The notes below the pieces were generated by a model, which saw nothing but the letters and a program-made list of their open reading frames with translations, had not been told where the DNA came from and ran no database searches. Of a stretch of 64,000 nucleotides of DNA, positions 1 through 64,000 are shown piece after piece. The stretch comes from Clostridiales bacterium (GTDB taxonomy: Bacteria; Bacillota; Clostridia; Oscillospirales; Oscillospiraceae). Positions within the stretch are counted from its first letter, which is position 1. Each line of letters opens with the position of its first letter. The DNA lies in assembly GCA_029265405.1 (NCBI GenBank), contig JAJUJI010000002.1:1-64000 (forward strand). The letters are read 5' to 3'. The position numbers were made by a program, and so were the translations under genes.

Positions 1-28
1 ATTATAAACGCAGAGGAGGTCGAAAATA

Positions 29-880
29 ATGCTGGGTGCTATAATTGGCGACATCGTAGGCTCCGTCTATGAGTGGCATAATATCAAGACGAAAGACTTT
101 CCTCTGTTCAGAGACGACTGCTTTTTCACGGACGATACCGTGATGACCGTCGCCACTGCTGACGCTCTGATGAACGGTGGCAAAAAGGATGATTTCATTG
201 ATGCCTATAAGAAATGGGGACGGTTGTATCCCAACGCTGGTTATGGCGGAAGATTTGGCAGTTGGTTGAACTCGGATGAACGAGAGCCGTATAACAGTTG
301 GGGCAACGGATCGGCGATGCGTGTGTCGCCCTGCGCATGGGTCATGAACTGCGGATTCTACGCTAGAACCGGTTGCTGGCCCTCAAACGGCTGGGATGCG
401 GTAACTCGCTCTGCCGAGGTAACACACAATCATCCCGAAGGAATTAAAGGCGCACAAGCCACGGCAGCAGCAATATTCTTGTGCCGGTTCTATTCCGAAG
501 GTCACGCTTTCGACTTTAGTGAGCCGTGGTCGATTGACGAATTGAAAGCTGAAATAAAAAAGCTGATAGAGACAAATCTTGGCTACGACCTTTCCAAAAC
601 GCTGGACGAGATTCGCCCAACCTACTGCTTCAACGAAAGCTGTCAGGAAACCGTGCCACAGGCAATCATAGCCTTTCTCGAAAGCACCGATTTTGAGGAC
701 GCGATTCGAAACGCCATCTCGTTAGGCGGCGACAGCGACACACTTGCTGCCATAACGGGTAGCATCGCTGAAGCAGCTTATGGTATTCCGGAATGGATAA
801 AGGATAAGGCATGGACATATCTTGACGAGCCGCTCCGCGAAGTCTGCCGCCGCTGGCATAAGTTAACACACGAAACATAA
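29..880 (+). CDS. ADP-ribosylglycohydrolase (DraG/ARH family)
   Basis: This 283-residue protein has the ADP-ribosylglycohydrolase fold. The N-terminal GAIIGD motif is followed by an FTDDT metal-binding motif near residue 33, and the C-terminal GGDSDTLAAITG motif supplies further Asp ligands of the two-metal site. Family members remove ADP-ribose from proteins, nucleic acids or small molecules; the substrate here is unknown. The ATG is preceded by a strong AGAGGAGGTC ribosome-binding site. No ADP-ribosyltransferase gene is visible next to it, although the window starts only 28 bases upstream. Arg codons are mixed (CGT, CGA, AGA) rather than AGG-dominated as in the later genes, which suggests an accessory origin. 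Confidence 0.9.
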   Translation: MLGAIIGDIVGSVYEWHNIKTKDFPLFRDDCFFTDDTVMTVATADALMNGGKKDDFIDAYKKWGRLYPNAGYGGRFGSWLNSDEREPYNSWGNGSAMRVSPCAWVMNCGFYARTGCWPSNGWDAVTRSAEVTHNHPEGIKGAQATAAAIFLCRFYSEGHAFDFSEPWSIDELKAEIKKLIETNLGYDLSKTLDEIRPTYCFNESCQETVPQAIIAFLESTDFEDAIRNAISLGGDSDTLAAITGSIAEAAYGIPEWIKDKAWTYLDEPLREVCRRWHKLTHET

Positions 881-1278
881 AACCACGCTTACGATTGATT
901 CGGCAAATGCACACAGTATAAAATATTAGACTTTGCCACGTAGGCGGTGGAACTATAACCCTAATATTGGCTTGTTACCGAGAACTGATTAATGAAGAAT
1001 AATACCGTAGACATGTTTCCGCACACGGATACGGATAGAGTCTATAAAACTACGTTCAACCTGTTCCCCTTGTACGGAAAAACGAAAAATACAAACCTGA
1101 AATCAATCTGATGCTATCGAACCATCCATTAAATAGAATCTCATTCAAATCGACCACACTACCCTAAAACAGCGGATATATTCCATCGAACAGGTTAAAT
1201 CAAAAAAACGGCGTGTTGTCTTAATAACTTCGAATCAGGAACTTGGGTGATATATTAAATTATGAGGAGCTAAAGAGC
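881..1278. other. AT-rich intergenic stretch without an intact gene
   Basis: About 400 bases of low-GC sequence separate the ADP-ribosylglycohydrolase from the SEC-C gene. No convincing terminator or consensus promoter is visible. The only hint of coding history is the short segment reported separately at 940-1027. A 39-codon reading frame from ATG 992 lacks a ribosome-binding site and is not called. Confidence 0.5.
940..1027 (+). pseudogene. possible decayed 3' end of an RlmD/RumA-type RNA (uracil-5)-methyltransferase
   Basis: Codons 1004-1027 read TVDMFPHT, which resembles the conserved C-terminal VDMFPHT block of RumA/RlmC/RlmD methyltransferases. In another frame just upstream, codons 940-999 read a stretch ending LACYRELINEE, faintly like the preceding ATLARDL region. 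A frameshift and stop codons separate the two pieces and nothing else of the enzyme remains. The match is short, so this is a tentative call made from memory of the family. Confidence 0.25.
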
Positions 1279-2049
1279 ATGGCGACAACAACAATGCGAA
1301 TCAGCCGTGAACGCAAGGAGCTAATCTCAAGATACGCTACGGCAGCGGTGAATCTATATGGGGTAATTAGCGTCGAAGAGTTTGTCGATGTATTTAACCA
1401 CTATGAAGAGGCGCGCACGACATCGGAGGAAGCTCTGCTAGCTTTGAAACGGCTCGCTAAAACTGACGATGTGGAGTATTCGATCTCCGGCGGCATCATT
1501 TCAGGACCTGAATTCCAGCCCGTTTTTGACGACTATGAAGACAAGGTAGAGGCCATCCGAGCCAGCCAAAAAGGCAAGCCCCGCTATCTGCCAGGCAAAG
1601 AGGAATTTTTGAAATACATTGATGCCACTTACCGCGAGCCTGAAAAACCATATTCCGACTTGAAAGCATACATCCTGAAACACGAGCTTACCACTCGTGG
1701 CGAGGGAATAGATGGCGTGGACGGCGACCTGCTCGACCTCCGCGATATGATACAATTCGGCGTGAAATTCACAGATGAATTTGATTACTTTACCAAATGC
1801 GGCTATAAGTTCAAGGGTATGGAAGACTTAAACGAATTTGCTCAGTTAGTAATGAACGCCCATAACAACACCAGAATGTATGATAATAACGGTTTTACGC
1901 CAAACGAGATATTTGAGAAGTTTGAGCGCCCAAAACTGAGGCCGCTTCCCAAAGAGCCATTTCGTTTGCAGCCTAAGCCCAAAGTAGGACGAAATGATCC
2001 CTGCCCCTGTGGGAGCGGTCTGAAATACAAGAAGTGCCACGGCAAATAG
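1279..2049 (+). CDS. SEC-C motif-containing protein of unknown function
   Basis: This 256-residue protein ends in a SEC-C zinc-binding motif ([17 protein letters not shown]), the CxC...C-H/C module also found at the C-terminus of SecA and in many accessory proteins. The rest is mostly charged and probably helical; I recognise no enzyme motif. I chose ATG 1279 because GAGGAG lies 10 bases upstream. A TTG at 1243 would add 12 residues but has no good ribosome-binding site. Base composition and codon use resemble the preceding gene more than the genome downstream. SEC-C proteins occur in plasmid, phage-defence and translocation contexts, so function cannot be inferred. Confidence 0.85.
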
Positions 2050-2642
2050 GGGGGGGTGTATTTTAACGATTTCTTTCTCAATTAATATGGATAGCTGACG
2101 GACGCATCTGACATTGAGATACAATACAAGACGGTATCTAGCGGCCTTTTGCCGCGATTGCGATAGGCCCTGCGTGGAGATTCGGTACCATAGGGACAAA
2201 GTCATTAATCTGTAGCCTCCTACAGCGGCTTAACACTTTCATAGAAGTCCTCTGGAAGGAAATGAGGAAGAGCTTGTCTGTACGGTCTTGTTGAAGTGAA
2301 ATGTAATAATACAGTGCTCGCAGGCGAACCCCTGCTCGTTCGCGAAACGTCGCCGGATAAAAGAAAAAATGCACACCTCTGCCCCCATCGTGAGTCGGGG
2401 GTGCGCATTGTATCAAAAAAGGCATGCGCGACACATAAAGTACGTCGTATGGGATACAGATTTATTTGTATTTAATATGAGGTGCTTTTTTTATTTTAAT
2501 AAGCCTTTTGAAAACAGACATTGAATTAGGGCTTTCTGCAAATTTGTAAAGTAATGCATAAATATGAAAAAAAATTATTAATGGTGAACATGATTAAATA
2601 TAAACAGTGGGTTCTAATCCTCGTTGTTCCAGCTATAATAGG
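2050..2642. other. long intergenic region, no supported gene
   Basis: About 590 bases lie between the SEC-C gene and the terminator of the alcohol dehydrogenase. Minus-strand frames of 62-119 codons exist, but none has a ribosome-binding site with a recognisable product. A GC-rich imperfect hairpin lies at about 2369-2410, with C5 and G5 tracts facing each other and AATGC/GCATT at its base. The right part (2460-2640) is strongly AT-rich. The stretch probably marks the border between the accessory edge and the conserved chromosome. Confidence 0.4.
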
Positions 2643-2667
2643 CGGGGCAACGCATAGCGTTGCCCCG
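2643..2667 (-). terminator. hairpin at the 3' end of the alcohol dehydrogenase gene
   Basis: A perfect 11-bp stem (2643-2653 with 2657-2667) and a 3-base loop lie 18 bases past the stop codon of the minus-strand dehydrogenase. The following run of U in the RNA is weak, so this may be an inefficient terminator or a 3'-end stabiliser. Confidence 0.5.
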
Positions 2668-2685
2668 GTTTATTGAGCGGACGGC

Positions 2686-3780
2686 TCAGAATACGATGAT
2701 CGGCTTAAGCACGCCGCCATGGCTGTCATGATACGCCTTTTCGATTTCCTCAAACTTGTAGTACTTGTTCATCTTGTCTACAGGGAGCTTGCCCTCCTTG
2801 TAGAACCTGACAAGCTCGGGGATGAAGACCTTCGGGTTGCTGTGGCCCTCGACGCAACCGGCAAAGGTGACGCTGGGGTTCATGATCTGCGGTTCAAGGG
2901 CGATCGGGACTTCCGCATTCGCCGTAACGCTGACTGTGACGGCAAGGCCCTCCTTTGCCATGCAGTCTAGCATCGTTCTGGCCATCGGCGGCTGACCCGT
3001 GGATTCAAGCGCGTAGTTGACGCCCTTGCCGCCTGTGATTTCCTTCACCTTGGCGACGATGTCCTCCTTGCGGCCGTTGATTGTGTGGGTGGCGCCGAAC
3101 TCCAGGGCCTCCTCGCGGCCCTTTGAGCCGTGGACTGCGATTATCGTAGAACAGCCGGCAATCTTCGCCCCCATGATGCCGGCAAGCCCGACGGCACCGC
3201 AGCCGAATACGGCGATGCTGGAGCCCGGGCGGGGCTTCATGCGGTTCAGAACGGCGCCTGCGCCGGTCTGGACGCCGCAGCCCAGCGAGCAGAGCTTTTT
3301 AAGCTCGTCCACGTCAACGTCTACCTTAATGGCGTTGTCCTGATTGGCGATGGCGTAGGTCGCAAAGGAGCTCTGCATGAACATCGTGTTTACGTCCTTG
3401 CCGTCGTCGGTTTTCATGCGCGTCGTTCCGTCGCGGTATTTGCCGCCGAAGAGCATCGTGAAGTTTTCGTCGCAGGAGTAGGGGTGAGCGTCCTGGCAGT
3501 GGGGGCAAACGCCGCAGGAGGGGAAGGTCAGGACAACGCGGTCGCCCGGCGCAAGGTTCAAAACGCCCGGCCCGACCTTCTCGACGATGCCGACGCCCTC
3601 ATGACCGGCTACGATCGGAAAGGAGACCGGCAGATACTGCTCGATGACCGCAGTGTCCGTGTGGCAGATGCCGCTGGCGACCATCTTGACCAGCACTTCG
3701 CCGGCCTTGGGCTCGGCCAGTTCAACCGTTTCGATAGCGATTTTGCCTTTTTCGCGGGAGACGGCTGCTTGAACTTTCAT
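2686..3780 (-). CDS. zinc-dependent medium-chain alcohol dehydrogenase
   Basis: This 364-residue MDR-superfamily enzyme oxidises alcohols or reduces aldehydes with NAD(P)(H). Catalytic-zinc ligands are visible in GICHTD (near residue 39), GHEGVG (near 60) and LGCGVQTG (near 167). The structural-zinc lobe is the four-Cys segment CGVCPHC...YSC near residues 90-104. A Rossmann motif GCGAVGLAGIMG follows near residue 194. The overall pattern resembles the class III/aryl-alcohol dehydrogenase group, but the substrate cannot be read from sequence. GGAGGA lies 9 bases before the ATG. The gene is monocistronic, with its own promoter about 140 bases upstream and a hairpin after the stop. Confidence 0.9.
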   Translation of the reverse strand: MKVQAAVSREKGKIAIETVELAEPKAGEVLVKMVASGICHTDTAVIEQYLPVSFPIVAGHEGVGIVEKVGPGVLNLAPGDRVVLTFPSCGVCPHCQDAHPYSCDENFTMLFGGKYRDGTTRMKTDDGKDVNTMFMQSSFATYAIANQDNAIKVDVDVDELKKLCSLGCGVQTGAGAVLNRMKPRPGSSIAVFGCGAVGLAGIMGAKIAGCSTIIAVHGSKGREEALEFGATHTINGRKEDIVAKVKEITGGKGVNYALESTGQPPMARTMLDCMAKEGLAVTVSVTANAEVPIALEPQIMNPSVTFAGCVEGHSNPKVFIPELVRFYKEGKLPVDKMNKYYKFEEIEKAYHDSHGGVLKPIIVF

Positions 3781-4081
3781 GTTGTGTTCCTCCGTATTAT
3801 GTTAAAATTCTGTACACGTACCCGTTTGCACAAAAACGGTATGCGCTGTTCGTGCTGCAATGGCCCGACGGTAGCGGCCGCTGACCGGCATATGGCGCCG
3901 GCGCGCAAAATAGCCGCGCCTTATGAATTATACAAATAACCGGCGGCGATTTCAATACTCATCGCAAATTTTGGCCGCCTGCCGGCCCCCGTAAATGACT
4001 GCGCTTGGGGCGTAACCATGCAAATAGCACGCAGGCAGGAGCATGCCGGGGATGCAGGCGATATTCTCCGGGGTATTCACG
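3781..4081. other. leader and promoter region of the alcohol dehydrogenase
   Basis: No gene is visible. On the minus strand it carries a good sigma-A promoter at 3927-3955, giving a leader of roughly 140 bases. The leader holds several GC-rich inverted repeats, including GGCGCGGC facing GCGCGCC and ACCGTTT facing AAACGGGT. I do not recognise a known riboswitch. The remaining 120 bases toward 4081 show nothing identifiable. Confidence 0.45.
3927..3955 (-). promoter_or_regulatory. predicted sigma-A promoter of the alcohol dehydrogenase
   Basis: Read on the minus strand, TTGAAA (3950-3955) is followed after exactly 17 bases by TATAAT (3927-3932). This is 5/6 and 6/6 agreement with the -35 and -10 consensus. 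Transcription would start near 3920. Confidence 0.6.
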
Positions 4082-4126
4082 AAAACCGTTAAGAGCCGCC
4101 GAAGCCGACGGCTCTTAACGGTTTTT
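4082..4126 (-). terminator. bidirectional rho-independent terminator of the DUF21 operon
   Basis: A 17-bp perfect stem (4082-4098 with 4109-4125) begins directly after the stop codon of the minus-strand DUF21/CorC gene. It is flanked by A-run and T-run arms, so it can terminate in both directions. Confidence 0.85.
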
Positions 4127-5398
4127 CTATTCTTTGCTGTCAGCGTCAGGCGGCAGCAGGCGTATTTGAAGCATGCCCACGCGCATGGACTCGGCTTCGG
4201 TAACCGTTACCTGGAACCTGTCCCAGGTGAAGCTGTCGCCCTTTTTGGGAAAGCGGTCCAGCTTTTCGATGGCCCAGCCGCCTACAGTGGTATATTCAGA
4301 TTCAAAATTATCAGGTTTGTAGCCGATAAAATCGAAGAATTCGTATATGTCGGTGCCGCCGTCGACGTTGTAGACGTTCTCGTCGGTTTTAACCATGTCG
4401 TGCTCGACATCGTCGCTTTCGTCGAATATATCGCCGACTATAACCTCTAATATGTCCTCCAGAGTAAGTATGCCCATGGTGCCGCCGAACTCGTCCACCA
4501 CAATTGCCATCTGCTGGCGTTTTTTCTTGAATTCCATAAGAATGGAGGATATGTTGCGCGTCTTATGGACAAATATCGGCGGGGTAAGCATTTCCTCTAT
4601 ATTGATCTCTTCGCGCGGCATGGATACGGCGGCCTTGATCAGCTTCTTTGTGGACATTATGCCTATTATGTTGTCTATGGTGCCCCTGTAGACCGGAACG
4701 CGCGAATAGCTGAGCAGATCGGGATCCCTGAGTATTACGTCTATATCGTCGTCTATGTCGAAGGCTCCGACGTCCACGCGCGGGATGAAAATATTCAGCG
4801 CCGTAACGTCCATGAATTCGATGGCGGACTTGATAAGCTCGCTTTCCTGCTCGGTGAAAACGCCCTCCTCCTCGATGCTTTCAACCATAGTAACAAGCTC
4901 TTCCTCGGTGACCTCCGGCTCGGTTACCTCGGGAGTCCATATCGGGGACAGCTTTTTGACAACGGCTCCTATTACGGACGCCACCGGCGTGAAAACCGCC
5001 ATGAAAAAGCGCAGGGGGAGGGAATAAGCGTAAACCAGCCTGTCGGCAAGGCTGCTGCCGATAAACTTAGGTACTATTTCACCAAAAATCAGCAGTATCC
5101 CTGTCGCCAAAAGGGGAGCCGCGTTCTCGCCGCGCCCGTCGTAGTAAGAGGCCAGCAGCACGGTGAAGCCCGAAGAAAAGGCTATGTTGACAAGGCTGTT
5201 GCCCACAAGGACGGTGGACAGAAAGTCCGTGAAATTCCTGGCGATATGCAGGGCGTTTTTTTCGCGCCCTCCGCCGCCTTCGGCGGCCTTTTCAATACGC
5301 AGCTTGTTTGCCAGCGCATAGGCTATTTCGGAGCTTGAAAAGAAGCCCGAGAGCAGCAGGAGTACAGACAAGAGCAGCAGCATGAAAACAATATTCAT
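4127..5398 (-). CDS. CNNM/HlyC-CorC family membrane protein (DUF21-CBS-CorC)
   Basis: This 423-residue protein has an N-terminal DUF21 domain with about four membrane segments in residues 1-150. A CBS-domain pair follows (about residues 190-320), and a C-terminal CorC/HlyC domain lies at about 335-415, where the GGWAIEKLDRFPKKGD block is visible. Relatives are linked to magnesium or cobalt export and to Mg homeostasis. The old name 'hemolysin C' is not supported by any toxin feature. Its ATG overlaps the stop of the upstream paralogue in an ATGA junction, so the two are translationally coupled. A strong terminator follows. Confidence 0.9.
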   Translation of the reverse strand: MNIVFMLLLLSVLLLLSGFFSSSEIAYALANKLRIEKAAEGGGGREKNALHIARNFTDFLSTVLVGNSLVNIAFSSGFTVLLASYYDGRGENAAPLLATGILLIFGEIVPKFIGSSLADRLVYAYSLPLRFFMAVFTPVASVIGAVVKKLSPIWTPEVTEPEVTEEELVTMVESIEEEGVFTEQESELIKSAIEFMDVTALNIFIPRVDVGAFDIDDDIDVILRDPDLLSYSRVPVYRGTIDNIIGIMSTKKLIKAAVSMPREEINIEEMLTPPIFVHKTRNISSILMEFKKKRQQMAIVVDEFGGTMGILTLEDILEVIVGDIFDESDDVEHDMVKTDENVYNVDGGTDIYEFFDFIGYKPDNFESEYTTVGGWAIEKLDRFPKKGDSFTWDRFQVTVTEAESMRVGMLQIRLLPPDADSKE

Positions 5399-6417
5399 TG
5401 CCCGCCCTCCGTTTCCCCGCCGTCGGCAGGCTCGTCGTCCTCGTCATATATCTCGCCTACAAGCTCCTCCAACAGGTCCTCCATGGTTACAAAGCCTAAG
5501 GCCAAGCCGCGGGAATCGGTCACTATTGCCATATGCGTTCGGCGCTTTCCTAGCCCCTCGAACACCGCGTCCAGCTTCATTTCGGGTGTGATGAAATAGG
5601 GAAGCTTCATTATGGAGCCTATGTCTATCTCCAGCCCGTTCATCATGCGCCACAGGCAGTCTCTGGCCTGCAGTACGCCGACTATCCTGTCCGGCGTTCC
5701 CGCGTAAACCGGGAGCCTGGAGTATTTTTCGTCTATGAGCAGCCGCTTTAGCCTTTCGGGGCTTTCGTTGATTGATACAGCCACCATCTTGTCGACCGGG
5801 GTCATGACCGCGTCGGCTCTGGTGTCGGAAAATTCCACCGCCGAGCGTATTATCTCGCTCTCCACCGGCTCTATCATGCCCTCGTCCTTAATGTTTTCGA
5901 CTATAGCCGCAAATTCGTCCTCGGTTATGCTTGGCTGCTCCTTTGAGCGCGGCAATATAAGCTTGACCAGCTTGCCGAGGCCCTCGAAAACTATCGTCAG
6001 CGGCGTCATTACAAACATAAGAAGCGCCATGGGGAATGAAAAGAAATATGCGAAAGCGTCGCTGTTAACCTTAGCTATGCTTTTCGGTATAGCTTCGGCA
6101 ATGAAAAAAATAACTACCGTAAGTATTACGGTTGACAAGACGGCGCCCACGGCGCCGAACAGCCTGACAGCCAGGACCGTTGCAAAGGATGAGGCAAAAA
6201 CATGGCATAAATTGGTGCCGATTAGCAGCGTTGATAAAGCCTTGTCGAAGCGGTTCAATATGTAATTGACACGCTCGGCCTTGCGGAGGCCTTCCTCAGC
6301 CTTCTTTTTTATGCGAAGCTTATTGCAGTAGCTCAGCGCGGTTTCAAACCCCGCCATGCAGCCGCTGAGCAGTATGAGCGGGATTATAAGGATACTTCGG
6401 GGGATACTGTCGTCCAT
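5395..6417 (-). CDS. DUF21/CBS membrane protein, short paralogue
   Basis: This 340-residue protein has the same DUF21 transmembrane domain (about residues 1-140) and CBS pair (about 185-315) as its downstream neighbour. It ends after the CBS pair in an acidic tail without a CorC/HlyC domain. Its N-terminal motif (GFETALSYCNKLRIKKKAE) aligns with the SSSEIAYALANKLRIEKAAE of the neighbour. It is first in a two-gene operon with an ATGA overlap and a predicted promoter about 75 bases upstream. The two products may form a heteromeric transporter or a sensor-transporter pair; this is inference. Confidence 0.88.
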   Translation of the reverse strand: MDDSIPRSILIIPLILLSGCMAGFETALSYCNKLRIKKKAEEGLRKAERVNYILNRFDKALSTLLIGTNLCHVFASSFATVLAVRLFGAVGAVLSTVILTVVIFFIAEAIPKSIAKVNSDAFAYFFSFPMALLMFVMTPLTIVFEGLGKLVKLILPRSKEQPSITEDEFAAIVENIKDEGMIEPVESEIIRSAVEFSDTRADAVMTPVDKMVAVSINESPERLKRLLIDEKYSRLPVYAGTPDRIVGVLQARDCLWRMMNGLEIDIGSIMKLPYFITPEMKLDAVFEGLGKRRTHMAIVTDSRGLALGFVTMEDLLEELVGEIYDEDDEPADGGETEGGQ

Positions 6418-6444
6418 AAAGGGTTATCAACTCCTGCAAAATTC

Positions 6445-6474
6445 GCGGCCCGAAATGACAGCGTTTTGGGCCGC
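6445..6474 (-). other. leader hairpin of the DUF21 operon
   Basis: GCGGCCC (6445-6451) faces GGGCCGC (6468-6474) within the leader RNA, between the predicted promoter and the AGGAG ribosome-binding site. It could be an attenuator or simply a structured 5' end. I do not recognise a magnesium or manganese riboswitch. Confidence 0.3.
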
Positions 6475-6490
6475 AAAGAATCCAAAGCAT

Positions 6491-6519
6491 ATAATAACAT
6501 ATATTAATCCCATATTCAA
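6491..6519 (-). promoter_or_regulatory. predicted sigma-A promoter of the DUF21 operon
   Basis: On the minus strand TTGAAT (6514-6519) is followed after 17 bases by TATTAT (6491-6496). It lies about 75 bases upstream of the start of the short DUF21 paralogue. Confidence 0.5.
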
Positions 6520-6545
6520 GCGGGAAACAGGAAAACATTACCGGC

Positions 6546-6758
6546 TCACTGAATTTCAAATGACGAGGGGTCTATGCCCTGAACGCTGGGCTTTTTTTCA
6601 ACCTCCGGAACGCGCTTGAGAGGGTCGTAGCTGAAGCGGCGGCAGCTGTTCCATGGCGCCATTACACCGTTTACAACGCAAATTACCGTATCGTCGTCAA
6701 CCGGAGAGGAATTGCGGCAATATCCGCAGGCCGGTTCAATGTCCTTTCTAAAAAGCAT
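6546..6758 (-). CDS. small conserved four-cysteine protein
   Basis: This 70-residue protein is read from ATG 6758. Four cysteines (C11, C14, C27 and one in the NSCRRF motif near 40) could bind zinc or iron. The C-terminal RRFSYDPLKRVPE segment is typical of a small family I have seen in clostridial genomes, without a known function. The ribosome-binding site is only a weak AGAGAAG. A longer frame to 6800 has no better start. It lies downstream of ylbJ on the same strand. Confidence 0.7.
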   Translation of the reverse strand: MLFRKDIEPACGYCRNSSPVDDDTVICVVNGVMAPWNSCRRFSYDPLKRVPEVEKKPSVQGIDPSSFEIQ

Positions 6759-6818
6759 GGTATGTCTTCTCTTTCGATTTATATTCCGGCGGCGCAGCAC
6801 CGCTCGCCCATATCATTA

Positions 6819-7967
6819 TTATATACCATTATCGCTTTTGTTTCTACGTTTTTTTGCCGGCGCGAAAGGCAGAAACAGGACCAGCACGGAAGCCGAGCCG
6901 GCAAGCGAGGTCAGCAGCGCCCGCTTCAGCTTGAGTGAGGAGATCGAGGCGACCTGAGCGGCAAGATAGGCGGATACAGCCTTGTCAAAAGGCAGGATGA
7001 GGAAGGAAATATAGACCAGCAGGGCGGACAAAAGGCCGTGAACCAGGCGGCCTATTATATATTTTTTTGCGGACAGGCCGCTGCCCGATAAAAAGGAAAG
7101 CACCTGGCAGTGTACGGACAAGCCCGCCCAGCCCAGCATGAAGGCTGCCATCGCCGCGCTCTTGCACAGCGACGTTGCCTCCCCGCTGAGGCTCCATACT
7201 CCCGAGGTCAGCTCGATGATGCCCGTAATGAGCTTTTCGGCCGATTTTGCGTCTATCCCAAGATATGCGAGCTGGCGCGCTGCAAAGGGTATTATTCCCG
7301 ACAACGTAAGCAGCTTTATGAAAACAGTGAAAAATATCACAAAGCCGCAAATGTTCAGGCATGAAGAAAACGCGGCCTTTATAGCATTCACAAAGGAAGC
7401 TGTAAAGCTTGTTGCCTTGACATAGTTGGCTTGCCGCTTTACACTCGATTTGCCGGAGGATAAGAGGCCAAAGAATATGCCTATTAGTATGGAAGTAATA
7501 AAATGCACTATATATAGTGTTATGCCAATGGTGTTGTCAGAAAAAACAGCGGCCCCTACCACTCCGAATATGAAGGCCGGACCCGAGTTGTTGCAATAGG
7601 CTAAAAGGCGCTCCGCCTCGTCCTTGGTACAGTCTCCTCTGCCGTAAAGCGACAATACCGTACGCGCGCCGACCGGGTAGCCGCTGACGAAGCCCAGGAC
7701 CAGGGCCGCAGAGCAGGCTCCTCCCACGCGAAACAGCCTCCTTGTAACAGGAGCGAGCACCCGGCCCAGCCTTTCTGCCATACCAAGATCCACGATGAGT
7801 CCGGATAGGACAAAATATGGGAAAAGGGACGGTATAATGACATTAATGCATAGGCTCAGGCCGTTTGAAGCTGCTGAAACGGCGTCTGCCGGATAGAGCA
7901 GCAAGGCGGCAAGCGCCGCAAGGATGCCGGCTATGGTAAGACCGTCGTAAATATCCCTTCTTAGCAT
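6819..7967 (-). CDS. ylbJ: sporulation integral membrane protein YlbJ
   Basis: This polytopic membrane protein of about 382 residues has eight or so hydrophobic segments and the nucleoside-transporter-like gate repeats of YlbJ. The signature region includes VIIPSLFPYFVLSG, GFVSGYPVGA and CNNSGPAFI. In Bacillus subtilis YlbJ is made in the mother cell under sigma-E and is needed for a normal spore cortex. I prefer ATG 7967; a TTG at 7979 would add four residues. It is divergent from yqfC-yqfD, two other mother-cell sporulation genes, across a 291-bp spacer in which I could not fix a sigma-E promoter. Confidence 0.9.
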   Translation of the reverse strand: MLRRDIYDGLTIAGILAALAALLLYPADAVSAASNGLSLCINVIIPSLFPYFVLSGLIVDLGMAERLGRVLAPVTRRLFRVGGACSAALVLGFVSGYPVGARTVLSLYGRGDCTKDEAERLLAYCNNSGPAFIFGVVGAAVFSDNTIGITLYIVHFITSILIGIFFGLLSSGKSSVKRQANYVKATSFTASFVNAIKAAFSSCLNICGFVIFFTVFIKLLTLSGIIPFAARQLAYLGIDAKSAEKLITGIIELTSGVWSLSGEATSLCKSAAMAAFMLGWAGLSVHCQVLSFLSGSGLSAKKYIIGRLVHGLLSALLVYISFLILPFDKAVSAYLAAQVASISSLKLKRALLTSLAGSASVLVLFLPFAPAKKRRNKSDNGI

Positions 7968-8258
7968 AATAATGTCCAAAGCTGCGAGCTCAAGCGTGTT
8001 CCTAGCGCAGGAGAAATAGAGCTCCCCTGCCTTAGGACATTGTCTCGTCTGCCGCGTTTAGGCGAGCGGCCCGCCGAGTAGCGGTATAGCCGCAAATCTG
8101 TGTGGCTCCGCCTTGTATGTATATTATGGCGGGGCCAAAAATATATGTATTATATGCAAACTGCCATCCGGCTGCAAAAAAGCCGAAAATGCAATATGGC
8201 GGCTGCGATGATATTAACTGCATCATGGCGAATATGGATGCGGAAGGGATGTAGGCTG

Positions 8259-8540
8259 ATGAGTCTGGGCGACAGGGCTATTAAAAATGCCTCAAAAATA
8301 TCTAATATTCCGCTAAGCTACGCGGCGGGCATGCCTAGGATAGAAATTATGGGTTTTGATTTGCTGCGCATAGAGGAGCATAGGGGCCTGCTCGAATACG
8401 GCGGCGAGCAGATAGCAATACGAGGAACGGGAGCAAATATCATAGTCAGAGGGAAAAATCTGCAGCTTGAGATGATGAATCCATCGGAGATGATATTGAG
8501 GGGCGATATTTACGCCTTAGAATTTGAGCATCAAGCATGA
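8259..8540 (+). CDS. yqfC: sporulation protein YqfC
   Basis: This 93-residue protein belongs to the YabP/YqfC family of small sporulation proteins, which are sigma-E dependent in Bacillus. The family pattern is visible: a short N-terminal helix, PRIEIMGFDLLRIEEHRGL, and then a beta-rich half with IRGTGANIIVRG. ATG 8259 gives the family's usual length. Its stop codon overlaps the yqfD start as ATGA, so the two are coupled, as in other Firmicutes. Confidence 0.88.
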   Translation: MSLGDRAIKNASKISNIPLSYAAGMPRIEIMGFDLLRIEEHRGLLEYGGEQIAIRGTGANIIVRGKNLQLEMMNPSEMILRGDIYALEFEHQA

Positions 8541-9703
8541 AATTGAGATATTTGCTGGCCGGGGCGGTAACCATACGAGCAGAGGGTGTAAAGCCGGAAA
8601 GCTTGCTAAATGAATTATCAAGAAAGGAAATTGACTTTACACAAGCCCGCAAGGAGGGGCCTTATGTCCTTACCTTTGCCACGACTCGCGCAGGGGCGGG
8701 TGCGGCGCTCAAGACGGCGGCCCGTCTGGGCCTTGACGCGCGCGTCGTGTGCAGAAAGGGATTGCCGAGCTTTTTCGGACGGTATAAAAAACGGTATATT
8801 TTGGTTTATATGCCAATAATCCTGATATTTGCGGTATTCTATCTTTCTAGCTTTATTTGGGAAATAAAAATAGCGGGAAATAAAACCGTTTCGGAAGCTG
8901 AAATAAGGCAGGCTCTTGAGGAGGCCGGAGTGGGCATCGGCAAAAACGGAATGTGGCTCGACAATGAGATAATAAGGAGCAAGGTCTTATACAGGCTCAA
9001 GAAGCTGAGCTGGCTCACCGTGCGGGTAAACGGCAGCAGGGCCTTGGTTATTGTGCGGGAGCGCAGGGAGCGGCCGTTGCTGATAGACGAGAGTATTCCC
9101 ACGGAAATATGCGCCGCTAAAACCGGCGTCATAAGCAAGGTAACCGCCCTGTCGGGGAACGCGGCTGTAAAGGCGGGAGATACCGTATTGAAAGGCCAGA
9201 CTCTTATAAGCGGGAAGCTGACGGATAGGCAGGGGCAGACGCGCCTGGTACGGTCTATGGGCGAGGTCTGGGCGAGGACGTGGTACACGAAAACGCTGAA
9301 AATACCGCTTGCATACTCGGCAAAGGCATACACCGGCAGGGAAAAGCAGAAAACGGCGGTGAACGTCTGCAACTTAAGGTTGAATTTTTATATAAACAGT
9401 GGAATTTCATATGCGAAATATGATAAAATCACAACTGAAAAGCGCCCTTCAATATTGGGTTTCTCGCTTCCGGTATCGATAATAAGGTCAATCTACAGAG
9501 AATATGAGGCTCTGCCCCGCGCTCTTGAGGAGAACGAGGCCGAGGAATTGCTTAAAAACAGGCTGCTTGAATGGGTGGAGGCGGAAACGGGAGGCGCTAG
9601 GCTTACGGAGGCCGCCTTTGACGTCGCCAGAGAGGATGGCTGGCTTGCCGTTTCCGTTATGGCGGAATGCTACGAGCAAATAGGCGAAACACGGTATTAT
9701 TAA
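8537..9703 (+). CDS. yqfD: sporulation protein YqfD
   Basis: This 388-residue YqfD-family protein has a single transmembrane helix at about residues 87-108. A POTRA-like extracytoplasmic segment follows (IAGNKTVSEAEIRQALEEAG). The family is found in spore formers next to yqfC and phoH and is expressed in the mother cell in Bacillus. The same order, yqfC-yqfD-phoH-ybeY-era, is preserved here. Its molecular role is not established. Confidence 0.9.
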   Translation: MKLRYLLAGAVTIRAEGVKPESLLNELSRKEIDFTQARKEGPYVLTFATTRAGAGAALKTAARLGLDARVVCRKGLPSFFGRYKKRYILVYMPIILIFAVFYLSSFIWEIKIAGNKTVSEAEIRQALEEAGVGIGKNGMWLDNEIIRSKVLYRLKKLSWLTVRVNGSRALVIVRERRERPLLIDESIPTEICAAKTGVISKVTALSGNAAVKAGDTVLKGQTLISGKLTDRQGQTRLVRSMGEVWARTWYTKTLKIPLAYSAKAYTGREKQKTAVNVCNLRLNFYINSGISYAKYDKITTEKRPSILGFSLPVSIIRSIYREYEALPRALEENEAEELLKNRLLEWVEAETGGARLTEAAFDVAREDGWLAVSVMAECYEQIGETRYY

Positions 9704-9726
9704 CATTACTTGAGAAGGATATACGG

Positions 9727-10740
9727 ATGATTGAAAAAGCGATAAGCATAGACAGGATGGAAAACCTCATCAACGTGTTCGGCTCCTTTGACGAGAATTT
9801 GAGGATCATAGAAAACGACCTTTCCGTCAGAATAATCGACAGGGAATCGGAGGTCAGGATAGCGGGCGACGGCGAAAAGGTAATGCTGGCGGAAAAGGCC
9901 ATAGAAGCCCTTATGGGTCTGGCGGCCCGGGGCGAAAGCATAACGCCGCAGAATGTCAGGTATATCCTTAAGCTGGTTTCGGAAGGGCGCGGAGAAAAAA
10001 TCTCCGAAATGGCCAACGACGTGGTTTGCATAACGGCCAAGGGCAAGCCTATAAAAGCCAAAACCTTGGGGCAGAAGCATTATCTCGACGCGATAAAGAA
10101 AAATACGGTGACAATAGGGGTGGGCCCGGCGGGAACGGGGAAAACCTATCTGGCCGTCGCCTGCGCCGTTACGGCCTTCAGGGCCAAGCAGGTAAACAGG
10201 ATAATACTAACCAGGCCCGCAGTCGAAGCTGGCGAAAAATTGGGCTTTCTGCCTGGCGACCTTCAGAATAAGGTCGACCCATATCTCAGGCCGCTTTATG
10301 ACGCGCTTTTCGACATGCTGGGGCCCGAAACCTACGCGAAATATCTCGAAAAAGGCAACATAGAGGTGGCTCCGCTTGCGTACATGAGAGGCAGGACGCT
10401 GGACGATTCCTTTATAATACTTGACGAAGCGCAAAACACTTCCCGCGAGCAGATGAAAATGTTCCTGACGCGCATAGGCTTCGGCTCCAAGGTTGTCATC
10501 ACCGGCGACGTTACGCAGATAGACCTGCCTGCGGATAAGGTGTCCGGCCTCAGGGAGGTCTTGAATATTTTGAAGGATATTGAGGATATAGAGATATGCA
10601 GGCTTACGGGCGAGGACATAGTGCGCCATGCCCTGGTGCAGCGCATAGTGGAGGCTTACGACAGATATGAAAAGGCGAGGCGTCCCGAAGCCGGCGAAAA
10701 GCAGGCGAAGGGCCTTGTCCGCAGGCCGCGGAGAGTGTGA
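9727..10740 (+). CDS. phoH: PhoH-like ATPase
   Basis: This 337-residue cytoplasmic NTPase has an N-terminal KH-like region, a Walker A motif GPAGTGKT at residues 133-140 and a Walker B motif FIILDEAQN. PhoH proteins are linked to RNA metabolism through their conserved neighbourhood with ybeY and era, though the exact reaction remains uncertain. ATG 9727 has GAGAAGGA a few bases upstream; an in-frame ATG at 9667 lies inside yqfD and was rejected. The ybeY gene follows immediately. Confidence 0.93.
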   Translation: MIEKAISIDRMENLINVFGSFDENLRIIENDLSVRIIDRESEVRIAGDGEKVMLAEKAIEALMGLAARGESITPQNVRYILKLVSEGRGEKISEMANDVVCITAKGKPIKAKTLGQKHYLDAIKKNTVTIGVGPAGTGKTYLAVACAVTAFRAKQVNRIILTRPAVEAGEKLGFLPGDLQNKVDPYLRPLYDALFDMLGPETYAKYLEKGNIEVAPLAYMRGRTLDDSFIILDEAQNTSREQMKMFLTRIGFGSKVVITGDVTQIDLPADKVSGLREVLNILKDIEDIEICRLTGEDIVRHALVQRIVEAYDRYEKARRPEAGEKQAKGLVRRPRRV

Positions 10741-10751
10741 TTTTAAGCGGA

Positions 10752-11231
10752 ATGAAGCATAGAATTATTTTCGGGTCGGACGTAAAGTACAGTTATTTTA
10801 CGAAGCCCCTTATTAAAAAGAGCATCAGAACAGCGCTTAAGGCCGAGGGCGTCAGAGCGGAGTGTGAAATAAACGTTCTGCTTACCGACGGCGAGGGCAT
10901 TAAGCGCATAAACAGCCAGATGCGCGGAGTCGGCGAGACTACGGACGTGCTGTCCTTTCCCATGTTTGAGCTCAGGGAGGGCAAGTTCGACGCCTCGGAT
11001 GTCGTGGCGGACCCGAAGACGGGCAGGGTCGCGCTGGGCGATATAGCGCTGAATCTGGACAGGGTGAGGGAGCAGGGGGAGCTGTTCGGGCACGGGGAGA
11101 GGCGGGAAACCGCCTACCTGACCGTCCATAGCGTCCTGCATCTTCTCGGCTACGACCACCTTGACGAAGGGGAGCGGAAGAGAAGGATGCGCGCCCGGGA
11201 GGAAGAGATAATGAAGAGGATAAAGCTATGA
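10752..11231 (+). CDS. ybeY: endoribonuclease YbeY
   Basis: YbeY is a single-domain zinc endoribonuclease needed for 16S rRNA 3'-end maturation and ribosome quality control. The zinc-binding motif HSVLHLLGYDH is visible near residues 123-133 of about 159. The TTDVLSFPM block typical of the family precedes it. ATG 10752 is chosen; a GTG at 10737 overlapping the phoH stop would add five residues. Its own 3' end overlaps era as ATGA. Confidence 0.93.
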   Translation: MKHRIIFGSDVKYSYFTKPLIKKSIRTALKAEGVRAECEINVLLTDGEGIKRINSQMRGVGETTDVLSFPMFELREGKFDASDVVADPKTGRVALGDIALNLDRVREQGELFGHGERRETAYLTVHSVLHLLGYDHLDEGERKRRMRAREEEIMKRIKL

Positions 11232-12121
11232 ATATTACGAAAACAGCCGTAATCACGATAGCCGGTAGGCCCAACGTCGGCAAGTCCACGCTTGCCAACA
11301 GGCTGGCGGGCGAGAAGGTCTCCATAGTCAGCAGCAAGCCCCAGACCACGCGCAACAGGATATACGCCGTCTGCAACAGGGGCCGGACGCAGCTTGTCTT
11401 TCTTGATACGCCGGGCTACCACAGGCCGCGCACCGCATTGGGCGAATATATGGTGCGCGTGGTCAGGGACAGCCTGGGAGGGGGAGAGGACGCGATTTTG
11501 CTCATGGTCGAGCCTATCCCCAGGCCGGGCGCGCAGGAAAACGAGCTGATCAAATTTATAAAGGCCTCGGGCTCGCCGGCCGTGCTTGCCATAAACAAGA
11601 TAGACGAGGTGAAGAAGGAGGAGCTGCTGGCGGTCATCGCCGCTTATTCCGAAACCTTCCGCTTCGACCATATAGTGCCCATATCGGCCAGAACCGGCGA
11701 CGGAGTTGAGGAGCTGCTGCAGGTTCTTGAGGGCTACGCCCAGGAGGGGCCGCAGCTTTTTCCCGAAGATATGGCGACCGATCAGCCGGACAGGCAGATA
11801 GTGGCGGAAATCGTCCGCGAAAAGCTGCTCTACTGTCTGGAGCACGAGATACCGCACGGAACGGCCGTCGAGGTAACGAGGTTTTCAGAGCGGGACAGCG
11901 GCATAATCGACCTTGAGGTGACGATCTACTGCGAAAAGGCGAGCCACAAGAGCATAATAATTGGCAAAAGCGGCTCGATGCTCAAAAAAATCGGAGAGCT
12001 GGCCAGAAGGGACGTGGAGCGCTATATGGGCGCGAAGGTTTTCCTGCAAAGCTGGGTGAAGGTCAAGGAAAACTGGCGCGACAGCGGAGCGGCGCTCAGA
12101 AATTTCGGCTACGATGACTAG
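11228..12121 (+). CDS. era: GTPase Era
   Basis: This 297-residue ribosome-assembly GTPase binds the 3' end of 16S rRNA. G1 is GRPNVGKS at residues 13-20, G3 is DTPG, and G4 is NKID. A C-terminal KH domain is marked by IIGKSGSMLKKIGELAR. Start and stop overlap the neighbours (ATGA with ybeY, 8 bases with recO), so the genes are tightly coupled. Confidence 0.96.
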   Translation: MNITKTAVITIAGRPNVGKSTLANRLAGEKVSIVSSKPQTTRNRIYAVCNRGRTQLVFLDTPGYHRPRTALGEYMVRVVRDSLGGGEDAILLMVEPIPRPGAQENELIKFIKASGSPAVLAINKIDEVKKEELLAVIAAYSETFRFDHIVPISARTGDGVEELLQVLEGYAQEGPQLFPEDMATDQPDRQIVAEIVREKLLYCLEHEIPHGTAVEVTRFSERDSGIIDLEVTIYCEKASHKSIIIGKSGSMLKKIGELARRDVERYMGAKVFLQSWVKVKENWRDSGAALRNFGYDD

Positions 12122-12869
12122 CCTTGTCGTAAGGGGTCTGGTTTTAAGGGAGGCCGGCTACGGCGAGAGCAGCAAGATGCTCACCGTGCTTACCGACGCG
12201 AAGGGCAAGCTTTCCGTTTCCGCCAAGGGGGCGCTGCGCAAAAACAGCAGGATTGCCGCCGCCTCCCAGCTTTTCGCGTTTTCAGAAATGACGCTGGGCG
12301 AGAGCAGAGACCGGTACTACCTGAACGACGCTTCAACGATAGAACTTTTCGACGGTCTCAAGGCCGATTTGCGGGCCTATTCGCTGGGGGCGTATTTCCT
12401 GGAGCTGCTGGACGCGGCCTGTCAGGAAGAGGCGGAGGAGCCCGAGGCTCTGACTCTGGCCCTGAACGCCCTGTGGCTGCTCAGCGCCGGGAAAAAAAGC
12501 CTTGGCTTGATAAAGAGCGTATTCGAGCTGCGCCTTATGTGCCTTTTGGGCTACATGCCGGAAACGTCGGCCTGCTCCGGCTGCGGCAGCGGGCTTGAAG
12601 GGGCGTCCGCCTCGTTTATAGACCTTAGGGGCGGGGAGCTTTACTGCCCGGACTGCGCCTCGAAAAGGGCCGCAAGGCCAAGGCTTCTCTGCGCCGCGTC
12701 CCTCGCCGCGATAAGGCATATAACGGGGTCGGCTCCGGAAAAGGCGTTTTCGTTCTCGATAAGGGGAGAGGCGGAAAAGAGGCTTTCGCAAGCCTGCGAG
12801 GATTATGCCGCGGAGCGGCTGGAGAGGACCTTTCCTGCACTGGAATATTATAAAAAGACGTTGAAATAA
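12114..12869 (+). CDS. recO: DNA repair protein RecO
   Basis: This 251-residue RecO has an N-terminal OB fold (residues 1-80) and a helical C-terminal domain. The zinc-finger cysteines are CSGCG near residue 156 and CPDC near 179. RecO loads RecA on SSB-coated DNA with RecR in the RecF pathway. It overlaps era by 8 bases and lies 10 bases before mutS2. Confidence 0.92.
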   Translation: MTSLVVRGLVLREAGYGESSKMLTVLTDAKGKLSVSAKGALRKNSRIAAASQLFAFSEMTLGESRDRYYLNDASTIELFDGLKADLRAYSLGAYFLELLDAACQEEAEEPEALTLALNALWLLSAGKKSLGLIKSVFELRLMCLLGYMPETSACSGCGSGLEGASASFIDLRGGELYCPDCASKRAARPRLLCAASLAAIRHITGSAPEKAFSFSIRGEAEKRLSQACEDYAAERLERTFPALEYYKKTLK

Positions 12870-12879
12870 GGATAGCGGA

Positions 12880-15255
12880 ATGGATCTTTACGAAAAATCG
12901 CTGAACATACTGGAGCTGCCCGCCGTACTGGAAATGCTGGCGGGAGAGGCGGCGAGCGCGGCCGCGAAGGAGGCGGCGCTTGAGCTGCGCCCCTCGGACA
13001 ATATTTATGAAATACAATACCTGCAGAGGGAGACGACCGACGCCAAGCGCCTCATTGCCCTGAAGGGCGCGCCTCCTCTGGCGGCAATTTCAGACATAAG
13101 GGGTAGCCTGGCGCGGGCCGTAAGGGGAGGCATGCTGAGCGCCAGAGAGCTGCTGGAAATAGCCGCGGTGCTTAGAGTGGCCCGCCAGACTAAGGCCTGG
13201 GGCGAGGCGGAGGACGCGGACAACTCCCTCGGCGGGCTTTTTGCCTCCTTGAGGGCCAATAAATTCCTTGAGGAAAAAATAACGATGTCGATACTCGGGG
13301 AGGACGAGATAGCCGACTCGGCCAGCCCGGAGCTTGCCTCCATACGCCGCCATATGCGGGCCGCGAACGCAAGGATCAGGGAAACGCTGCAAAGGATTAT
13401 TGCTTCGCCGTCGTATTCCAAGATATTGCAGGACCCTATAATAACGATGCGCTCCGACAGATATGTAATACCCGTAAAGGCCGAACACAAGGGCGCACTG
13501 AGCGGGCTTGTGCACGACATATCCTCCAGCGGGCAGACCTTGTTTATCGAGCCCATGCAGGTGGTGGAGGCCAACAACGAGATAAGGGAGTTGCAGGCTA
13601 AGGAGAAAAAGGAAATCGAGCGCATATTGACGGAGCTCAGCGGCGACGCGGCGTCCTTTGAGGACGACATAGCCGGCGACTTCAGCCTGCTGACCAAGCT
13701 TGATCTGATATTTGCCAAGGCCAAGCTTTCTTACGCAATGAAGGCCGAGGAGCCCCAGCTTTCCGCAGACGGAGCCGTGAGCCTGAAAAACGCGAGGCAC
13801 CCGCTGCTGGACAGGCAAAGCGCCGTGCCGATAAACATAGCCGTAGGGGACGGCTTCGATACGCTGGTCATCACAGGCCCAAATACGGGAGGAAAAACGG
13901 TAAGCCTTAAAACGCTGGGGCTGCTGAGCGTTATGGCGCAGTGCGGCCTGCATGTGCCCGCCGATTGGGGAAGCAGAGTCCGCGCGTTTAAGAAGGTGCT
14001 GGCCGACATCGGCGACGAGCAGAGCATAAAGCAGTCTCTTTCCACCTTTTCTTCGCATATGCGCAATATTGTCGGCATGCTGGCGGAGGCGGGAGAGGAT
14101 ACGCTTATGCTCTTCGACGAGCTTGGCGCGGGAACGGATCCCTCCGAGGGCGCGGCGCTGGCCATTGCCATAATACAGCGCGGGCGCTCGCTGGGCGCGA
14201 AAATAGCCGCCACGACGCATTACGCGGAGCTGAAGGTGTTCGCCACCGCCGAGCCCGGCGTCATGAACGCCTCCTGCGAATTCGACGTCGAGACTTTGAA
14301 GCCCACATACAGGCTTTTGATGGGCATACCGGGGAAATCCAACGCTTTTGAGATTTCAAGGCGCCTGGGCCTGGATGAAAGCATAATCGAGGACGCGAAA
14401 AAGCGCATGGATGTCCAGAGCGCCGAATTTGAAAACGTTGTCGCGCTGCTCCAAAAGGAGCGGCAGCTTTTGGAGCGCGAGCAGGCGGAGGCTGCGCGGC
14501 TGCGCCTGCTCGCGCAGGAGGAGCTTAAAAAAGCTGAGGAATACCGCAAGCGTGCGGAGGCCGAAAAAGAAAAGGCGGGGATCGGCGCAAAGCGGGAGGC
14601 GGAGCGTCTGCTGAAGGAGGCCCGCAGGACGGCCGAGGAGGTGTTCGAGGAGCTGAACCGGATGCGAAAAAGCGCCGCGGAGGCCGAGAACATACAGCAG
14701 GTTAATCGGGCCCGGGCGGAGCTTGCAAGGAAGCTCAACGAGGCGCAGGAGGCCTTCGGAGCGCAGGAAGAAGACGGGGAGGAGGCGCGGCCAAACGCAA
14801 GGCCCGTTAAGCCGGGCGATACTGTCGAAATAAAAAAAATCGGAACAAAGGCCGAGGTCATAGCCGTAAGCCAGGACAGGCTGCTGACGCTTCAGGCGGG
14901 AATAATGCGTATAACCGCCAGGGAGGACGAGGTCAGGCTGCTGGAGGGTGAAAAGAGCGAGAGCCGCAAATTTATTGAGAAGACGGAGGCCAAGCTGAGG
15001 AACTTGACGGTCAAGCCGGAGATAGATTTAAGGGGCATGACGGGCGAGGAGGCCGTTTCAGTCATGGAACGCTATCTCGACGAGGCTAAGCGGGCCAATT
15101 TAAACAGCGTGCGGATAATACACGGAAAGGGTACGGGTGCGCTTAGGCTTGCGGTTCAAAACTCCCTGAAAAAGAACCCCGCAGTCAAGAGCTTCAGGCT
15201 TGGACGCTACGGCGAGGGAGAAACGGGCGTAACCATTGTTGAATTTTCGCAATAA
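12880..15255 (+). CDS. mutS2: endonuclease MutS2
   Basis: This 791-residue protein is MutS-like but lacks the mismatch-recognition N-terminus. It has a core and lever region (1-300), an ATPase with Walker A GPNTGGKT near residue 330, and a long charged coiled coil (about 510-630). A KOW-like segment and a C-terminal Smr nuclease domain beginning DLRGMTGEEAV follow. MutS2 is implicated in suppressing recombination and in rescue of collided ribosomes. AAGGA lies 6 bases before the ATG. It ends the yqfC-mutS2 run. Confidence 0.95.
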   Translation: MDLYEKSLNILELPAVLEMLAGEAASAAAKEAALELRPSDNIYEIQYLQRETTDAKRLIALKGAPPLAAISDIRGSLARAVRGGMLSARELLEIAAVLRVARQTKAWGEAEDADNSLGGLFASLRANKFLEEKITMSILGEDEIADSASPELASIRRHMRAANARIRETLQRIIASPSYSKILQDPIITMRSDRYVIPVKAEHKGALSGLVHDISSSGQTLFIEPMQVVEANNEIRELQAKEKKEIERILTELSGDAASFEDDIAGDFSLLTKLDLIFAKAKLSYAMKAEEPQLSADGAVSLKNARHPLLDRQSAVPINIAVGDGFDTLVITGPNTGGKTVSLKTLGLLSVMAQCGLHVPADWGSRVRAFKKVLADIGDEQSIKQSLSTFSSHMRNIVGMLAEAGEDTLMLFDELGAGTDPSEGAALAIAIIQRGRSLGAKIAATTHYAELKVFATAEPGVMNASCEFDVETLKPTYRLLMGIPGKSNAFEISRRLGLDESIIEDAKKRMDVQSAEFENVVALLQKERQLLEREQAEAARLRLLAQEELKKAEEYRKRAEAEKEKAGIGAKREAERLLKEARRTAEEVFEELNRMRKSAAEAENIQQVNRARAELARKLNEAQEAFGAQEEDGEEARPNARPVKPGDTVEIKKIGTKAEVIAVSQDRLLTLQAGIMRITAREDEVRLLEGEKSESRKFIEKTEAKLRNLTVKPEIDLRGMTGEEAVSVMERYLDEAKRANLNSVRIIHGKGTGALRLAVQNSLKKNPAVKSFRLGRYGEGETGVTIVEFSQ

Positions 15256-15304
15256 CGGAATGGAAATCGTTTCCCGCCGCCTGTCTTTATGGTCAGTTTG
15301 CCTA

Positions 15305-15333
15305 TTGACGAAAAATCACTTTTTTGATAAAGT
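15305..15333 (+). promoter_or_regulatory. predicted sigma-A promoter of the HPr gene
   Basis: TTGACG (15305-15310) is followed after 17 bases by TAAAGT (15328-15333). It lies in the 100-base gap after mutS2. The -35 region overlaps TGACGAA, which fits the degenerate Spo0A box TGNCGAA, but the overlap with an ordinary TTGAC makes this weak evidence. Confidence 0.5.
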
Positions 15334-15366
15334 TATTTTGTTAACGAGTGAAAGGTCGTGTCTTTA

Positions 15367-15645
15367 TTGTATACTAAGACTATTACGGTGAACAATCAGG
15401 TAGGTCTGCACGCAAGACCGGCCACTTTCTTTATCCAGAAGGCAAACGAGTTCAAAAGCAGCATCTGGGTGGAAAAGGACGAGCGGAGGGTCAACGCCAA
15501 GAGCCTGCTTGGAGTGCTTTCCCTCGGTATAGTAAAAGGCACAGAGATTACTCTTATAGCGGAAGGGCCCGACGATAAGGCGGCGCTGGAAGCGCTGGAA
15601 GCTCTCATAAGCTCAAATTTCGCCGAGTTTGAGCAGCAGGTATAA
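15367..15645 (+). CDS. HPr family phosphocarrier protein
   Basis: This HPr-like protein of about 92 residues has the GLHARPA motif whose His is phosphorylated by enzyme I. The Ser of NAKSLLGVLSLG corresponds to Ser46, the target of HPr kinase, so it could take part in sugar transport and catabolite control. AAAGGT lies 10 bases before TTG 15367, and starting there gives the usual N-terminus YTKTITV. A GTG at 15358 would add three residues but sits one base after that site. No PTS genes are nearby, so a Crh- or NPr-like role is possible. Confidence 0.88.
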   Translation: MYTKTITVNNQVGLHARPATFFIQKANEFKSSIWVEKDERRVNAKSLLGVLSLGIVKGTEITLIAEGPDDKAALEALEALISSNFAEFEQQV

Positions 15646-15758
15646 AGTGCGGCAATAATGAATAATACGCGGCGGCCTCGTTTCTCAGCGACGGGCCGCC
15701 GCGGCGGCGGTTGAAAACGCGGATATTTTATGCCTTCATTAATATATCGGACATGCTT

Positions 15759-15788
15759 AAAGGCGCGGCCAAAACGGCCGCGCCTTTT
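15759..15788 (+). terminator. bidirectional terminator between the HPr gene and the M14 peptidase
   Basis: GGCGCGGCC (15762-15770) pairs with GGCCGCGCC (15776-15784) across a short loop. It is preceded by AAA and followed by TTTT. It can end the HPr transcript and the convergent peptidase transcript. Confidence 0.75.
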
Positions 15789-15823
15789 GCGCGCCTTATG
15801 AGCCGAAGATCTGTAAAAACGGC

Positions 15824-17107
15824 CTATACCGCGTCGGCGGCGGTCTGCGCGTATGTGAGCATGCCCTCGTTTTCTCTGTATATTTCGTCAAACTGCGAAA
15901 GCGGCAGCGGGGCGGCGCCTATTCCGGCCTCTATGGTGTAGCCGGGCCTGTTGTAGTGCTGTATGAACCAGTCCTTGTAGCCGGCGTTGGCTGAATAAGG
16001 AGGGGTTAGCTCCAAAGCGTAGCCGCTGAGCCGCGACAGCTCCCGTCCTATGTCGTATGAGCCTTCGGGCTCATAGCCGTCGTACTTCCAGTATATTACG
16101 CGGCCCTGGGTATGGTAGGAGAGAGTGAGCTTAAAATTGTGATTTAAGGTAAAATTATAAACGCTTGCGCTTTCGGGCTGCGACAGAGGCGAGGAGCCCA
16201 CATAATCCCTGGGCCCGGGCTTGGTGTAGCCCTCGGCGAATTTGATCCGTTTCGCCTCCTCCCAGCCCGCGGGATATTGAAGATTCAGATCGACGCCGTT
16301 GATGTTGGCCTTCCAGCCCTGCGGGAACGCAACCGGCGGCTCGTTCATGGCCAAGGCCTTATCATATGCGGCGCTGCCCTCCGAAATCAAGCCCGTCACC
16401 AGATCTACTCCGTCCGGATTGACCATCGGGACTATAAAGAGGCTCGCCGCGCCGTACAGAGCGGCCGCGCTTTTGTTTGAAACGCCTCCTCCGAAGGCAT
16501 AAGCGGCCGCGTAATTTTCCAGATATTTCATAAGCAGCGGCGAGGTTATCCATTCGTTGGCGTGATGCGCGGCGTTGTAGAACACCTCGCTTTTTCCAGC
16601 ACCGATTTTGAAATACAATAAATTATGCCCTAAAACGCTTGAGCCAATGCTTCCGCTCTCAATAAAGGGATATCTGGCCTTCAAGCCCGCCGCGCAAAGC
16701 TCCAGCACCTGTGAGGTGAAGCTTATGTTTGTAGGAACCACTGAAAACGGCAGGGGTATGACAAGACGGGACCCGATTTGAAGATTGAGCGGGTCTGCCG
16801 AGGGATTGGCCGTTTCTATGGCCCTGATGCTGCTGCCGTAGCGCCCGGCCAGCCTGTAAAGGCTGTCGCCGCCGCTTACCGTCACGATCCGGCTTCCGGT
16901 CAGGTATGGCATAAGGGCTTGCCAGGTCCTCGGCCCGGCTATGCCGTCGGCGGCGAGGCCCGAGCGGCGCTGGAATTCGAGAACGGCTTTTTGGGTGGCC
17001 GGGCCGAAGGTTCCGTCGGGCGCCGGCCCGTACAGGCCGGCGCGGTTCAGTCCGAGCTGAAGCAGCTCAACTTCGGGGCCCTTTGATCCAAAGCGTAAGG
17101 TAGTCAA
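15824..17107 (-). CDS. peptidoglycan-binding/LysM M14 metallopeptidase (gamma-D-glutamyl-diamino acid endopeptidase I-like)
   Basis: This 427-residue protein combines a peptidoglycan-binding domain (1-66, with DGTFGPATQKAV), one LysM domain (about 74-118) and an M14 carboxypeptidase domain (about 125-425). The zinc motif HHANEW (H182, E185) is present, with a later His in LSYHTQG and the catalytic Glu in YTIEAGIG. The domain set resembles endopeptidase I of Lysinibacillus sphaericus and Bacillus YqgT, which cut gamma-D-Glu-diaminopimelate bonds in spore or cell-wall peptides. No signal peptide is visible, as in sporulation-linked homologues. It is divergent from spoIVB. Confidence 0.88.
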   Translation of the reverse strand: MTTLRFGSKGPEVELLQLGLNRAGLYGPAPDGTFGPATQKAVLEFQRRSGLAADGIAGPRTWQALMPYLTGSRIVTVSGGDSLYRLAGRYGSSIRAIETANPSADPLNLQIGSRLVIPLPFSVVPTNISFTSQVLELCAAGLKARYPFIESGSIGSSVLGHNLLYFKIGAGKSEVFYNAAHHANEWITSPLLMKYLENYAAAYAFGGGVSNKSAAALYGAASLFIVPMVNPDGVDLVTGLISEGSAAYDKALAMNEPPVAFPQGWKANINGVDLNLQYPAGWEEAKRIKFAEGYTKPGPRDYVGSSPLSQPESASVYNFTLNHNFKLTLSYHTQGRVIYWKYDGYEPEGSYDIGRELSRLSGYALELTPPYSANAGYKDWFIQHYNRPGYTIEAGIGAAPLPLSQFDEIYRENEGMLTYAQTAADAV

Positions 17108-17317
17108 GTTTGCGTCCTCCTGTTAAGCGGCTGCCGATTGCGCCTTTCAGTAATATTTTATGTTTGAAGGAATAAAATGCCACAAAATCCGCTCAAAAAG
17201 TGTCTGGGAAAAGCGCAGTTAATTGTCACGTTATTTTTGAGCCTTTAGCGGCATAATGAAAAGGCGGGACAAAAGAAACGGGCTTTTGTATAAAATAAGG
17301 CGTGGAGGCAAAATGAT

Positions 17318-18391
17318 TTGAAAGCAGCAATAAAAGTTAAAAAGATAATTATTTCGTTGGCGCTGGCGCTGCTGACCGCGTTTGTACTGCGAGACGGGAC
17401 AGCGGCTGGAGCGGCTTCAGACCGCGAGGGGATAAGGCTGATACCCTTGGGGGCCGCAGTATCCATAAGCGTCGAGGCGGACGGCGTATTGGTGGTGGGG
17501 ATAAACCAGGTGGATACTCCGGAAGGAGCAAGCGCGCCGGCTTTCGAGGCCGGACTCAGGGAGGGAGACTTCATAACCCATGTGGGGAAAAACAAGGTGA
17601 CCAGCGCCGAGGAATTCAGGCGCGCTATAAACTCCTCCGACGGGCAAATTTCGGTGCGCTTTGTAAGGGCCGGCAGGAAGATGCAGCTCAGCCTGAAGCC
17701 GGCCTCAAACCAGGAGGGCGTCAGGGAAATAGGAGTTTGGCTGAGAAGCGGAATGGCCGGCATAGGCACAATGACGTTTATCGAGCCAGGCAGCGGGCTT
17801 TTCGGAGCGCTGGGCCATTCCGTAAGCGATACGGACACCGGCGTCATGATACCCTTGAAAAAAGGACTTATATGCCGCACCAGCGTTACCTCGGTGATCA
17901 AGGGAACGGCCGGAAAGCCCGGGGAGCTGAAGGGTGAGCTTAAATTTGAAAACGGCGAAGGCAGAATAACTCTGAATACCCAGAGGGGAATTTTCGGTTA
18001 TGCCGACGCCGGGCTCTTTGGCGGAACCGCGCTGGAGCTTTGCCCCGCCGGAGAGCTCAAATGCGGCGGGGCCCGCATATTGGCCGACGTCGGCGAGGGC
18101 GTAAGGAGCTATGCCGTCGAGATATCAAGGGTATATCACGATTCCGACGGCGTGAGGGACATGCTTATAACAGTTACCGACGCAAGGCTCATCGAGCTTG
18201 CCGGGGGCATAGTGCAGGGCATGAGCGGAAGCCCCGTGCTCCAAAACGGCAAATTGGCGGGAGCCGTAACCCATGTGCTTGTGGGCGACCCGCGCAAGGG
18301 CTATGGCATTTCGATTGAGCACATGCTTGAGGCGGCGAGCGGGGAAAAGCTTCCCCGCTACATACAGCTTAAATCGGCAAGGAATAAATAA
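17318..18391 (+). CDS. spoIVB: SpoIVB peptidase
   Basis: This 357-residue serine peptidase (family S55) is made in the forespore and signals across the inter-membrane space to activate pro-sigma-K processing by SpoIVFB. It has an N-terminal membrane anchor (about residues 9-26) and a PDZ domain (about 55-125). The catalytic His is in LGHSVSD (H167) and the catalytic Ser in GMSGSP (near 303). The start is TTG 17318, set by GGAGG nine bases upstream; the nearby ATG at 17313 hits a stop at once. It directly precedes spo0A, the conserved clostridial order. Confidence 0.95.
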   Translation: MKAAIKVKKIIISLALALLTAFVLRDGTAAGAASDREGIRLIPLGAAVSISVEADGVLVVGINQVDTPEGASAPAFEAGLREGDFITHVGKNKVTSAEEFRRAINSSDGQISVRFVRAGRKMQLSLKPASNQEGVREIGVWLRSGMAGIGTMTFIEPGSGLFGALGHSVSDTDTGVMIPLKKGLICRTSVTSVIKGTAGKPGELKGELKFENGEGRITLNTQRGIFGYADAGLFGGTALELCPAGELKCGGARILADVGEGVRSYAVEISRVYHDSDGVRDMLITVTDARLIELAGGIVQGMSGSPVLQNGKLAGAVTHVLVGDPRKGYGISIEHMLEAASGEKLPRYIQLKSARNK

Positions 18392-18428
18392 AAGAAACAA
18401 AATATTAACAAATAATTCCAAATTCCTC

Positions 18429-18457
18429 TTGCAATAGATGTAAGCTTATGGTAAATT
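18429..18457 (+). promoter_or_regulatory. predicted sigma-A promoter of spo0A
   Basis: TTGCAA (18429-18434) is followed after 17 bases by TAAATT (18452-18457), leaving about 75 bases of leader before spo0A. I did not find a sigma-H type AGGA/GAAT promoter here. A sporulation-specific promoter may instead come from upstream of spoIVB or not exist. Confidence 0.45.
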
Positions 18458-18535
18458 ATTCGCAACACAATACGGTAGTCAATAAAAGAAGCTCGCCGCT
18501 GAAACACTATTTTAAGTATAACGGAGGTATCTATC

Positions 18536-19345
18536 TTGGAAAAATCGGTAACGCTGGTAATAGCAGACGCCGCAGAGGAGTTCAGGCTGCTGTGCGCCGA
18601 AGCGGCAAGGGGAGAAGAGGGAATTGAGCTTGTGGGCGTCACGGGCGACGGGGCGGAGCTTGTCAGGCTTGCAAGGGAAAAGAAGCCGGATGTGCTTTTA
18701 ATGGACATCGTGCTGCCCAGGCTCGAGGGCTTCGGGGTTTTAAGAGCCGTCAACGAATTTGAGGACAAAAAGCCGGCCGTTATAATCCTTTCGGCCTTTA
18801 CAAACCAGAGGGTGATAGCGGAGGCGGCGGCGCTGGGCGCTTATTACTTTATTTCAAAGCCCTGCGACTTTGAGGACTTGTTCAACATGGTGCGCGGGGC
18901 CGGCAAATCAAGAGGCATAAAATCGGGCGCCTTCGGTTATTCCTCCGCGGCAAGAACGGGGCGCGAGCAGCGCATCGAAGCCATGGTTACGGAGGTTATA
19001 CATGAAATCGGGGTTCCCGCTCATATAAAGGGCTACCAATACATACGCGAAGCAATTATACAGACGGTTTTGGATATGGAGCTTATCAACGCCGTAACGA
19101 AGGCCCTATATCCCATGGTTGCGAAAAAATACAACACTACCTCTTCGAGGGTGGAGCGGGCAATCAGGCACGCCATCGAGGTGGCATGGGACAGGGGGGA
19201 TATTGAAGTGCTGCAGAAATATTTCGGATACACGGTTTCCGGCGTCAAGGGGAAACCGACCAACAGCGAGTTCATCGCTTTGATTTCCGACAGGCTGCAG
19301 CTTAAAATAAAGGAATTGAACAGCGCGGGGGTCCAGGCGGGGTAA
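18536..19345 (+). CDS. spo0A: sporulation transcription factor Spo0A
   Basis: This 269-residue master regulator of sporulation entry has a receiver domain (residues 1-120) with phospho-acceptor D57 in LLMDIVLP. S86 and K108 fill the conserved switch positions. The C-terminal Spo0A DNA-binding domain (about 150-262) carries the near-invariant [15 protein letters not shown] recognition region. The start is TTG 18536 with GGAGGT upstream. Oddly, the acidic pair near the N-terminus reads ADAAEEF instead of ADDN.EF: D11 is present but the second Asp, a direct Mg2+ ligand in receivers, is Ala. Phosphorylation chemistry may therefore differ. Confidence 0.97.
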
Positions 19346-19425
19346 TATAGGCAAGGAAGCAGGACGGTTGGCAAGTTTGGCGGTACTGGAAGCTTTTTAT
19401 AATGAAAATAGCGCTTATGCAAAAA

Positions 19426-19462
19426 GATGGCCGTTGTCTTGTAAAAAAGAACAACTGCCATC
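19426..19462 (+). terminator. possible terminator after spo0A
   Basis: A hairpin with arms GATGGC-C-GTTGT (19426-19437) and ACAAC-T-GCCATC (19451-19462) has one mismatch and lies about 80 bases after the spo0A stop. The following sequence is only moderately T-rich, so efficiency is uncertain. Confidence 0.4.
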
Positions 19463-19508
19463 ATTTGCTTGCTTATGGCATATATGCTTTATACGGCTTT
19501 GTTGCGGC

Positions 19509-21302
19509 TTATTTTACGGCGGCTCCATTGACATAAAGCTTATGCCCGTTAGCGACGACATTGCTCAGGCTGCCGTTGAATTCGGTAATATAGCTGTCTG
19601 CCGTAAGCGTCCAGGTGCTTGCGGAGTCTATGGTTACCGACAGAGAACCTGCCGACGTGCCGTCTGAATTGATAGAGCCGGTAAAAGACGATGAAGCGCT
19701 TATATTCATATCCAGTTTAGAGATGGCGTCAACCGTGATATCGCCGGCAGCCTTCTGGCCCGAAAGATTGAATTTGCAGGTTCCGCCGTTTTTGCCGGAG
19801 ACGCCCCAGCCTCTCGAATTGCTGTTGCCGGCTACGACAAGCAGCTTTGTCCCGTTTGCAGGGTTAAGCTGTACTCCGCTAAGGGTAATGACGCTGTTCG
19901 TGTTTGTTACATAGAACATGTCGCCGTTTTTTGATGTCAGAGTTCCGCCGTTCATCGTAAAGCTGCTGGTGCCAATTTCGGCGTCGCCTGACATGCTCTG
20001 ATAAAGCAATACGTTGTGTATGTTTTCGCTGCTGGAGCTGCCGTAGACTCCGCTCATGTTGCCTGTCACGGTGCAGTTGTTCAGCACTACGGAGTTGAGC
20101 CCTTCAACGACGACCGCTTCAGAGTCGTTAGCGGTCAAAGCAGCATTGCTGACCGTAATTTCGGCGGTGCTGTAAATCGCCGGAGCCCCAGAGCTGCCGC
20201 TGGTCGTATAGGTTCCTCCGTCAACAGTCAGCGTTCCTCCGCCGCGATCGCTGCGTATAGCTGCCTTTACGGTTGAATTGACGGTTAGGTTCTTTGCGTT
20301 TATGACGCCGCCGCCGGCCACTTCAATCCCGCCCGCATTGCCTCCGGTAACGTTGATTGCCGTATCGGCTATGTTTATCGTGGCTCCGTCGTATGCAAAC
20401 ACTCCGTTTGCACCCTCGGCCGACGCCGTAACCGTGCCGCCAGTTATATTTAGAGTTGCGCCGTCCAGAGCCAACACGGCTGAATTCAAGCCGTAAAAGC
20501 TGCTCGCCTCGCTGCTGGAGGCGGCCCCGGAGGTCTTCTTTATCTCGACTCCGACAAGCGAAGCGCTGATTTTGCCTTCGGCCCGTATTGCGTTTTCGTC
20601 GGCATTTGTCGAGGTATAGGTTCCTCCGTTCAACTTTTCTCCGTCGCTAAGATTATAAGCTCCGGTTCCTGTGTTTTCCTCCGCAGCTGAACCCGGCGCT
20701 CCGCCCGGCGCTCCGCCCGGCCCTCCGCCTTGAGGAGGAGCCTTTCCGGCTCCGTTCCGGGCGAGCGGTTCGCCTTCCGGCGTATAGCCTGTAGACGTAT
20801 CTATGCTAACCGCGCCTGTGGAGCTGTCGTATGCTACGCTGAAATCCAAAGCGGACGCTATATCTCTAAGCTTGAAATAATTATTGCCGTCAATATTGTA
20901 TGCGGTAAGCTTTACCTCCCTGTCGTCCACGTAGACCGCCGCGGAAGAGGCTTTTGCCGCAGCGCCGGACGAAGCGCCGCTTGCTTCCAGCTCGCTTCCG
21001 TCGGCCGTATAAGCCGTTTTGGTCTTGATATATATTGCGTTTGAATCGCTGTCGTACTTTATCTCAAATTGCTTTTCGGTTCCGTTGAGCATCATAGCGA
21101 TATCGCGGAGCTTGACATAATTATAGCCTTCGATGTTGTAAGCCGGGAGCGTGACCGCCGTCTTGTTGATATAGACTGAAGATGCGGACTTCTTTGCCTC
21201 AACCGACTTGTTATCCGCGGCTAAGCTGCCCGAACAGGCGTAAGTAAAGAGCAGGCAAAGCGCAGCGGCCATGCATGCCAGCCGCTTAGTGTTTTTTTTC
21301 AT
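19509..21302 (-). CDS. secreted beta-helix surface protein with two copper amine oxidase N-like stalk domains
   Basis: This protein of about 597 residues starts at ATG 21302, which has GGGAGG upstream. Residues 1-28 form a signal peptide; Cys23 could be lipid-modified but the lipobox (TYAC) is poor. Two stalk domains of the copper-amine-oxidase-N type follow (about 44-100 and 118-180), each with the YNI-G-NY-KLRDIA motif. A Gly/Pro-rich linker lies at about 185-205. The rest is a Ser/Thr/Gly/Asn-rich parallel beta-helix with many short repeats (for example LNITGGTV). Such proteins act as adhesins or carbohydrate-binding surface proteins; the ligand is unknown. It is monocistronic and convergent with spo0A. 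Confidence 0.75.
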   Translation of the reverse strand: MKKNTKRLACMAAALCLLFTYACSGSLAADNKSVEAKKSASSVYINKTAVTLPAYNIEGYNYVKLRDIAMMLNGTEKQFEIKYDSDSNAIYIKTKTAYTADGSELEASGASSGAAAKASSAAVYVDDREVKLTAYNIDGNNYFKLRDIASALDFSVAYDSSTGAVSIDTSTGYTPEGEPLARNGAGKAPPQGGGPGGAPGGAPGSAAEENTGTGAYNLSDGEKLNGGTYTSTNADENAIRAEGKISASLVGVEIKKTSGAASSSEASSFYGLNSAVLALDGATLNITGGTVTASAEGANGVFAYDGATINIADTAINVTGGNAGGIEVAGGGVINAKNLTVNSTVKAAIRSDRGGGTLTVDGGTYTTSGSSGAPAIYSTAEITVSNAALTANDSEAVVVEGLNSVVLNNCTVTGNMSGVYGSSSSENIHNVLLYQSMSGDAEIGTSSFTMNGGTLTSKNGDMFYVTNTNSVITLSGVQLNPANGTKLLVVAGNSNSRGWGVSGKNGGTCKFNLSGQKAAGDITVDAISKLDMNISASSSFTGSINSDGTSAGSLSVTIDSASTWTLTADSYITEFNGSLSNVVANGHKLYVNGAAVK

Positions 21303-21448
21303 AATGCCTCCCGTTTTTATCATAATGTGAATAGCATATAATATTTACCATATGACCGCATAAGGTGTTTTATTTTTCTGTGAACAATGCTTGAACGTTG
21401 TGAAAATCGATGCCAAGGATTTCGAGAGCTCTGCAGTATAAAATTATC

Positions 21449-21477
21449 TTGCAAAGAAACGAAAACAATGCTATGAT
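21449..21477 (+). promoter_or_regulatory. predicted sigma-A promoter of the radical-SAM DNA repair pair
   Basis: TTGCAA (21449-21454) is followed after 17 bases by TATGAT (21472-21477). Transcription would start near 21484, only a few bases before the LexA box. Confidence 0.6.
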
Positions 21478-21488
21478 GCTAACGAATT

Positions 21489-21502
21489 AGAACAAATGTT
21501 CC
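21489..21502 (+). promoter_or_regulatory. LexA (DinR) SOS box
   Basis: The sequence GAACAAATGTTC at 21490-21501 fits the Gram-positive SOS box GAAC-RNRY-GTTC at every position. It lies about 12 bases after the predicted -10 element and 16 bases before the start codon. Bound LexA there would block transcription of the radical-SAM gene and its partner. Confidence 0.7.
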
Positions 21503-21517
21503 GAAACGGAGCCGAAC

Positions 21518-22810
21518 ATGAACATAGAGCGAAAGCTTGAAATCCTGGCCGACGCGGCTAAATACGACGTGGCCTGCACCTCCAGCGGCCTCGACAGGGG
21601 CGGCAGGAAGGGCTCGATAGGCAGCGCCTCGGGCTTCGGCTGCTGCCACAGCTTTTCCGCCGACGGGCGGTGCATATCGCTGTTAAAGGTGCTGATGACG
21701 AATATATGCGCGTACGACTGCGCGTATTGCGTAAACAGGCGCTCGAACGACATCCCAAGGGCGGCCTTCTCGCCGCGCGAGCTGGCGGAGCTTACCATTC
21801 AATTTTACAGGAGGAACTATATCGAGGGGCTGTTCGTCAGCTCTGCGGTCATAAGGAACCCGGATTACACGACGGAGCTGCTGATAGAAACGCTGCAAAT
21901 ACTCAGGAGAGAGCATAATTTCAGGGGCTATGTGCACGCCAAGGCCATACCGGGCGCGGACGCAAGGCTCCTGGAAAGGCTGGGGACGCTGGCGGACAGG
22001 CTGAGCGTAAACATCGAGCTGCCGTCCGAAAGCAGCCTTAAGCTGCTGGCTCCGGATAAAACCAAGGAAGCCATATTCGGGCCGATGGGGCGGATAAAGG
22101 ACGGCATTGAGGAAAGCAGGGAAGCCCTTGTAAAATACGGCGACGCGCCGAGGTTTGCGCAGGCGGGGCAGAGCACGCAGATGATTATCGGGGCGACGCC
22201 GGAGACGGATTACAGGATACTTATGCTTTCCGAAGGCCTGTACCGCAGGTATTCGCTCAAGCGAGTTTTCTACTCGGCATACGTGCCCGTGGCGGAAAAC
22301 AAAAATCTGCCGTCCAAGGATACCAAGCCGCCGCTGCTGCGCGAGCATAGGCTGTACCAGGCCGACTGGCTGCTAAGATTCTACGGCTTCAAGGCCTCCG
22401 AGCTGCTGGATGAAAAGCGCCAGCACTTCAGCGCATATATAGACCCGAAGTGCGACTGGGCGCTGAACCATATGGAGCTTTTCCCGCTGGAGGTTAACAG
22501 GGCTCCCTATGAAATGCTCCTGCGGGTTCCGGGCATAGGCGTAAAGGGCGCGAAAAAAATCCTGCTGGCGAGGAAGGAAGGACGGCTGGATTTTGGCGAT
22601 TTGAAAAAGCTGGGCGTCACCCTCAAGCGCGCGCAATACTTCCTGACCTGCAAGGACAGGACCATGCCCGGGTTGAACACCAGGCCTGAGGCCGTTTTGA
22701 GAGGGCTGATGTCAAATGAAAGCATAAAAGCCTTCGACATGCCGCCGGCTGAGCAGCTTTCGCTTTTCGACGCGGAGGATTACGCAAAATGCATAACCGG
22801 GCAAATGTAG
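21518..22810 (+). CDS. putative DNA modification/repair radical SAM protein
   Basis: This 430-residue protein has a radical-SAM motif CAYDCAYC (C64, C68, C71) and a C-terminal helix-hairpin-helix region (LLRVPGIGVKGAKKILLAR) like those of DNA-repair enzymes. It matches the family I know as the radical-SAM protein linked to uracil-DNA-glycosylase-like genes (TIGR03916). Its reaction is unknown. The partner gene starts inside its 3' end with a 22-base overlap. An exact SOS box in the promoter region supports a role in the DNA-damage response. Confidence 0.85.
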   Translation: MNIERKLEILADAAKYDVACTSSGLDRGGRKGSIGSASGFGCCHSFSADGRCISLLKVLMTNICAYDCAYCVNRRSNDIPRAAFSPRELAELTIQFYRRNYIEGLFVSSAVIRNPDYTTELLIETLQILRREHNFRGYVHAKAIPGADARLLERLGTLADRLSVNIELPSESSLKLLAPDKTKEAIFGPMGRIKDGIEESREALVKYGDAPRFAQAGQSTQMIIGATPETDYRILMLSEGLYRRYSLKRVFYSAYVPVAENKNLPSKDTKPPLLREHRLYQADWLLRFYGFKASELLDEKRQHFSAYIDPKCDWALNHMELFPLEVNRAPYEMLLRVPGIGVKGAKKILLARKEGRLDFGDLKKLGVTLKRAQYFLTCKDRTMPGLNTRPEAVLRGLMSNESIKAFDMPPAEQLSLFDAEDYAKCITGQM

Positions 22811-23679
22811 AAGGCGGAGGCCAGGGCTTCGCGCCGGAAATCGCGTCGGAGGGGGGCCATGTCGTCTATCTTTACGACGGCACCTTTGACGGCCTGCTGT
22901 GCGTTGCGGGCATTAGCCTGGCCGAAGGCAAGGCGCCGGCCGGCATCCTGCTTGCCGACGAGGCGCAGCTTACCATGTACGAAACCAGGCGCATTGAAAC
23001 AGACGCCGGGCTCGCGAGGGAAACGGCCATGGAAATAAGGCGCAGGATATCGCGGGACGCGCTGGACCTGGTCAAGAGGGCGTTTCTTACCTGCCTTGAA
23101 AGCAGGGAGCTTGCCATACTGGCCTTTCTCCGCAGGGGCTTCAGGGAGGGAGGAAGCCTCATGCGAAGGCTGACCGCGCCGGAGGTGGCGCCGCTGTTGC
23201 GCGCTGTCGGGCATTTGACGAACGAAGCCGAAAAATACCGCGGCTTTATCAGGTTTTCCGACCTGGGAGGCGCGCTTGTGTCGGTAATAAGCCCCTTAAA
23301 CCAGGTGCTGCCTCTGCTCGCGCCGCACTTTTGCGGCAGGTTCCCGGACGAGACGCTGCTCATATACGACAGGACGCACCGCGCGTTTTTGCTGTGCGAC
23401 AGGGGAACGGGCAGACTCGGCTATATGGACGAGTTCGAGCCCTCTGAAGCGGACACATGGGAGAAAAACTACCGGGCGCTCTGGCAGTCCTTCTACAATG
23501 CCATAGCCGTCAGGGAGAGATACAATCCACGCTGCCGCATGGGGCACATGCCCAAGCGCTATTGGGAGCACATGACGGAATTTTGGGAGCGCGAGGCTTT
23601 TTTTGAGAGCAATACGGTGGCAAAAGCGGGGCCGGGAGACATCCGGGGAACCGACAGGCGCATAGGACCGGCGGAATAG
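22789..23679 (+). CDS. probable DNA metabolism protein with DUF4130-type domain
   Basis: This 296-residue protein is the usual partner of the radical-SAM repair protein (family TIGR03915). It opens, after a short extension, with VVYLYDGTFDGLL. The C-terminal half holds the conserved LLAPHFCGRFPDE, WQSFYNAIAVRERYNPR and MPKRYWEHMTEFW blocks. No nuclease or glycosylase active site is obvious. ATG 22789 is supported by GGAGG ten bases upstream and lies within the preceding gene, so translation is coupled. A strong terminator follows. Confidence 0.82.
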   Translation: MHNRANVEGGGQGFAPEIASEGGHVVYLYDGTFDGLLCVAGISLAEGKAPAGILLADEAQLTMYETRRIETDAGLARETAMEIRRRISRDALDLVKRAFLTCLESRELAILAFLRRGFREGGSLMRRLTAPEVAPLLRAVGHLTNEAEKYRGFIRFSDLGGALVSVISPLNQVLPLLAPHFCGRFPDETLLIYDRTHRAFLLCDRGTGRLGYMDEFEPSEADTWEKNYRALWQSFYNAIAVRERYNPRCRMGHMPKRYWEHMTEFWEREAFFESNTVAKAGPGDIRGTDRRIGPAE

Positions 23680-23706
23680 ATACGCGCCGGCCGAGCGAAT
23701 AATAAA

Positions 23707-23747
23707 GCGGCGGGGACGACCTTTCGTTCCCCGCCGCCTGTTTTTTT
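23707..23747 (+). terminator. rho-independent terminator of the radical-SAM repair operon
   Basis: GCGGCGGGGA (from 23707) pairs with TCCCCGCCGC (to 23737), extended by a small inner CGA/TCG pairing with a bulge. A run of seven T and a further T-rich tail follow. It also lies at the 3' end of the convergent dapF. Confidence 0.85.
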
Positions 23748-23750
23748 CTT

Positions 23751-24587
23751 TTAAGCTTGCAGATCCTCGTCCAGTATTTCGCCCTCGGCCACAAGGCAGG
23801 TTGGTCCGGTAAGGTAAACGCCGCTTATTTTGCCGTTGTCGTTTGTGAGGCTGACGTACATGGTGCCTCCGGGCATATCCAGCCTTATTTCCCTGCCGTC
23901 AAAAAAGCCCTTCAATGTGAAGGCGGCGGCGGCGCTGCCTGTGCCTGTGCCGCAGGCCAGGGTGAAATCCTCCACTCCGCGCTCGAAGGTGCGTATCTTG
24001 AGGCCTCCGTTCTCGAGCCTGCAAAAGGTGACGTTCGCGCCCTTGGGGAAGGCGGGGTGGAAGCGCAGCTTCCTGCCGATTTCCCGCAGAGCATCCTCGT
24101 CGCGCCTGTCGAAGTCGTCAAGCTTTATGATCGCATGGGGGTGTCCGGGCCGGCCCAGCTCAATGTAGGTGCAGTCGAACCTTTCCCCGTCCACCTCGAT
24201 ATCCATATCGGGCCTTATAAGGCTCGGGTCGTTTAGGCGTATCCTGTACAGGCGCTTTGTGATCCTCTCGGCCGTTACGTCGCCCGACATGGTTTCTATA
24301 ACCATCTTATCTCCGCCGAGTCCCTTTTCGTAGCCGTATCTGCCCAGGCAGCGCGCCCCGTTTCCGCACATCTCGCCCTCGCTGCCGTCGGAGTTGTAAA
24401 ACCACATGGCGAAGTCGCCTCCGCGCGAGGGCGGAACGACGGCTATAAGGCCGTCGGCGCCGATGGAGGTGCGCCGCGCGCAGAGCTTAAGCGCCATGTG
24501 GGAAAGCCGTTCCCTGCCGAGGCCGAGCTCCCTGTTGTCCAAAATGATGAAATCGTTTCCCGCTCCGTGCAGCTTGGTAAATTTCAT
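23751..24587 (-). CDS. dapF: diaminopimelate epimerase
   Basis: This 278-residue enzyme converts LL- to meso-diaminopimelate for lysine and peptidoglycan synthesis. Both catalytic cysteines are visible, in MCGNGARC (near residue 73) and ACGTGTGSAA (near 213). The N-terminus KFTKLHGAGNDF is typical. ATG 24587 has GGAG upstream and is preferred to an in-frame extension to 24617. It follows asd by 36 bases in a probable two-gene operon. Confidence 0.96.
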   Translation of the reverse strand: MKFTKLHGAGNDFIILDNRELGLGRERLSHMALKLCARRTSIGADGLIAVVPPSRGGDFAMWFYNSDGSEGEMCGNGARCLGRYGYEKGLGGDKMVIETMSGDVTAERITKRLYRIRLNDPSLIRPDMDIEVDGERFDCTYIELGRPGHPHAIIKLDDFDRRDEDALREIGRKLRFHPAFPKGANVTFCRLENGGLKIRTFERGVEDFTLACGTGTGSAAAAFTLKGFFDGREIRLDMPGGTMYVSLTNDNGKISGVYLTGPTCLVAEGEILDEDLQA

Positions 24588-24623
24588 GGCGGTTTCTCCT
24601 TGAGCTACTGTCGGCAAAATGCT

Positions 24624-25706
24624 TCAGATATATTTTTCGGCGCAGAGCAGCTCCGCAAGCAGGACGGCGCCGCCCGCCGCACCGCGAAGCGTGTTGTGCG
24701 AAAGGCAGACAAATTTCCAGTCGTACTGCGTATCCTCGCGCAGCCGGCCTATCGAGACGGCCATGCCGTTTTCAAGATTCCTGTGCAGCCTTGTCTGGGG
24801 CATATTGTCTTCCTCAAAGTAATGCAGGAAGCGCTTGGGCGAGGAGGGAAGGCCCAGCTTTACGGGGCGGCCCTCAAACTCCGCCCAGCGGCGAAGTATT
24901 TCTTCCTTGGTAGGCTTGTTTTTAAAGGAAGCGAAAACCGCAGCCATATGCCCGTTTGTTACGGGAACACGCAGGCACTGGGCGGTTATGGCGGGGGAGT
25001 TGGCGTTTACTATAACGCCGTTTTCTACCCTGCCCCACAGCTTCATCGGCTCGCGCTCTGACTTTTCCTCCTCGCCCCCGATGTAGGGTATGACGTTGTC
25101 CACCATTTCGGGCCAGGTGTCAAAATTCTTGCCGGCGCCGGAAATCGCCTGATATGTGCAGACCAGCACTTTTTCAAGTCCGAAATCCATGAGCGGATGG
25201 AGGGCGGGAACGTAGCTTTGGAGCGAGCAGTTGGACTTGACGGCGATGAAGCCTCTCTTTGCGCCAAGCCTCTTGCGCTGGCTGTCTATTACCTTTATGT
25301 GCTCCGGGTTGATTTCGGGAACCACCATGGGCACGTCGGGAGTCCAGCGGTGGGCGCTGTTGTTGGAAACGACGGGGCACTCCAGCCTGGCGTAGCGCTC
25401 CTCAAGCTCAAGTATTTCTTCCTTTTTCATATCAACCGCGGAAAAAACGAAATCAACCAGGCCCGCGATCTTTTCCGCGTCGCCGGTTGCGTCCATTACC
25501 GTCAGGCCGCGGGCGCACTCGGGCAGCGGGCTTTCGAGCATCCAGCGCCCTTCCATAAGCTCTCCGTATTTTTTTCCGGCGCTGCGGGGACTGGCGGCAA
25601 CGACGGACAGCTCGAACCAAGGATGGCCGTCCATCAACGAAACAAAACGCTGGCCGACCATGCCGGTAGCCCCTATTATTCCTACCTTATATTTCCTGCT
25701 GTTCAT
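24624..25706 (-). CDS. asd: aspartate-semialdehyde dehydrogenase
   Basis: This 360-residue enzyme reduces aspartyl phosphate to aspartate semialdehyde, the branch point to lysine/diaminopimelate, threonine and methionine. It has the NADP-binding motif GATGMVGQRF (near residue 14) and the catalytic Cys in KSNCSLQSYVPAL. This motif form and a length of 360 belong to the archaeal/fungal-like Asd group rather than the classical bacterial one, and that group is common in Clostridia. ATG 25706 is chosen for its AAAGGA at workable distance. Its pairing with dapF fits cell-wall precursor supply. Confidence 0.93.
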   Translation of the reverse strand: MNSRKYKVGIIGATGMVGQRFVSLMDGHPWFELSVVAASPRSAGKKYGELMEGRWMLESPLPECARGLTVMDATGDAEKIAGLVDFVFSAVDMKKEEILELEERYARLECPVVSNNSAHRWTPDVPMVVPEINPEHIKVIDSQRKRLGAKRGFIAVKSNCSLQSYVPALHPLMDFGLEKVLVCTYQAISGAGKNFDTWPEMVDNVIPYIGGEEEKSEREPMKLWGRVENGVIVNANSPAITAQCLRVPVTNGHMAAVFASFKNKPTKEEILRRWAEFEGRPVKLGLPSSPKRFLHYFEEDNMPQTRLHRNLENGMAVSIGRLREDTQYDWKFVCLSHNTLRGAAGGAVLLAELLCAEKYI

Positions 25707-25787
25707 GCTTGGCGTCATTCCTTTCAATTTAATAAAACCGGCGGCGGAGAAATAAGGCCGCTGTTTTGTCGTTTACATCCGTTCCGT

Positions 25788-25794
25788 TGTCGAA
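25788..25794 (+). promoter_or_regulatory. exact Spo0A box upstream of the SpoIID-like gene
   Basis: TGTCGAA is an exact match to the 0A box. It lies eight bases upstream of the -35 element of the predicted promoter (about -48 to -42), the zone from which Spo0A activates sigma-A promoters such as B. subtilis spoIIG. A single 7-mer can occur by chance, so confidence is moderate. Confidence 0.4.
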
Positions 25795-25801
25795 ATATGA
25801 C

Positions 25802-25830
25802 TTGAAGAAATAAGGTTCATGATATATACT
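25802..25830 (+). promoter_or_regulatory. predicted sigma-A promoter of the SpoIID/LytB gene
   Basis: TTGAAG (25802-25807) is followed after 17 bases by TATACT (25825-25830), leaving about 70 bases of leader before the coding region. Confidence 0.5.
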
Positions 25831-25903
25831 GTCTGAGTTATGTATAATTAAAGCGTATGATAACACTTGCTAATCCGTACTGTCAACAAAAATCGGAGCT
25901 TTT

Positions 25904-27595
25904 ATGAAAATTCGTATTGCAAGAAAAAGCGCCGCCGTCCTGATGATATCGCTTCTGCTCTATCTCGTTTCGCCAGCTCTTCCCGCCGGGGCCGCCGAGG
26001 GCCCGCCGGGCATGGTGCGCATAGGGCTTTACTGGGGTGACAACGCGCTGTCCTCGGCAAATCTGCTAAATTACGTCGGCGGCGGATACCGATTCGGCTA
26101 TTTCGATTCGAACAGGAGCTTTGTAGAGCTTGCCTCCACCGGCGAAAAGGCAATCACGATGCTGAAGGACTGGAGCATGTACCTAAGCGGCGGCAAATAC
26201 TACGACTCCAAACCGAGCTCATCGTATGAGACGATAGGCTGCTACCATATAAGGCTAAATACCGCATACGATACATACGCGGAAGCGGCGGCGGCTGCCC
26301 AGTCCTATTCCGGAGGCTTTGCGGCCTACCATTCGGGAAAATTCTACGTCTGCGCCGGGAGCTACGCAAGCTACGACGAGGCCTGTGCCGATCTGTCTGC
26401 GCGCGGCCTGGACGGGACGGCGATGACAGCGAGCCAGTACTGCGTAACCGTCGTAGCCACCGGCACCACAAAAATACTCTTCCAGTTCGACGGGGGAAAG
26501 GACCGCTCCCTTGGCGTAATGCCCATAGCCGGCGAGGGGGAAAAGGCCCAGACCTGGTTCAAGGGATACAAGTACTACGGCGGCTTCCAGTACGCCAGAC
26601 TGACCGGAGAAAACCTCACGGTTGTAAATTTTATTGATATTGACGATTATATAAAGGGAGTTCTGCCCTATGAAATGAATCCCGAGTGGCCGCTGGAGGC
26701 GCTGAAGGCGCAGGCGGTGGCCGCGAGGACCTATACTGCCGCGAGTCTTGACGGGAAGCATAAGAGCTACGGCTTCGACCTTTGCCCCGAGCCGGACTGC
26801 CAGACCTACAGGGGCACGAACGGCGCTGCGGAGCTCAGCGACAGGGCGGTTGACGAAACGGCCGGGATATACATGACCTACGAAGGCAGGTATGCCCAGA
26901 CCTACTACCATTCCTCCGACGGAGGGGCTACGGAAAACTGCGAAAACGTGTTCAACGAGGCCATACCTTACCTGCGCGGAAAGCTCGACCCTTACGAGCG
27001 GAATGTGGAAACCAAACACGACAGCTGGAGCTATACCTACACGGCTAAGGACATAACCGGCATTTTGCAGCTCAAGGGCTACAAGTGCGGCAACATCGTC
27101 GCCGTGACTCCGGTTTACACGGAGCTGGGGAACATTTACTCGCTTACATTTCTGGACGACAAGGGAGTAAGCTGGACTTTTTCAAAATACAGCGCAGGCT
27201 CCATACTGTACAGCCAGACCTACGGGAAATATACATACAGCCAGCGCTTTACGATAAGAGCTGAAAACGGGGACGCGGACGTGTCTTCCGTTTATGTCAA
27301 CAGCGCCGCAAACCAGATAGAGGATACCTCGGGGCTTTACGCCATAGGAAGCGGAGGAATAGCTGTCCCGATAGGCGGCCTCGGCAAATACTCCGTAGTT
27401 ACGGCTTCCGGAACCGAGACGATAAGCGTCTCGGGCAGCGGAAAGGCCATATATGCCGACAGCTATGTAGTAAGCGGCTCAGGCTGGGGGCATAATGTGG
27501 GCATGAGCCAGTACGGCGCGAAGGCCATGGCCGAAATGGGCTATGGTTACGCCGACATATTGAATTTTTATTTTACCGGGGTGCAAATAGGATGA
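25904..27595 (+). CDS. SpoIID/LytB domain-containing protein
   Basis: This 563-residue exported protein has a signal peptide of about 30 residues ending in AGAA. A SPOR-like region follows (about 105-180, with AYDTYAEAAAAAQSYSGG). The SpoIID/LytB domain occupies about 235-400, with IDDYIKGVLPYEMNPEWPLEALKAQAVAARTY. The C-terminal GWGHNVGMSQYGAKAMAEMGY is the family's terminal block. SpoIID is a lytic transglycosylase needed for engulfment. This protein is longer than SpoIID (about 330 residues) and lacks an adjacent spoIIQ, so it may be a LytB-like amidase enhancer or a paralogue. An exact 0A box lies upstream. Confidence 0.85.
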   Translation: MKIRIARKSAAVLMISLLLYLVSPALPAGAAEGPPGMVRIGLYWGDNALSSANLLNYVGGGYRFGYFDSNRSFVELASTGEKAITMLKDWSMYLSGGKYYDSKPSSSYETIGCYHIRLNTAYDTYAEAAAAAQSYSGGFAAYHSGKFYVCAGSYASYDEACADLSARGLDGTAMTASQYCVTVVATGTTKILFQFDGGKDRSLGVMPIAGEGEKAQTWFKGYKYYGGFQYARLTGENLTVVNFIDIDDYIKGVLPYEMNPEWPLEALKAQAVAARTYTAASLDGKHKSYGFDLCPEPDCQTYRGTNGAAELSDRAVDETAGIYMTYEGRYAQTYYHSSDGGATENCENVFNEAIPYLRGKLDPYERNVETKHDSWSYTYTAKDITGILQLKGYKCGNIVAVTPVYTELGNIYSLTFLDDKGVSWTFSKYSAGSILYSQTYGKYTYSQRFTIRAENGDADVSSVYVNSAANQIEDTSGLYAIGSGGIAVPIGGLGKYSVVTASGTETISVSGSGKAIYADSYVVSGSGWGHNVGMSQYGAKAMAEMGYGYADILNFYFTGVQIG

Positions 27596-27645
27596 AGGCT
27601 CCGCGGCCGCGTTATTTAATTTATTTTGATTAAGGCAATAAACGG

Positions 27646-28668
27646 ATGAAAACAAGCGATTTCAACTATTATCTGCCAGAGGAGCTGATTGCTCAGACGC
27701 CGCTTGAAAAGCGCGACGCCTCGCGCCTTATGCTGCTGCAAAAGGACGGGGGCGGCATAAGCCACGGCGTTTTCTCGGACCTGCCCCGCTATTTGAAGCC
27801 GGGCGACTGCGTGGTTTTCAACGATTCGCGCGTAATTCCGGCCCGGCTTTTCGGCAGGCGCAAAAGCGGCGGGGCCGTCGAGGTCCTGCTGCTGACCGAC
27901 AAGGGCGGAGGCGTCTGGGAGTGCCTCACCCGGCCCGGCAGAAAAACGCCGGCGGGCACGGAGCTGGTTTTCGGGGAAGGCGAGCTGAGGGCCCGAGTTG
28001 AGGGAGCGGCGGCGGACGGAAACAGGCTCATACGCTTTCAATACGAGGGCATTTTCCTGGAGCTGCTGGAAAAGCTTGGCAAAATGCCGCTGCCGCCTTA
28101 TATAAAAGAAGAGCTTAAGGATTCCGAACGGTATCAGACGGTCTATTCGAGAAACATAGGCTCCGCCGCAGCGCCCACGGCGGGCCTGCATTTTACCCCC
28201 GAGCTGCTCGACAGGCTTAAGGGAATGGGCGTGGAGCTTGAATTCATTACGCTGCACGTGGGGCTGGGCACCTTTCGCCCGGTAAAGGCCGAAGAAATCG
28301 AGGACCATGAGATGCACGCGGAATACTGTGTTATAGGCCGGGAAGCCGCGGAAAACATAAACAGGGCCAAAAGGGAGGGCCGCAGGATCATAGCCTGCGG
28401 GACGACCTCGTGCAGGACGCTTGAGGCCGTTGCCGACGGCGGCGGCTTTGTCCGCGAGTATTCCGGCTGGGTGAATATATTCATCTATCCCGGCTACAGC
28501 TTCAAATGCGCAGACGGGCTGATAACGAATTTTCATCTCCCTCAAAGCACTCTGCTCATGCTGGTTTCGGCCCTGGCGGGCAGGGAAAACGTCCTGCGGG
28601 CGTATGAAGAAGCGGTCAGGGAGCGCTACAGGTTTTTCAGCTTTGGCGACGCCATGCTGATATTATGA
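27646..28668 (+). CDS. queA: tRNA preQ1(34) S-adenosylmethionine ribosyltransferase-isomerase
   Basis: This 340-residue QueA transfers and isomerises the ribosyl group of SAM onto preQ1 in tRNA to give epoxyqueuosine. The N-terminal [13 protein letters not shown], the [11 protein letters not shown] block and the C-terminal [19 protein letters not shown] block are all present. It is followed 43 bases later by tgt, which supplies its tRNA substrate, so the pair forms the late queuosine operon. Confidence 0.96.
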
Positions 28669-28711
28669 AGGCCGCCATCCTTCGGGCGGGAAAGGAACGA
28701 TTCCGCAGCAA

Positions 28712-29842
28712 ATGTCTTTCAAGCTTTTGAAAACGGAAAACAGGGCCCGGCGCGGCTGCTTTGAAACGCCGCACGGGCAGATACAGACGCCGGTATTTAT
28801 GAACGTGGGAACGCAGGCGGCCATCAAGGGCGGTCTTTCATCGGAGGATCTGGAGCGGATAGGCTGCCAGGTTGAGCTTTCAAACACCTATCATCTGCAT
28901 CTCAGGCCCGGCGAGCAGACCGTCAGGCGCTTAGGCGGCCTGCACGGCTTCATGGACTGGAACAGGCCCATACTGACCGACAGCGGCGGCTTTCAGATAT
29001 ATTCGCTTGCCAAGCTGCGCAAAATAAAGGAAGAGGGCGTCTATTTCAGCTCCCATATAGACGGCCGGAAAATATTCATGTCGCCGGAGGACAGCATGCG
29101 CATACAGTCGGCCCTGGGTTCGGATATAGCCATGGCCTTCGACGAATGCGTCGGCATACCGGCAGAATACTCCTACACGGCGGAGTCCTGCGGGCGCACC
29201 CTCCGCTGGCTGGCGCGCTGCAAGGCGGAGCTTGACAGGCTGAACCGGCTTGAGGATACGGTTAACCGGGGGCAATGCCTGTTCGGCATAAACCAGGGCG
29301 CGGTGTTCAAGGACCTGCGTCTTGGCCATATGGAGCGCATAGCGGAGCTTGACCTGCCGGGCTACGCGGTAGGGGGGCTGGCGGTGGGCGAAAGCACCGA
29401 GGAGATGTACGAGATACTCGACACGCTGGTTCCCCATATGCCGGCCGATAAGCCGCGCTACCTTATGGGCGTCGGCACCCCTGAAAACATAGTCGAGGGG
29501 GTATACAGGGGGATTGATTTTTTCGATTGCGTCATGCCGGCAAGAAACGGAAGACACGGGCGCATGTACACCTCGGAGGGCGTGCTGAACCTTAAAAACG
29601 AAAAATATGCCATGGACGGAAGGCCCATAGAGGAGAGCTGCGGCTGTCCCGTTTGCGCGCGCTACTCGAGAGCCTATCTTCGCCACTTGTTTAAGGCGGA
29701 GGAGGTTCTTGCCCTGCGCCTGGGCGTCATGCACAACCTGTGGTACTACAACAAGCTCATGGAGGATATCCGCCAGGCGCTTGAGGAAGGCCGCTTCGAG
29801 GCTTTCCGCAGGGAGTTTTACGCTAAGCGCTCCCAAGCCTGA
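28712..29842 (+). CDS. tgt: queuine/preQ1 tRNA-ribosyltransferase
   Basis: This 376-residue Tgt exchanges guanine 34 for preQ1 in GU(N) anticodons. The catalytic region TDSGGFQIYSL, the second Asp region (FDCVMPARNGRHG) and the zinc site with CGCPVC and the following His are visible. The length is normal. It forms an operon with queA, and a weak hairpin follows. Confidence 0.96.
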   Translation: MSFKLLKTENRARRGCFETPHGQIQTPVFMNVGTQAAIKGGLSSEDLERIGCQVELSNTYHLHLRPGEQTVRRLGGLHGFMDWNRPILTDSGGFQIYSLAKLRKIKEEGVYFSSHIDGRKIFMSPEDSMRIQSALGSDIAMAFDECVGIPAEYSYTAESCGRTLRWLARCKAELDRLNRLEDTVNRGQCLFGINQGAVFKDLRLGHMERIAELDLPGYAVGGLAVGESTEEMYEILDTLVPHMPADKPRYLMGVGTPENIVEGVYRGIDFFDCVMPARNGRHGRMYTSEGVLNLKNEKYAMDGRPIEESCGCPVCARYSRAYLRHLFKAEEVLALRLGVMHNLWYYNKLMEDIRQALEEGRFEAFRREFYAKRSQA

Positions 29843-29868
29843 CGCGGCGGAGGGGCGAAGCCGCGTTT
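29842..29868 (+). terminator. weak terminator after tgt
   Basis: ACGCGGC (29842-29848) pairs with GCCGCGT (29860-29866) right after the tgt stop and is followed by TTT. The stem is short, so leakage into yajC is possible. Confidence 0.4.
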
Positions 29869-29879
29869 AGCAAAAAAGA

Positions 29880-29909
29880 TTGACAATTTTATCTTATTGA
29901 GTATATAAT
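29880..29909 (+). promoter_or_regulatory. predicted strong sigma-A promoter of yajC
   Basis: A perfect TTGACA (29880-29885) and a perfect TATAAT (29904-29909) are separated by 18 bases, in an AT-rich surround. The yajC start lies about 28 bases downstream. Confidence 0.75.
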
Positions 29910-29936
29910 TACCCTAATTTGTACGGAGGTGCCTTG

Positions 29937-30206
29937 ATGGAGTATTCAAGCATAATAATATTCGTGGTCCTTATAGGCGTTTTTTATTTCTTCCTTATCC
30001 GGCCGGAAAACAAGAAGAAAAAGAAGATAGCCGAAATGAGAAATTCACTTACGGTCGGGGACGAGATAACGACGATAGGCGGCATGATAGGCAAGATAGT
30101 GTCGATAAAGGACGATACGATTACCTTTGAAACCGGCGAGGACAGGGTGCGCATACAGGTTATGCGCTGGGCCATATCAAACACGGGACACGATACCCAA
30201 GGCTAA
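29937..30206 (+). CDS. yajC: preprotein translocase subunit YajC
   Basis: This 89-residue YajC has one N-terminal transmembrane helix (about residues 4-21) ending in the conserved FFLIRPENKKKKK junction. A small cytoplasmic beta domain follows with the VGDEITTIGGMIGKI motif. YajC is an accessory part of the SecDF-YajC complex. GGAGG lies seven bases before ATG 29937. Confidence 0.94.
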   Translation: MEYSSIIIFVVLIGVFYFFLIRPENKKKKKIAEMRNSLTVGDEITTIGGMIGKIVSIKDDTITFETGEDRVRIQVMRWAISNTGHDTQG

Positions 30207-30230
30207 CAATAGGACCGGCAATGCTTTAAA

Positions 30231-30274
30231 GACGGCGCGGCGGCTGCTCAGGCTGCCTGCGCCGTCGCTTTATT
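30231..30274 (+). terminator. hairpin between yajC and the TIGR04086 membrane protein gene
   Basis: GACGGCGC (30231-30238) pairs with GCGCCGTC (30259-30266), with inner GGC/GCC pairings, followed by GCTTTATTTGCTTT. It may terminate part of the yajC transcript and lower expression of the downstream gene. Confidence 0.55.
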
Positions 30275-30365
30275 TGCTTTGGCAACCATGCGGACATATT
30301 CGGGCTCTCGGGAAGCATATCTATTATTTGGAAGCGTATGCGGCGCTGAAAGGAGAGTATGTCCA

Positions 30366-30764
30366 ATGAAAAAAGCTGTCAGACGCGAAAGAGGGCCGAT
30401 AGGCAGAACCGCTTCGGGGCTTGCCGCGGCTTACGCGGTTATTTTTGTTTTGCTTGTTGCGGCTGCCGCTTTGACTGTAAAAGGGACCCTGGCCGAGTCG
30501 GCCATGAAGCCGGCGGCTGCGGCGGCTTGCTTTGCCGGCGGTCTTGCGGGGGGGCTGGCGGCCGTCAGAGGAGCGGCAGGCAAACGCCTGGCGCACGCAT
30601 TGTGCTCGGGAGGAATCATGCTGGCGACGATGCTCCTGGCGGGGCTTGCTATGCCGGGCGGGCAGGGCTTATCCCCGGCTTTTTTGGTCAACGCCGGAGC
30701 TGCCGCGGCCGGCTATATTCTGGTCGGCATGACGGCGGGCAAAAGGGCGCGCAAGAGGCGCTGA
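30366..30764 (+). CDS. TIGR04086-type small membrane protein
   Basis: This 132-residue protein has four predicted membrane helices and basic ends (KKAVRRERG at the start, KRARKRR at the end). It fits the TIGR04086 family, often found after yajC in Clostridia and near the SCIFF peptide gene. I looked for the Cys-rich SCIFF peptide nearby and did not find it. GGAGAG precedes ATG 30366. Function unknown. Confidence 0.7.
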   Translation: MKKAVRRERGPIGRTASGLAAAYAVIFVLLVAAAALTVKGTLAESAMKPAAAAACFAGGLAGGLAAVRGAAGKRLAHALCSGGIMLATMLLAGLAMPGGQGLSPAFLVNAGAAAAGYILVGMTAGKRARKRR

Positions 30765-30786
30765 TTACTGAAAGTAATATCGCCGA

Positions 30787-30925
30787 GTTAACATAAATAC
30801 CGGCACATAATCAAGATGTGGTGAGCCATTAAAACAAGCCCCACAAAATGTTGCAGAATAGCTGGCGTATTAGTAAAACCTAAAATAGCCGCCGCATGGG
30901 GTTAACATAAATATGTTTACATAAT
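30787..30925 (+). repeat. pair of 25-base imperfect direct repeats upstream of spoIIM
   Basis: GTTAACATAAATA-N5-ACATAAT occurs at 30787-30811 and again at 30901-30925, identical outside the five-base centre. The repeats are 114 bases apart in an otherwise empty stretch of about 340 bases between the TIGR04086-type gene and spoIIM. They may be duplicated operator sites or the ends of a small inserted element. Confidence 0.6.
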
Positions 30926-30969
30926 AATTAGGCATAATATACAAATTTTATGAAATTTTCTTTTTTTTC

Positions 30970-30998
30970 TTGATTAACTCCGGCTCTTGTAATATATT
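30970..30998 (+). promoter_or_regulatory. predicted sigma-A-like promoter of spoIIM-xerD
   Basis: TTGATT (30970-30975) is followed after 17 bases by TATATT (30993-30998), about 110 bases before the spoIIM start. Confidence 0.45.
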
Positions 30999-31108
30999 AA
31001 TCCTACGCAAATTTACCGGAATTTAAAGCCGCCGTACGTCATAGTAATAAGCAGGGCGGCGCCGGCGCGACGCGCGGCGTGCCCGCTGCGAGGGCGGAGG
31101 TGGCGCGC

Positions 31109-31696
31109 GTGGGCGGTTACGGCGCAAATTACGGCAATTTTGGAAAAGAGCGGGGCGGCTTCATATGTTCCCTGCTATTTCTTTCGGGAGGCATTTTAGG
31201 CGGCATATCGGGAAAGCTTATTTCACAAGGCTCAGCCCGCCAAATAAAGGACGGGCTTGAGTTTATCCTTTCCGGTGGAGAGCCGAACCTTTCCACCGTC
31301 TTGCTGGACAATTTCATGTTGCCGCTTCTTTCCCTTTTCCTTGCAACGTCGGTAATAGGCTGGCTGCTGGCTCCGCTGGTGGTCGCGGCGCGGGGCTATA
31401 TGCTGGGCTGGGCGATAAGCTCGGCCGTCAGCGCCGCAGGGGCCGGCATAGGCGTGTACATATATTACGGGTTGCCGGCTTTGGTGACGGTGCCCTGTCT
31501 GATTTGCTTGACGGCTTCGTCCATGAGTATTTCGAGAGGCATATCGGATGTGCTTTCGCAGCGCAGGAGATCGACGCCCGGCTCGACAAAGGCGGACGGG
31601 AGCGGCCGTCAGACGGCGGCCTGCCTGATTTTGCTGCTGGCGGTATCCGTGGCGCAGACATATTTGATGCCGACGCTTTTAAAAATGCTGCAATGA
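31109..31696 (+). CDS. spoIIM: stage II sporulation protein M (SpoIIM family)
   Basis: This membrane protein of about 195 residues has five or so hydrophobic segments, typical of SpoIIM, which forms the DMP engulfment machine with SpoIID and SpoIIP. Short length, composition and position directly upstream of xerD all match B. subtilis spoIIM-ripX. I chose GTG 31109 because GGAGG lies eight bases upstream; a GTG at 31079 would add ten residues and has no such site. Sequence conservation in this family is low, so the call leans partly on synteny. Confidence 0.75.
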   Translation: MGGYGANYGNFGKERGGFICSLLFLSGGILGGISGKLISQGSARQIKDGLEFILSGGEPNLSTVLLDNFMLPLLSLFLATSVIGWLLAPLVVAARGYMLGWAISSAVSAAGAGIGVYIYYGLPALVTVPCLICLTASSMSISRGISDVLSQRRRSTPGSTKADGSGRQTAACLILLLAVSVAQTYLMPTLLKMLQ

Positions 31697-31721
31697 CGGC
31701 TATTGATGGGAGGAAAGATGC

Positions 31722-32615
31722 TTGTCCACCATGACGCAGTATATTCTTGAATTTGAGAGCTATCTTAAGGAAGAGAAGCAGGTTTCCTCAAATACGCTTG
31801 TATCCTACATGCGGGACATAAACCAGTTTTTCGAGTGGCTGGGCCTGCGCGGAGAAAAGGCCATAGCGGATATCGCGCAGAAGGATATTGAGGATTATGT
31901 AGCCAAGCTGAGGAATTCCGGGAAATCGACGGCGACGCTGTCGCGCTGCGCCGCCTCGTTAAAATGCTTCTTTGCAAAGGCAATGGAAAGCGGAGCGATA
32001 AAAAAGAACCCCGCCGCCAAGGTAAATCTGGACAAGCAGTCGAGGAAGCTGCCACAGGTGCTCACAAGCAAGGAGGTGGAGCTTTTTCTTGAGCAGCCAG
32101 ACACGACCGACGCGAAGGGGATCAGGGACAAGGCCATGCTTGAGCTGCTTTATGCCACGGGCATCCGCGTAACGGAGCTTATCTCGCTTAACTGCTCCGA
32201 CATAAATATGGCCGTCGGCATTATATGCTGCCGCAGCGCCGACAAGGAGCGAGTCATCCCCATGTACTCAGTGGCGATAAAGGCCCTTCAGGACTACATG
32301 GAAAACGTACGCCCGCTCATGATAGCCGACGAGGACGAGGAAGCGCTGTTTGTAAACGTGAACGGAAGCCGCATGTCCAGGCAGGGCTTCTGGAAAATAG
32401 TCAAGGCCTATCAGAAGAAGGCCAACATAAAAAAAGAAATCACGCCTCATACCCTGCGCCATTCCTTCGCCGCGCACCTGCTAGAAAACGGGGCGGATAT
32501 CCGGGCTATACAGGAAATGCTTGGACATGCCGACATATCCTCCACCCAGATATATACCAAGGTCGTCAAGAAGCAGCTCAAGGACGTGTACAACAAGGCG
32601 CATCCGCGCGCCTGA
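31722..32615 (+). CDS. xerD: tyrosine recombinase XerD
   Basis: This 297-residue site-specific recombinase resolves chromosome dimers at dif. It has an N-terminal SAM-like core-binding domain (about 1-90) and a catalytic domain with Arg in TGIRVTEL, HTLRHSFA, LGHADISST and the nucleophilic Tyr in IYTKV. TTG 31722 is favoured by GGGAGG at eight bases; ATG 31731 is the alternative. It follows spoIIM as in Bacillus. Confidence 0.93.
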   Translation: MSTMTQYILEFESYLKEEKQVSSNTLVSYMRDINQFFEWLGLRGEKAIADIAQKDIEDYVAKLRNSGKSTATLSRCAASLKCFFAKAMESGAIKKNPAAKVNLDKQSRKLPQVLTSKEVELFLEQPDTTDAKGIRDKAMLELLYATGIRVTELISLNCSDINMAVGIICCRSADKERVIPMYSVAIKALQDYMENVRPLMIADEDEEALFVNVNGSRMSRQGFWKIVKAYQKKANIKKEITPHTLRHSFAAHLLENGADIRAIQEMLGHADISSTQIYTKVVKKQLKDVYNKAHPRA

Positions 32616-32687
32616 TAATATCATTCCGAAAAACGCCAGCGCATAGGCGGCGGAACGTCTGTTGAGGCCGGCCATAAGGAGACATAG

Positions 32688-33596
32688 ATGAGCATATTCA
32701 GACCCTACGCTTCGATGAACAGGCAAAGGCCGGACTTACCGGAGGGCGCTCCGGTAAAAAACGGCTTTTTTCGTTTTTGGGAGCTTTATTTCAGGAAATT
32801 TTGGCGCTTCATTACTTTCAACATTTTTTATTTTCTGATAACCCTGCCCATGCTGGCTTATGTTTTTTATACGATAAACGGTTATTTTGCGGACAGGCCG
32901 GAAATAACCGGCGGCGAAATAGTTTTGGCGGGAATAGGCTTTCTTGTTTCGATGTTTGATTTCGTCCCGCAATGGCTTTACGTTCCTCTGCTGGTCTTGT
33001 CGGCGCTGCTTTACGGGCCGGCGACAATGGGACTGACATATGTATTCAGAAATTTTTCCCGCGAGGAGCATGCCTGGACATCGGATTTCTTCAGCCGCGC
33101 TTTGTCCAATTTCAGGCAGGGCCTGTTTTTCGGACTGGCAGATATAACGGTAGTCTGCCTGCTTGTCAGCGGCATGTTCGGCAATAAAGCCTTGGCGGGC
33201 GGAAGCTTCGGCTACGGCCTTTCGGCGGTACTGTCGGCGCTGTGCGTTCTGGCCTTGATAGTATGGCTTTTCATGCGCCACTACACGTATATGACTGCGG
33301 TAACGGTAAATCTCAGCGTGTTTGCCATACTGAAAAATTCATGGCTTTTTGTGGTCCTCGGCTTCGGGCGCAATGTGCTGAGCGGGCTGGTTACGCTTGC
33401 GGCGGCGGTGCTGTGCTTTCTCCTCGCCCCGCTTATAACTGTAATCGCGCTGCCGCTGTTCTATTATTCGTTTACCTGGTTTTGCACGGTCTTTGCCTGT
33501 TACCCGGTGATTAAAAAATACATCATTGTTCCCGCCCTGGAGGCAGAGAAAGCCAAAGCAGAAGCGCCCGAGCGGCGGGACGAAGGCTCAAATTAG
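32688..33596 (+). CDS. DUF624 (YesL-like) membrane protein
   Basis: This 302-residue polytopic protein has about five or six hydrophobic segments between residues 38 and 270 and a charged C-terminal tail. The FWELYFRKFWRFITFN start and GLTYVFRNFSREEHAWTSDFF loop fit the DUF624/YesL family, often found near carbohydrate ABC transporters. No transporter is adjacent here. AGGAGA lies before the ATG. A long hairpin follows. Confidence 0.8.
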   Translation: MSIFRPYASMNRQRPDLPEGAPVKNGFFRFWELYFRKFWRFITFNIFYFLITLPMLAYVFYTINGYFADRPEITGGEIVLAGIGFLVSMFDFVPQWLYVPLLVLSALLYGPATMGLTYVFRNFSREEHAWTSDFFSRALSNFRQGLFFGLADITVVCLLVSGMFGNKALAGGSFGYGLSAVLSALCVLALIVWLFMRHYTYMTAVTVNLSVFAILKNSWLFVVLGFGRNVLSGLVTLAAAVLCFLLAPLITVIALPLFYYSFTWFCTVFACYPVIKKYIIVPALEAEKAKAEAPERRDEGSN

Positions 33597-33607
33597 AGCT
33601 TCTTATG

Positions 33608-33643
33608 GATTCGCGGGTCGGGCAGCTGCCCGGCCTGCGAATC
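33608..33643 (+). terminator. long stem-loop after the DUF624 gene
   Basis: A 36-base, nearly perfectly self-complementary sequence forms a 17-bp stem with only G-U wobbles. It lies 12 bases after the stop. There is no U-run, so it may act as a factor-dependent terminator or mRNA 3'-end protector. Confidence 0.5.
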
Positions 33644-33670
33644 TATGTTCGCTTTATATGCTCAAGACTG

Positions 33671-33699
33671 TTGTAACGGCGCGGCATATATGGTAAAAT
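33671..33699 (+). promoter_or_regulatory. predicted sigma-A promoter of ruvCAB
   Basis: TTGTAA (33671-33676) and TAAAAT (33694-33699) are 17 bases apart. The leader then holds a GC-rich hairpin (CGCCGCCG at 33725 with CGGCGGCG at 33742). I saw no SOS box here, although ruvAB is SOS-controlled in some bacteria. Confidence 0.5.
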
Positions 33700-33766
33700 C
33701 GCATAGCTGGCGGATATGTAATCACGCCGCCGCCCTTACGACGGCGGCGGGCGGGAAAGGATATAT

Positions 33767-34285
33767 ATGGTCATACTTGGCCTTGACCCCGGCATAGCAA
33801 CGGTAGGCTTCGGAGTTGTCCGGGCCGACGGAGGGCGTTTTGAAGCCGCCGGCTACGGGGCGATAAGGACGCAGGCCGGAGCGCCGCTGCCGGAGCGACT
33901 TGAGGATATCTACGGCGACATGGAGAGGCTTTTGGAGGCTTACGCCCCGGAAGCTGTGGCGGTGGAGGAGCTTTTTTTCAACACAAATCACAAAACGGCT
34001 ATTTCCGTAGCTCAGGGAAGGGGCGTAATCCTGCTTGCCTGCAGAAAAAGGGGAGTTCCGGTATATGAGTACACGCCCCTGCAGGTCAAGCAGGCCGTGG
34101 CCGGGTACGGCAGGGCGGAAAAAAGGCAGGTTATGGACATGGTGAAAAGGCTTTTGAGGCTGGACGAAATACCCAGGCCGGACGACGCGGCGGACGCCCT
34201 TGCCATCGCTCTGTGCCACGGCAGGGCGGCTACTTCTCTGCTATTCGGCTTGGGAGGAGAAAAAAAGAGATGTTCTACTATTTAA
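33767..34285 (+). CDS. ruvC: Holliday junction endodeoxyribonuclease RuvC
   Basis: This 172-residue RNase-H-fold resolvase cuts Holliday junctions. The acidic residues are visible in GLDPGIATVGFG (Asp7), VEELFF (Glu near 66) and PDDAADALA (Asp pair near 141). Presence of RuvC rather than RecU fits Clostridia. It is first in ruvCAB, and its 3' end overlaps ruvA by 16 bases. Confidence 0.95.
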   Translation: MVILGLDPGIATVGFGVVRADGGRFEAAGYGAIRTQAGAPLPERLEDIYGDMERLLEAYAPEAVAVEELFFNTNHKTAISVAQGRGVILLACRKRGVPVYEYTPLQVKQAVAGYGRAEKRQVMDMVKRLLRLDEIPRPDDAADALAIALCHGRAATSLLFGLGGEKKRCSTI

Positions 34286-34872
34286 GCGGCACGGTCGCGG
34301 CGCTTGAGCCATATATGGCGGTGCTGGACGTCCACGGGGCGGGCTATGCCTGCGCGACGTCCATGAAAAGCCTTTCGGAGCTGAAGCTCGGCGAGAAAGC
34401 TAAGCTCTACACCTACTGCTACATAAGGGAGGACGCGTTCGACATATACGGTTTTGCCACGCAAAGGGAGCTGAACAGCTTTAAAATGCTGCTCGGGATT
34501 TCCGGCGTTGGTCCGAAGGCCGCCCTTTCGATACTCTCGTCCAGCACGCCCGAGGAGCTCGCTCTGGCCGTGATGGAGGGCAACGAAAAAGCCCTTACCG
34601 TGGCGCAGGGGATAGGAAAGAAGCTGGCGCAGAGGATAATACTTGAGCTCAAGGACAAGGTCAGCCGCGAAGTTCTCTCCGCCGGCGCGGCGACGGGCGC
34701 CGGAACGGGAGCGGCCGGAGCCCAGGGCTCAAAGGCCTCCGATATAGCCGCAGCCCTGGCGGTCCTCGGCTACAGCGCCGGCGAAATAGGGGCCGCCCTG
34801 AAAAAGACGGATCTGGACTCGCTGACGGTGGAGGAAGCCATCCGCGAGATACTGAGAAATTCTTTGAAATAG
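34270..34872 (+). CDS. ruvA: Holliday junction branch migration protein RuvA
   Basis: This 200-residue RuvA has an N-terminal OB fold (residues 1-62), two helix-hairpin-helix motifs (including LLGISGVGPKAALSIL and QGIGKKLAQRIILELKDK) and a C-terminal domain III after an Ala/Gly-rich linker (about 138-155). ATG 34270 lies inside the end of ruvC and has GGAGGA upstream. It forms the junction-binding tetramer that recruits RuvB. Confidence 0.95.
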   Translation: MFYYLSGTVAALEPYMAVLDVHGAGYACATSMKSLSELKLGEKAKLYTYCYIREDAFDIYGFATQRELNSFKMLLGISGVGPKAALSILSSSTPEELALAVMEGNEKALTVAQGIGKKLAQRIILELKDKVSREVLSAGAATGAGTGAAGAQGSKASDIAAALAVLGYSAGEIGAALKKTDLDSLTVEEAIREILRNSLK

Positions 34873-34918
34873 CCTTAAGGCTGAAAAATAAGCGCTTAAT
34901 TGCTGAAGGGTACATGTT

Positions 34919-35974
34919 ATGGCTATCGACATCTCCGCCGATTTTAACCCAAATAGGCTGACCGGCCCCGCCTTTGCCGGCGAGGACGAGGGGGAAGCGA
35001 GCCTGCGCCCTCAAACGCTCGGCGAATACATAGGGCAGGAAAAGGCTAAGGGAAATCTTCAGGTTTTCATTGAGGCTGCCAGGAGGCGCAAGGAGCCTCT
35101 GGACCATGTGCTGCTGCACGGGCCTCCGGGGCTTGGAAAGACCTCGCTTGCCTCCATCATAGCAAACGAAATGGGCGTAAGCATACGCAAGACCTCGGGC
35201 CCGGCCATAGAAAAGCCGCGTGATCTTGCCGCTTTGCTGACGAATCTGAACGACAGCGACATCCTGTTTATAGACGAAATACACCGCCTGAACCGCGCCG
35301 TGGAGGAGATACTGTATCCCGCCATGGAGGACAACGAGATAGACATAATAATAGGGCAGGGGCCCTCGGCCAGCTCCATAAGGCTGGAGCTGAAAAGGTT
35401 TACCCTTGTGGGGGCGACGACTCGCTCCGGCCAGCTTTCGGCCCCGCTCCGGGACAGGTTCGGGGTCATCCTGAAGCTGGAGCTGTACGGAGCCGAGGAG
35501 CTGCGGCAAATCATCGAGCGCAGCGCCCGGCTGCTCGGCATAAAAATAGACGCCGGCGGCGCGGAGGAGATAGCGAGGCGCTCGAGGGGTACGCCGCGCA
35601 TTGCAAACCGGCTGCTCAAGCGAGTGCGCGATTTCGCAGAGGTCTGCGCCGACGGCGTAATAACCAAAACGGTGGCCGATGCGGCGCTGACAAGGCTGGA
35701 GATAGACGGATACGGGCTGGATTCCGTTGACAGGCGGCTGCTTGCAAGCATAATACTCAACTACGGCGGCGGGCCGGTGGGGCTCGATACGCTGGCCGCG
35801 ACCGTAAATGAGGAAACGGTGACCATAGAGGATATGTACGAGCCTTTTTTGCTCCAGCAGGGCTTCCTGTCAAGAACACCCAGAGGCCGCTGCGCCACAA
35901 AGCTGGCGTATGAGCATCTGGGCCTTAAATATTGCTCGGGAACGGAAGGGGAGCAGCTCAGGCTTGATACATGA
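34919..35974 (+). CDS. ruvB: Holliday junction branch migration ATPase RuvB
   Basis: This 351-residue AAA+ motor has Walker [10 protein letters not shown] (near residue 69), Walker B FIDEIHRL and sensor GATTRSG. A C-terminal winged helix shows [18 protein letters not shown]. It drives branch migration with RuvA. It is last in ruvCAB. No terminator is obvious before the sigH promoter. Confidence 0.97.
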
Positions 35975-36057
35975 AGCCGGGAAAGATTTCATTTTGTTTA
36001 TCACATGTAAAGCAAATATTAATTGTATGCCGATTTAAAGAAAATATGTCTTTATAC

Positions 36058-36086
36058 TTGACAAAGTCGAAATTAAAGGTTATAAT
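36058..36086 (+). promoter_or_regulatory. consensus sigma-A promoter of sigH
   Basis: A perfect TTGACA (36058-36063) and perfect TATAAT (36081-36086) are separated by exactly 17 bases. The spacer contains AGTCGAA, one base off the 0A box TGTCGAA, so repression or modulation by Spo0A is conceivable but unproven. Confidence 0.8.
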
Positions 36087-36113
36087 ACGCTGGCAAAAGT
36101 GGGAATATAGTTC

Positions 36114-36794
36114 ATGGATGATATTTGCAAGCTGAGTGACGAGGAGCTTCAACGTCTTGCCGTTTCGGGAGACGCGGAGGCTGAAAATGAGTTGATTAAA
36201 AAATACATCAGAATCGTCAGGGCGCTTGCCAGGCCCTATTTCCTTGCCGGGGGAGACAGCGAGGATCTCATTCAGGAAGGAATGCTGGGGCTCATATCTG
36301 CTGTCAGGAATTACAATGCGGCTTTCGGCGCTTCGTTCAGAACATATTCGGAGCTATGCATTAAAAGACGCCTCCTTACCGCCGTAAGAAACGCGGCCGG
36401 AGGCAGAAGCGTATCCCTCGATGACTGCCTATCACTGGAATCTCCTCTTTTTGACGAAGATCGTACCCAAGCGGCCTATGCTGCGCTAGATGAGAATTTG
36501 CGTTTAGCCGATTTGCGTGAAGCCGACCTGCGAATAGCGAATTTGCGCGGTCCTGAGGAATTAGTTATTGACAGGGAAGAAACGGAAAAGTTTTACGCAG
36601 CTTTCCTCTGCCTTCTGTCCGGCTTTGAAGCGGATGTTTTGAAATATTACCTCAGCGGGATGTCATACGGTGAAATCGCTGACAGGGTGGACAGACCGGT
36701 AAAATCGGTGGACAACGCCGTCCAGCGCATAAGGCGCAAATTGGCGCAGTATCAAGCGCAAAAAAGTAAACAAGGCGATAGCAGCAAAGGCTGA
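36114..36794 (+). CDS. sigH: RNA polymerase sigma-H factor with pentapeptide-repeat-like insert
   Basis: This 226-residue sigma factor for early sporulation and stationary-phase genes has sigma2 at about 20-97 (with SEDLIQEGMLGLISAVRNYN and RTYSELCIKRRLLTAVR). Sigma4 lies at about 165-212 (LSGMSYGEIADRVDRPVKSVDNAVQR). The stretch PLFDEDRTQ and PEELVIDREE are SigH landmarks. Between them, residues 128-147 consist of four tandem five-residue units NLRLA-DLREA-DLRIA-NLRGP, a pentapeptide-repeat pattern absent from the SigH proteins I know. It is encoded by four 15-bp repeats. The ribosome-binding site is weak despite the very strong promoter. Confidence 0.93.
   Translation: MDDICKLSDEELQRLAVSGDAEAENELIKKYIRIVRALARPYFLAGGDSEDLIQEGMLGLISAVRNYNAAFGASFRTYSELCIKRRLLTAVRNAAGGRSVSLDDCLSLESPLFDEDRTQAAYAALDENLRLADLREADLRIANLRGPEELVIDREETEKFYAAFLCLLSGFEADVLKYYLSGMSYGEIADRVDRPVKSVDNAVQRIRRKLAQYQAQKSKQGDSSKG
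36495..36554 (+). repeat. four tandem 15-bp repeats inside sigH
   Basis: Units begin at 36495, 36510, 36525 and 36540. Each starts AAT/GAT/GAC-TTG/CTG-CG and encodes (N/D)-L-R-x-(A/P). The units have diverged at synonymous and non-synonymous sites, so the expansion is not brand new. Confidence 0.8.
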
Positions 36795-36839
36795 CGCAAA
36801 TATATCCCTTAAAGGGAAGTCAAAAAGTGAGGATTTACC

Positions 36840-37115
36840 ATGTATCAAGACAAAACACTGGTGTGCAAGGAATGCGGCAAAGAGTTTATCTTTTCCGCCG
36901 GCGAACAGGAATTTTACGCCGAGAGAGGCTTCCAGAATGAGCCCCAGCGCTGCAAATCCTGCCGCGACCAGAGAAAAACCGCATCAAAGGGTCCCAGAGA
37001 GTTTTTCACAGCCACCTGCGCCAAATGCGGAAAGGAAGCGAAGGTTCCTTTCGAGCCGAAGACCGACAGGCCGGTATATTGCAGCGATTGCTTCGCCCAG
37101 ATAAAAGGCGAGTAA
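36840..37115 (+). CDS. small double zinc-ribbon protein
   Basis: This 91-residue protein has four CxxC pairs (C9/C12, C38/C41, C60/C63, C81/C84), forming two zinc ribbons. The YQDKTLVCKECGKEF start and FQNEPQRCKSCR block match a conserved clostridial 'zinc-ribbon/probable zinc-binding domain' family. The C-terminal RPVYCSDCF module recurs in related small proteins. It probably binds nucleic acid or ribosomes, but the role is not established. GAGGA precedes the ATG. A strong terminator follows. Confidence 0.85.
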   Translation: MYQDKTLVCKECGKEFIFSAGEQEFYAERGFQNEPQRCKSCRDQRKTASKGPREFFTATCAKCGKEAKVPFEPKTDRPVYCSDCFAQIKGE

Positions 37116-37139
37116 TAAGGCCTAACGGCAGCAAACAAA

Positions 37140-37184
37140 GAGGGGGAGCGTATTTACACGCTCCCCCTCCTCTACGGCCTTTTT
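37140..37184 (+). terminator. rho-independent terminator after the zinc-ribbon gene
   Basis: A perfect 12-bp stem (37140-37151 with 37158-37169) with a six-base loop is followed by GGCCTTTTT. Confidence 0.75.
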
Positions 37185-37194
37185 CAAAATCCAC

Positions 37195-37223
37195 TTGTAT
37201 TTGTATTTTGCCGGAGTTATAAT
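37195..37223 (+). promoter_or_regulatory. possible promoter of the DUF1858 gene
   Basis: TTGTAT (37195-37200) lies 17 bases before a perfect TATAAT (37218-37223). The -35 element is weak. The leader would be about 105 bases. Confidence 0.4.
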
Positions 37224-37332
37224 ATCTAAAAGGAGGCTCAGAGCCGGGTTCAAGTCAAGACGTTTGGTGCGGAGCTGCGAGCCTGGCAAAGCGCTTGCTT
37301 TATTTGAAATTTCTACCTCAGGAGGAAAAAAT

Positions 37333-37542
37333 ATGCTTACGAAAGATACCGTTATTGCCGATATACTTGATATGGACTACGCTCCTGAAATAATTCCCCT
37401 TTTCAAGGCTATCGGGATGCATTGCCTGGGCTGCGCGGCGGCCAGCAACGAAACCATAGAGGAAGCCTGCATGGTGCATGGCGTAGATCCGGACGAGTTT
37501 CTCGACGCGGTTAACGCCGTGATAGCAGAGGTTAACGCCTAA
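37333..37542 (+). CDS. DUF1858 small redox-disulfide domain protein
   Basis: This 69-residue protein matches the DUF1858 / 'hybrid cluster protein-associated redox disulfide' domain. The pattern is TVIADILDMDYAPEIIPLFKAIGMHCLGCAAA, with the paired cysteines CLGC near residues 31-34. Such proteins are thought to take part in thiol redox chemistry or Fe-S handling. AGGAGG lies just before ATG 37333. A longer in-frame extension to 37195 was rejected because the promoter and leader lie there. Confidence 0.88.
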   Translation: MLTKDTVIADILDMDYAPEIIPLFKAIGMHCLGCAAASNETIEEACMVHGVDPDEFLDAVNAVIAEVNA

Positions 37543-37556
37543 GCGGCGGCCGCTTT

Positions 37557-37592
37557 CCGGGGCGCGGTTTTATAAACCGCGCCCCGGATTCT
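37557..37592 (+). terminator. terminator after the DUF1858 gene
   Basis: CCGGGGCGCGGTTT pairs with the reverse-complementary arm ending at 37587, a stem of about 14 bp just after the stop. The following ATTCTGCTT is only weakly T-rich. Confidence 0.6.
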
Positions 37593-37646
37593 GCTTCAGG
37601 CCGTTTGCTTCTGCGGGCGCGGACGATTCGCGCAAGGAAAGACAAT

Positions 37647-38318
37647 ATGAAAACCATCAGGCTATCCGAAAGGCTGAAGGCCGCGGCCCAGTTTGTCTCA
37701 CCGGGGCAGGCCGTGGCCGACGTGGGGACGGACCACGCCTATATACCGATTTGGCTTGCGCAAACGGGAGTGACAAAACGAATCATCGCCTCCGACATAA
37801 ATAAGGGGCCGCTGGAAAACGCCAGGCGCACGGCGGCCCTGTACGGCGCTGAGGGCATAGATTTCCGCCTGTGCGAGGGGCTTTCGGGAATAAGGCAGGA
37901 AGAAGCCGAGGCCGTCATAATCGCGGGCATGGGCGGCGAAACGATAGCGTCTATCATAGGCGCTTCGGGCTGGGACTGGAGAGGCAAGACCCTTATACTC
38001 CAGCCGATGACAAAACAGGCCGAGCTGATATACAGCCTATACGAAAGCGGCTTTTCAGTCGCGGAGGAGCGTTTTGCACAGGAGAAGGACGAGATTTACC
38101 GCATAATAAAAGCGGTATGGCGGCCCTCCGAGCCGCCGAGAAAGGCCTTTGTTTACGGCGGCTTCGAGCATGGGGCATATGCCGAAAAGCAAAAGGAAAG
38201 GCTTTTTGCCGCCATAAGGGGCCTTGGCGCGGCGCAGACGCCCGACGAGGCAAAAATTTCGGAATACAGAGCGGTATTGGAGGATATGGAAGATGCGTAC
38301 CGTAAAAGAAATATATGA
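37647..38318 (+). CDS. trmK: tRNA (adenine(22)-N(1))-methyltransferase TrmK
   Basis: This 223-residue class I SAM-dependent methyltransferase modifies A22 of tRNA. The SAM motif VADVGTDHAYIPIWL and the catalytic-region AVIIAGMGGETI block match TrmK/YqfN. AAGGA precedes ATG 37647. Its end overlaps the Nif3-like gene by 26 bases, the same pairing seen in Bacillus (yqfN-yqfO). Confidence 0.93.
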   Translation: MKTIRLSERLKAAAQFVSPGQAVADVGTDHAYIPIWLAQTGVTKRIIASDINKGPLENARRTAALYGAEGIDFRLCEGLSGIRQEEAEAVIIAGMGGETIASIIGASGWDWRGKTLILQPMTKQAELIYSLYESGFSVAEERFAQEKDEIYRIIKAVWRPSEPPRKAFVYGGFEHGAYAEKQKERLFAAIRGLGAAQTPDEAKISEYRAVLEDMEDAYRKRNI

Positions 38319-39057
38319 GCTTGTCGCTTCAAAAGCGCCCGTAGAAACCAAGCTGGATTTTGACAATGTCGGCCTGCTGGCCGGCAGCCTGAAGTGGGAG
38401 ACGGAAAAAGTCCTCCTGGCGCTGGACATTACCTCCCCGGTAATAGAGGAAGCCGTTGAGAGGGGCGCCGGCGTAATCGTCGCCCATCATCCCATTACCT
38501 TTGGAATAAAAAAGGTTAGCGACGAAAGCATAGAGGGAAAAAAGCTTTTGAAGCTGCTGGAAAACAGAATAGCCGCCGTGTGCATGCACACGAATCTGGA
38601 CGCCGCCGACGGCGGAGTGAACGACGCCCTGGCGGAGGTCCTCGGGGTTGCGGGAGCGGAAACCTTTGAAAAGGAAAGAACGGCCCGCATAGGCTTCCTG
38701 GCCCAACCGACGCCCATGACTGAGCTGCTGGCGCGCCTGAAGGCCGCGCTGAAAACAAAGGGACTCAGGTACTACGACAGCGGCAGGCCCGCCTGCCGCG
38801 TGGCCTTCGGCAGCGGTTCCTGCGGCAGCCACTTTCACGAGGCGGTAAGGGCCGGCTGCGACACCTTCATAACGGCGGATATTAAGTACGACCTTTTTCT
38901 CGACGCTCAGGAGCTTGGCGTCAACCTTATAGACGCCGACCATTTCTGTACGGAAAACGTGATAATGCCGCCGCTCAAGGCCTGGCTGAGCGAGGCCTTT
39001 CCGGATCTCGAGGTCGCGATAAGCTCAAGGCACAGGCAGATAGTAGAATTCTTTTAA
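38293..39057 (+). CDS. Nif3-like dinuclear metal centre protein (DUF34, YqfO)
   Basis: This 254-residue Nif3/DUF34 protein has the dinuclear-metal ligands in VAHHPITF (near residue 62), CMHTNLDAADGG and the C-terminal DADHFCTEN region. The 254-residue form lacks the long middle insert of B. subtilis YqfO. Roles proposed for the family include GTP cyclohydrolase-like chemistry and metal handling, none settled. It is coupled to trmK by overlap, with GGAGG inside the trmK end. Confidence 0.92.
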   Translation: MRTVKEIYELVASKAPVETKLDFDNVGLLAGSLKWETEKVLLALDITSPVIEEAVERGAGVIVAHHPITFGIKKVSDESIEGKKLLKLLENRIAAVCMHTNLDAADGGVNDALAEVLGVAGAETFEKERTARIGFLAQPTPMTELLARLKAALKTKGLRYYDSGRPACRVAFGSGSCGSHFHEAVRAGCDTFITADIKYDLFLDAQELGVNLIDADHFCTENVIMPPLKAWLSEAFPDLEVAISSRHRQIVEFF

Positions 39058-39120
39058 GCGTTACGCCGCGGGAAAGCCGGTTGAGGCTTTACCGCGGCGA
39101 TTTCCATGGGCTTGTGCGGG

Positions 39121-41622
39121 CTATATGAACAGGTTCACGTCGGCTTCCTCCGCGTCCCCAAGGTAGGCGCCGACGCCGCCGAGCTCGACGCCGTCGATGA
39201 GCTCCTCGGGCCTTATGCCCATGACGTCCATGCTCATCGTGCAGGCCACCAGCCTGATGCCTGCCTTCATGGCGGCCTGCATCAGCTCCTCAAGGCTGCT
39301 TATATTTTTGTTTTTCATTACCCGTCTCATCATGGCCGTACCCATACCGCCCATGTTGAGCTTCGACAGCTTCAGCCTGCCCGCGCCTCTGGGCATCATC
39401 ATGGCGAACATTTTTTCAATAAGGGTTTTTTCCACCTTCACCTTATTCGATTTACGAAGCAGGTTGAGGCCCCAGAAGGTGAAGAACATTGTCACGGGAC
39501 GTCCCATGGCCGCCGCCCCGTTTGCTATTATGAAGGAGGCCAGCGCCCTGTCAAGGTCGCCGGAAAAGACTATAAGCGTCTTCCCGCTGCCGCCGGCCGC
39601 GGCAGGCGCAGGGCTCGGAGCTTTCGCGGCAAGGCCCTTTTTTATTACCGCCACATACTCGCTCCCTCTCTTGCCGCTGGAAACGAAGGTGTTCCCGGTG
39701 CGGCGGCACCAGGCCTCGGCGTCGCGCGCAAAGCCCGGGTCCGAGGCGGTTATCTCGAGAGCCTGGCCGTCCTCGAGCTTTTTCATCTCCTCGAACACCT
39801 TCATTATCGGGCCGGGGCACTGAAGGCCCGTGCAGTTCAGCTTTATCAGGGGAGAATCGAGCTTAATTGAGGCTGTGGGCACGTTGCCCAGCTCTTCGTG
39901 CCCGCTGTCGCTGAAGGCGGGGGAGGCGGCGGGAGCTATGAAGCTTCGGTAGTGAGTGGCCCGGTAAAAATTGACTCCGCCCGGATAGACCCTTACGTCC
40001 CTGAAGCCGTTCATCATCAGTATGCGCGCGGCGTTGTAAGCCCGCACGCCTATCGCGCACATGGTGATGATTTTTTTGGACCTGTCAAGCTCGCCGAGCC
40101 TCAGCCTCAGCTCTCCGAGAGGGATATTTTTCATGATGGGGCTTGGCACTGAAAATACGGCAAGCTCCTCCTCCTCGCGCACGTCAAGGAGTATGGTGTC
40201 GGCGCCGGCTTTTTCAACGGCATCCCAGGAAGCGAAGGCTACCTTGCCCGAGATAAGGTTGTCCGCAACGAAGCCTAGCATGTTGACTGGGTCCTTGGCC
40301 GAGGAATAGGGCGGCGCGTAGGCCAGCTCCAGCGATTTCAGGGCTTCGACGCCGCCGCCGAGCCTTATGGCCGCGGCAAGCACGTCTATGCGCTTGTCAA
40401 CGCCGCCTCGTCCGACTATCTGGGCCCCGAAAAGCCTGCTTCCGTCGGGGGAGAACAAGAGCTTGAGCGTCATGGCTTCGGCGCCGGGATAATAGCCCGC
40501 GTGGGAATTCTGGACTATCGTCACGCTTTCAAAGTCCCTGCCGCGCTCGAGGCCGCGCTTGACTAGAGTTTTTTCGTTCAATCCGGTGCTGGCAGCCGTC
40601 AGCTCGAAAATTTGTGCTATGGCGGTGCCCTGGGAGCCGCCGTAGCGCTCCTCTAGGCCCGCTATGTTGTTTGCGGCGATGCGTCCCTGCCGGTTTGCCG
40701 GACCGGCCAGCGGAATCATGGTCCGGCTCTTGTCGATAAAGTCCTCCACCTCCGCCACGTCGCCCACGGCGTAGATATTCGGGTCGGAGGTGCGCAGCAT
40801 ATCGTCCACAACTATCCCGCCGCGTGCGTTCACTGCAAGGCCGGCGGCCTTGGCCAAAGTCCCGTTGGGGCTGGCGCCGATGGAAAGGATGACGATATCG
40901 GCCTCCAGCGTTTTTCCGCCGCTGAGGGCAACGCTTACGCGGCCTCGCTCCTCGGCGAAGGAGGAAACGCCGCTGCCCAGATAAAGCCTGATTCCGTTGC
41001 GCTCAAGGTGCTTGTGGAGAAGCTGCGCCATCTCGAAATCCAGGGGGGGCATGACCTGGTCCAGCATTTCGACTATGGATACCTCAAGTCCGGCCTTTGC
41101 CAGGTTTTCAGCCATTTCAAGCCCGATGAAGCCGCCGCCCACCACTACGGCCTTCTTTACGCCGGCGCCGCTTATTGCGCTTTTTATCCGATCCGTGTCC
41201 GGAACGGTCCACAGGGTCATTATCTTATCGGAGTTTACGCCCGGAATGGGCGGCTTGACGGGAGAGGAGCCGGTGGAGAGCACCAGCACGTCGTACTTTT
41301 CCGTATAGGTTTCGCCGGTGTCGCGCTTTCTTACCGTTACGGTTCTGCCCTCCCTGTCTATCGATATAACCTCTGAGGATACTCTGACGTCGAGGTCATA
41401 TTTAACGCTCATTTCATCGGGAGTCAGCAGCAGCAGCGAGTCCCGGGAGCTTATCACGCCGCTTACGTGATAGGGAAGCCCGCAGTTGGCGTAGGATACG
41501 TATTCGCCCCGTTCGAACAACACTATGTCCGCATCCTTGTCCAGCCTGCGCAGCCTGGCGGCGCAGCTTGCTCCTCCGGCGACCCCTCCGACTATAACAA
41601 CTTTTTTGCCTGTCTTGCTCAT
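39121..41622 (-). CDS. CoA-disulfide reductase/rhodanese/TusA/DsrE four-domain sulfur-relay flavoprotein
   Basis: This 833-residue fusion starts with a FAD/NAD-linked CoA-disulfide (or CoA-persulfide/NADH oxidase-type) reductase (about 1-455). FAD motif GGVAGGASCAARLRR and active Cys47 in SYANCGLPY are visible. A rhodanese domain (about 460-560) has Cys522 in MCAIGVRAYN. A TusA-like domain (about 590-660) has CTGLQCPGP (C597, C602). A DsrE-like domain (about 680-833) has Cys794 in VACTMSMDVMG. All relay cysteines are intact, so sulfane sulfur could pass from domain to domain and be reduced at the flavin. The gene is divergent from a ferredoxin across a palindrome. Confidence 0.92.
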   Translation of the reverse strand: MSKTGKKVVIVGGVAGGASCAARLRRLDKDADIVLFERGEYVSYANCGLPYHVSGVISSRDSLLLLTPDEMSVKYDLDVRVSSEVISIDREGRTVTVRKRDTGETYTEKYDVLVLSTGSSPVKPPIPGVNSDKIMTLWTVPDTDRIKSAISGAGVKKAVVVGGGFIGLEMAENLAKAGLEVSIVEMLDQVMPPLDFEMAQLLHKHLERNGIRLYLGSGVSSFAEERGRVSVALSGGKTLEADIVILSIGASPNGTLAKAAGLAVNARGGIVVDDMLRTSDPNIYAVGDVAEVEDFIDKSRTMIPLAGPANRQGRIAANNIAGLEERYGGSQGTAIAQIFELTAASTGLNEKTLVKRGLERGRDFESVTIVQNSHAGYYPGAEAMTLKLLFSPDGSRLFGAQIVGRGGVDKRIDVLAAAIRLGGGVEALKSLELAYAPPYSSAKDPVNMLGFVADNLISGKVAFASWDAVEKAGADTILLDVREEEELAVFSVPSPIMKNIPLGELRLRLGELDRSKKIITMCAIGVRAYNAARILMMNGFRDVRVYPGGVNFYRATHYRSFIAPAASPAFSDSGHEELGNVPTASIKLDSPLIKLNCTGLQCPGPIMKVFEEMKKLEDGQALEITASDPGFARDAEAWCRRTGNTFVSSGKRGSEYVAVIKKGLAAKAPSPAPAAAGGSGKTLIVFSGDLDRALASFIIANGAAAMGRPVTMFFTFWGLNLLRKSNKVKVEKTLIEKMFAMMMPRGAGRLKLSKLNMGGMGTAMMRRVMKNKNISSLEELMQAAMKAGIRLVACTMSMDVMGIRPEELIDGVELGGVGAYLGDAEEADVNLFI

Positions 41623-41680
41623 ATCCGCAATCCTCCAATCATATGTCTTTCAGATTATAGCCCGCGCCGAGCGAAGCATA

Positions 41681-41695
41681 CGTGACTGCGTCACG
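41681..41695. promoter_or_regulatory. palindrome between the sulfur-relay gene and the ferredoxin gene
   Basis: CGTGAC-TGC-GTCACG is a perfect inverted repeat in the 161-base divergent intergenic region. It could be an operator for a dimeric redox or sulfide regulator acting on both genes. It does not match the CRP or FNR spacing exactly. Confidence 0.4.
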
Positions 41696-41783
41696 GATGC
41701 CTGGATCCACAGCCTATATTATAAACTCAAATCGGATATAAAAACAGATGCCGGCGCCGAAATTTGAATTTTGAGAGGTTGAA

Positions 41784-42029
41784 ATGAGCTTTTTCAGGAC
41801 AAAACCGGAAACGAAGATTTCTTATTTGGACAAGGCTGTGCTTGCTGTGTCCAAGGCGCGCTGCCCGCAAAACCATCTCTGCCCTTCGGTCAGGGTATGC
41901 CCGACCGGAGCGCTTAAGCAGACAGGCTATGCCGCCCCGGTCGTGGACGAGGAAAAATGCGTAAAATGCGGAAGCTGCGTGGACTTCTGCCCCAGAGGAG
42001 CCTTAAGCTTCGAGCCGAGCGGCGACTGA
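41784..42029 (+). CDS. small ferredoxin-like 4Fe-4S protein
   Basis: This 81-residue protein has a normal second cluster motif CVKCGSCVDFCP (C59, C62, C65, C69). The first motif is unusual, with C27-x5-C33-x5-C39-P instead of CxxCxxCxxxCP. With seven cysteines in all, one cluster would have only three Cys ligands, suggesting a [3Fe-4S] centre or a non-Cys ligand. It may carry electrons for the divergent sulfur-relay flavoprotein. GAGAGGT precedes the ATG. Confidence 0.82.
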   Translation: MSFFRTKPETKISYLDKAVLAVSKARCPQNHLCPSVRVCPTGALKQTGYAAPVVDEEKCVKCGSCVDFCPRGALSFEPSGD

Positions 42030-42071
42030 GCGCCGCCGGCGGGGCTATAAAGCGTATATTGGATTTTTTAA

Positions 42072-42112
42072 GCCGAAGTGGCATAGGCGTCCGCCGCCTA
42101 TGCCACTTCGGC
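42072..42112. terminator. 18-bp perfect inverted repeat between convergent genes
   Basis: The arms 42072-42089 and 42095-42112 are perfectly complementary with a five-base loop. It sits between the ferredoxin (plus) and spoVAE (minus). No proper U-run flanks the stem on either side, so it is an atypical bidirectional terminator. Confidence 0.55.
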
Positions 42113-42125
42113 AATACTCGTTTGC

Positions 42126-42488
42126 TTAAGACTTTTCCCTGGGCTTGAATATGAGCGCGACGATGTAGGAGAAGAAAACCGCCGCGCAAATCCCTGCTGC
42201 CGACGCGGTAAGGCCTCCGGTCATTATGCCCATCGCTCCCTTTTCGGCTATTGCCTTTTTTATGCCCTGGGCAAGCAGATTGCCGAAGCCCGTCAGCGGA
42301 ACGGAGGCTCCGGCTCCGGCCCAGTCGGCAAAGGGCTGATAAACGCCTATAGCGCCAAGAAAAACGCCGATGACGACATAGGCCGTCAGTATTTTAGCGG
42401 GGGTAAGCCTGGTTCTGTCTATTAGTATCTGCCCGACGGCGCAGAGCGCGCCGCCTACGGCAAAAGCCTTCAAATAATCTAGGATCAT
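42126..42488 (-). CDS. spoVAE: stage V sporulation protein AE
   Basis: This 120-residue membrane protein matches SpoVAE (SpoVAEb), part of the inner-membrane channel that moves dipicolinic acid into and out of spores. The MILDYLKAFAVGGALCAVGQI start and GFGNLLAQGIKKAI loop are typical. ATG 42488 lies 11 bases after the spoVAD stop; a longer frame reaching into spoVAD was rejected. Confidence 0.92.
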   Translation of the reverse strand: MILDYLKAFAVGGALCAVGQILIDRTRLTPAKILTAYVVIGVFLGAIGVYQPFADWAGAGASVPLTGFGNLLAQGIKKAIAEKGAMGIMTGGLTASAAGICAAVFFSYIVALIFKPREKS

Positions 42489-42498
42489 TTGCTGAGAA

Positions 42499-43518
42499 TC
42501 ATCCTTTTGCGTTTGATATAGCCACGGCATGGCATATTCCGGGTATGCTCTCGCCCTGGTTTACGCTGGTGGGCGACATGAGCGCGCCGGTGCCGGCAAA
42601 GAGCAGCCTGTTCCAGCGGCCGGACCTCATGCCGTCAAGCAGCCAGCCGCAGAGCACAGCGGCGCTGCAGCCGCAGCCGGAGCCTCCGGCATGCACGTCC
42701 TGCTCCTCGCGCGAGTACAGGAGCAGGCCGCAGTCGTCGTATACCGGCGCTATATCTATACCGTCCCTCATGAAAAAATCCATAATTATGGACTGGCCGA
42801 TCAGGCCAAGATCGCCGGTCACGATCAGGTCATAGTGGCTTGGCTGTACGCCCAGATCCGAAAAATGGGCCGTCAGCGTTTCATAAGCGGCCTGCGCCAT
42901 AGCGGCCCCCATATTGCTGGAATCCGTGACTCCCGCGTCCCTTATCCTTCCGACAGTCAGGTGTGTTATATAGGGCCCGTTGCCCTGGGAGGAGAGTATG
43001 CAGGCGCCGGCCGCCGTCGCCGTCCATTGGGCGGTGGGGGTCCTCTGCCCGCCGTATTCAAGCGGCAGACGGAACTGGCGCTCGGCGGAGCAGTAGTGTG
43101 AGGAGGTAAGGGCGCAAACCTTGTCGGCATAGCCCCCGTCTATCATTATCGCGCCAAGCGAAAGGCCCTCGGCCATGGTGGAGCAGGCCCCGTAGAGGCC
43201 GAAAAAGGGCACGTTGGAATCCCTCATCGCGAAGGCGGAGGCCGTGCACTGGTTTAGCAGGTCGCCGGCGAAAATATAATCCAGCTCTGAGGGGCTCAGC
43301 TTGGCCTTGTCAAGGGCATGGGCAAAGGCAAGCTTTTGAAGCGACGATTCCGCCTTTTCCCAGCTCTTTTCACCAAAGTAGGAATCCTCGCATATATAGT
43401 CGAAGCTATGGGCAAGGGGGCCTTCGCCTTCCTTTTTGCCCGCTATGCTCGCGCTTCCGATTATGGAGGGCGGAGCTGCAAGAATAACGGTCTGTTTGCC
43501 TATCCTTTTCGTGCTCAT
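42499..43518 (-). CDS. spoVAD: stage V sporulation protein AD
   Basis: This 339-residue SpoVAD has a thiolase-like fold and binds dipicolinic acid. The KRIGKQTVILAAPPSIIGSA start, the CSTMAEGL block and the C-terminal SGCGCSAAVLCGW region are characteristic. ATG 43518 gives the normal N-terminus; a GTG at 43554 lies in a T-rich stretch without a ribosome-binding site. It precedes spoVAE, but spoVAC, usually directly upstream, is missing and replaced by a DUF6062 gene. Confidence 0.93.
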   Translation of the reverse strand: MSTKRIGKQTVILAAPPSIIGSASIAGKKEGEGPLAHSFDYICEDSYFGEKSWEKAESSLQKLAFAHALDKAKLSPSELDYIFAGDLLNQCTASAFAMRDSNVPFFGLYGACSTMAEGLSLGAIMIDGGYADKVCALTSSHYCSAERQFRLPLEYGGQRTPTAQWTATAAGACILSSQGNGPYITHLTVGRIRDAGVTDSSNMGAAMAQAAYETLTAHFSDLGVQPSHYDLIVTGDLGLIGQSIIMDFFMRDGIDIAPVYDDCGLLLYSREEQDVHAGGSGCGCSAAVLCGWLLDGMRSGRWNRLLFAGTGALMSPTSVNQGESIPGICHAVAISNAKG

Positions 43519-43580
43519 GTCCGTATTTTTCGCATTAAAAAAAAGGATATGCACGAATAATAGAGTAAAAATATGCCGCT

Positions 43581-44282
43581 TTATTTCAGAGCGGCTATGG
43601 CCCGCTCAATAGATTTGCGTTCGTCCTCGGTTAGCGGCTTGCCGGAGTTCCTATGGTCGAAGCTGACGCAGAAGCCGGTTACTGCCTCGCGCAGCCTTTT
43701 GAAATAAGCGCCGTTGATTCCGGCCATCGCAGCGTACAGCTCGAGGTAGCCTTCGCGCCTCATGCAGGACTTCGCTTGGCAAAGGAGCCCCGAAAAATGG
43801 GTGACGCAAAAAAAAGGCTGCTTTTTCAGCTTTTCACGGAAGCCCGGGTCGCTTTCCCAAAGGTATATCACATTGGAATAATAGCGCGCCTCAGTGCGGC
43901 TTATTCTCGAGCATATGTAGCAGCTCATGGCGTGCCTGCCCATAGCATCCGCCGCGTCCTCAGCCTCCCGCTTATCCCTTCCGAAAAGCGGCCGCTTCCC
44001 GCCGGAAGCCTCTGTTTCGAAGCAGGCACGCGCCTTGTCAAGATGGCTTTCCAGTATCAGACCGAGAGTAAGCTTGTTCTTCATCGAATAAAGCCCTTCA
44101 AAATGCCTTGGGCAGAAGCCGAGCTCGTTCATTTCCTCGCGGACTCCCGGCTCCATCATGGCCTCCCCAAGAGAAAAGCCCAGCATTTGCTCCTCAAGCC
44201 TGTCCTTCAGGCGGCAGAGCGGGCAGCCCTCGTACATGTCGAAGGCCTCGTTTATCGGTATGGTGAATATTTTTTCGGGCAT
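43581..44282 (-). CDS. DUF6062 family protein
   Basis: This 233-residue protein has two similar halves, each with a Cys pair followed by a Cys-x-x-His: CPLC (20-23) with CPRH (57-60), and CYIC (near 121) with CVTH (near 159). This suggests two metal-binding sites. It matches the DUF6062 family of clostridial proteins without known function. GAGGT lies nine bases before the ATG. It is just upstream of spoVAD-spoVAE on the same strand with a 62-base gap, so a common transcript is possible. Confidence 0.8.
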   Translation of the reverse strand: MPEKIFTIPINEAFDMYEGCPLCRLKDRLEEQMLGFSLGEAMMEPGVREEMNELGFCPRHFEGLYSMKNKLTLGLILESHLDKARACFETEASGGKRPLFGRDKREAEDAADAMGRHAMSCYICSRISRTEARYYSNVIYLWESDPGFREKLKKQPFFCVTHFSGLLCQAKSCMRREGYLELYAAMAGINGAYFKRLREAVTGFCVSFDHRNSGKPLTEDERKSIERAIAALK

Positions 44283-44391
44283 TGAACAGTGACCTCGTTT
44301 ATAGTATAATTATCCGAAACGCCGACCGAGGGTTTGTTTTTCGGAAACAGGCGGGTAAATATGGATTAAGTATAAAGCGGGAAATGACATT

Positions 44392-46799
<2,408 letters not shown>

Positions 46800-46833
46800 G
46801 GGCGTATAAAGCGTTAAGGGGAGAAGGGCAGAT

Positions 46834-47556
46834 ATGGAAGAAGCCGTACGTACCCTGAAAAAATGGATCGAAGGCTCCGGCAGCATAGTGTTCTTCGGCG
46901 GCGCCGGCGTCAGCACGGAATCCGGCATACCCGACTTCAGAAGCGTGGACGGACTGTACAGCCAGAAAAACGACGAGCCGCCGGAAGCCATAGTAAGCCA
47001 TGCTTATCTTGAAAAGTGGCCGGAGAAGTTCTTCAGGTTTTACCGGGAAAAAATGATATACCCCGAAGCCGTGCCCAACGGCTGCCACCTGGGTCTTGCC
47101 AAGCTTGAGCGCATGGGCAAGCTGAAGGCCGTCATAACCCAAAACATAGACGGGCTGCACCAGGCGGCGGGGAGCAGGGAGGTGCTGGAGCTTCACGGCT
47201 CCGTTCACAGGAACTATTGCGTTTCCTGCGGCAAAAGGTACGGCCTTGACTATGTGCTGAAATCCGATGGGGTGCCGCGCTGTTCCTGCGGAGGGCTTGT
47301 TCGCCCCGATGTGGTGCTCTACGGGGAAAGGCTGGACGAGGAGCTGCTGGAAAAGGCCGTCGGCTATATCAGGCGCGCGGAGCTGCTGATAGTCGGCGGT
47401 ACGTCGCTGACCGTGCAGCCGGCCGCCGGGCTGATAAACTATTATAGGGGCGACAGGCTGGTCCTTATCAATAAGGCGCCCACGCAGTACGACAGGTTTA
47501 TGGACCTTACGATAACGGAGAACATAGGGAAGGTATTCGAGTACTGCACGGCGTGA
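46834..47556 (+). CDS. cobB: NAD-dependent protein deacylase (sirtuin)
   Basis: This 240-residue SIR2 enzyme removes acyl groups from lysines using [26 protein letters not shown] and the active-site His in [11 protein letters not shown] are visible. The zinc cysteines are CVSC and CSC. The family's usual domain length suggests a cytoplasmic protein. It lies 34 bases after guaB and may share its transcript. Confidence 0.94.
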
Positions 47557-47572
47557 AAGCCAGGAGCGTCTT

Positions 47573-48373
47573 TTGCGGCGAAAAACGGAATTTGAAAGGG
47601 TGCGCATATACGGCATGCAGAGCTTTGCAAAGCGGACGGATATTTTGGGGATAGGCTACGACCGCTTCACCATGGAGGAAGCCTTCAAGACGGCTGAAGG
47701 GCTTATGCTGGGGCAAGCTGGAAGGGCAGCTTACATAGTTACGCCAAACCCGGAGATCGTATGGGCCAGCAGAAGCAATCCAGCTCTGAAGGAGGCCGTC
47801 AACGGGGCCGACATGGTCATCCCGGACGGTATAGGCGTGATATACGCCTCCAGGATACTGGGAAGGCCTCTGAAGGAAAGGGTGACGGGCTACGACCTGA
47901 GCCTCCTTTTGCTTGAGAGCCTGTCCAGGGCCGGCGGAAGGGTATTCCTGCTGGGAGCCAGGCCCGGCGTTGCCGAGAGGGCGGCCGTGGAGCTTGAGAG
48001 GAAATACGGCGGCCTGAATATCTGCGGAACAAACGACGGCTACTTTGCAGATGAGGAGCCGGTGGTCCAAAAAATCAACGCCGCCGCGCCCGACCTCCTG
48101 CTGGTATGCCTCGGCTTTCCGAAGCAGGAGATATTCATGTTCAAAAACCGGGACAGGCTCCGCGTCGGGCTCATGATGGGGCTGGGCGGCGCTTTGGATC
48201 ACTACGCCGGAGATATGAAAAGGGCCTCTGAGATTTGGATAAGGCTCAACCTGGAATGGCTTCAGAGGCTTATCGCGCATCCGTCCAGAATCGGACGCAT
48301 GATGAAGCTGCCCGCCTTCCTGGCGGCCGCGGTAATCGAAAGGCTGAGAAGCGGGAAGAGAGCTGAAGGATAA
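47573..48373 (+). CDS. WecG/TagA/CpsF family glycosyltransferase
   Basis: This 266-residue GT26-type enzyme resembles TagA, which adds ManNAc to lipid-linked GlcNAc in wall teichoic acid linkage units, and WecG of enterobacterial common antigen. The VTPNPEIVWASRSNP, NGADMVIPDGIGVIYASR and LVCLGFPKQEIFM blocks are present. TTG 47573 is supported by AGGAG six bases upstream; ATG 47615 is the alternative. No other teichoic acid genes lie next to it. Confidence 0.9.
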   Translation: MRRKTEFERVRIYGMQSFAKRTDILGIGYDRFTMEEAFKTAEGLMLGQAGRAAYIVTPNPEIVWASRSNPALKEAVNGADMVIPDGIGVIYASRILGRPLKERVTGYDLSLLLLESLSRAGGRVFLLGARPGVAERAAVELERKYGGLNICGTNDGYFADEEPVVQKINAAAPDLLLVCLGFPKQEIFMFKNRDRLRVGLMMGLGGALDHYAGDMKRASEIWIRLNLEWLQRLIAHPSRIGRMMKLPAFLAAAVIERLRSGKRAEG

Positions 48374-48376
48374 GGT

Positions 48377-49039
48377 ATGCTGATAGTGTTTGAGGGAATA
48401 GACGGCTCCGGCAAGTCCACACAGTACGACTTGCTGTGCCGGCTGCTAAAAAGCAGGGGCCAGGATTTCATGAGCGTCGTATTCCCGCAATATTCCGAAC
48501 CCTCCTCGGCGCTGCTGAAAATGTACCTTCAGGGTGAGTTCGGAACCAGTCCCAACGACGTGAATCCCTATGCCGCCTCTACCTTTTATGCCGTGGACAG
48601 GTACGCGTCGTATAAAAAGGTATGGGGAGCATATTACGAGAGCGGCGGCCTTGTGCTGACCGACAGATACACCACCTCCAACGCCGTTCATCAGGCCTCA
48701 AAGCTGCCCCCTGAAAAAAGACGGGAGTTTTACGGCTGGTTGTACGACTTCGAGTTTTCAAAGCTGGGCCTGCCGGCGCCCGACGCCGTTTTTTATTTTA
48801 AAATCAGCCTTGAGGCCGCAATGGAGCACCTGCGGCGCAGGGAAGCGGAAACCGGCTCCAGGGCGGACATACACGAAAGGGACAGCCTGCACCTGGCGCA
48901 AAGCCTGGCCTCGGCCGACGAGGCGGCGTCGGTATTCGGCTGGAAGGTGATAGACTGCATGGAAGGCGCCGCGATGAGAAGCGTCGAGAGCATACGCGCC
49001 GAGGTCGCCGATATATTCGACGGATTATTTCAGCCGTAA
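48377..49039 (+). CDS. tmk: thymidylate kinase
   Basis: This 220-residue dTMP kinase has P-loop FEGIDGSGKST at residues 5-15 and the DR(Y) motif in LTDRYTTSNAVHQ. The LID region lies around RRREAETGSRADIHE. It follows the glycosyltransferase by three bases and is probably co-transcribed. In many Firmicutes tmk lies near holB, which is not seen here. Confidence 0.92.
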   Translation: MLIVFEGIDGSGKSTQYDLLCRLLKSRGQDFMSVVFPQYSEPSSALLKMYLQGEFGTSPNDVNPYAASTFYAVDRYASYKKVWGAYYESGGLVLTDRYTTSNAVHQASKLPPEKRREFYGWLYDFEFSKLGLPAPDAVFYFKISLEAAMEHLRRREAETGSRADIHERDSLHLAQSLASADEAASVFGWKVIDCMEGAAMRSVESIRAEVADIFDGLFQP

Positions 49040-49114
49040 GCTGGGGGCCGGCGCTGATAACGGAGCTCCGGCTTATACTGAACTCAAAGCATCACAAAAA
49101 GAAAGGTAAAACCA

Positions 49115-49708
49115 ATGGCTGCATACAATGCGTTGAAGACGGACATGAAGTCCGTAAAGGCGGCGTTCAGGAAGGATATAAAGAGGCTGATGAACGCTCT
49201 GGATGAAAATTATCTTGAAAATTCCAATAAAAGAATATATGATAATGTTTCAGTGCTGAAAGAAGTAAAAGCCGCGGATAAAATTTTTATTTATTGCAGC
49301 ATGGGCAGGGAAATAGACACCCGCAGGCTTATCGATTTTTTCCTCAAAAGCGGAAAAACGGTGGCGCTTCCAGTATGCGTGAACGAGCAGGACATGATAT
49401 TCAGCGAAATCAAGCCCGGCGACGAGCTTAAAAAGGGCATGTACGGACTGTTGGAGCCGCCCGAGGGAGCGCCGGAGGCTGAGGTCACGGAAAAATCGGT
49501 AATTATCGCCCCTTCGCTCACCTGCGACAGGAACGGGTACAGGATGGGAAAGGGCAAGGGGTATTACGACCGCTGGCTCAGCCGCCACCGCATATTTTCC
49601 GTAGGCTTGGCCAGGGAAGCCCTGCTGGTGGACGAGGTGCCGAGGGAAAGCTTCGACGCCCGCGTAAATTGCCTCGTTACCGAAAACGAGGTTAAATATT
49701 TTAACTGA
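49115..49708 (+). CDS. 5-formyltetrahydrofolate cyclo-ligase
   Basis: This 197-residue enzyme uses ATP to convert 5-formyl-THF to 5,10-methenyl-THF. The C-terminal motif GYRMGKGKGYYDRWL and the conserved IAPSLTCDRNG block are diagnostic. AAAGGT precedes ATG 49115; a start ten codons later would give the usual KSVKAAFRKDI beginning. A GC-rich hairpin follows. Confidence 0.93.
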   Translation: MAAYNALKTDMKSVKAAFRKDIKRLMNALDENYLENSNKRIYDNVSVLKEVKAADKIFIYCSMGREIDTRRLIDFFLKSGKTVALPVCVNEQDMIFSEIKPGDELKKGMYGLLEPPEGAPEAEVTEKSVIIAPSLTCDRNGYRMGKGKGYYDRWLSRHRIFSVGLAREALLVDEVPRESFDARVNCLVTENEVKYFN

Positions 49709-49727
49709 ATTTGGCATAGAATGTTCA

Positions 49728-49748
49728 GGGGGCCCCCGAAGGAGCCCC
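49728..49748. terminator. GC-rich hairpin between convergent genes
   Basis: GGGGCCCCC (49729-49737) faces GGAGCCCC (49741-49748); on the minus strand the loop reads TTCG closed by C-G. It lies just after the cyclo-ligase (plus) and just after the microprotein (minus). No U-run follows. Confidence 0.5.
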
Positions 49749-49758
49749 GGCGAACGGG

Positions 49759-49857
49759 TCAGCAGCCGTTGCGTTCATTTCCCCAGCCGCAGCAGCAGCA
49801 GAGAACAAGGATTATGATAATAATCCACCAGCAAGTGTTGTTATTGCCAAACCACAT
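49759..49857 (-). CDS. 32-residue cysteine-rich membrane microprotein
   Basis: A minus-strand frame encodes MWFGNNNTCWWIII followed by a hydrophobic run, four consecutive cysteines and GWGNERNGC. AAAGGA lies nine bases before the ATG and a hairpin follows 10 bases after the stop. The pattern (polar GNN start, one membrane helix, CCCC, Gly/Asn/Cys tail) resembles short, often unannotated proteins in clostridial genomes. The poly-Cys end at the membrane face could bind metal, be palmitoylated or be cross-linked. It is probably real because the whole 300-base gap otherwise has no use. Confidence 0.6.
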   Translation of the reverse strand: MWFGNNNTCWWIIIIILVLCCCCGWGNERNGC

Positions 49858-50012
49858 AGTATGTTTTCCTTTCCCCGCGCTGGGTAATTTTTGGCCTCCT
49901 TGCCGCGCGGACTCTTAGCCGGAAGCCAACAATTCAGGCGCCTGAAAACTTGAGCACCTTTCGGAATATACTATGACGGCCGCCGGCAAACAGTTACATT
50001 CTGGAGAAGCAT

Positions 50013-51713
50013 ATGATTGAGAAGTTTATGAAGCTTTCGGATCTGATAAAGCTCATAAAAAATGAAGACGAAGAGGATGATTCCCACGGAAGGGACGTCT
50101 TTGCGGGCGAAGGCTCCGGAGCCGAGCGGGAAGCCGGCCGTGGGGCCGCAGATTCGGAACCTTCGGCGGCGGCTGTTTTTGCGGAAAGCGGCGCAGCGGC
50201 GGAACCGCATGATGGCAAATATTCCCTGCGCGCCAAGAGAGATATTTCAGACGACGAGTTAGCCTCAATACTCAGCTATTTCGGCTGGAAGGCGGCCGCT
50301 CCGGAAAAAAAGGAAGAGCCGCCAAAGGCTGAACCTAAAGCCCAAGACGTTTCGAGGGCCGCTCCCGGCGAAACGGATATCTCAGGCGGCAGGAAAGGAG
50401 CGGGGGAGGGCGCGGCTGGGAAGCCCGGGCTATTCGAGGGGCTGGACAGCGCCGTTATCAATGAGATCTTTTCGCGCGAGGAGCTGGAGCAGCTCCGGCG
50501 CGGCGAAACCCATGTCCTTTCCCAGGACGACATCAAGGCCCTGTCGGGAAAGGCGCAGGGGAGCGGGGCCGGCGCCGCAAGGGCGGCTAAGGCGCATGCG
50601 GCGGAACCGGAGCCTGAGGAAGCCGAGCTTGACGAAGTTTTGCCGCTGGATAAAAAAAGAACCTACAGAACGGGCTGCCTGGGCGGCCTGATGTATTTCG
50701 GCTTCATTGTATGCGTAAGCGTAGTGTTGTGCGCCCTGTCCTGGAAGGCGGCAAACGACGTGCTGGCTCTCGACAAGCAGCCGGTTACGGCGGAAATAAC
50801 GGTGGGAAGCGATAAGAGCATAAGGCAGGTGGCTCAGGAACTCAAAAGCAAGGGGATAATAGAGTACAAGTGGCTTTTCGAGCTCTTCGCCAAATTTTCG
50901 CGCGCGGGGGAAAAGATCGATCCCGGCGCCTATACCGTCAGCAGCCAGCTCGACTACCGGGCGATAATAACAAAGCTTCAGCAGGATTCCGGCTGGTCCG
51001 GCAAGGGGAAGGAAACGGTAAAGGTGCTCATCCCCGAGGGCAAGACTTTGGAGGAAACCTTCCGTATACTTTCCGAAAACGGAGTATGCGATTACGACGC
51101 CCTTATAGACTGCGCCGAGAATTACGATTTCAAATATGATTTTTTGAGCGACATTGGCGACGGGGTAAAATACCGGCTGGAAGGCTATCTATTCCCGGAC
51201 ACCTACGAATTTTATGTCGATTCGGATCCGGCGGACGCCATAGAAAAGCTGCTTGACAATTATAAGGCGAAAATAACAGACGAGATGAAGGCGCAGGCCC
51301 AGTCCATGGGCATGTCTATGAACGATATAATCACCGTCGCCTCCCTTATCGAAAAGGAAGCCGGCAGCGACGAGGAGCGCCCGACGATAGCCTCCGTAAT
51401 ATACAACCGTCTTAAGAGCGGCTATTATCCCTACCTCCAGATAGACGCCACGATACAGTACGCCCTGGGCGAGCATAAGGAGAAGCTTACCTACGAGGAC
51501 AGAATGGTCGACAGCCCCTACAATACCTTCCTGCACGAGGGACTGCCTCCCGGTCCTATCGCCAGCCCGGGCCTTGCCTCCATCAGGGCCGCGCTGGCGC
51601 CGGAAAGCACCGGATACTATTTCTACGCGCTGAACAAGCAAGGGACCCACGAGTTTTTTGCAGACCTCGATTCCTTCAACGCTTTCCTCGCCAGCGACGA
51701 GTTCGGCGGCTGA
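50013..51713 (+). CDS. mltG: endolytic transglycosylase MltG with long cytoplasmic extension
   Basis: This 566-residue MltG (YceG-like) cuts nascent glycan strands at the membrane. A single transmembrane helix lies at 221-243. The catalytic domain has VASLIEKEAGSDEERPTIASVIYNRL with the active Glu, and the LQIDATIQYALG and HEGLPPGPIASPG blocks. Unusually, about 220 acidic, low-complexity residues precede the helix; they include NEIFSREELEQLRRGETHVLSQDDIKAL, which could fold or bind a partner. GGAGAAG precedes the ATG. Confidence 0.93.
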   Translation: MIEKFMKLSDLIKLIKNEDEEDDSHGRDVFAGEGSGAEREAGRGAADSEPSAAAVFAESGAAAEPHDGKYSLRAKRDISDDELASILSYFGWKAAAPEKKEEPPKAEPKAQDVSRAAPGETDISGGRKGAGEGAAGKPGLFEGLDSAVINEIFSREELEQLRRGETHVLSQDDIKALSGKAQGSGAGAARAAKAHAAEPEPEEAELDEVLPLDKKRTYRTGCLGGLMYFGFIVCVSVVLCALSWKAANDVLALDKQPVTAEITVGSDKSIRQVAQELKSKGIIEYKWLFELFAKFSRAGEKIDPGAYTVSSQLDYRAIITKLQQDSGWSGKGKETVKVLIPEGKTLEETFRILSENGVCDYDALIDCAENYDFKYDFLSDIGDGVKYRLEGYLFPDTYEFYVDSDPADAIEKLLDNYKAKITDEMKAQAQSMGMSMNDIITVASLIEKEAGSDEERPTIASVIYNRLKSGYYPYLQIDATIQYALGEHKEKLTYEDRMVDSPYNTFLHEGLPPGPIASPGLASIRAALAPESTGYYFYALNKQGTHEFFADLDSFNAFLASDEFGG

Positions 51714-51777
51714 CCATAATAAACAACCATGCCTGAAGGAAAAGCCTTCTGGCATACAAGACAGGAGAAACTTAAAC

Positions 51778-54426
51778 ATGGACAAGCTTGGGCTTAACCA
51801 GATTAGAGAAGAATTTTTAAAGTTTTTTGAGAGCAAGGGCCATCTTAGGCTGCAAAGCTTTCCGCTTGTGCCGCAGGGCGACAGCAGCCTGCTTATAATA
51901 AATTCCGGCATGGCGCCGATGAAGCCGTGGTTTTCTGGAGAGGCCATGCCGCCAAGGCGCAGAGTCACCACCTGCCAGAAGTGCATAAGGACGCCAGATA
52001 TTGAGAGAGTAGGCAAGACCAGCCGCCACGGCACCTTTTTTGAAATGCTGGGCAATTTTTCGTTTGGCGATTATTTCAAGCGCGAGGCCTGCGCCTGGGC
52101 CTGGGAGTTTGTTACCAAGGTAATGAAAATGCCGGCGGACAGGCTGTATGTCACCGTTTATCTTGACGACGACGAGGCATATGACATATGGACCAAGGAG
52201 GTCGGAGTGGAGCCCGGCCACGTAAGCCGCCTGGGCAAGGCGGACAACTTCTGGGAGATAGGGGCCGGCCCCTGCGGGCCCTGCTCGGAGATATACTTCG
52301 ACAGGGGCGAGAAATACTCCTGCGGCAAGCCGGACTGCAAGGTAGGCTGCGACTGCGACAGATATGTTGAATTTTGGAACCTTGTCTTTACCCAGTTCAA
52401 CAACGACGGAAACGGCAACTATACCCCGCTTAAGCAAAAGAACATAGACACCGGCATGGGGCTAGAGCGTTTAGCCTGCATCATGCAGGGGGTGGACTCC
52501 CTCTTTGACGTGGATACCGTCATGAACATAACAAGGCGCGTATCCTCCATAACGGGCGCTGTTTACGGCGTAAGCGAAAAGACTGACGTTTCACTGCGCG
52601 TCATAACCGACCATATACGCTCGACAACGATGATGATATCCGACGGGATACTGCCCTCCAATGAAGGTAGAGGCTACGTGCTGCGCCGCCTGCTCAGGCG
52701 CGCGGCTCGCCACGGCAAGCTGCTGGGCGTATCGGGGCCCTTCCTTTACCAGGTTTGCGAAACCGTGATAGACGAGAGCAGGGCGGCTTATCCGGAGCTC
52801 GAGGAAAAGCGCGGCTACATAAGCCGCGTCATCAAGGCCGAGGAGGAGCGCTTTGCCCAGACTGTGGATACCGGCATGAGGCTGCTTGCCGGCTACATCG
52901 ACTCTTTGAAGGCAAAAGGAGAGACCGTTCTGAGCGGGGAGGACTGCTTCAGGCTCAACGACACCTACGGCTTCCCGATAGACCTGACTGAGGAGATACT
53001 CGCCGAGCAGGGCATGTCGGCCGACAGGGAGGGCTTCAACGCCCTAATGAACGAGCAGAAGGAGCGGGCCAGAGCCGCAACCGCCGCTTTGGGCGATTTC
53101 GGCTGGGCTAATCTCGATCTGGGGCTTCCGAAGGAGCTGTCCACAAGCTTTACCGGCTATTCCTCATTTGCCGAGGAGGACGCCACCGTCTGGGCCATAA
53201 TAGCCGAAAACGAGCCGGCCTCGGCAATAAGCGAGGGCGGCGAAGGCGCGATAGTGCTGGACAAAACGCCGTTTTACGCCGAAATGGGCGGTCAGGTAGC
53301 CGACACGGGCCGCATAGTCTGCGGCGGCAGCGTTTTCGAGGTCACGGACGTCAAAAAAACAAGGGACAACAAGTTCCTTCATACCGGCAGGGTCGCGAAA
53401 GGGAGCTTTGCCGTTGAGAACAAGGTAAGGGCCGAGATAGACTCCGGCAGGCGCAGGGCATTGATGCGCGCCCACAGCGCAACGCATCTGCTGCAGGCGG
53501 CGCTGAGGAAGGTCCTCGGAGAGCATGTGGAGCAGGCCGGCTCGCTTGTGATGCCCGACGTATTGAGGTTCGACTTCACCCACTTTTCTGCACTCTCTCC
53601 CGCAGAGCTCGCGGAGATAGAAAGGCTTGTCAACGAGCAGATTTTGGCCGGCCTTGAGATAAGCGTGCGCGAGCTGCCCATAGAGGAGGCCAGGAGAGAG
53701 GGCGCTATGGCGCTCTTCGGCGAAAAGTACGGAGATATAGTCCGCGTAGTGAAAATGGGCGATTGGTCCAAGGAGCTGTGCGGCGGCACGCATCTGGACA
53801 ATACGGCGAAGGTCGGCTCTTTCAAAATAACCTCCGAGTTTTCGGTGGCGGCCGGAGTGAGGCGCATTGAGGCAGTTACCGGCCTCAAGGCTCTTGAGAG
53901 CTATAACTCGGCAGCCGCCCTAATAGCGGAAACCGCCGAAATATTGAAAACAGGCGCTTCGGAGCTGAAGGCCAAGGCGGCCCAGCATATGTCCGAAATG
54001 CGCGATATGAGAAAGACCATAGAAAAGCTGCAGGCAAAGCTCATGCGCGGAGAGGCCGACAGCCTGCTCGGCGCGGCCGAGACGGTCGGCGCCGTGAAGG
54101 TCGTCGCCGCGTCCGTCGGCGACGTGAGCGCGGACTGGCTCCGCGCCGCCGGAGACTACCTCAGGGACAGGGATGAGAGCGTGGCGGCCGTGCTTGCCGC
54201 CGTATCCGCCGAGGAGGGCAAGATAACCTTCCTTGCCGCCTGCGGAAAAAAGGCCGTAGCCGCTGGCATAAAAGCCGGCGATTTGATCAAGGGCGTAACT
54301 AAGCTGACCGGCGGCAGCGGCGGAGGAAAGCCCGACAGCGCCATGGGCGGGGGAAAGGACTTGTCCAGGCTGGGCGAGGCGCTGGCCTCGGTAAAGGAGC
54401 TTGCCGCAGCCGCCCAGGCTTTATAG
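51778..54426 (+). CDS. alaS: alanyl-tRNA synthetase
   Basis: This 882-residue class II synthetase has the catalytic domain at about 1-440 (RHGTFFEMLGNFSFGDYFK). The editing domain has HSATHLLQAALR and CGGTHLDNT, supplying the zinc ligands. A C-terminal C-Ala domain with a Gly-rich GGSGGGKPDSAMGGG segment follows. ATG 51778 has AGGAGA upstream; an in-frame start inside mltG was rejected. The 64-base gap from mltG has no T-box. Confidence 0.97.
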   Translation: MDKLGLNQIREEFLKFFESKGHLRLQSFPLVPQGDSSLLIINSGMAPMKPWFSGEAMPPRRRVTTCQKCIRTPDIERVGKTSRHGTFFEMLGNFSFGDYFKREACAWAWEFVTKVMKMPADRLYVTVYLDDDEAYDIWTKEVGVEPGHVSRLGKADNFWEIGAGPCGPCSEIYFDRGEKYSCGKPDCKVGCDCDRYVEFWNLVFTQFNNDGNGNYTPLKQKNIDTGMGLERLACIMQGVDSLFDVDTVMNITRRVSSITGAVYGVSEKTDVSLRVITDHIRSTTMMISDGILPSNEGRGYVLRRLLRRAARHGKLLGVSGPFLYQVCETVIDESRAAYPELEEKRGYISRVIKAEEERFAQTVDTGMRLLAGYIDSLKAKGETVLSGEDCFRLNDTYGFPIDLTEEILAEQGMSADREGFNALMNEQKERARAATAALGDFGWANLDLGLPKELSTSFTGYSSFAEEDATVWAIIAENEPASAISEGGEGAIVLDKTPFYAEMGGQVADTGRIVCGGSVFEVTDVKKTRDNKFLHTGRVAKGSFAVENKVRAEIDSGRRRALMRAHSATHLLQAALRKVLGEHVEQAGSLVMPDVLRFDFTHFSALSPAELAEIERLVNEQILAGLEISVRELPIEEARREGAMALFGEKYGDIVRVVKMGDWSKELCGGTHLDNTAKVGSFKITSEFSVAAGVRRIEAVTGLKALESYNSAAALIAETAEILKTGASELKAKAAQHMSEMRDMRKTIEKLQAKLMRGEADSLLGAAETVGAVKVVAASVGDVSADWLRAAGDYLRDRDESVAAVLAAVSAEEGKITFLAACGKKAVAAGIKAGDLIKGVTKLTGGSGGGKPDSAMGGGKDLSRLGEALASVKELAAAAQAL

Positions 54427-54460
54427 GAAAAATATACCATCAGAGCAGGAGGCGAGCGAT

Positions 54461-54805
54461 ATGTTCAATAAGGACTGTCTGTTTTGCAAAATTGCTTCGG
54501 GGGACGTGCCCTCGTCCTGCATATACGAGGATCAGCTGGTCTATGCTTTTAAGGACATAGCCCCCCAGGCTCCCGTGCATTTTTTGGTCATCCCGAAAAG
54601 GCACATAGACTCCGCGGCCGACATAAACGCTGAAAATTCCAGGGTCGTGGCCCATATCTTCGAGATAATAGCCAAGCTGGCCGGGGAACAGAAGCTCGAG
54701 GGCTTCCGCATAGTGTCAAATTGCGGGGAAAGCGCGGGGCAAAGCGTAAAGCATCTGCATTTCCACGTGCTTTCCGGCCGTGACATGACCTGGCCGCCGG
54801 GCTGA
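54461..54805 (+). CDS. HIT family nucleotide hydrolase (HinT-like)
   Basis: This 114-residue histidine-triad protein has the HLHFHVLSG motif near the C-terminus and CLFCKIASGDVPS at the start. HinT enzymes hydrolyse purine nucleoside phosphoramidates and acyl-adenylates; linkage to alaS fits clearing of acyl-AMP. GGAGG precedes ATG 54461. Confidence 0.94.
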   Translation: MFNKDCLFCKIASGDVPSSCIYEDQLVYAFKDIAPQAPVHFLVIPKRHIDSAADINAENSRVVAHIFEIIAKLAGEQKLEGFRIVSNCGESAGQSVKHLHFHVLSGRDMTWPPG

Positions 54806-54895
54806 TAGAGGCGCAAACCGCAAACGGCTGACGGACTGCCGTTATGCCGTTCCCTTATCCGTTTTAGCCGAGCTTGCTTGAAGGGGGCTGCCGTT

Positions 54896-57172
54896 GTGAG
54901 AAAGCTTGCCATGACAGCGGGGTCTTTTTCTGCGGCTATCTTCCTGGCGCAATATCTGCTGCCGGCCGCCGTCCAGCTATGGGCGGGGGCGGCGCTTTTA
55001 TTTGCTTTCGCCGCTTCCATTTTTATTAAGCGGCCTCGGGCGCTCAGATTTGCCGCCTTGGGGCTGGCTGCGGGCCTTATTTGGAATTATGCCTACGGCT
55101 TGTTCGGCCTTCGCGCCGCCCGGGCGCTTGACGGAACGACTCAAACGGTAACGGCAAAGGTGCTGTCTTATCCCGAGGATACGGACTACGGGAAAAGCGT
55201 GCTTATCCGCGCCGGGAAAGCAAAATGCAGGCTATATATTTACAATGACGATTATGCGGAGCTGGAGGCCGGAGACGAGATCAGCATAAAAGCCAGCTTT
55301 ACGCTGACCGGGGAGAAAACCGGCGGGGACTACTACTATTCCCTTGGCATACCATTGTTCGGCTACGCCAGGGAAAAGCCCTCCGTACTCGGTAAAGCGC
55401 CTTTTTCGGTTTTGTATATCCCGGCCAAAGCGGGGAAGCTGCTGGGAGACAGCATAGACGCTTCCTTCGGCTCCGCCGCCCCTTTTATTAAAGCCCTCGT
55501 GACCGGCGACAGGAGCGATTTGAAGAAGGACGGCTATGCCTATTCCCTTATGAGCGTTACGGGAATAGCGCACTGCGTGGCGGTTTCGGGCATGCATGTG
55601 TCCTTCCTTGCCGGCCTCGTCTATTTTCTGCTGGGGAAAAAGCGCCCAGCAGCCGTTGTTTGCATTCCGGCCGTGCTTTTCTTTATGGCCATGACGGGCT
55701 TTTCCGCCTCGGTGACCAGAGCGGGCGTAATGCAGCTTGCCGTCTGCGCCGCCTCGCTGACGCGGCGCGAATACGACGCAAAAACTGCCCTGTTTTTATC
55801 GCTTTTGCTGCTGCTTGCGCTGAATCCCTATTCCGCTCAGAACGCCGGGCTCCAGCTTTCCTTCGGGGCGACCCTGGGGATACTGCTGTTCGGCGAAAGG
55901 CTGAGAGCAGCGATGAGCGAAAGGCTTGCGGGAATGCTGTCCTTGAAGCCGGCAGGACGCCTGGCGCGAGGGCTTGTCTCAACCCTCTCGGTCAGCCTGG
56001 GGGCGCTTGTTTTCACCCTCCCGCTGACCGCCCTCATCTTCGGCAGGGTATCAGTTATAGCTCCGCTCACCAATCTGCTTGCGCTGTGGGCCGTTTCCAT
56101 ATGCTTCGTTCTCGGCCTTATAGCGGCGCTCGCGGGCCTTATTTGGCTGCCGCTGGCCTCGGCGCTTGCTCTGCCCGCAATCCTGCTGGTAAAATATATT
56201 TATTTTATAATAGGGCTGCTGGGCAGGATACCCTTCGCCTCGGTCTATACGGAAAGCGTTTATATCAGCTTCTGGCTCGCGCTGGTATATGTCTTGCTCG
56301 CGGCGGCCGTATTGCTTCCGGGACGGGGAAAGGGCTCTGCTTTTGCCGCTGCCGCGGCGGCTTCCTTCGCGGTCGTCCTTGCCTTTGAGCTGCATGAGGC
56401 AAACTCCGCCGATTTGCGCGTAACGGCCCTGGACGTGGGCCAGGGCCAGTGCGTCGTGATAACGGCGAAGGGCTATACCGCGGTGGTGGACTGCGGGGGC
56501 AGCGCCTCCCGCAGCGCCGGGGACATTGCGGCAGAATACCTTTCTTCGCTGGGAAGGACCAGAGTCGACAGCCTTATACTGACGCATTACCACCGCGACC
56601 ATGCCGGCGGGGCCGCCGAGCTGATGAGGCGCGTCAAGGTTGCCAGGCTAATAGCCCCGGACACGGGATTAAACCCCGATATAGCATGGGAGCTGGAGCC
56701 GGAAATCGAGTCCCAGGCCGCGCGCAGCGGCGTCAAGCTGCTGAGCCTCGGCGGGGATATATGCTCCTTTGAGGAAGGCGGAGTTAAATTTACTCTGGTT
56801 CCGCCCCTGGACTATGCCGATGAAAACGAGATAGGCGTCTGCGTTCTTTTTTCCTGCGGGAGCTTCGACGGGCTGATAACGGGAGACGTCGGCTCCGAAA
56901 CCGAACTTAGGCTGATGGAGCGCATATCTATGCCCGACGTGGAGCTGCTGGTTGCCGGGCACCACGGCTCGGCGGAATCCACCTCCGCGGCGCTGCTTGA
57001 AGCGCTCCGGCCCGAGTGCGTGCTTATTTCCGTCGGGCGCAACAGCTACGGGCAGCCATCGGAAAAAGTACTCGCCAGGCTGGCGGCGTGCAGCCCCGTC
57101 CCCAGAGTCTGCCGGACTGACGAAATGGGCGATATAACCGTGACTTACGATATGGACGGAGAAAAAAGATGA
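54896..57172 (+). CDS. comEC: DNA internalization-related competence protein ComEC/Rec2
   Basis: This 758-residue membrane protein forms the DNA uptake channel. It has an N-terminal OB-like DUF4131 region (about 60-160). The polytopic Competence domain (about 200-470) shows AVSGMHVSFLAG. The C-terminal metallo-beta-lactamase domain shows DVGQGQC and HYHRDHAGG. GTG 54896 is favoured by AAGGGGG eight bases upstream; a TTG six codons earlier is less likely. It overlaps holA as ATGA, the common clostridial order. Confidence 0.94.
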   Translation: MRKLAMTAGSFSAAIFLAQYLLPAAVQLWAGAALLFAFAASIFIKRPRALRFAALGLAAGLIWNYAYGLFGLRAARALDGTTQTVTAKVLSYPEDTDYGKSVLIRAGKAKCRLYIYNDDYAELEAGDEISIKASFTLTGEKTGGDYYYSLGIPLFGYAREKPSVLGKAPFSVLYIPAKAGKLLGDSIDASFGSAAPFIKALVTGDRSDLKKDGYAYSLMSVTGIAHCVAVSGMHVSFLAGLVYFLLGKKRPAAVVCIPAVLFFMAMTGFSASVTRAGVMQLAVCAASLTRREYDAKTALFLSLLLLLALNPYSAQNAGLQLSFGATLGILLFGERLRAAMSERLAGMLSLKPAGRLARGLVSTLSVSLGALVFTLPLTALIFGRVSVIAPLTNLLALWAVSICFVLGLIAALAGLIWLPLASALALPAILLVKYIYFIIGLLGRIPFASVYTESVYISFWLALVYVLLAAAVLLPGRGKGSAFAAAAAASFAVVLAFELHEANSADLRVTALDVGQGQCVVITAKGYTAVVDCGGSASRSAGDIAAEYLSSLGRTRVDSLILTHYHRDHAGGAAELMRRVKVARLIAPDTGLNPDIAWELEPEIESQAARSGVKLLSLGGDICSFEEGGVKFTLVPPLDYADENEIGVCVLFSCGSFDGLITGDVGSETELRLMERISMPDVELLVAGHHGSAESTSAALLEALRPECVLISVGRNSYGQPSEKVLARLAACSPVPRVCRTDEMGDITVTYDMDGEKR

Positions 57173-58200
57173 GCGAGATTACCTTAGGAAAATTCAGGGA
57201 ACAGCTTAAAGCAAAGGAGCCGGGCGGCTTCTATATATTCCACGGAGAAGAGGCTTACCTGAAGGAGCACTATATCGGCGAGCTTAGGCGCGCCGTGCTC
57301 GGCGAGGACTCGGCGGCCGACGACTTCAATCTCAGGCGCTTTGACGGCAAAAAGCTGGAGCTCGACATGCTTTGCGACGCTGTGGACGCTTACCCTTCCT
57401 TTGCCGAGAGGAGCCTTGTTGAGGTTTGGGATTATGATATTTTCGGCAGCGATGAAGAAACCGGGGATAAGCTTGCCTCTCTGCTGGACAGCCTGCCCGG
57501 GCATTGCTGCCTGCTGCTTGTTTACGATACCGTGGAATACAAGCCGGACAGGCGCCGTAAAAGGCTGTGCTCTGTCGTCGAATCAAAGGCTCGGGTTTTA
57601 AGGTTTGACATGCAGGAGCAGGAAGAGCTGATCAAGTGGATATGCAGGCATTTCAGAAGCCACGGTAAAAGCATATCCGCCGACGACGCGGCCTATCTTA
57701 TCTTCCTTTGCGGCGGGCTTATGGGCGGACTGAAAAACGAGATAGACAAGATAGCCTTCTACTCCAGGGGCGAGCGCGTCACGAGGGCGGATATAGACGC
57801 CGCAGCGACGCCTGTGGTCGAAGCCGTGATATTCGACCTGACAAACGAACTGTCAAGGAAAAACTACGACAAGGCGGCGGGCGTCATGGGCAAGCTGTTC
57901 ATGCTCGACGAGGAGCCTATCAAGATACTGGCGGTAATGGGCGCTCAGATAAGGAGGCTGTATTCGGCGCGCCTTATCAGGGAGGCCGGTTTGCCGGGCG
58001 GTGAAAAGGCCGTGCTTGAAGCGCTGAAGCTCTCGAGCCTCTATCAGGCAAGGCTGCTTTTTAAGGAATGCATGAGCTTCGGCGCCGGCTGGTACAAGGA
58101 GGCGCTCAGGCTCTGCGCGGAAACGGACTATAAAATCAAAACCTCCTCCGGCGACCCGGAAGAGCTGCTGACGACGCTGTTTTTAAATCTGGCGCGATAA
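57169..58200 (+). CDS. holA: DNA polymerase III subunit delta
   Basis: This 343-residue clamp-loader subunit has the DNA_pol3_delta fold with FYIFHGEEAYLKEHY at the start and the typical C-terminal YSARLIREAGLPGGEKAV block. It opens the beta sliding clamp during loading. The overlap with comEC indicates coupled translation. Confidence 0.94.
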   Translation: MSEITLGKFREQLKAKEPGGFYIFHGEEAYLKEHYIGELRRAVLGEDSAADDFNLRRFDGKKLELDMLCDAVDAYPSFAERSLVEVWDYDIFGSDEETGDKLASLLDSLPGHCCLLLVYDTVEYKPDRRRKRLCSVVESKARVLRFDMQEQEELIKWICRHFRSHGKSISADDAAYLIFLCGGLMGGLKNEIDKIAFYSRGERVTRADIDAAATPVVEAVIFDLTNELSRKNYDKAAGVMGKLFMLDEEPIKILAVMGAQIRRLYSARLIREAGLPGGEKAVLEALKLSSLYQARLLFKECMSFGAGWYKEALRLCAETDYKIKTSSGDPEELLTTLFLNLAR

Positions 58201-58221
58201 AGCGGGAATTGAAGGCGACTG

Positions 58222-58875
58222 ATGGATAAGCTTAAAATCAAAGAGGCCATAGTTGTGGAGGGCCGTTATGATAAAAATACCCTCAGCCAGATAGTGGACG
58301 CCGTTATCCTGGAGACAAAGGGGTTTGCCGTATTCAACGACGGGGAAATAATGGCCCTGCTCAGGTTCTACGCCGAAACCCGGGGCCTTATAGTTCTGAC
58401 CGACAGCGACGGGGCCGGCTTTATGATCAGAAACCGCATTAAGGGCTCCATTCCGTCCGGCAGGCTGAAGCAGGCCTACATTCCCGACGTTTACGGCAAG
58501 GAGAGAAGAAAAAGGAGGCCTTCGTCTGAGGGCAAGCTGGGCGTTGAGGGCATGGCGCCGGAGGCGATAAGAGACTGCCTGCTTAGGGCGGGGGCTACCG
58601 TGGAGCGAGGCGAAGCCGGCCCTTCGGACGAAAAGGAAAAAAGCAAGCCCGCTCTTTATACAAAAGCGGACTTTTACGAAATGGGCTACAGCGGAAGGGC
58701 GGACAGCGCGGCTAAGAGGGAGAGCCTTGCAAGGGCGCTTGGGCTTCCTTCAAAGCTTGGCGCCGACGGGCTCCTTGAAGCCGTCAATACACTTTTAGCG
58801 CAGGGACGTTCCCTGGAACCTGTCCTCAAGGCAGACCGAGAGTATGACGCCGAGCAGCAGCAGAGCGAAGGGTAG
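58222..58875 (+). CDS. rnmV: ribonuclease M5-like TOPRIM protein (DUF4093)
   Basis: This 217-residue protein has an N-terminal TOPRIM domain with VVEGRYDKNTL and LTDSDGAGFMIRNRIKG, and a C-terminal DUF4093 domain from about residue 150. RNase M5 matures 5S rRNA. The clostridial form differs from Bacillus RnmV in the motif details (EGRYD, DSDGAG), so 5S processing is inferred. No ksgA, its usual neighbour, is in view. Confidence 0.85.
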   Translation: MDKLKIKEAIVVEGRYDKNTLSQIVDAVILETKGFAVFNDGEIMALLRFYAETRGLIVLTDSDGAGFMIRNRIKGSIPSGRLKQAYIPDVYGKERRKRRPSSEGKLGVEGMAPEAIRDCLLRAGATVERGEAGPSDEKEKSKPALYTKADFYEMGYSGRADSAAKRESLARALGLPSKLGADGLLEAVNTLLAQGRSLEPVLKADREYDAEQQQSEG

Positions 58876-59055
58876 ATTCGTAAGCTCCCTCGCCATGCAA
58901 TAGGCGTAATAACTTTCCACAGTCGGACCCTTGCAGCTAAGCCAGCACGCGAGGGCGGCGGAAAGGGAAATGCATGATAAAATTACGGAGAGCTTCATTA
59001 CTATGTAGGCCGCGTCGCACATGTCAAGGGCGCGCAGCGCTATTTTTTTCAGCAT
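58795..59055 (-). CDS. small hypothetical membrane protein
   Basis: This 86-residue protein has two hydrophobic segments (about 18-40 and 60-78) and starts LKKIALRALDMCDAAY. I recall similar short proteins in clostridial genomes, but no function is known. An AAAGGA lies about 13 bases before the ATG. Its 3' end overlaps the end of the RNase M5-like gene on the other strand by 81 bases, which lowers confidence a little. Confidence 0.65.
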   Translation of the reverse strand: MLKKIALRALDMCDAAYIVMKLSVILSCISLSAALACWLSCKGPTVESYYAYCMARELTNLPFALLLLGVILSVCLEDRFQGTSLR

Positions 59056-59251
59056 TATGCGTCACGTTCCTTTTTAGCCGTATATGAACAGATTATCAGA
59101 GCCGTTGCGTCAAATCAAGCTGAATATACTGGAACCGGAGCTGGCGCAAATCGCTGTGGCAATTTATAAAAATATATTATTAATACTTTACTGCCGCTAA
59201 TATCTTGTGATATAATCCATGGGAAAAACCGTATATAGTGGAGGTAAGGTT

Positions 59252-59725
59252 ATGCGTTGTCCGTTCTGCCAATTCAGCGAAAGCAAGGTTATAGACTCGC
59301 GCCCTGCCGAAGAAGGAGCCACGATAAGGCGTCGCAGGGAGTGCCTGTCCTGCGGGAGACGGTTTACCACCTATGAAATCATGGAAAGGCTGCCACTGCT
59401 TGTCGTCAAGAGGGACGGGAGCCGCCAGAGCTTTGACAAGATGAAGGTCATCGGCGGAATGATCAAGGCCTGTGAGAAGCGGCCCGTCAAGGTCGATGAG
59501 ATCGAGCGCATAGCGAACGAAATAGAGCAGGAGCTCCAGAGCTCGCTTGAGCGCGAGGTTTCCAGCGAAAGAATAGGCAAAATGGTCATGGACAGGCTGA
59601 AGGATGTCGATGAGGTCGCTTATGTCCGCTTTGCTTCGGTTTATCGCCAATTCAAGGACATTAACACCTTCCTTGACGAGCTGAACAAGCTGCTAAACGA
59701 AAAAAAGGTCAAAAAACAGTCTTGA
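59252..59725 (+). CDS. nrdR: transcriptional repressor NrdR
   Basis: This 157-residue repressor of ribonucleotide reductase genes has an N-terminal zinc ribbon (MRCPFCQF...CLSCGRRF) and an ATP-cone domain ([14 protein letters not shown]). It senses ATP/dATP. GGAGGT lies before ATG 59252. A perfect TATAAT at 59211-59216, with a weak -35, may be its promoter. Its end overlaps the convergent DUF4363 gene by 17 bases. Confidence 0.95.
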
Positions 59726-60089
59726 AAGACAGCCGCTCCATTCCGTAGACGTTTTCGATTTGCTTTTTCAGCGCAATATAGGCCCCTTTCGCGCCTCCCG
59801 CATCCTCCTTGTACAGCTCGCCCAGCATGGCGCAAAAGGCCTCCGTCGTACCGTCGACTTCCCCGTGGCGTATGACTATATGCGTATAATAATCGGCGTC
59901 GGACCACAGCTTTTCGGCATCCTCGGCCTTTTTCCTGGCTTCCTCCCATTGGCCGACGGTGGCGCAGCGGTAAGCTTCCTCCGTCAGGCCCAGCAGCCTG
60001 CCGGTGAAGCGCTTGAGATGGAGCAGATTCAAAAACGCGGCTGTTATAAGAAAAAGCAGCAGGCCCACCGCAAATAATTCCTTTTTCAA
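59709..60089 (-). CDS. DUF4363 family membrane-anchored protein
   Basis: This 126-residue protein has one N-terminal membrane helix (about 5-24) followed by a helical domain with repeated hydrophobic spacing. It matches DUF4363, which is often encoded with a DUF421 protein as here. The start is TTG 60089, set by GGAGGA six bases upstream. Function unknown. Confidence 0.85.
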
Positions 60090-60152
60090 ACAGATTCCTC
60101 CAAATCGTTTTTCGGCGGATAATGTCCGCCCCGGGCAACAATCCGGCGGCTA

Positions 60153-60845
60153 TTATCCGCTGCCCTTGTTTGGGGCGCTTTTCATGGCGAGATAGGTGCC
60201 GCCGTTTTCGTCTACCGTAAGGTAATATACTGTCTTTATGTCCCTGATCCTATTGTCTTTAAGAAAGGACTTCAGCCATTCCATGTCGCGCCCGGCCTTT
60301 TTCAGGTTTTCCTTCATCAGGCGTCCGTCGCTTATGATGGAAACGGGGAGCCCTCTTTCCGTAGCCGCTATATTCATGTCTGCGGGTGTCAGAGGCTGCC
60401 TGTTGGCGCATAATATGACGTTGAGTGTGCCGTCGGTCTCCAATATGCCCCAGCGGACATGGCTTATATCGGTAACGTCCTTTTTCCTCAGCTCCTCGCT
60501 CAGCTCGTCAAGGCAGAACCGGTTTTTGTGCATTTCTGCCTGGTCGATGACGCCGTTGCGTATAATGATGCTGGGCTTTCCGAAAACAGCGGAGCGGAAT
60601 CCCACGCTTTTCAGGGCTCCGAAGGATATGAGAACCTCGAAGCACAGCAGTACGACTATGGGCACTATTCCGTTGAGCAGCGGTATACCGATGTCCTGAA
60701 GCGGATGAGAGGCCATTTCGGACAGCAGCACCGCCACCACCAGCTCGGACAGCTCGACTTCGCCAAGCTGGCGCTTCCCCATAAGCCGCATGGCCGCAAT
60801 AAGCAGGGAATATAATATTATCGTTCTGACTATTATCGCTACCAT
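60153..60845 (-). CDS. DUF421 (YetF-like) membrane protein
   Basis: This 230-residue protein has three N-terminal membrane helices (about 3-75) with MRLMGKRQLGEVELSELVVAVLLSE, the DUF421 signature. A cytoplasmic alpha/beta domain follows, with FGKPSIIIRNGVID. YetF-type proteins occur in spore formers and some act at the spore membrane. ATG 60845 is preferred; a GTG seven codons earlier is possible. The DUF4363 gene follows on the same strand. Confidence 0.9.
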   Translation of the reverse strand: MVAIIVRTIILYSLLIAAMRLMGKRQLGEVELSELVVAVLLSEMASHPLQDIGIPLLNGIVPIVVLLCFEVLISFGALKSVGFRSAVFGKPSIIIRNGVIDQAEMHKNRFCLDELSEELRKKDVTDISHVRWGILETDGTLNVILCANRQPLTPADMNIAATERGLPVSIISDGRLMKENLKKAGRDMEWLKSFLKDNRIRDIKTVYYLTVDENGGTYLAMKSAPNKGSG

Positions 60846-60899
60846 AGGGCCGCATCTCTCTTTCACGATTATTTTTTCAATAAGCGTTTTATTTTATAT

Positions 60900-60914
60900 A
60901 TGCAATTTTTGCAT
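60900..60914. promoter_or_regulatory. small palindrome between DUF421 and glmM
   Basis: ATGCAA-TTT-TTGCAT is a perfect inverted repeat midway between the divergent genes. It could be an operator, but AT-rich palindromes of this size also arise by chance. Confidence 0.25.
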
Positions 60915-60961
60915 GACTGAAAGCGCGTATAAACTTAGCAAAGCGAAAGGATACATATTTT

Positions 60962-62359
60962 ATGTCTAAATATTTCGGAACCGACGGGTTTCGCGGCGAA
61001 GCCAACGTAGAGCTGAATGTGGAGCATGCGTTCAAGATAGGGCGTTTTCTCGGCTGGTATTACGGCTGCGGAAGGAAGAAGCCCGGTCCGGATGCAGCCG
61101 GCCCTGATGCCGGCGTGAAAAAATGCAAAATCGTAATGGGCAAGGATACGCGCCTGTCAAGCTATATGTTCGAATGCGCTTTGTCGGCCGGAATTACGGC
61201 CTCCGGGGCTGACGTATATCTTCTTCACGTAACCACGACGCCGAGCGTTTCTTTTGTGGCGCGGAACGAGGACTTCGACTGCGGAATAATGATCACCGCC
61301 AGCCACAACGCCTTCCATGACAACGGAATAAAGCTGATAAATTCAAACGGCGAAAAGATGGAGGACGAGGTCATAGACGAGGTGGAGAAATATCTTGACG
61401 GCGATCCTAAGTATGCAAGCCTTCCCTTGGCCACAGGCGCGAACATAGGAAAGGTCATAGATTATTCGGCGGGCCGCAACCGGTACATAGGCTACCTGAT
61501 AAGCCTTGCCACGCAGTCCTACAAGGGCATGAGAGTGGGGTTGGACTGCTCCAACGGCAGCACCTGGATGATAGCCCAAAGCGTATTCGAGGCTCTGGGC
61601 GCGAAGGTCTATGTTATCAACAATAAGCCGGACGGCACGAACGTCAACAGGGACTGCGGCTCCACCCACATGGAGTGCCTGTGCGAGTTCGTTAAGGCAA
61701 ACAAGCTGGATATCGGCTTCGCCTTCGACGGGGACGCGGACCGTTGCCTTGCGGTGGACGAAAACGGAAGGGTAGTAAACGGCGACCTGATACTATACAT
61801 ATACGCCAAATTTATGAAAGAGCGCGGGAAGCTGGAAAACAGCAAGGTAGTCACCACGGTGATGTCGAATCTCGGCCTGTACAAGGCTTTTGACGAGCTG
61901 GGCATAGGCTATGAAAAGACGGATGTCGGCGACAAATACGTCTATGAATGCATGCGGGCCAACGGCCACAGAATCGGGGGGGAATCATCGGGCCATATTA
62001 TATTCAGCAAGTACGCCACCACGGGCGACGGGCTTCTGACGGCGATTAAAGTAATGCAGGTGGTCATTGAGAGGAAGACGCCTCTGTCCAAGCTGGCGGA
62101 GCCGGTACAGATTTACCCGCAGGTGTTGAAAAGCGTCAAGGTCGCCGACAAGGACGCGGCGCTGGCCGACCCGGATGTGCGCGCCGAAATCGCAGCCGTT
62201 GAAAGGCGGCTGGGGGACGACGGCAGGATACTTGTGCGCAAGAGCGGCACCGAGCCGCTCATCCGCGTCATGGTCGAGGCCGCGACGGGCGAGTTATGCG
62301 AAGAAAACGCAAACGCCGTAATAGCGGCGCTTGAAAGAAAAGGACTGAAGGTTAAATGA
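60962..62359 (+). CDS. glmM: phosphoglucosamine mutase
   Basis: This 465-residue alpha-D-phosphohexomutase converts glucosamine-6-phosphate to glucosamine-1-phosphate for UDP-GlcNAc synthesis. KYFGTDGFRGEAN is at the start. The active Ser is in GIMITASHNAFHDNG, the metal loop is DGDADRC, and the C-terminal phosphate-binding loop is VRKSGTEPLIRVM. It overlaps the next gene as ATGA. Confidence 0.93.
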   Translation: MSKYFGTDGFRGEANVELNVEHAFKIGRFLGWYYGCGRKKPGPDAAGPDAGVKKCKIVMGKDTRLSSYMFECALSAGITASGADVYLLHVTTTPSVSFVARNEDFDCGIMITASHNAFHDNGIKLINSNGEKMEDEVIDEVEKYLDGDPKYASLPLATGANIGKVIDYSAGRNRYIGYLISLATQSYKGMRVGLDCSNGSTWMIAQSVFEALGAKVYVINNKPDGTNVNRDCGSTHMECLCEFVKANKLDIGFAFDGDADRCLAVDENGRVVNGDLILYIYAKFMKERGKLENSKVVTTVMSNLGLYKAFDELGIGYEKTDVGDKYVYECMRANGHRIGGESSGHIIFSKYATTGDGLLTAIKVMQVVIERKTPLSKLAEPVQIYPQVLKSVKVADKDAALADPDVRAEIAAVERRLGDDGRILVRKSGTEPLIRVMVEAATGELCEENANAVIAALERKGLKVK

Positions 62360-63021
62360 TCGCTACAGACAGCCTGCTGGATAAAAGCAAAACCATAGCG
62401 GCCGCGCTTTTTGAGGGCAGAGCCTATCCTTGGGAGGTTATCCCGGAAATAAAGGATTTCATACTCTCTCTTGGCCCGACCCTGCCCGCGGACTTGTTCG
62501 ACAATCCGGCGCAGGGAGTCTGGATAGCCAGGAGCGCCTCAGTTGCACCGACGGCATATATAGGGGCGCCCTGCATAATAGACGAGGGCGCGGAAATAAG
62601 GCACTGCGCATATATAAGAGGCGGCGCCGTGATCGGCAAGCGCTGCGTCGTCGGCAATTCGACGGAGATAAAAAACGCCGTGCTTTTCGACGAGGTCCAG
62701 GTCCCGCACTTCAACTATGTGGGCGACTCCGTATTTGGCTATAAAGCCCATATGGGCGCCGGCTGCATAGCCAGCAACGTCAAGGGCGACAGGACTCCGG
62801 TATCGGTGAAAAACGGCGGCGGGCGCATAGATACGGGCCTTAAAAAGCTGGGCGCCATCCTCGGCGATTACGCCGAGATAGGCTGCAACAGCGTTTTAAG
62901 CCCCGGCTGTGTGGTGGGAAGAAACACAACGGTGTATCCGATGTCCTTCGTAAGGGGGGTCATACCGGAAAACAGCGTTTATAAAAACAAAAGCATAGCC
63001 GAGCTGGTGAAAAAATACTGA
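62356..63021 (+). CDS. stand-alone left-handed beta-helix acyltransferase, GlmU C-terminal-like
   Basis: This 221-residue protein consists of a left-handed beta-helix with hexapeptide repeats (VAPTAYIGAPCIID, IGKRCVVGNSTEIKNAVLFD) after a short helical start. It resembles the acetyltransferase half of GlmU and related sugar-nucleotide acyltransferases. It has no uridylyltransferase domain. Translational coupling to glmM suggests it acetylates glucosamine-1-phosphate, with the UDP transfer done by a separate protein. A serine or other acyltransferase role cannot be excluded. Confidence 0.82.
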   Translation: MIATDSLLDKSKTIAAALFEGRAYPWEVIPEIKDFILSLGPTLPADLFDNPAQGVWIARSASVAPTAYIGAPCIIDEGAEIRHCAYIRGGAVIGKRCVVGNSTEIKNAVLFDEVQVPHFNYVGDSVFGYKAHMGAGCIASNVKGDRTPVSVKNGGGRIDTGLKKLGAILGDYAEIGCNSVLSPGCVVGRNTTVYPMSFVRGVIPENSVYKNKSIAELVKKY

Positions 63022-63041
63022 CTCGGACGACGGAGGAATAA

Positions 63042-64000
63042 ATGCGCGGATACAAAAAAATAATAGTCGTTTTTCTCGCTGCGGCGCTGCTGTTTTCATC
63101 CGGTTGCGGCATGCGGATAGTCAGGCTTGAGGATAGCCCGGCTCATACGGCGGAGCCTTCCGCCGCTCCGTCGCGGAAGCCGACAGGCCCGGCGGCCGAA
63201 GCGGGCTCCTTTGAATACGACAGGGGTCTGGTCGATTTTTCCGACATGGAATATGTCCGCCCGGACTTCGACGCGGTGGCGGCCCATATAGAGGCGATAA
63301 ACGCCATGCTGGCCGACGGCTCCTCCGGCGAGGCTATACGGGACGAATACGACAAGCTTGAGAAGGAATTTTTGGACTTTTACAGCCAGTACAATCTGCT
63401 TCAGGTCTATTCCTCGCAAAACGTCAACGATAAGAAAACGAGCGACGAGGTTGAGGAGCTTTCCGAGCAGTATTCGGAGCTGGGAGTCCTCGGCACCAAG
63501 CTTGAAATAAACATCTACAATTCCGAATTCAAGGACACAGTGTTCTGGGACTGGACGGCCAGGGACTTCCACAACCTGCTGGTGGCCGAAAAGCTCTATG
63601 ACGACGAGTATGTCGGACTCAACAGGAGGCTGACCGAGCTGACCAACGATTATTGGGACGTCATGAACAATACTACCGTTGACGTGGGCGGCGAGGAGGT
63701 CACCCTGGACGAGCTTCAGGCCATGGACAATCTGAATCAGGAGGATTATTATAAATATCTTACAAGCTGGTATAAAAAAGCAAACATCAAGGTGGGAGAG
63801 CTTTATCTTGAGCTTGTAAGCGTCAATAAACGGATAGCCGAAAAGGCGGGATACGAAAATTACAACGATTATGCCTATGATTTCGTGTACGAGCGGGACT
63901 TTACTCCGGAGGATGTGCAGTCCTTTTCACAGGTGGTAAAGGACAATGTGTGCCAGGCCATGCTTGAGCTTTACGGCAGCTTATCATATGAGGAATATGC
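63042..64000 (+). CDS. putative M3-family lipoprotein oligopeptidase, 5' part (cut by window end)
   Basis: The frame opens at ATG 63042 with GGAGGA upstream and stays open for 319 codons to the window edge. Residues 1-22 form a lipoprotein signal peptide ending SSGC. A Pro/Ala-rich linker is followed by helical sequence such as KRIAEKAGYENYNDYAYDFVYERDFTPED, which resembles the N-terminal half of M3 oligoendopeptidases. The HExxH zinc motif would lie beyond the window, so catalysis cannot be confirmed here. Confidence 0.75.
   Translation, partial: MRGYKKIIVVFLAAALLFSSGCGMRIVRLEDSPAHTAEPSAAPSRKPTGPAAEAGSFEYDRGLVDFSDMEYVRPDFDAVAAHIEAINAMLADGSSGEAIRDEYDKLEKEFLDFYSQYNLLQVYSSQNVNDKKTSDEVEELSEQYSELGVLGTKLEINIYNSEFKDTVFWDWTARDFHNLLVAEKLYDDEYVGLNRRLTELTNDYWDVMNNTTVDVGGEEVTLDELQAMDNLNQEDYYKYLTSWYKKANIKVGELYLELVSVNKRIAEKAGYENYNDYAYDFVYERDFTPEDVQSFSQVVKDNVCQAMLELYGSLSYEEY

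Follow-up and report, generated by a model that had tools for sequence, protein, structure and literature searches.

Whether the radical-SAM gene and its overlapping DUF4130 partner in this clostridial genome are placed under direct SOS control, and what such control would say about the role of the pair, whose first gene (TIGR03916) is widespread, are the questions raised by this locus. An earlier note on the same DNA had proposed that a LexA box governs the pair directly and thereby places it in the DNA damage response.

Organization of the locus

The window, meaning the whole 64-kb stretch of DNA that was analyzed, contains the features collected in Table 1.

Table 1. Features of the radical-SAM/DUF4130 locus, with positions in the window.
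Feature	Position	Strand	Basis or remark
Likely sigma-A type promoter, TTGCAA-N17-TATGAT, with extended -10 TG	21449..21477	+	Promoter scan
Candidate LexA operator (SOS box), GAACAAATGTTC	21490..21501	+	Roughly +6 to +17 relative to the inferred transcription start
TIGR03916 radical-SAM gene, 430 aa	21518..22810	+	Open reading frame and profile match
TIGR03915 / DUF4130 gene, 296 aa	22789..23679	+	Open reading frame and profile match
Probable terminator, perfect stem of 10 bp pairing 23707-23716 with 23728-23737, followed by seven T	23707..23747	+	Sequence reading

The exact palindrome GAAC-N4-GTTC occurs only once in the window, as GAACAAATGTTC at 21490-21501, and both its sequence and its coordinates agree with those reported earlier. 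The same is true of its distances, with 12 bases separating the -10 hexamer from the box and 16 bases separating the box from the ATG at 21518. The good -10 element that had been described is found as TATGAT (21472-21477) preceded by TG, which, together with the -35 hexamer TTGCAA (21449-21454) across a spacer of 17 bp, matches 9 of 12 consensus bases. Since a promoter scan of 2.5 kb returned three sites of such quality against a shuffle mean of 1.1, this site is regarded as a likely promoter, not a proven one.

The two open reading frames overlap by 22 bp, and their assignment to TIGR03916 and TIGR03915 was confirmed by profile scores of 648.6 bits (cut-off 343.5) and 207.2 bits (cut-off 112.25), respectively; the two genes are presumably co-transcribed. 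The hairpin of the probable terminator is missing from the automated scan, its loop being larger than the limit of 8 set there. The possibility that the box serves the divergent gene, which starts at 21323 and thus 166 bp from the box, is thought unlikely because of this distance and because the box lies upstream of the radical-SAM gene in relatives. The bare match itself is not significant, as shuffled windows hold 0.62 exact boxes on average and 49 of 100 shuffles contain at least one, so that the case leans on context.

Conservation of the box upstream of radical-SAM orthologues

The TIGR03916 gene scores above cut-off in 64 of 299 genomes of the phylum and in 37 of 101 genomes of the family. 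The scan of homologous promoters suggested in the earlier note was carried out, and it shows that the 160 nt upstream of the gene contain the pattern RAAC-N4-GTTY in 112 of 176 loci (the present one included), against 0 of 176 coding stretches of equal length, with the reversed pattern found upstream in 2 of 176 loci across all sets. These 176 loci represent 180 minus four exact duplicates; L116 and L122, which are near-duplicates of each other, and two further pairs of close loci are still counted, and many of the loci come from related species. Relatives that carry the box include the cultured Paenibacillus auburnensis (L114) and [Clostridium] aerotolerans DSM 5434 (L146).

When the sets are considered separately, RAAC-N4-GTTY is present within 120 bp upstream at 20 of the 37 loci from the family and 42 of the 62 from the phylum, where shuffling yields means of 0.2 and 0.6. 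For the exact box the corresponding counts are 14 and 15, with shuffle means of 0.1 and 0.0. The family set excludes the present locus, and the phylum set comprises 62 of 63 loci, one having been dropped for Ns or short upstream sequence. The reversed pattern, whether exact or with one mismatch, is absent within 120 bp upstream of the 37 family and 62 phylum loci. In coding stretches of the same length, neither exact nor GTTY boxes occur among 37 family and 63 phylum loci, and one-mismatch boxes occur in 5 of 37 and 9 of 63. A divergent homologue scoring under the cut-off (L047) is included in the 37 family loci and excluded from the 176-locus, LexA-association, and footprint counts. A script assigned each gene the nearest start codon; the choice seems wrong in a few named loci, and the box count is reduced accordingly. 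A promoter-like site, under the relaxed criterion of 8 of 12 bases, is present in 65 of the 70 loci in which the box lies no more than 130 bp away, and the box falls inside the footprint of that site in 65 of 65, an uncontrolled count to be read with the fact that the footprint covers about half of such a stretch.

Association with LexA and with repair genes

The genome encodes RecA as well as LexA, the latter with LexA_DNA_bind and Peptidase_S24 domains, so that the presence of the repressor on which the earlier proposal depended is established. Eight exact boxes are found in the 2.48 Mb genome, five of them inside open frames of at least 150 residues, and the three outside such frames precede the radical-SAM/DUF4130 pair, a gene resembling Pol IV (315.9 bits for its top NCBIfam model, below that model's cut-off of 381), and uvrA (652.9 bits on a partial reading). 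Upstream of uvrA there is also a GAAC-N4-GTTT box, 69 bp beyond the exact one; this variant has 35 sites in the genome, of which 30 were taken as loci and the uvrA site was followed up. No box with fewer than two mismatches is present in the 439 bases before the start of lexA or in the 300 bases before the recA match (best two mismatches in each case), and the classic autoregulated circuit is therefore not visible in this genome. Many known LexA regulons include lexA autoregulation and control of recA, neither of which is needed by a target gene.

Across genomes, the box follows full-length LexA, being present in 63 of 90 genomes with it and 0 of 10 without it (Fisher p 2e-5) under one of six box settings; when the exact box is required within 250 bp, significance is lost (33 of 90 and 1 of 10, p 0.16), and all such p-values overstate the significance because the genomes are related. 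Fifteen of the 90 LexA genomes have no box within 250 bp under either loose definition, among which one locus is partly N (L077) and another carries an XRE-S24 gene (L043). Loose boxes are also present in two genomes scored as lacking full LexA, one of them 85% complete (G039) and the other with a piece of LexA at a contig edge (G018).

In 11 of 181 loci, a gene for an XRE-S24 repressor lies directly upstream in place of the box arrangement, its XRE and S24 domains being confirmed by Pfam in 4 of the 11 and recognized by eye in 7. This second wiring provides an independent hint that the signal that matters is damage and not LexA in itself. As for carriage by phages, only two relatives were found in viral contigs, neither of which has, over the 200 bp preceding the match, a box with fewer than two mismatches. 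Because the box is conserved upstream, tracks full-length LexA, and is shared with repair genes, with XRE-S24 repressors in a small share of loci, control of the operon by LexA is considered very likely on these genomic patterns, and the direct SOS control proposed earlier is supported, two of the objections named there, a missing lexA gene and a box unconserved in relatives, being unfounded.

Properties of the two proteins

Alignments of 61 sequences for each protein, the present one included, were picked from 101 usable radical-SAM loci and 90 usable DUF4130 loci. The cluster motif CxxxCxxC (C64-x3-C68-x2-C71) is retained in 61 of 61 radical-SAM sequences, as are three extra cysteines, C20, C43, and C52. 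The C-terminal part (about residues 325-363) resembles a helix-hairpin-helix, with an HHH match of 19.9 against a Pfam gathering score of 27. The predicted model is confident (pLDDT 90.4), and its closest solved folds among the best 50 listed include lipoyl synthase (4u0o, Z 17.6, rmsd 3.6, 228 aligned) and HydE (7o1o, Z 17.1, rmsd 2.5, 213 aligned); no spore photoproduct lyase is among these 50, which does not amount to an exclusion.

The DUF4130 gene is a near-constant companion: of 101 loci, 92 carry it in the sequence retrieved, one of these with the gene divided between two frames, and some of the nine loci without it lie near contig ends. In L025, an open frame of 720 raised the suspicion of a natural fusion of the two proteins, and the DUF4130 frame proved to be separate. 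PF13566 (145.5 bits against 27) is the only Pfam family matched at E 0.001, and R155, R184, R244, and E264 are invariant in 61 of 61 sequences. The predicted model, likewise confident (pLDDT 88.1), suggests a weak likeness to the DHH/DHHA1 fold of RecJ, Cdc45, and NrnA-like proteins, with a best Foldseek E of 2.5e-3, a VIA Z of 8.1 against 8a8k (rmsd 5.0, 188 aligned), and a Z of 7.2 against RecJ 5f54 (rmsd 7.2, 198 aligned); the matches come mostly from one superfamily, yet Z values of 7-8 can reflect a common arrangement. That the protein is a true DHH enzyme is not supported by its sequence, profile comparison with 20 NrnA-like proteins giving a probability of 0.3% and Pfam returning DUF4130 only. 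Profile searches found no glycosylase match in this stand-alone protein. A UdgX-type partner located at another place in the genome was sought with TIGR03914, which is above cut-off in none of the 54 genomes searched (of 101), and the TIGR03914 matches below cut-off in 38 of 54 are probably ordinary UDG-like proteins.

Proposed mechanism and alternative explanations

The best overall explanation, held with considerable confidence, is that the pair constitutes one LexA-repressed SOS operon whose radical-SAM and DUF4130 proteins act on damaged DNA. A LexA dimer on GAACAAATGTTC, just 3' of the -10 element, would block transcription, and RecA on single-stranded DNA would bring about self-cleavage of LexA, upon which both proteins would be made. 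The helix-hairpin-helix-like part is most likely what attaches the radical-SAM protein to DNA, the 5'-deoxyadenosyl radical of this protein would change or reverse a damaged base, and C20, C43, and C52 perhaps hold a second iron-sulphur cluster; the DUF4130 protein probably handles the same DNA substrate. A role of the pair in DNA damage repair is likely, whereas direct chemistry on a damaged base is somewhat less probable than the contrary. Tentatively, TIGR03916-DUF4130 may represent a core Gram-positive DNA-damage module that has come under damage sensing on at least two occasions, through LexA boxes in lineages with LexA and, in some LexA-less lineages, through a same-operon XRE-S24 repressor built like a self-cleaving one. 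Chemically it may be a two-protein lesion-processing enzyme, its radical-SAM component possibly holding a second Fe-S cluster and its partner being a degenerate RecJ/Cdc45-like protein.

The rate of exact boxes expected in a window of this composition, the location of five of the eight genomic boxes inside open frames, and the lack of a box before lexA and recA would all suit a chance palindrome and an operon outside LexA control; this is very improbable, as the same box occupies the same place in many relatives, is absent from coding controls, and tracks LexA, observations on which chance alone is rejected.

Different chemistry within an SOS operon has also to be weighed. A protein like spore photoproduct lyase, directly reversing a pyrimidine lesion caused by UV and aided by DUF4130 as accessory factor, would fit the radical-SAM core with its DNA-binding-like end and the predicted SOS control of SplB in alpha- and beta-Proteobacteria (PMC3323433); it is rendered rather unlikely by the three further invariant cysteines, the closest folds noted above, and the conserved partner gene. 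These cysteines and the lipoyl-synthase/HydE-like barrel speak instead for a pair that adds or removes a modification on DNA bases, or inserts sulphur by an auxiliary cluster as lipoyl synthase does, with SOS control serving mutagenesis or defence, not lesion repair, and DUF4130 is indeed called a predicted mutagenesis-related enzyme in a passage of PMC3765255. That reading is judged unlikely, and slightly more so than the lyase-like one, given that repair genes lie behind the same box in this genome, that in two loci the operon is divergent to a UvrD-type helicase gene with boxes in between, and that the auxiliary cluster is itself conjectural.

Relation to known SOS-controlled systems

According to a portion of PMC8565304, which cites papers on Verrucomicrobia and Caulobacter, an operon of COG1573 (uracil-DNA glycosylase) and, as its second gene, COG4277 is under SOS control in other phyla. 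The present operon differs in its stand-alone DUF4130 partner (TIGR03915), which bears no glycosylase match, and in its Gram-positive LexA box, other motifs being used in those phyla. What the two share is LexA control and, presumably, the radical-SAM family itself, as COG4277 is taken to be probably identical with TIGR03916. SplB (spore photoproduct lyase, COG1533), described in parts of PMC3323433 and PMC8565304 as under LexA in Proteobacteria and Bacteroidetes, is likewise a LexA-repressed radical-SAM protein linked to DNA repair, but the protein here belongs to TIGR03916 and not COG1533 and has extra invariant cysteines, a helix-hairpin-helix-like end, and a DUF4130 partner.

The portion of PMC7739468 on the Gram-positive core SOS regulon lists 'a radical SAM protein', without naming its family, behind the Gram-positive LexA box, as is the case here. 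Given the seven species analyzed there (B. subtilis, S. aureus, L. monocytogenes, and four Actinobacteria), that protein is probably of the COG1533 type; if it were TIGR03916, the present finding would be less new. In Clostridium difficile, the same GAAC-N4-GTTC/GTTT operators as found here precede uvrBA and other repair genes, and the main text of that study does not contain the words radical, splB, or photolyase (PMC4234289).

The placement of the pair in the damage response is thus supported, while its novelty is reduced by the SOS-controlled COG1573-COG4277 operon, and the SOS link of the TIGR03916 pair is only partly new. The published link concerns operons with a glycosylase; its extension to a version lacking one sets the radical-SAM/DUF4130 function apart from uracil excision, and the SOS control points to damaged DNA as the place in which to seek the reaction.

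Organization of the Locus and the Regulatory Context in Its Own Genome

The radical-SAM gene and the overlapping DUF4130 gene form a tightly packed two-gene unit behind a LexA-type box (table). The observation of box, promoter and gene pair in the earlier note is confirmed, its coordinates being right and all spacings between promoter, box and radical-SAM start proving correct on re-measurement. Transcription would start at about 21484, which would place the box at about +6 to +17. The divergent gene encodes a long protein whose start is signal-like, and its match to the Pfam copper amine oxidase N-terminal domain is barely above the gathering score (25.1 vs 24.2).

Features of the locus in the window
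Feature	Position	Strand	Remark
Divergent gene	19509-21323	-
Promoter-like TTGCAA-N17-TATGAT	21449-21477	+	promoter scan
Gram-positive LexA box, GAACAAATGTTC	21490-21501	+	exact match
Radical-SAM gene (TIGR03916)	21518-22810	+	profile match
TIGR03915/DUF4130 gene	22789-23679	+	22 bp shared with radical-SAM gene
Hairpin and T run	23707-23747	+

Taken alone, the single exact box (GAAC-N4-GTTC) in the window is not beyond chance, since 0.62 such boxes are expected in 64 kb. The whole genome (2.48 Mb, 98.8% complete) contains eight, five of them within open frames of at least 150 residues and the remaining three upstream of the radical-SAM pair, a Pol-IV-like gene (top NCBIfam match 315.9 bits, below the cut-off of 381) and uvrA (652.9 bits, gene sequence read in part), which has a further box, GAACAGGCGTTT, 69 bp more upstream than the first. 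LexA is encoded once, with both its LexA_DNA_bind and S24 peptidase domains, and RecA is also encoded. The 439 bases preceding the lexA start (positions 1-439 of its locus) and the 300 bases ahead of the recA match contain no site with fewer than two mismatches, which speaks against a textbook SOS circuit in this genome; a LexA box is recognisable for the radical-SAM pair, uvrA and the Pol-IV-like gene, but not for lexA or recA.

Conservation of the Box and Its Association with LexA

Box conservation was examined in a family sample (TIGR03916 over the cut-off in 37/101 genomes, the source genome included, plus one divergent locus, L047), a phylum sample (64/299 genomes, likewise including it) and the best 80 of at least 592 GTDB loci. 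Within 120 bp upstream, RAAC-N4-GTTY occurs at 20/37 family loci (source genome excluded, L047 included) and 42/62 phylum loci, against shuffle means of 0.2 and 0.6, and the exact box at 14/37 and 15/62, while the reversed pattern, exact or with one mismatch, occurs at 0/37 and 0/62. Coding stretches of the same length contain neither the exact nor the GTTY box, and a one-mismatch box in 5/37 family and 9/63 phylum cases. In the GTDB set, the 130 bp upstream contain an exact box at 32 of the 80 loci, RAAC-N4-GTTY at a further 18 and a one-mismatch box at a further five; the other 25 have none under these three definitions, and at least three of them (L126, L130 and L142) have exact boxes farther upstream, ahead of a small ORF. 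With all sets pooled (176 loci, the source genome included and four duplicates removed), the 160 nt upstream contain RAAC-N4-GTTY at 112/176 loci vs 0/176 equal coding stretches, the exact box at 63/176 vs 0/176, and the reversed pattern at 2/176 vs 0/176.

Judged from record titles, box-bearing loci include those of Paenibacillus, Enterococcus, Lachnospiraceae, Oscillospiraceae, Coriobacteriales and Eggerthellaceae, and the box is therefore present in both Bacillota and Actinomycetota. The most frequent spacers are ATAT (15) and AAAT (8). Of the 70 family and phylum loci whose box falls within 130 bp, a promoter-like site (at least 8/12) is present at 65, and at every one of these the box lies inside the promoter footprint, by a raw, uncontrolled overlap count. 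The divergent homologue at L047 (genome G002), under the cut-off and matching from model position 55, lacks a DUF4130 gene in the stretch fetched and has GAACATATGTTC 193 bp upstream of its match. Two IMG/VR viral contigs encode radical-SAM relatives at 47% and 59% identity, the latter a partial match at the contig end, with no box of fewer than two mismatches in the 200 bp upstream.

The TIGR00498 profile was searched in the 101 family- and phylum-sample genomes with the radical-SAM gene, a full LexA being defined as a match from model position 10 or lower to 190 or higher. Among the 100 genomes counted, ten have no full-length match, including one with only a LexA piece at a contig edge (G018) and one that is 85% complete (G039). 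Genomes with and without full LexA differ within 120 bp in the exact box (30/90 vs 0/10, p 0.03), RAAC-N4-GTTY (63/90 vs 0/10, p 2e-5) and the one-mismatch box (66/90 vs 1/10, p 1.5e-4); within 250 bp the counts are, in the same order, 33/90 vs 1/10 (p 0.16), 67/90 vs 1/10 (p 1.1e-4) and 72/90 vs 2/10 (p 2.6e-4), all these p-values being optimistic because the genomes are related. The direct SOS control proposed in the earlier note is thus supported by box conservation, the presence of LexA and RecA, and the association between box and LexA.

A Possible Second Wiring Through XRE-S24 Repressors

Beyond that proposal, 11/181 loci have a gene for an XRE-type helix-turn-helix and S24 peptidase protein directly upstream on the same strand, at a gap of 16-202 bp. 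Pfam HTH_3 and Peptidase_S24 exceed their cut-offs in all four scanned (L043, L046, L145 and L161). Read by eye, the L039 protein, for example, has KAG with its A-G bond, GDSM and, farther downstream, a lysine, all features typical of repressors that cleave themselves. Four family genomes carry such a gene: G003, G009 and G034 have no full-length LexA, and G046 has both repressors. The palindrome TACAAC-N5-GTTGTA precedes the repressor gene at 4/11 loci (L039, L043, L046 and L161) and in relaxed form at 8/11, vs 0 in 200 base shuffles; neither form is found before it at L012, L145 and L165. By its record title, L161 comes from the spirochaete Brucepastera. This wiring provides independent support for DNA damage governing the radical-SAM/DUF4130 pair.

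Relation to Known SOS-Controlled Operons

TIGR03916 is presumably the radical-SAM family COG4277, an identity favored by its matches in all three control genomes (Caulobacter, Bacteroides and Thermotoga; above the cut-off in two). The literature searched mentions neither TIGR03916 nor TIGR03915; TIGR03914 turned up in one paper and DUF4130 in one (PMC3765255). In the passages covered, COG1573-COG4277 is described as under SOS control in Bacteroidetes, with Verrucomicrobia and Caulobacter papers cited beside it (PMC8565304); DUF4130 is a predicted mutagenesis-related enzyme with ties both to uracil-DNA glycosylases and to radical-SAM proteins resembling SplB (PMC3765255); SplB is predicted to be under LexA in alpha- and beta-Proteobacteria (PMC3323433); an unspecified radical-SAM protein belongs to the Gram-positive core SOS regulon (PMC7739468), by our reading probably one of the COG1533 type; and the gut SOS meta-regulon study does not mention radical, splB or photolyase (PMC3998124). 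A connection between this radical-SAM family and the SOS response has thus very probably been published elsewhere. Unlike the known SOS-controlled radical-SAM repair operon, the present pair is without a glycosylase, and strong comparative evidence supports an SOS-controlled repair operon of this kind. The literature searched yielded no earlier description of the stand-alone DUF4130 version in Gram-positives, nor of the XRE-S24 wiring, the words XRE and S24 not being among the terms.

The Two Proteins and Their Neighbors

Six cysteines of the radical-SAM protein are invariant in 61/61 aligned sequences (its own and 60 other loci): C64, C68 and C71 in the cluster motif, and C20, C43 and C52, which may hold a second Fe-S cluster. 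Its model (pLDDT 90.4) comes nearest the barrels of lipoyl synthase (Z 17.6, rmsd 3.6 over 228) and HydE (Z 17.1, rmsd 2.5 over 213), and an HHH-like part, under Pfam's gathering score, follows the barrel. A DUF4130 gene follows within the fetched stretch at 92/101 loci. Structural matches of the DUF4130 model (pLDDT 88.1; best Foldseek E 2.5e-3) are weak and mostly to DHH/DHHA1 proteins, including 8a8k (Z 8.1, rmsd 5.0, 188 aligned) and RecJ 5f54 (Z 7.2, rmsd 7.2, 198 aligned); because sequence profile comparison gives no support, a possible DHH/DHHA1 likeness is kept as a lead. Sequence searches for relatives of solved structure gave nothing convincing (best E 0.73 for radical-SAM, 0.18 for DUF4130).

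At 9/181 loci (L018, L020, L024, L027, L036, L126, L130, L142 and L148), the LexA-type boxes and the radical-SAM gene are separated by a small, membrane-like ORF of some 40-70 codons; two examples scanned gave no Pfam match. Within 330 nt, five of the nine have an exact box, L024 has two boxes, AAAC/GTTC and GAAC/GTTT, and L020, L036 and L148 have a one-mismatch box only. As a guess, the ORF may encode an SOS inhibitor of cell division or serve as a leader. A UvrD-type helicase (PF00580) is the divergent neighbor in L020 and L024.
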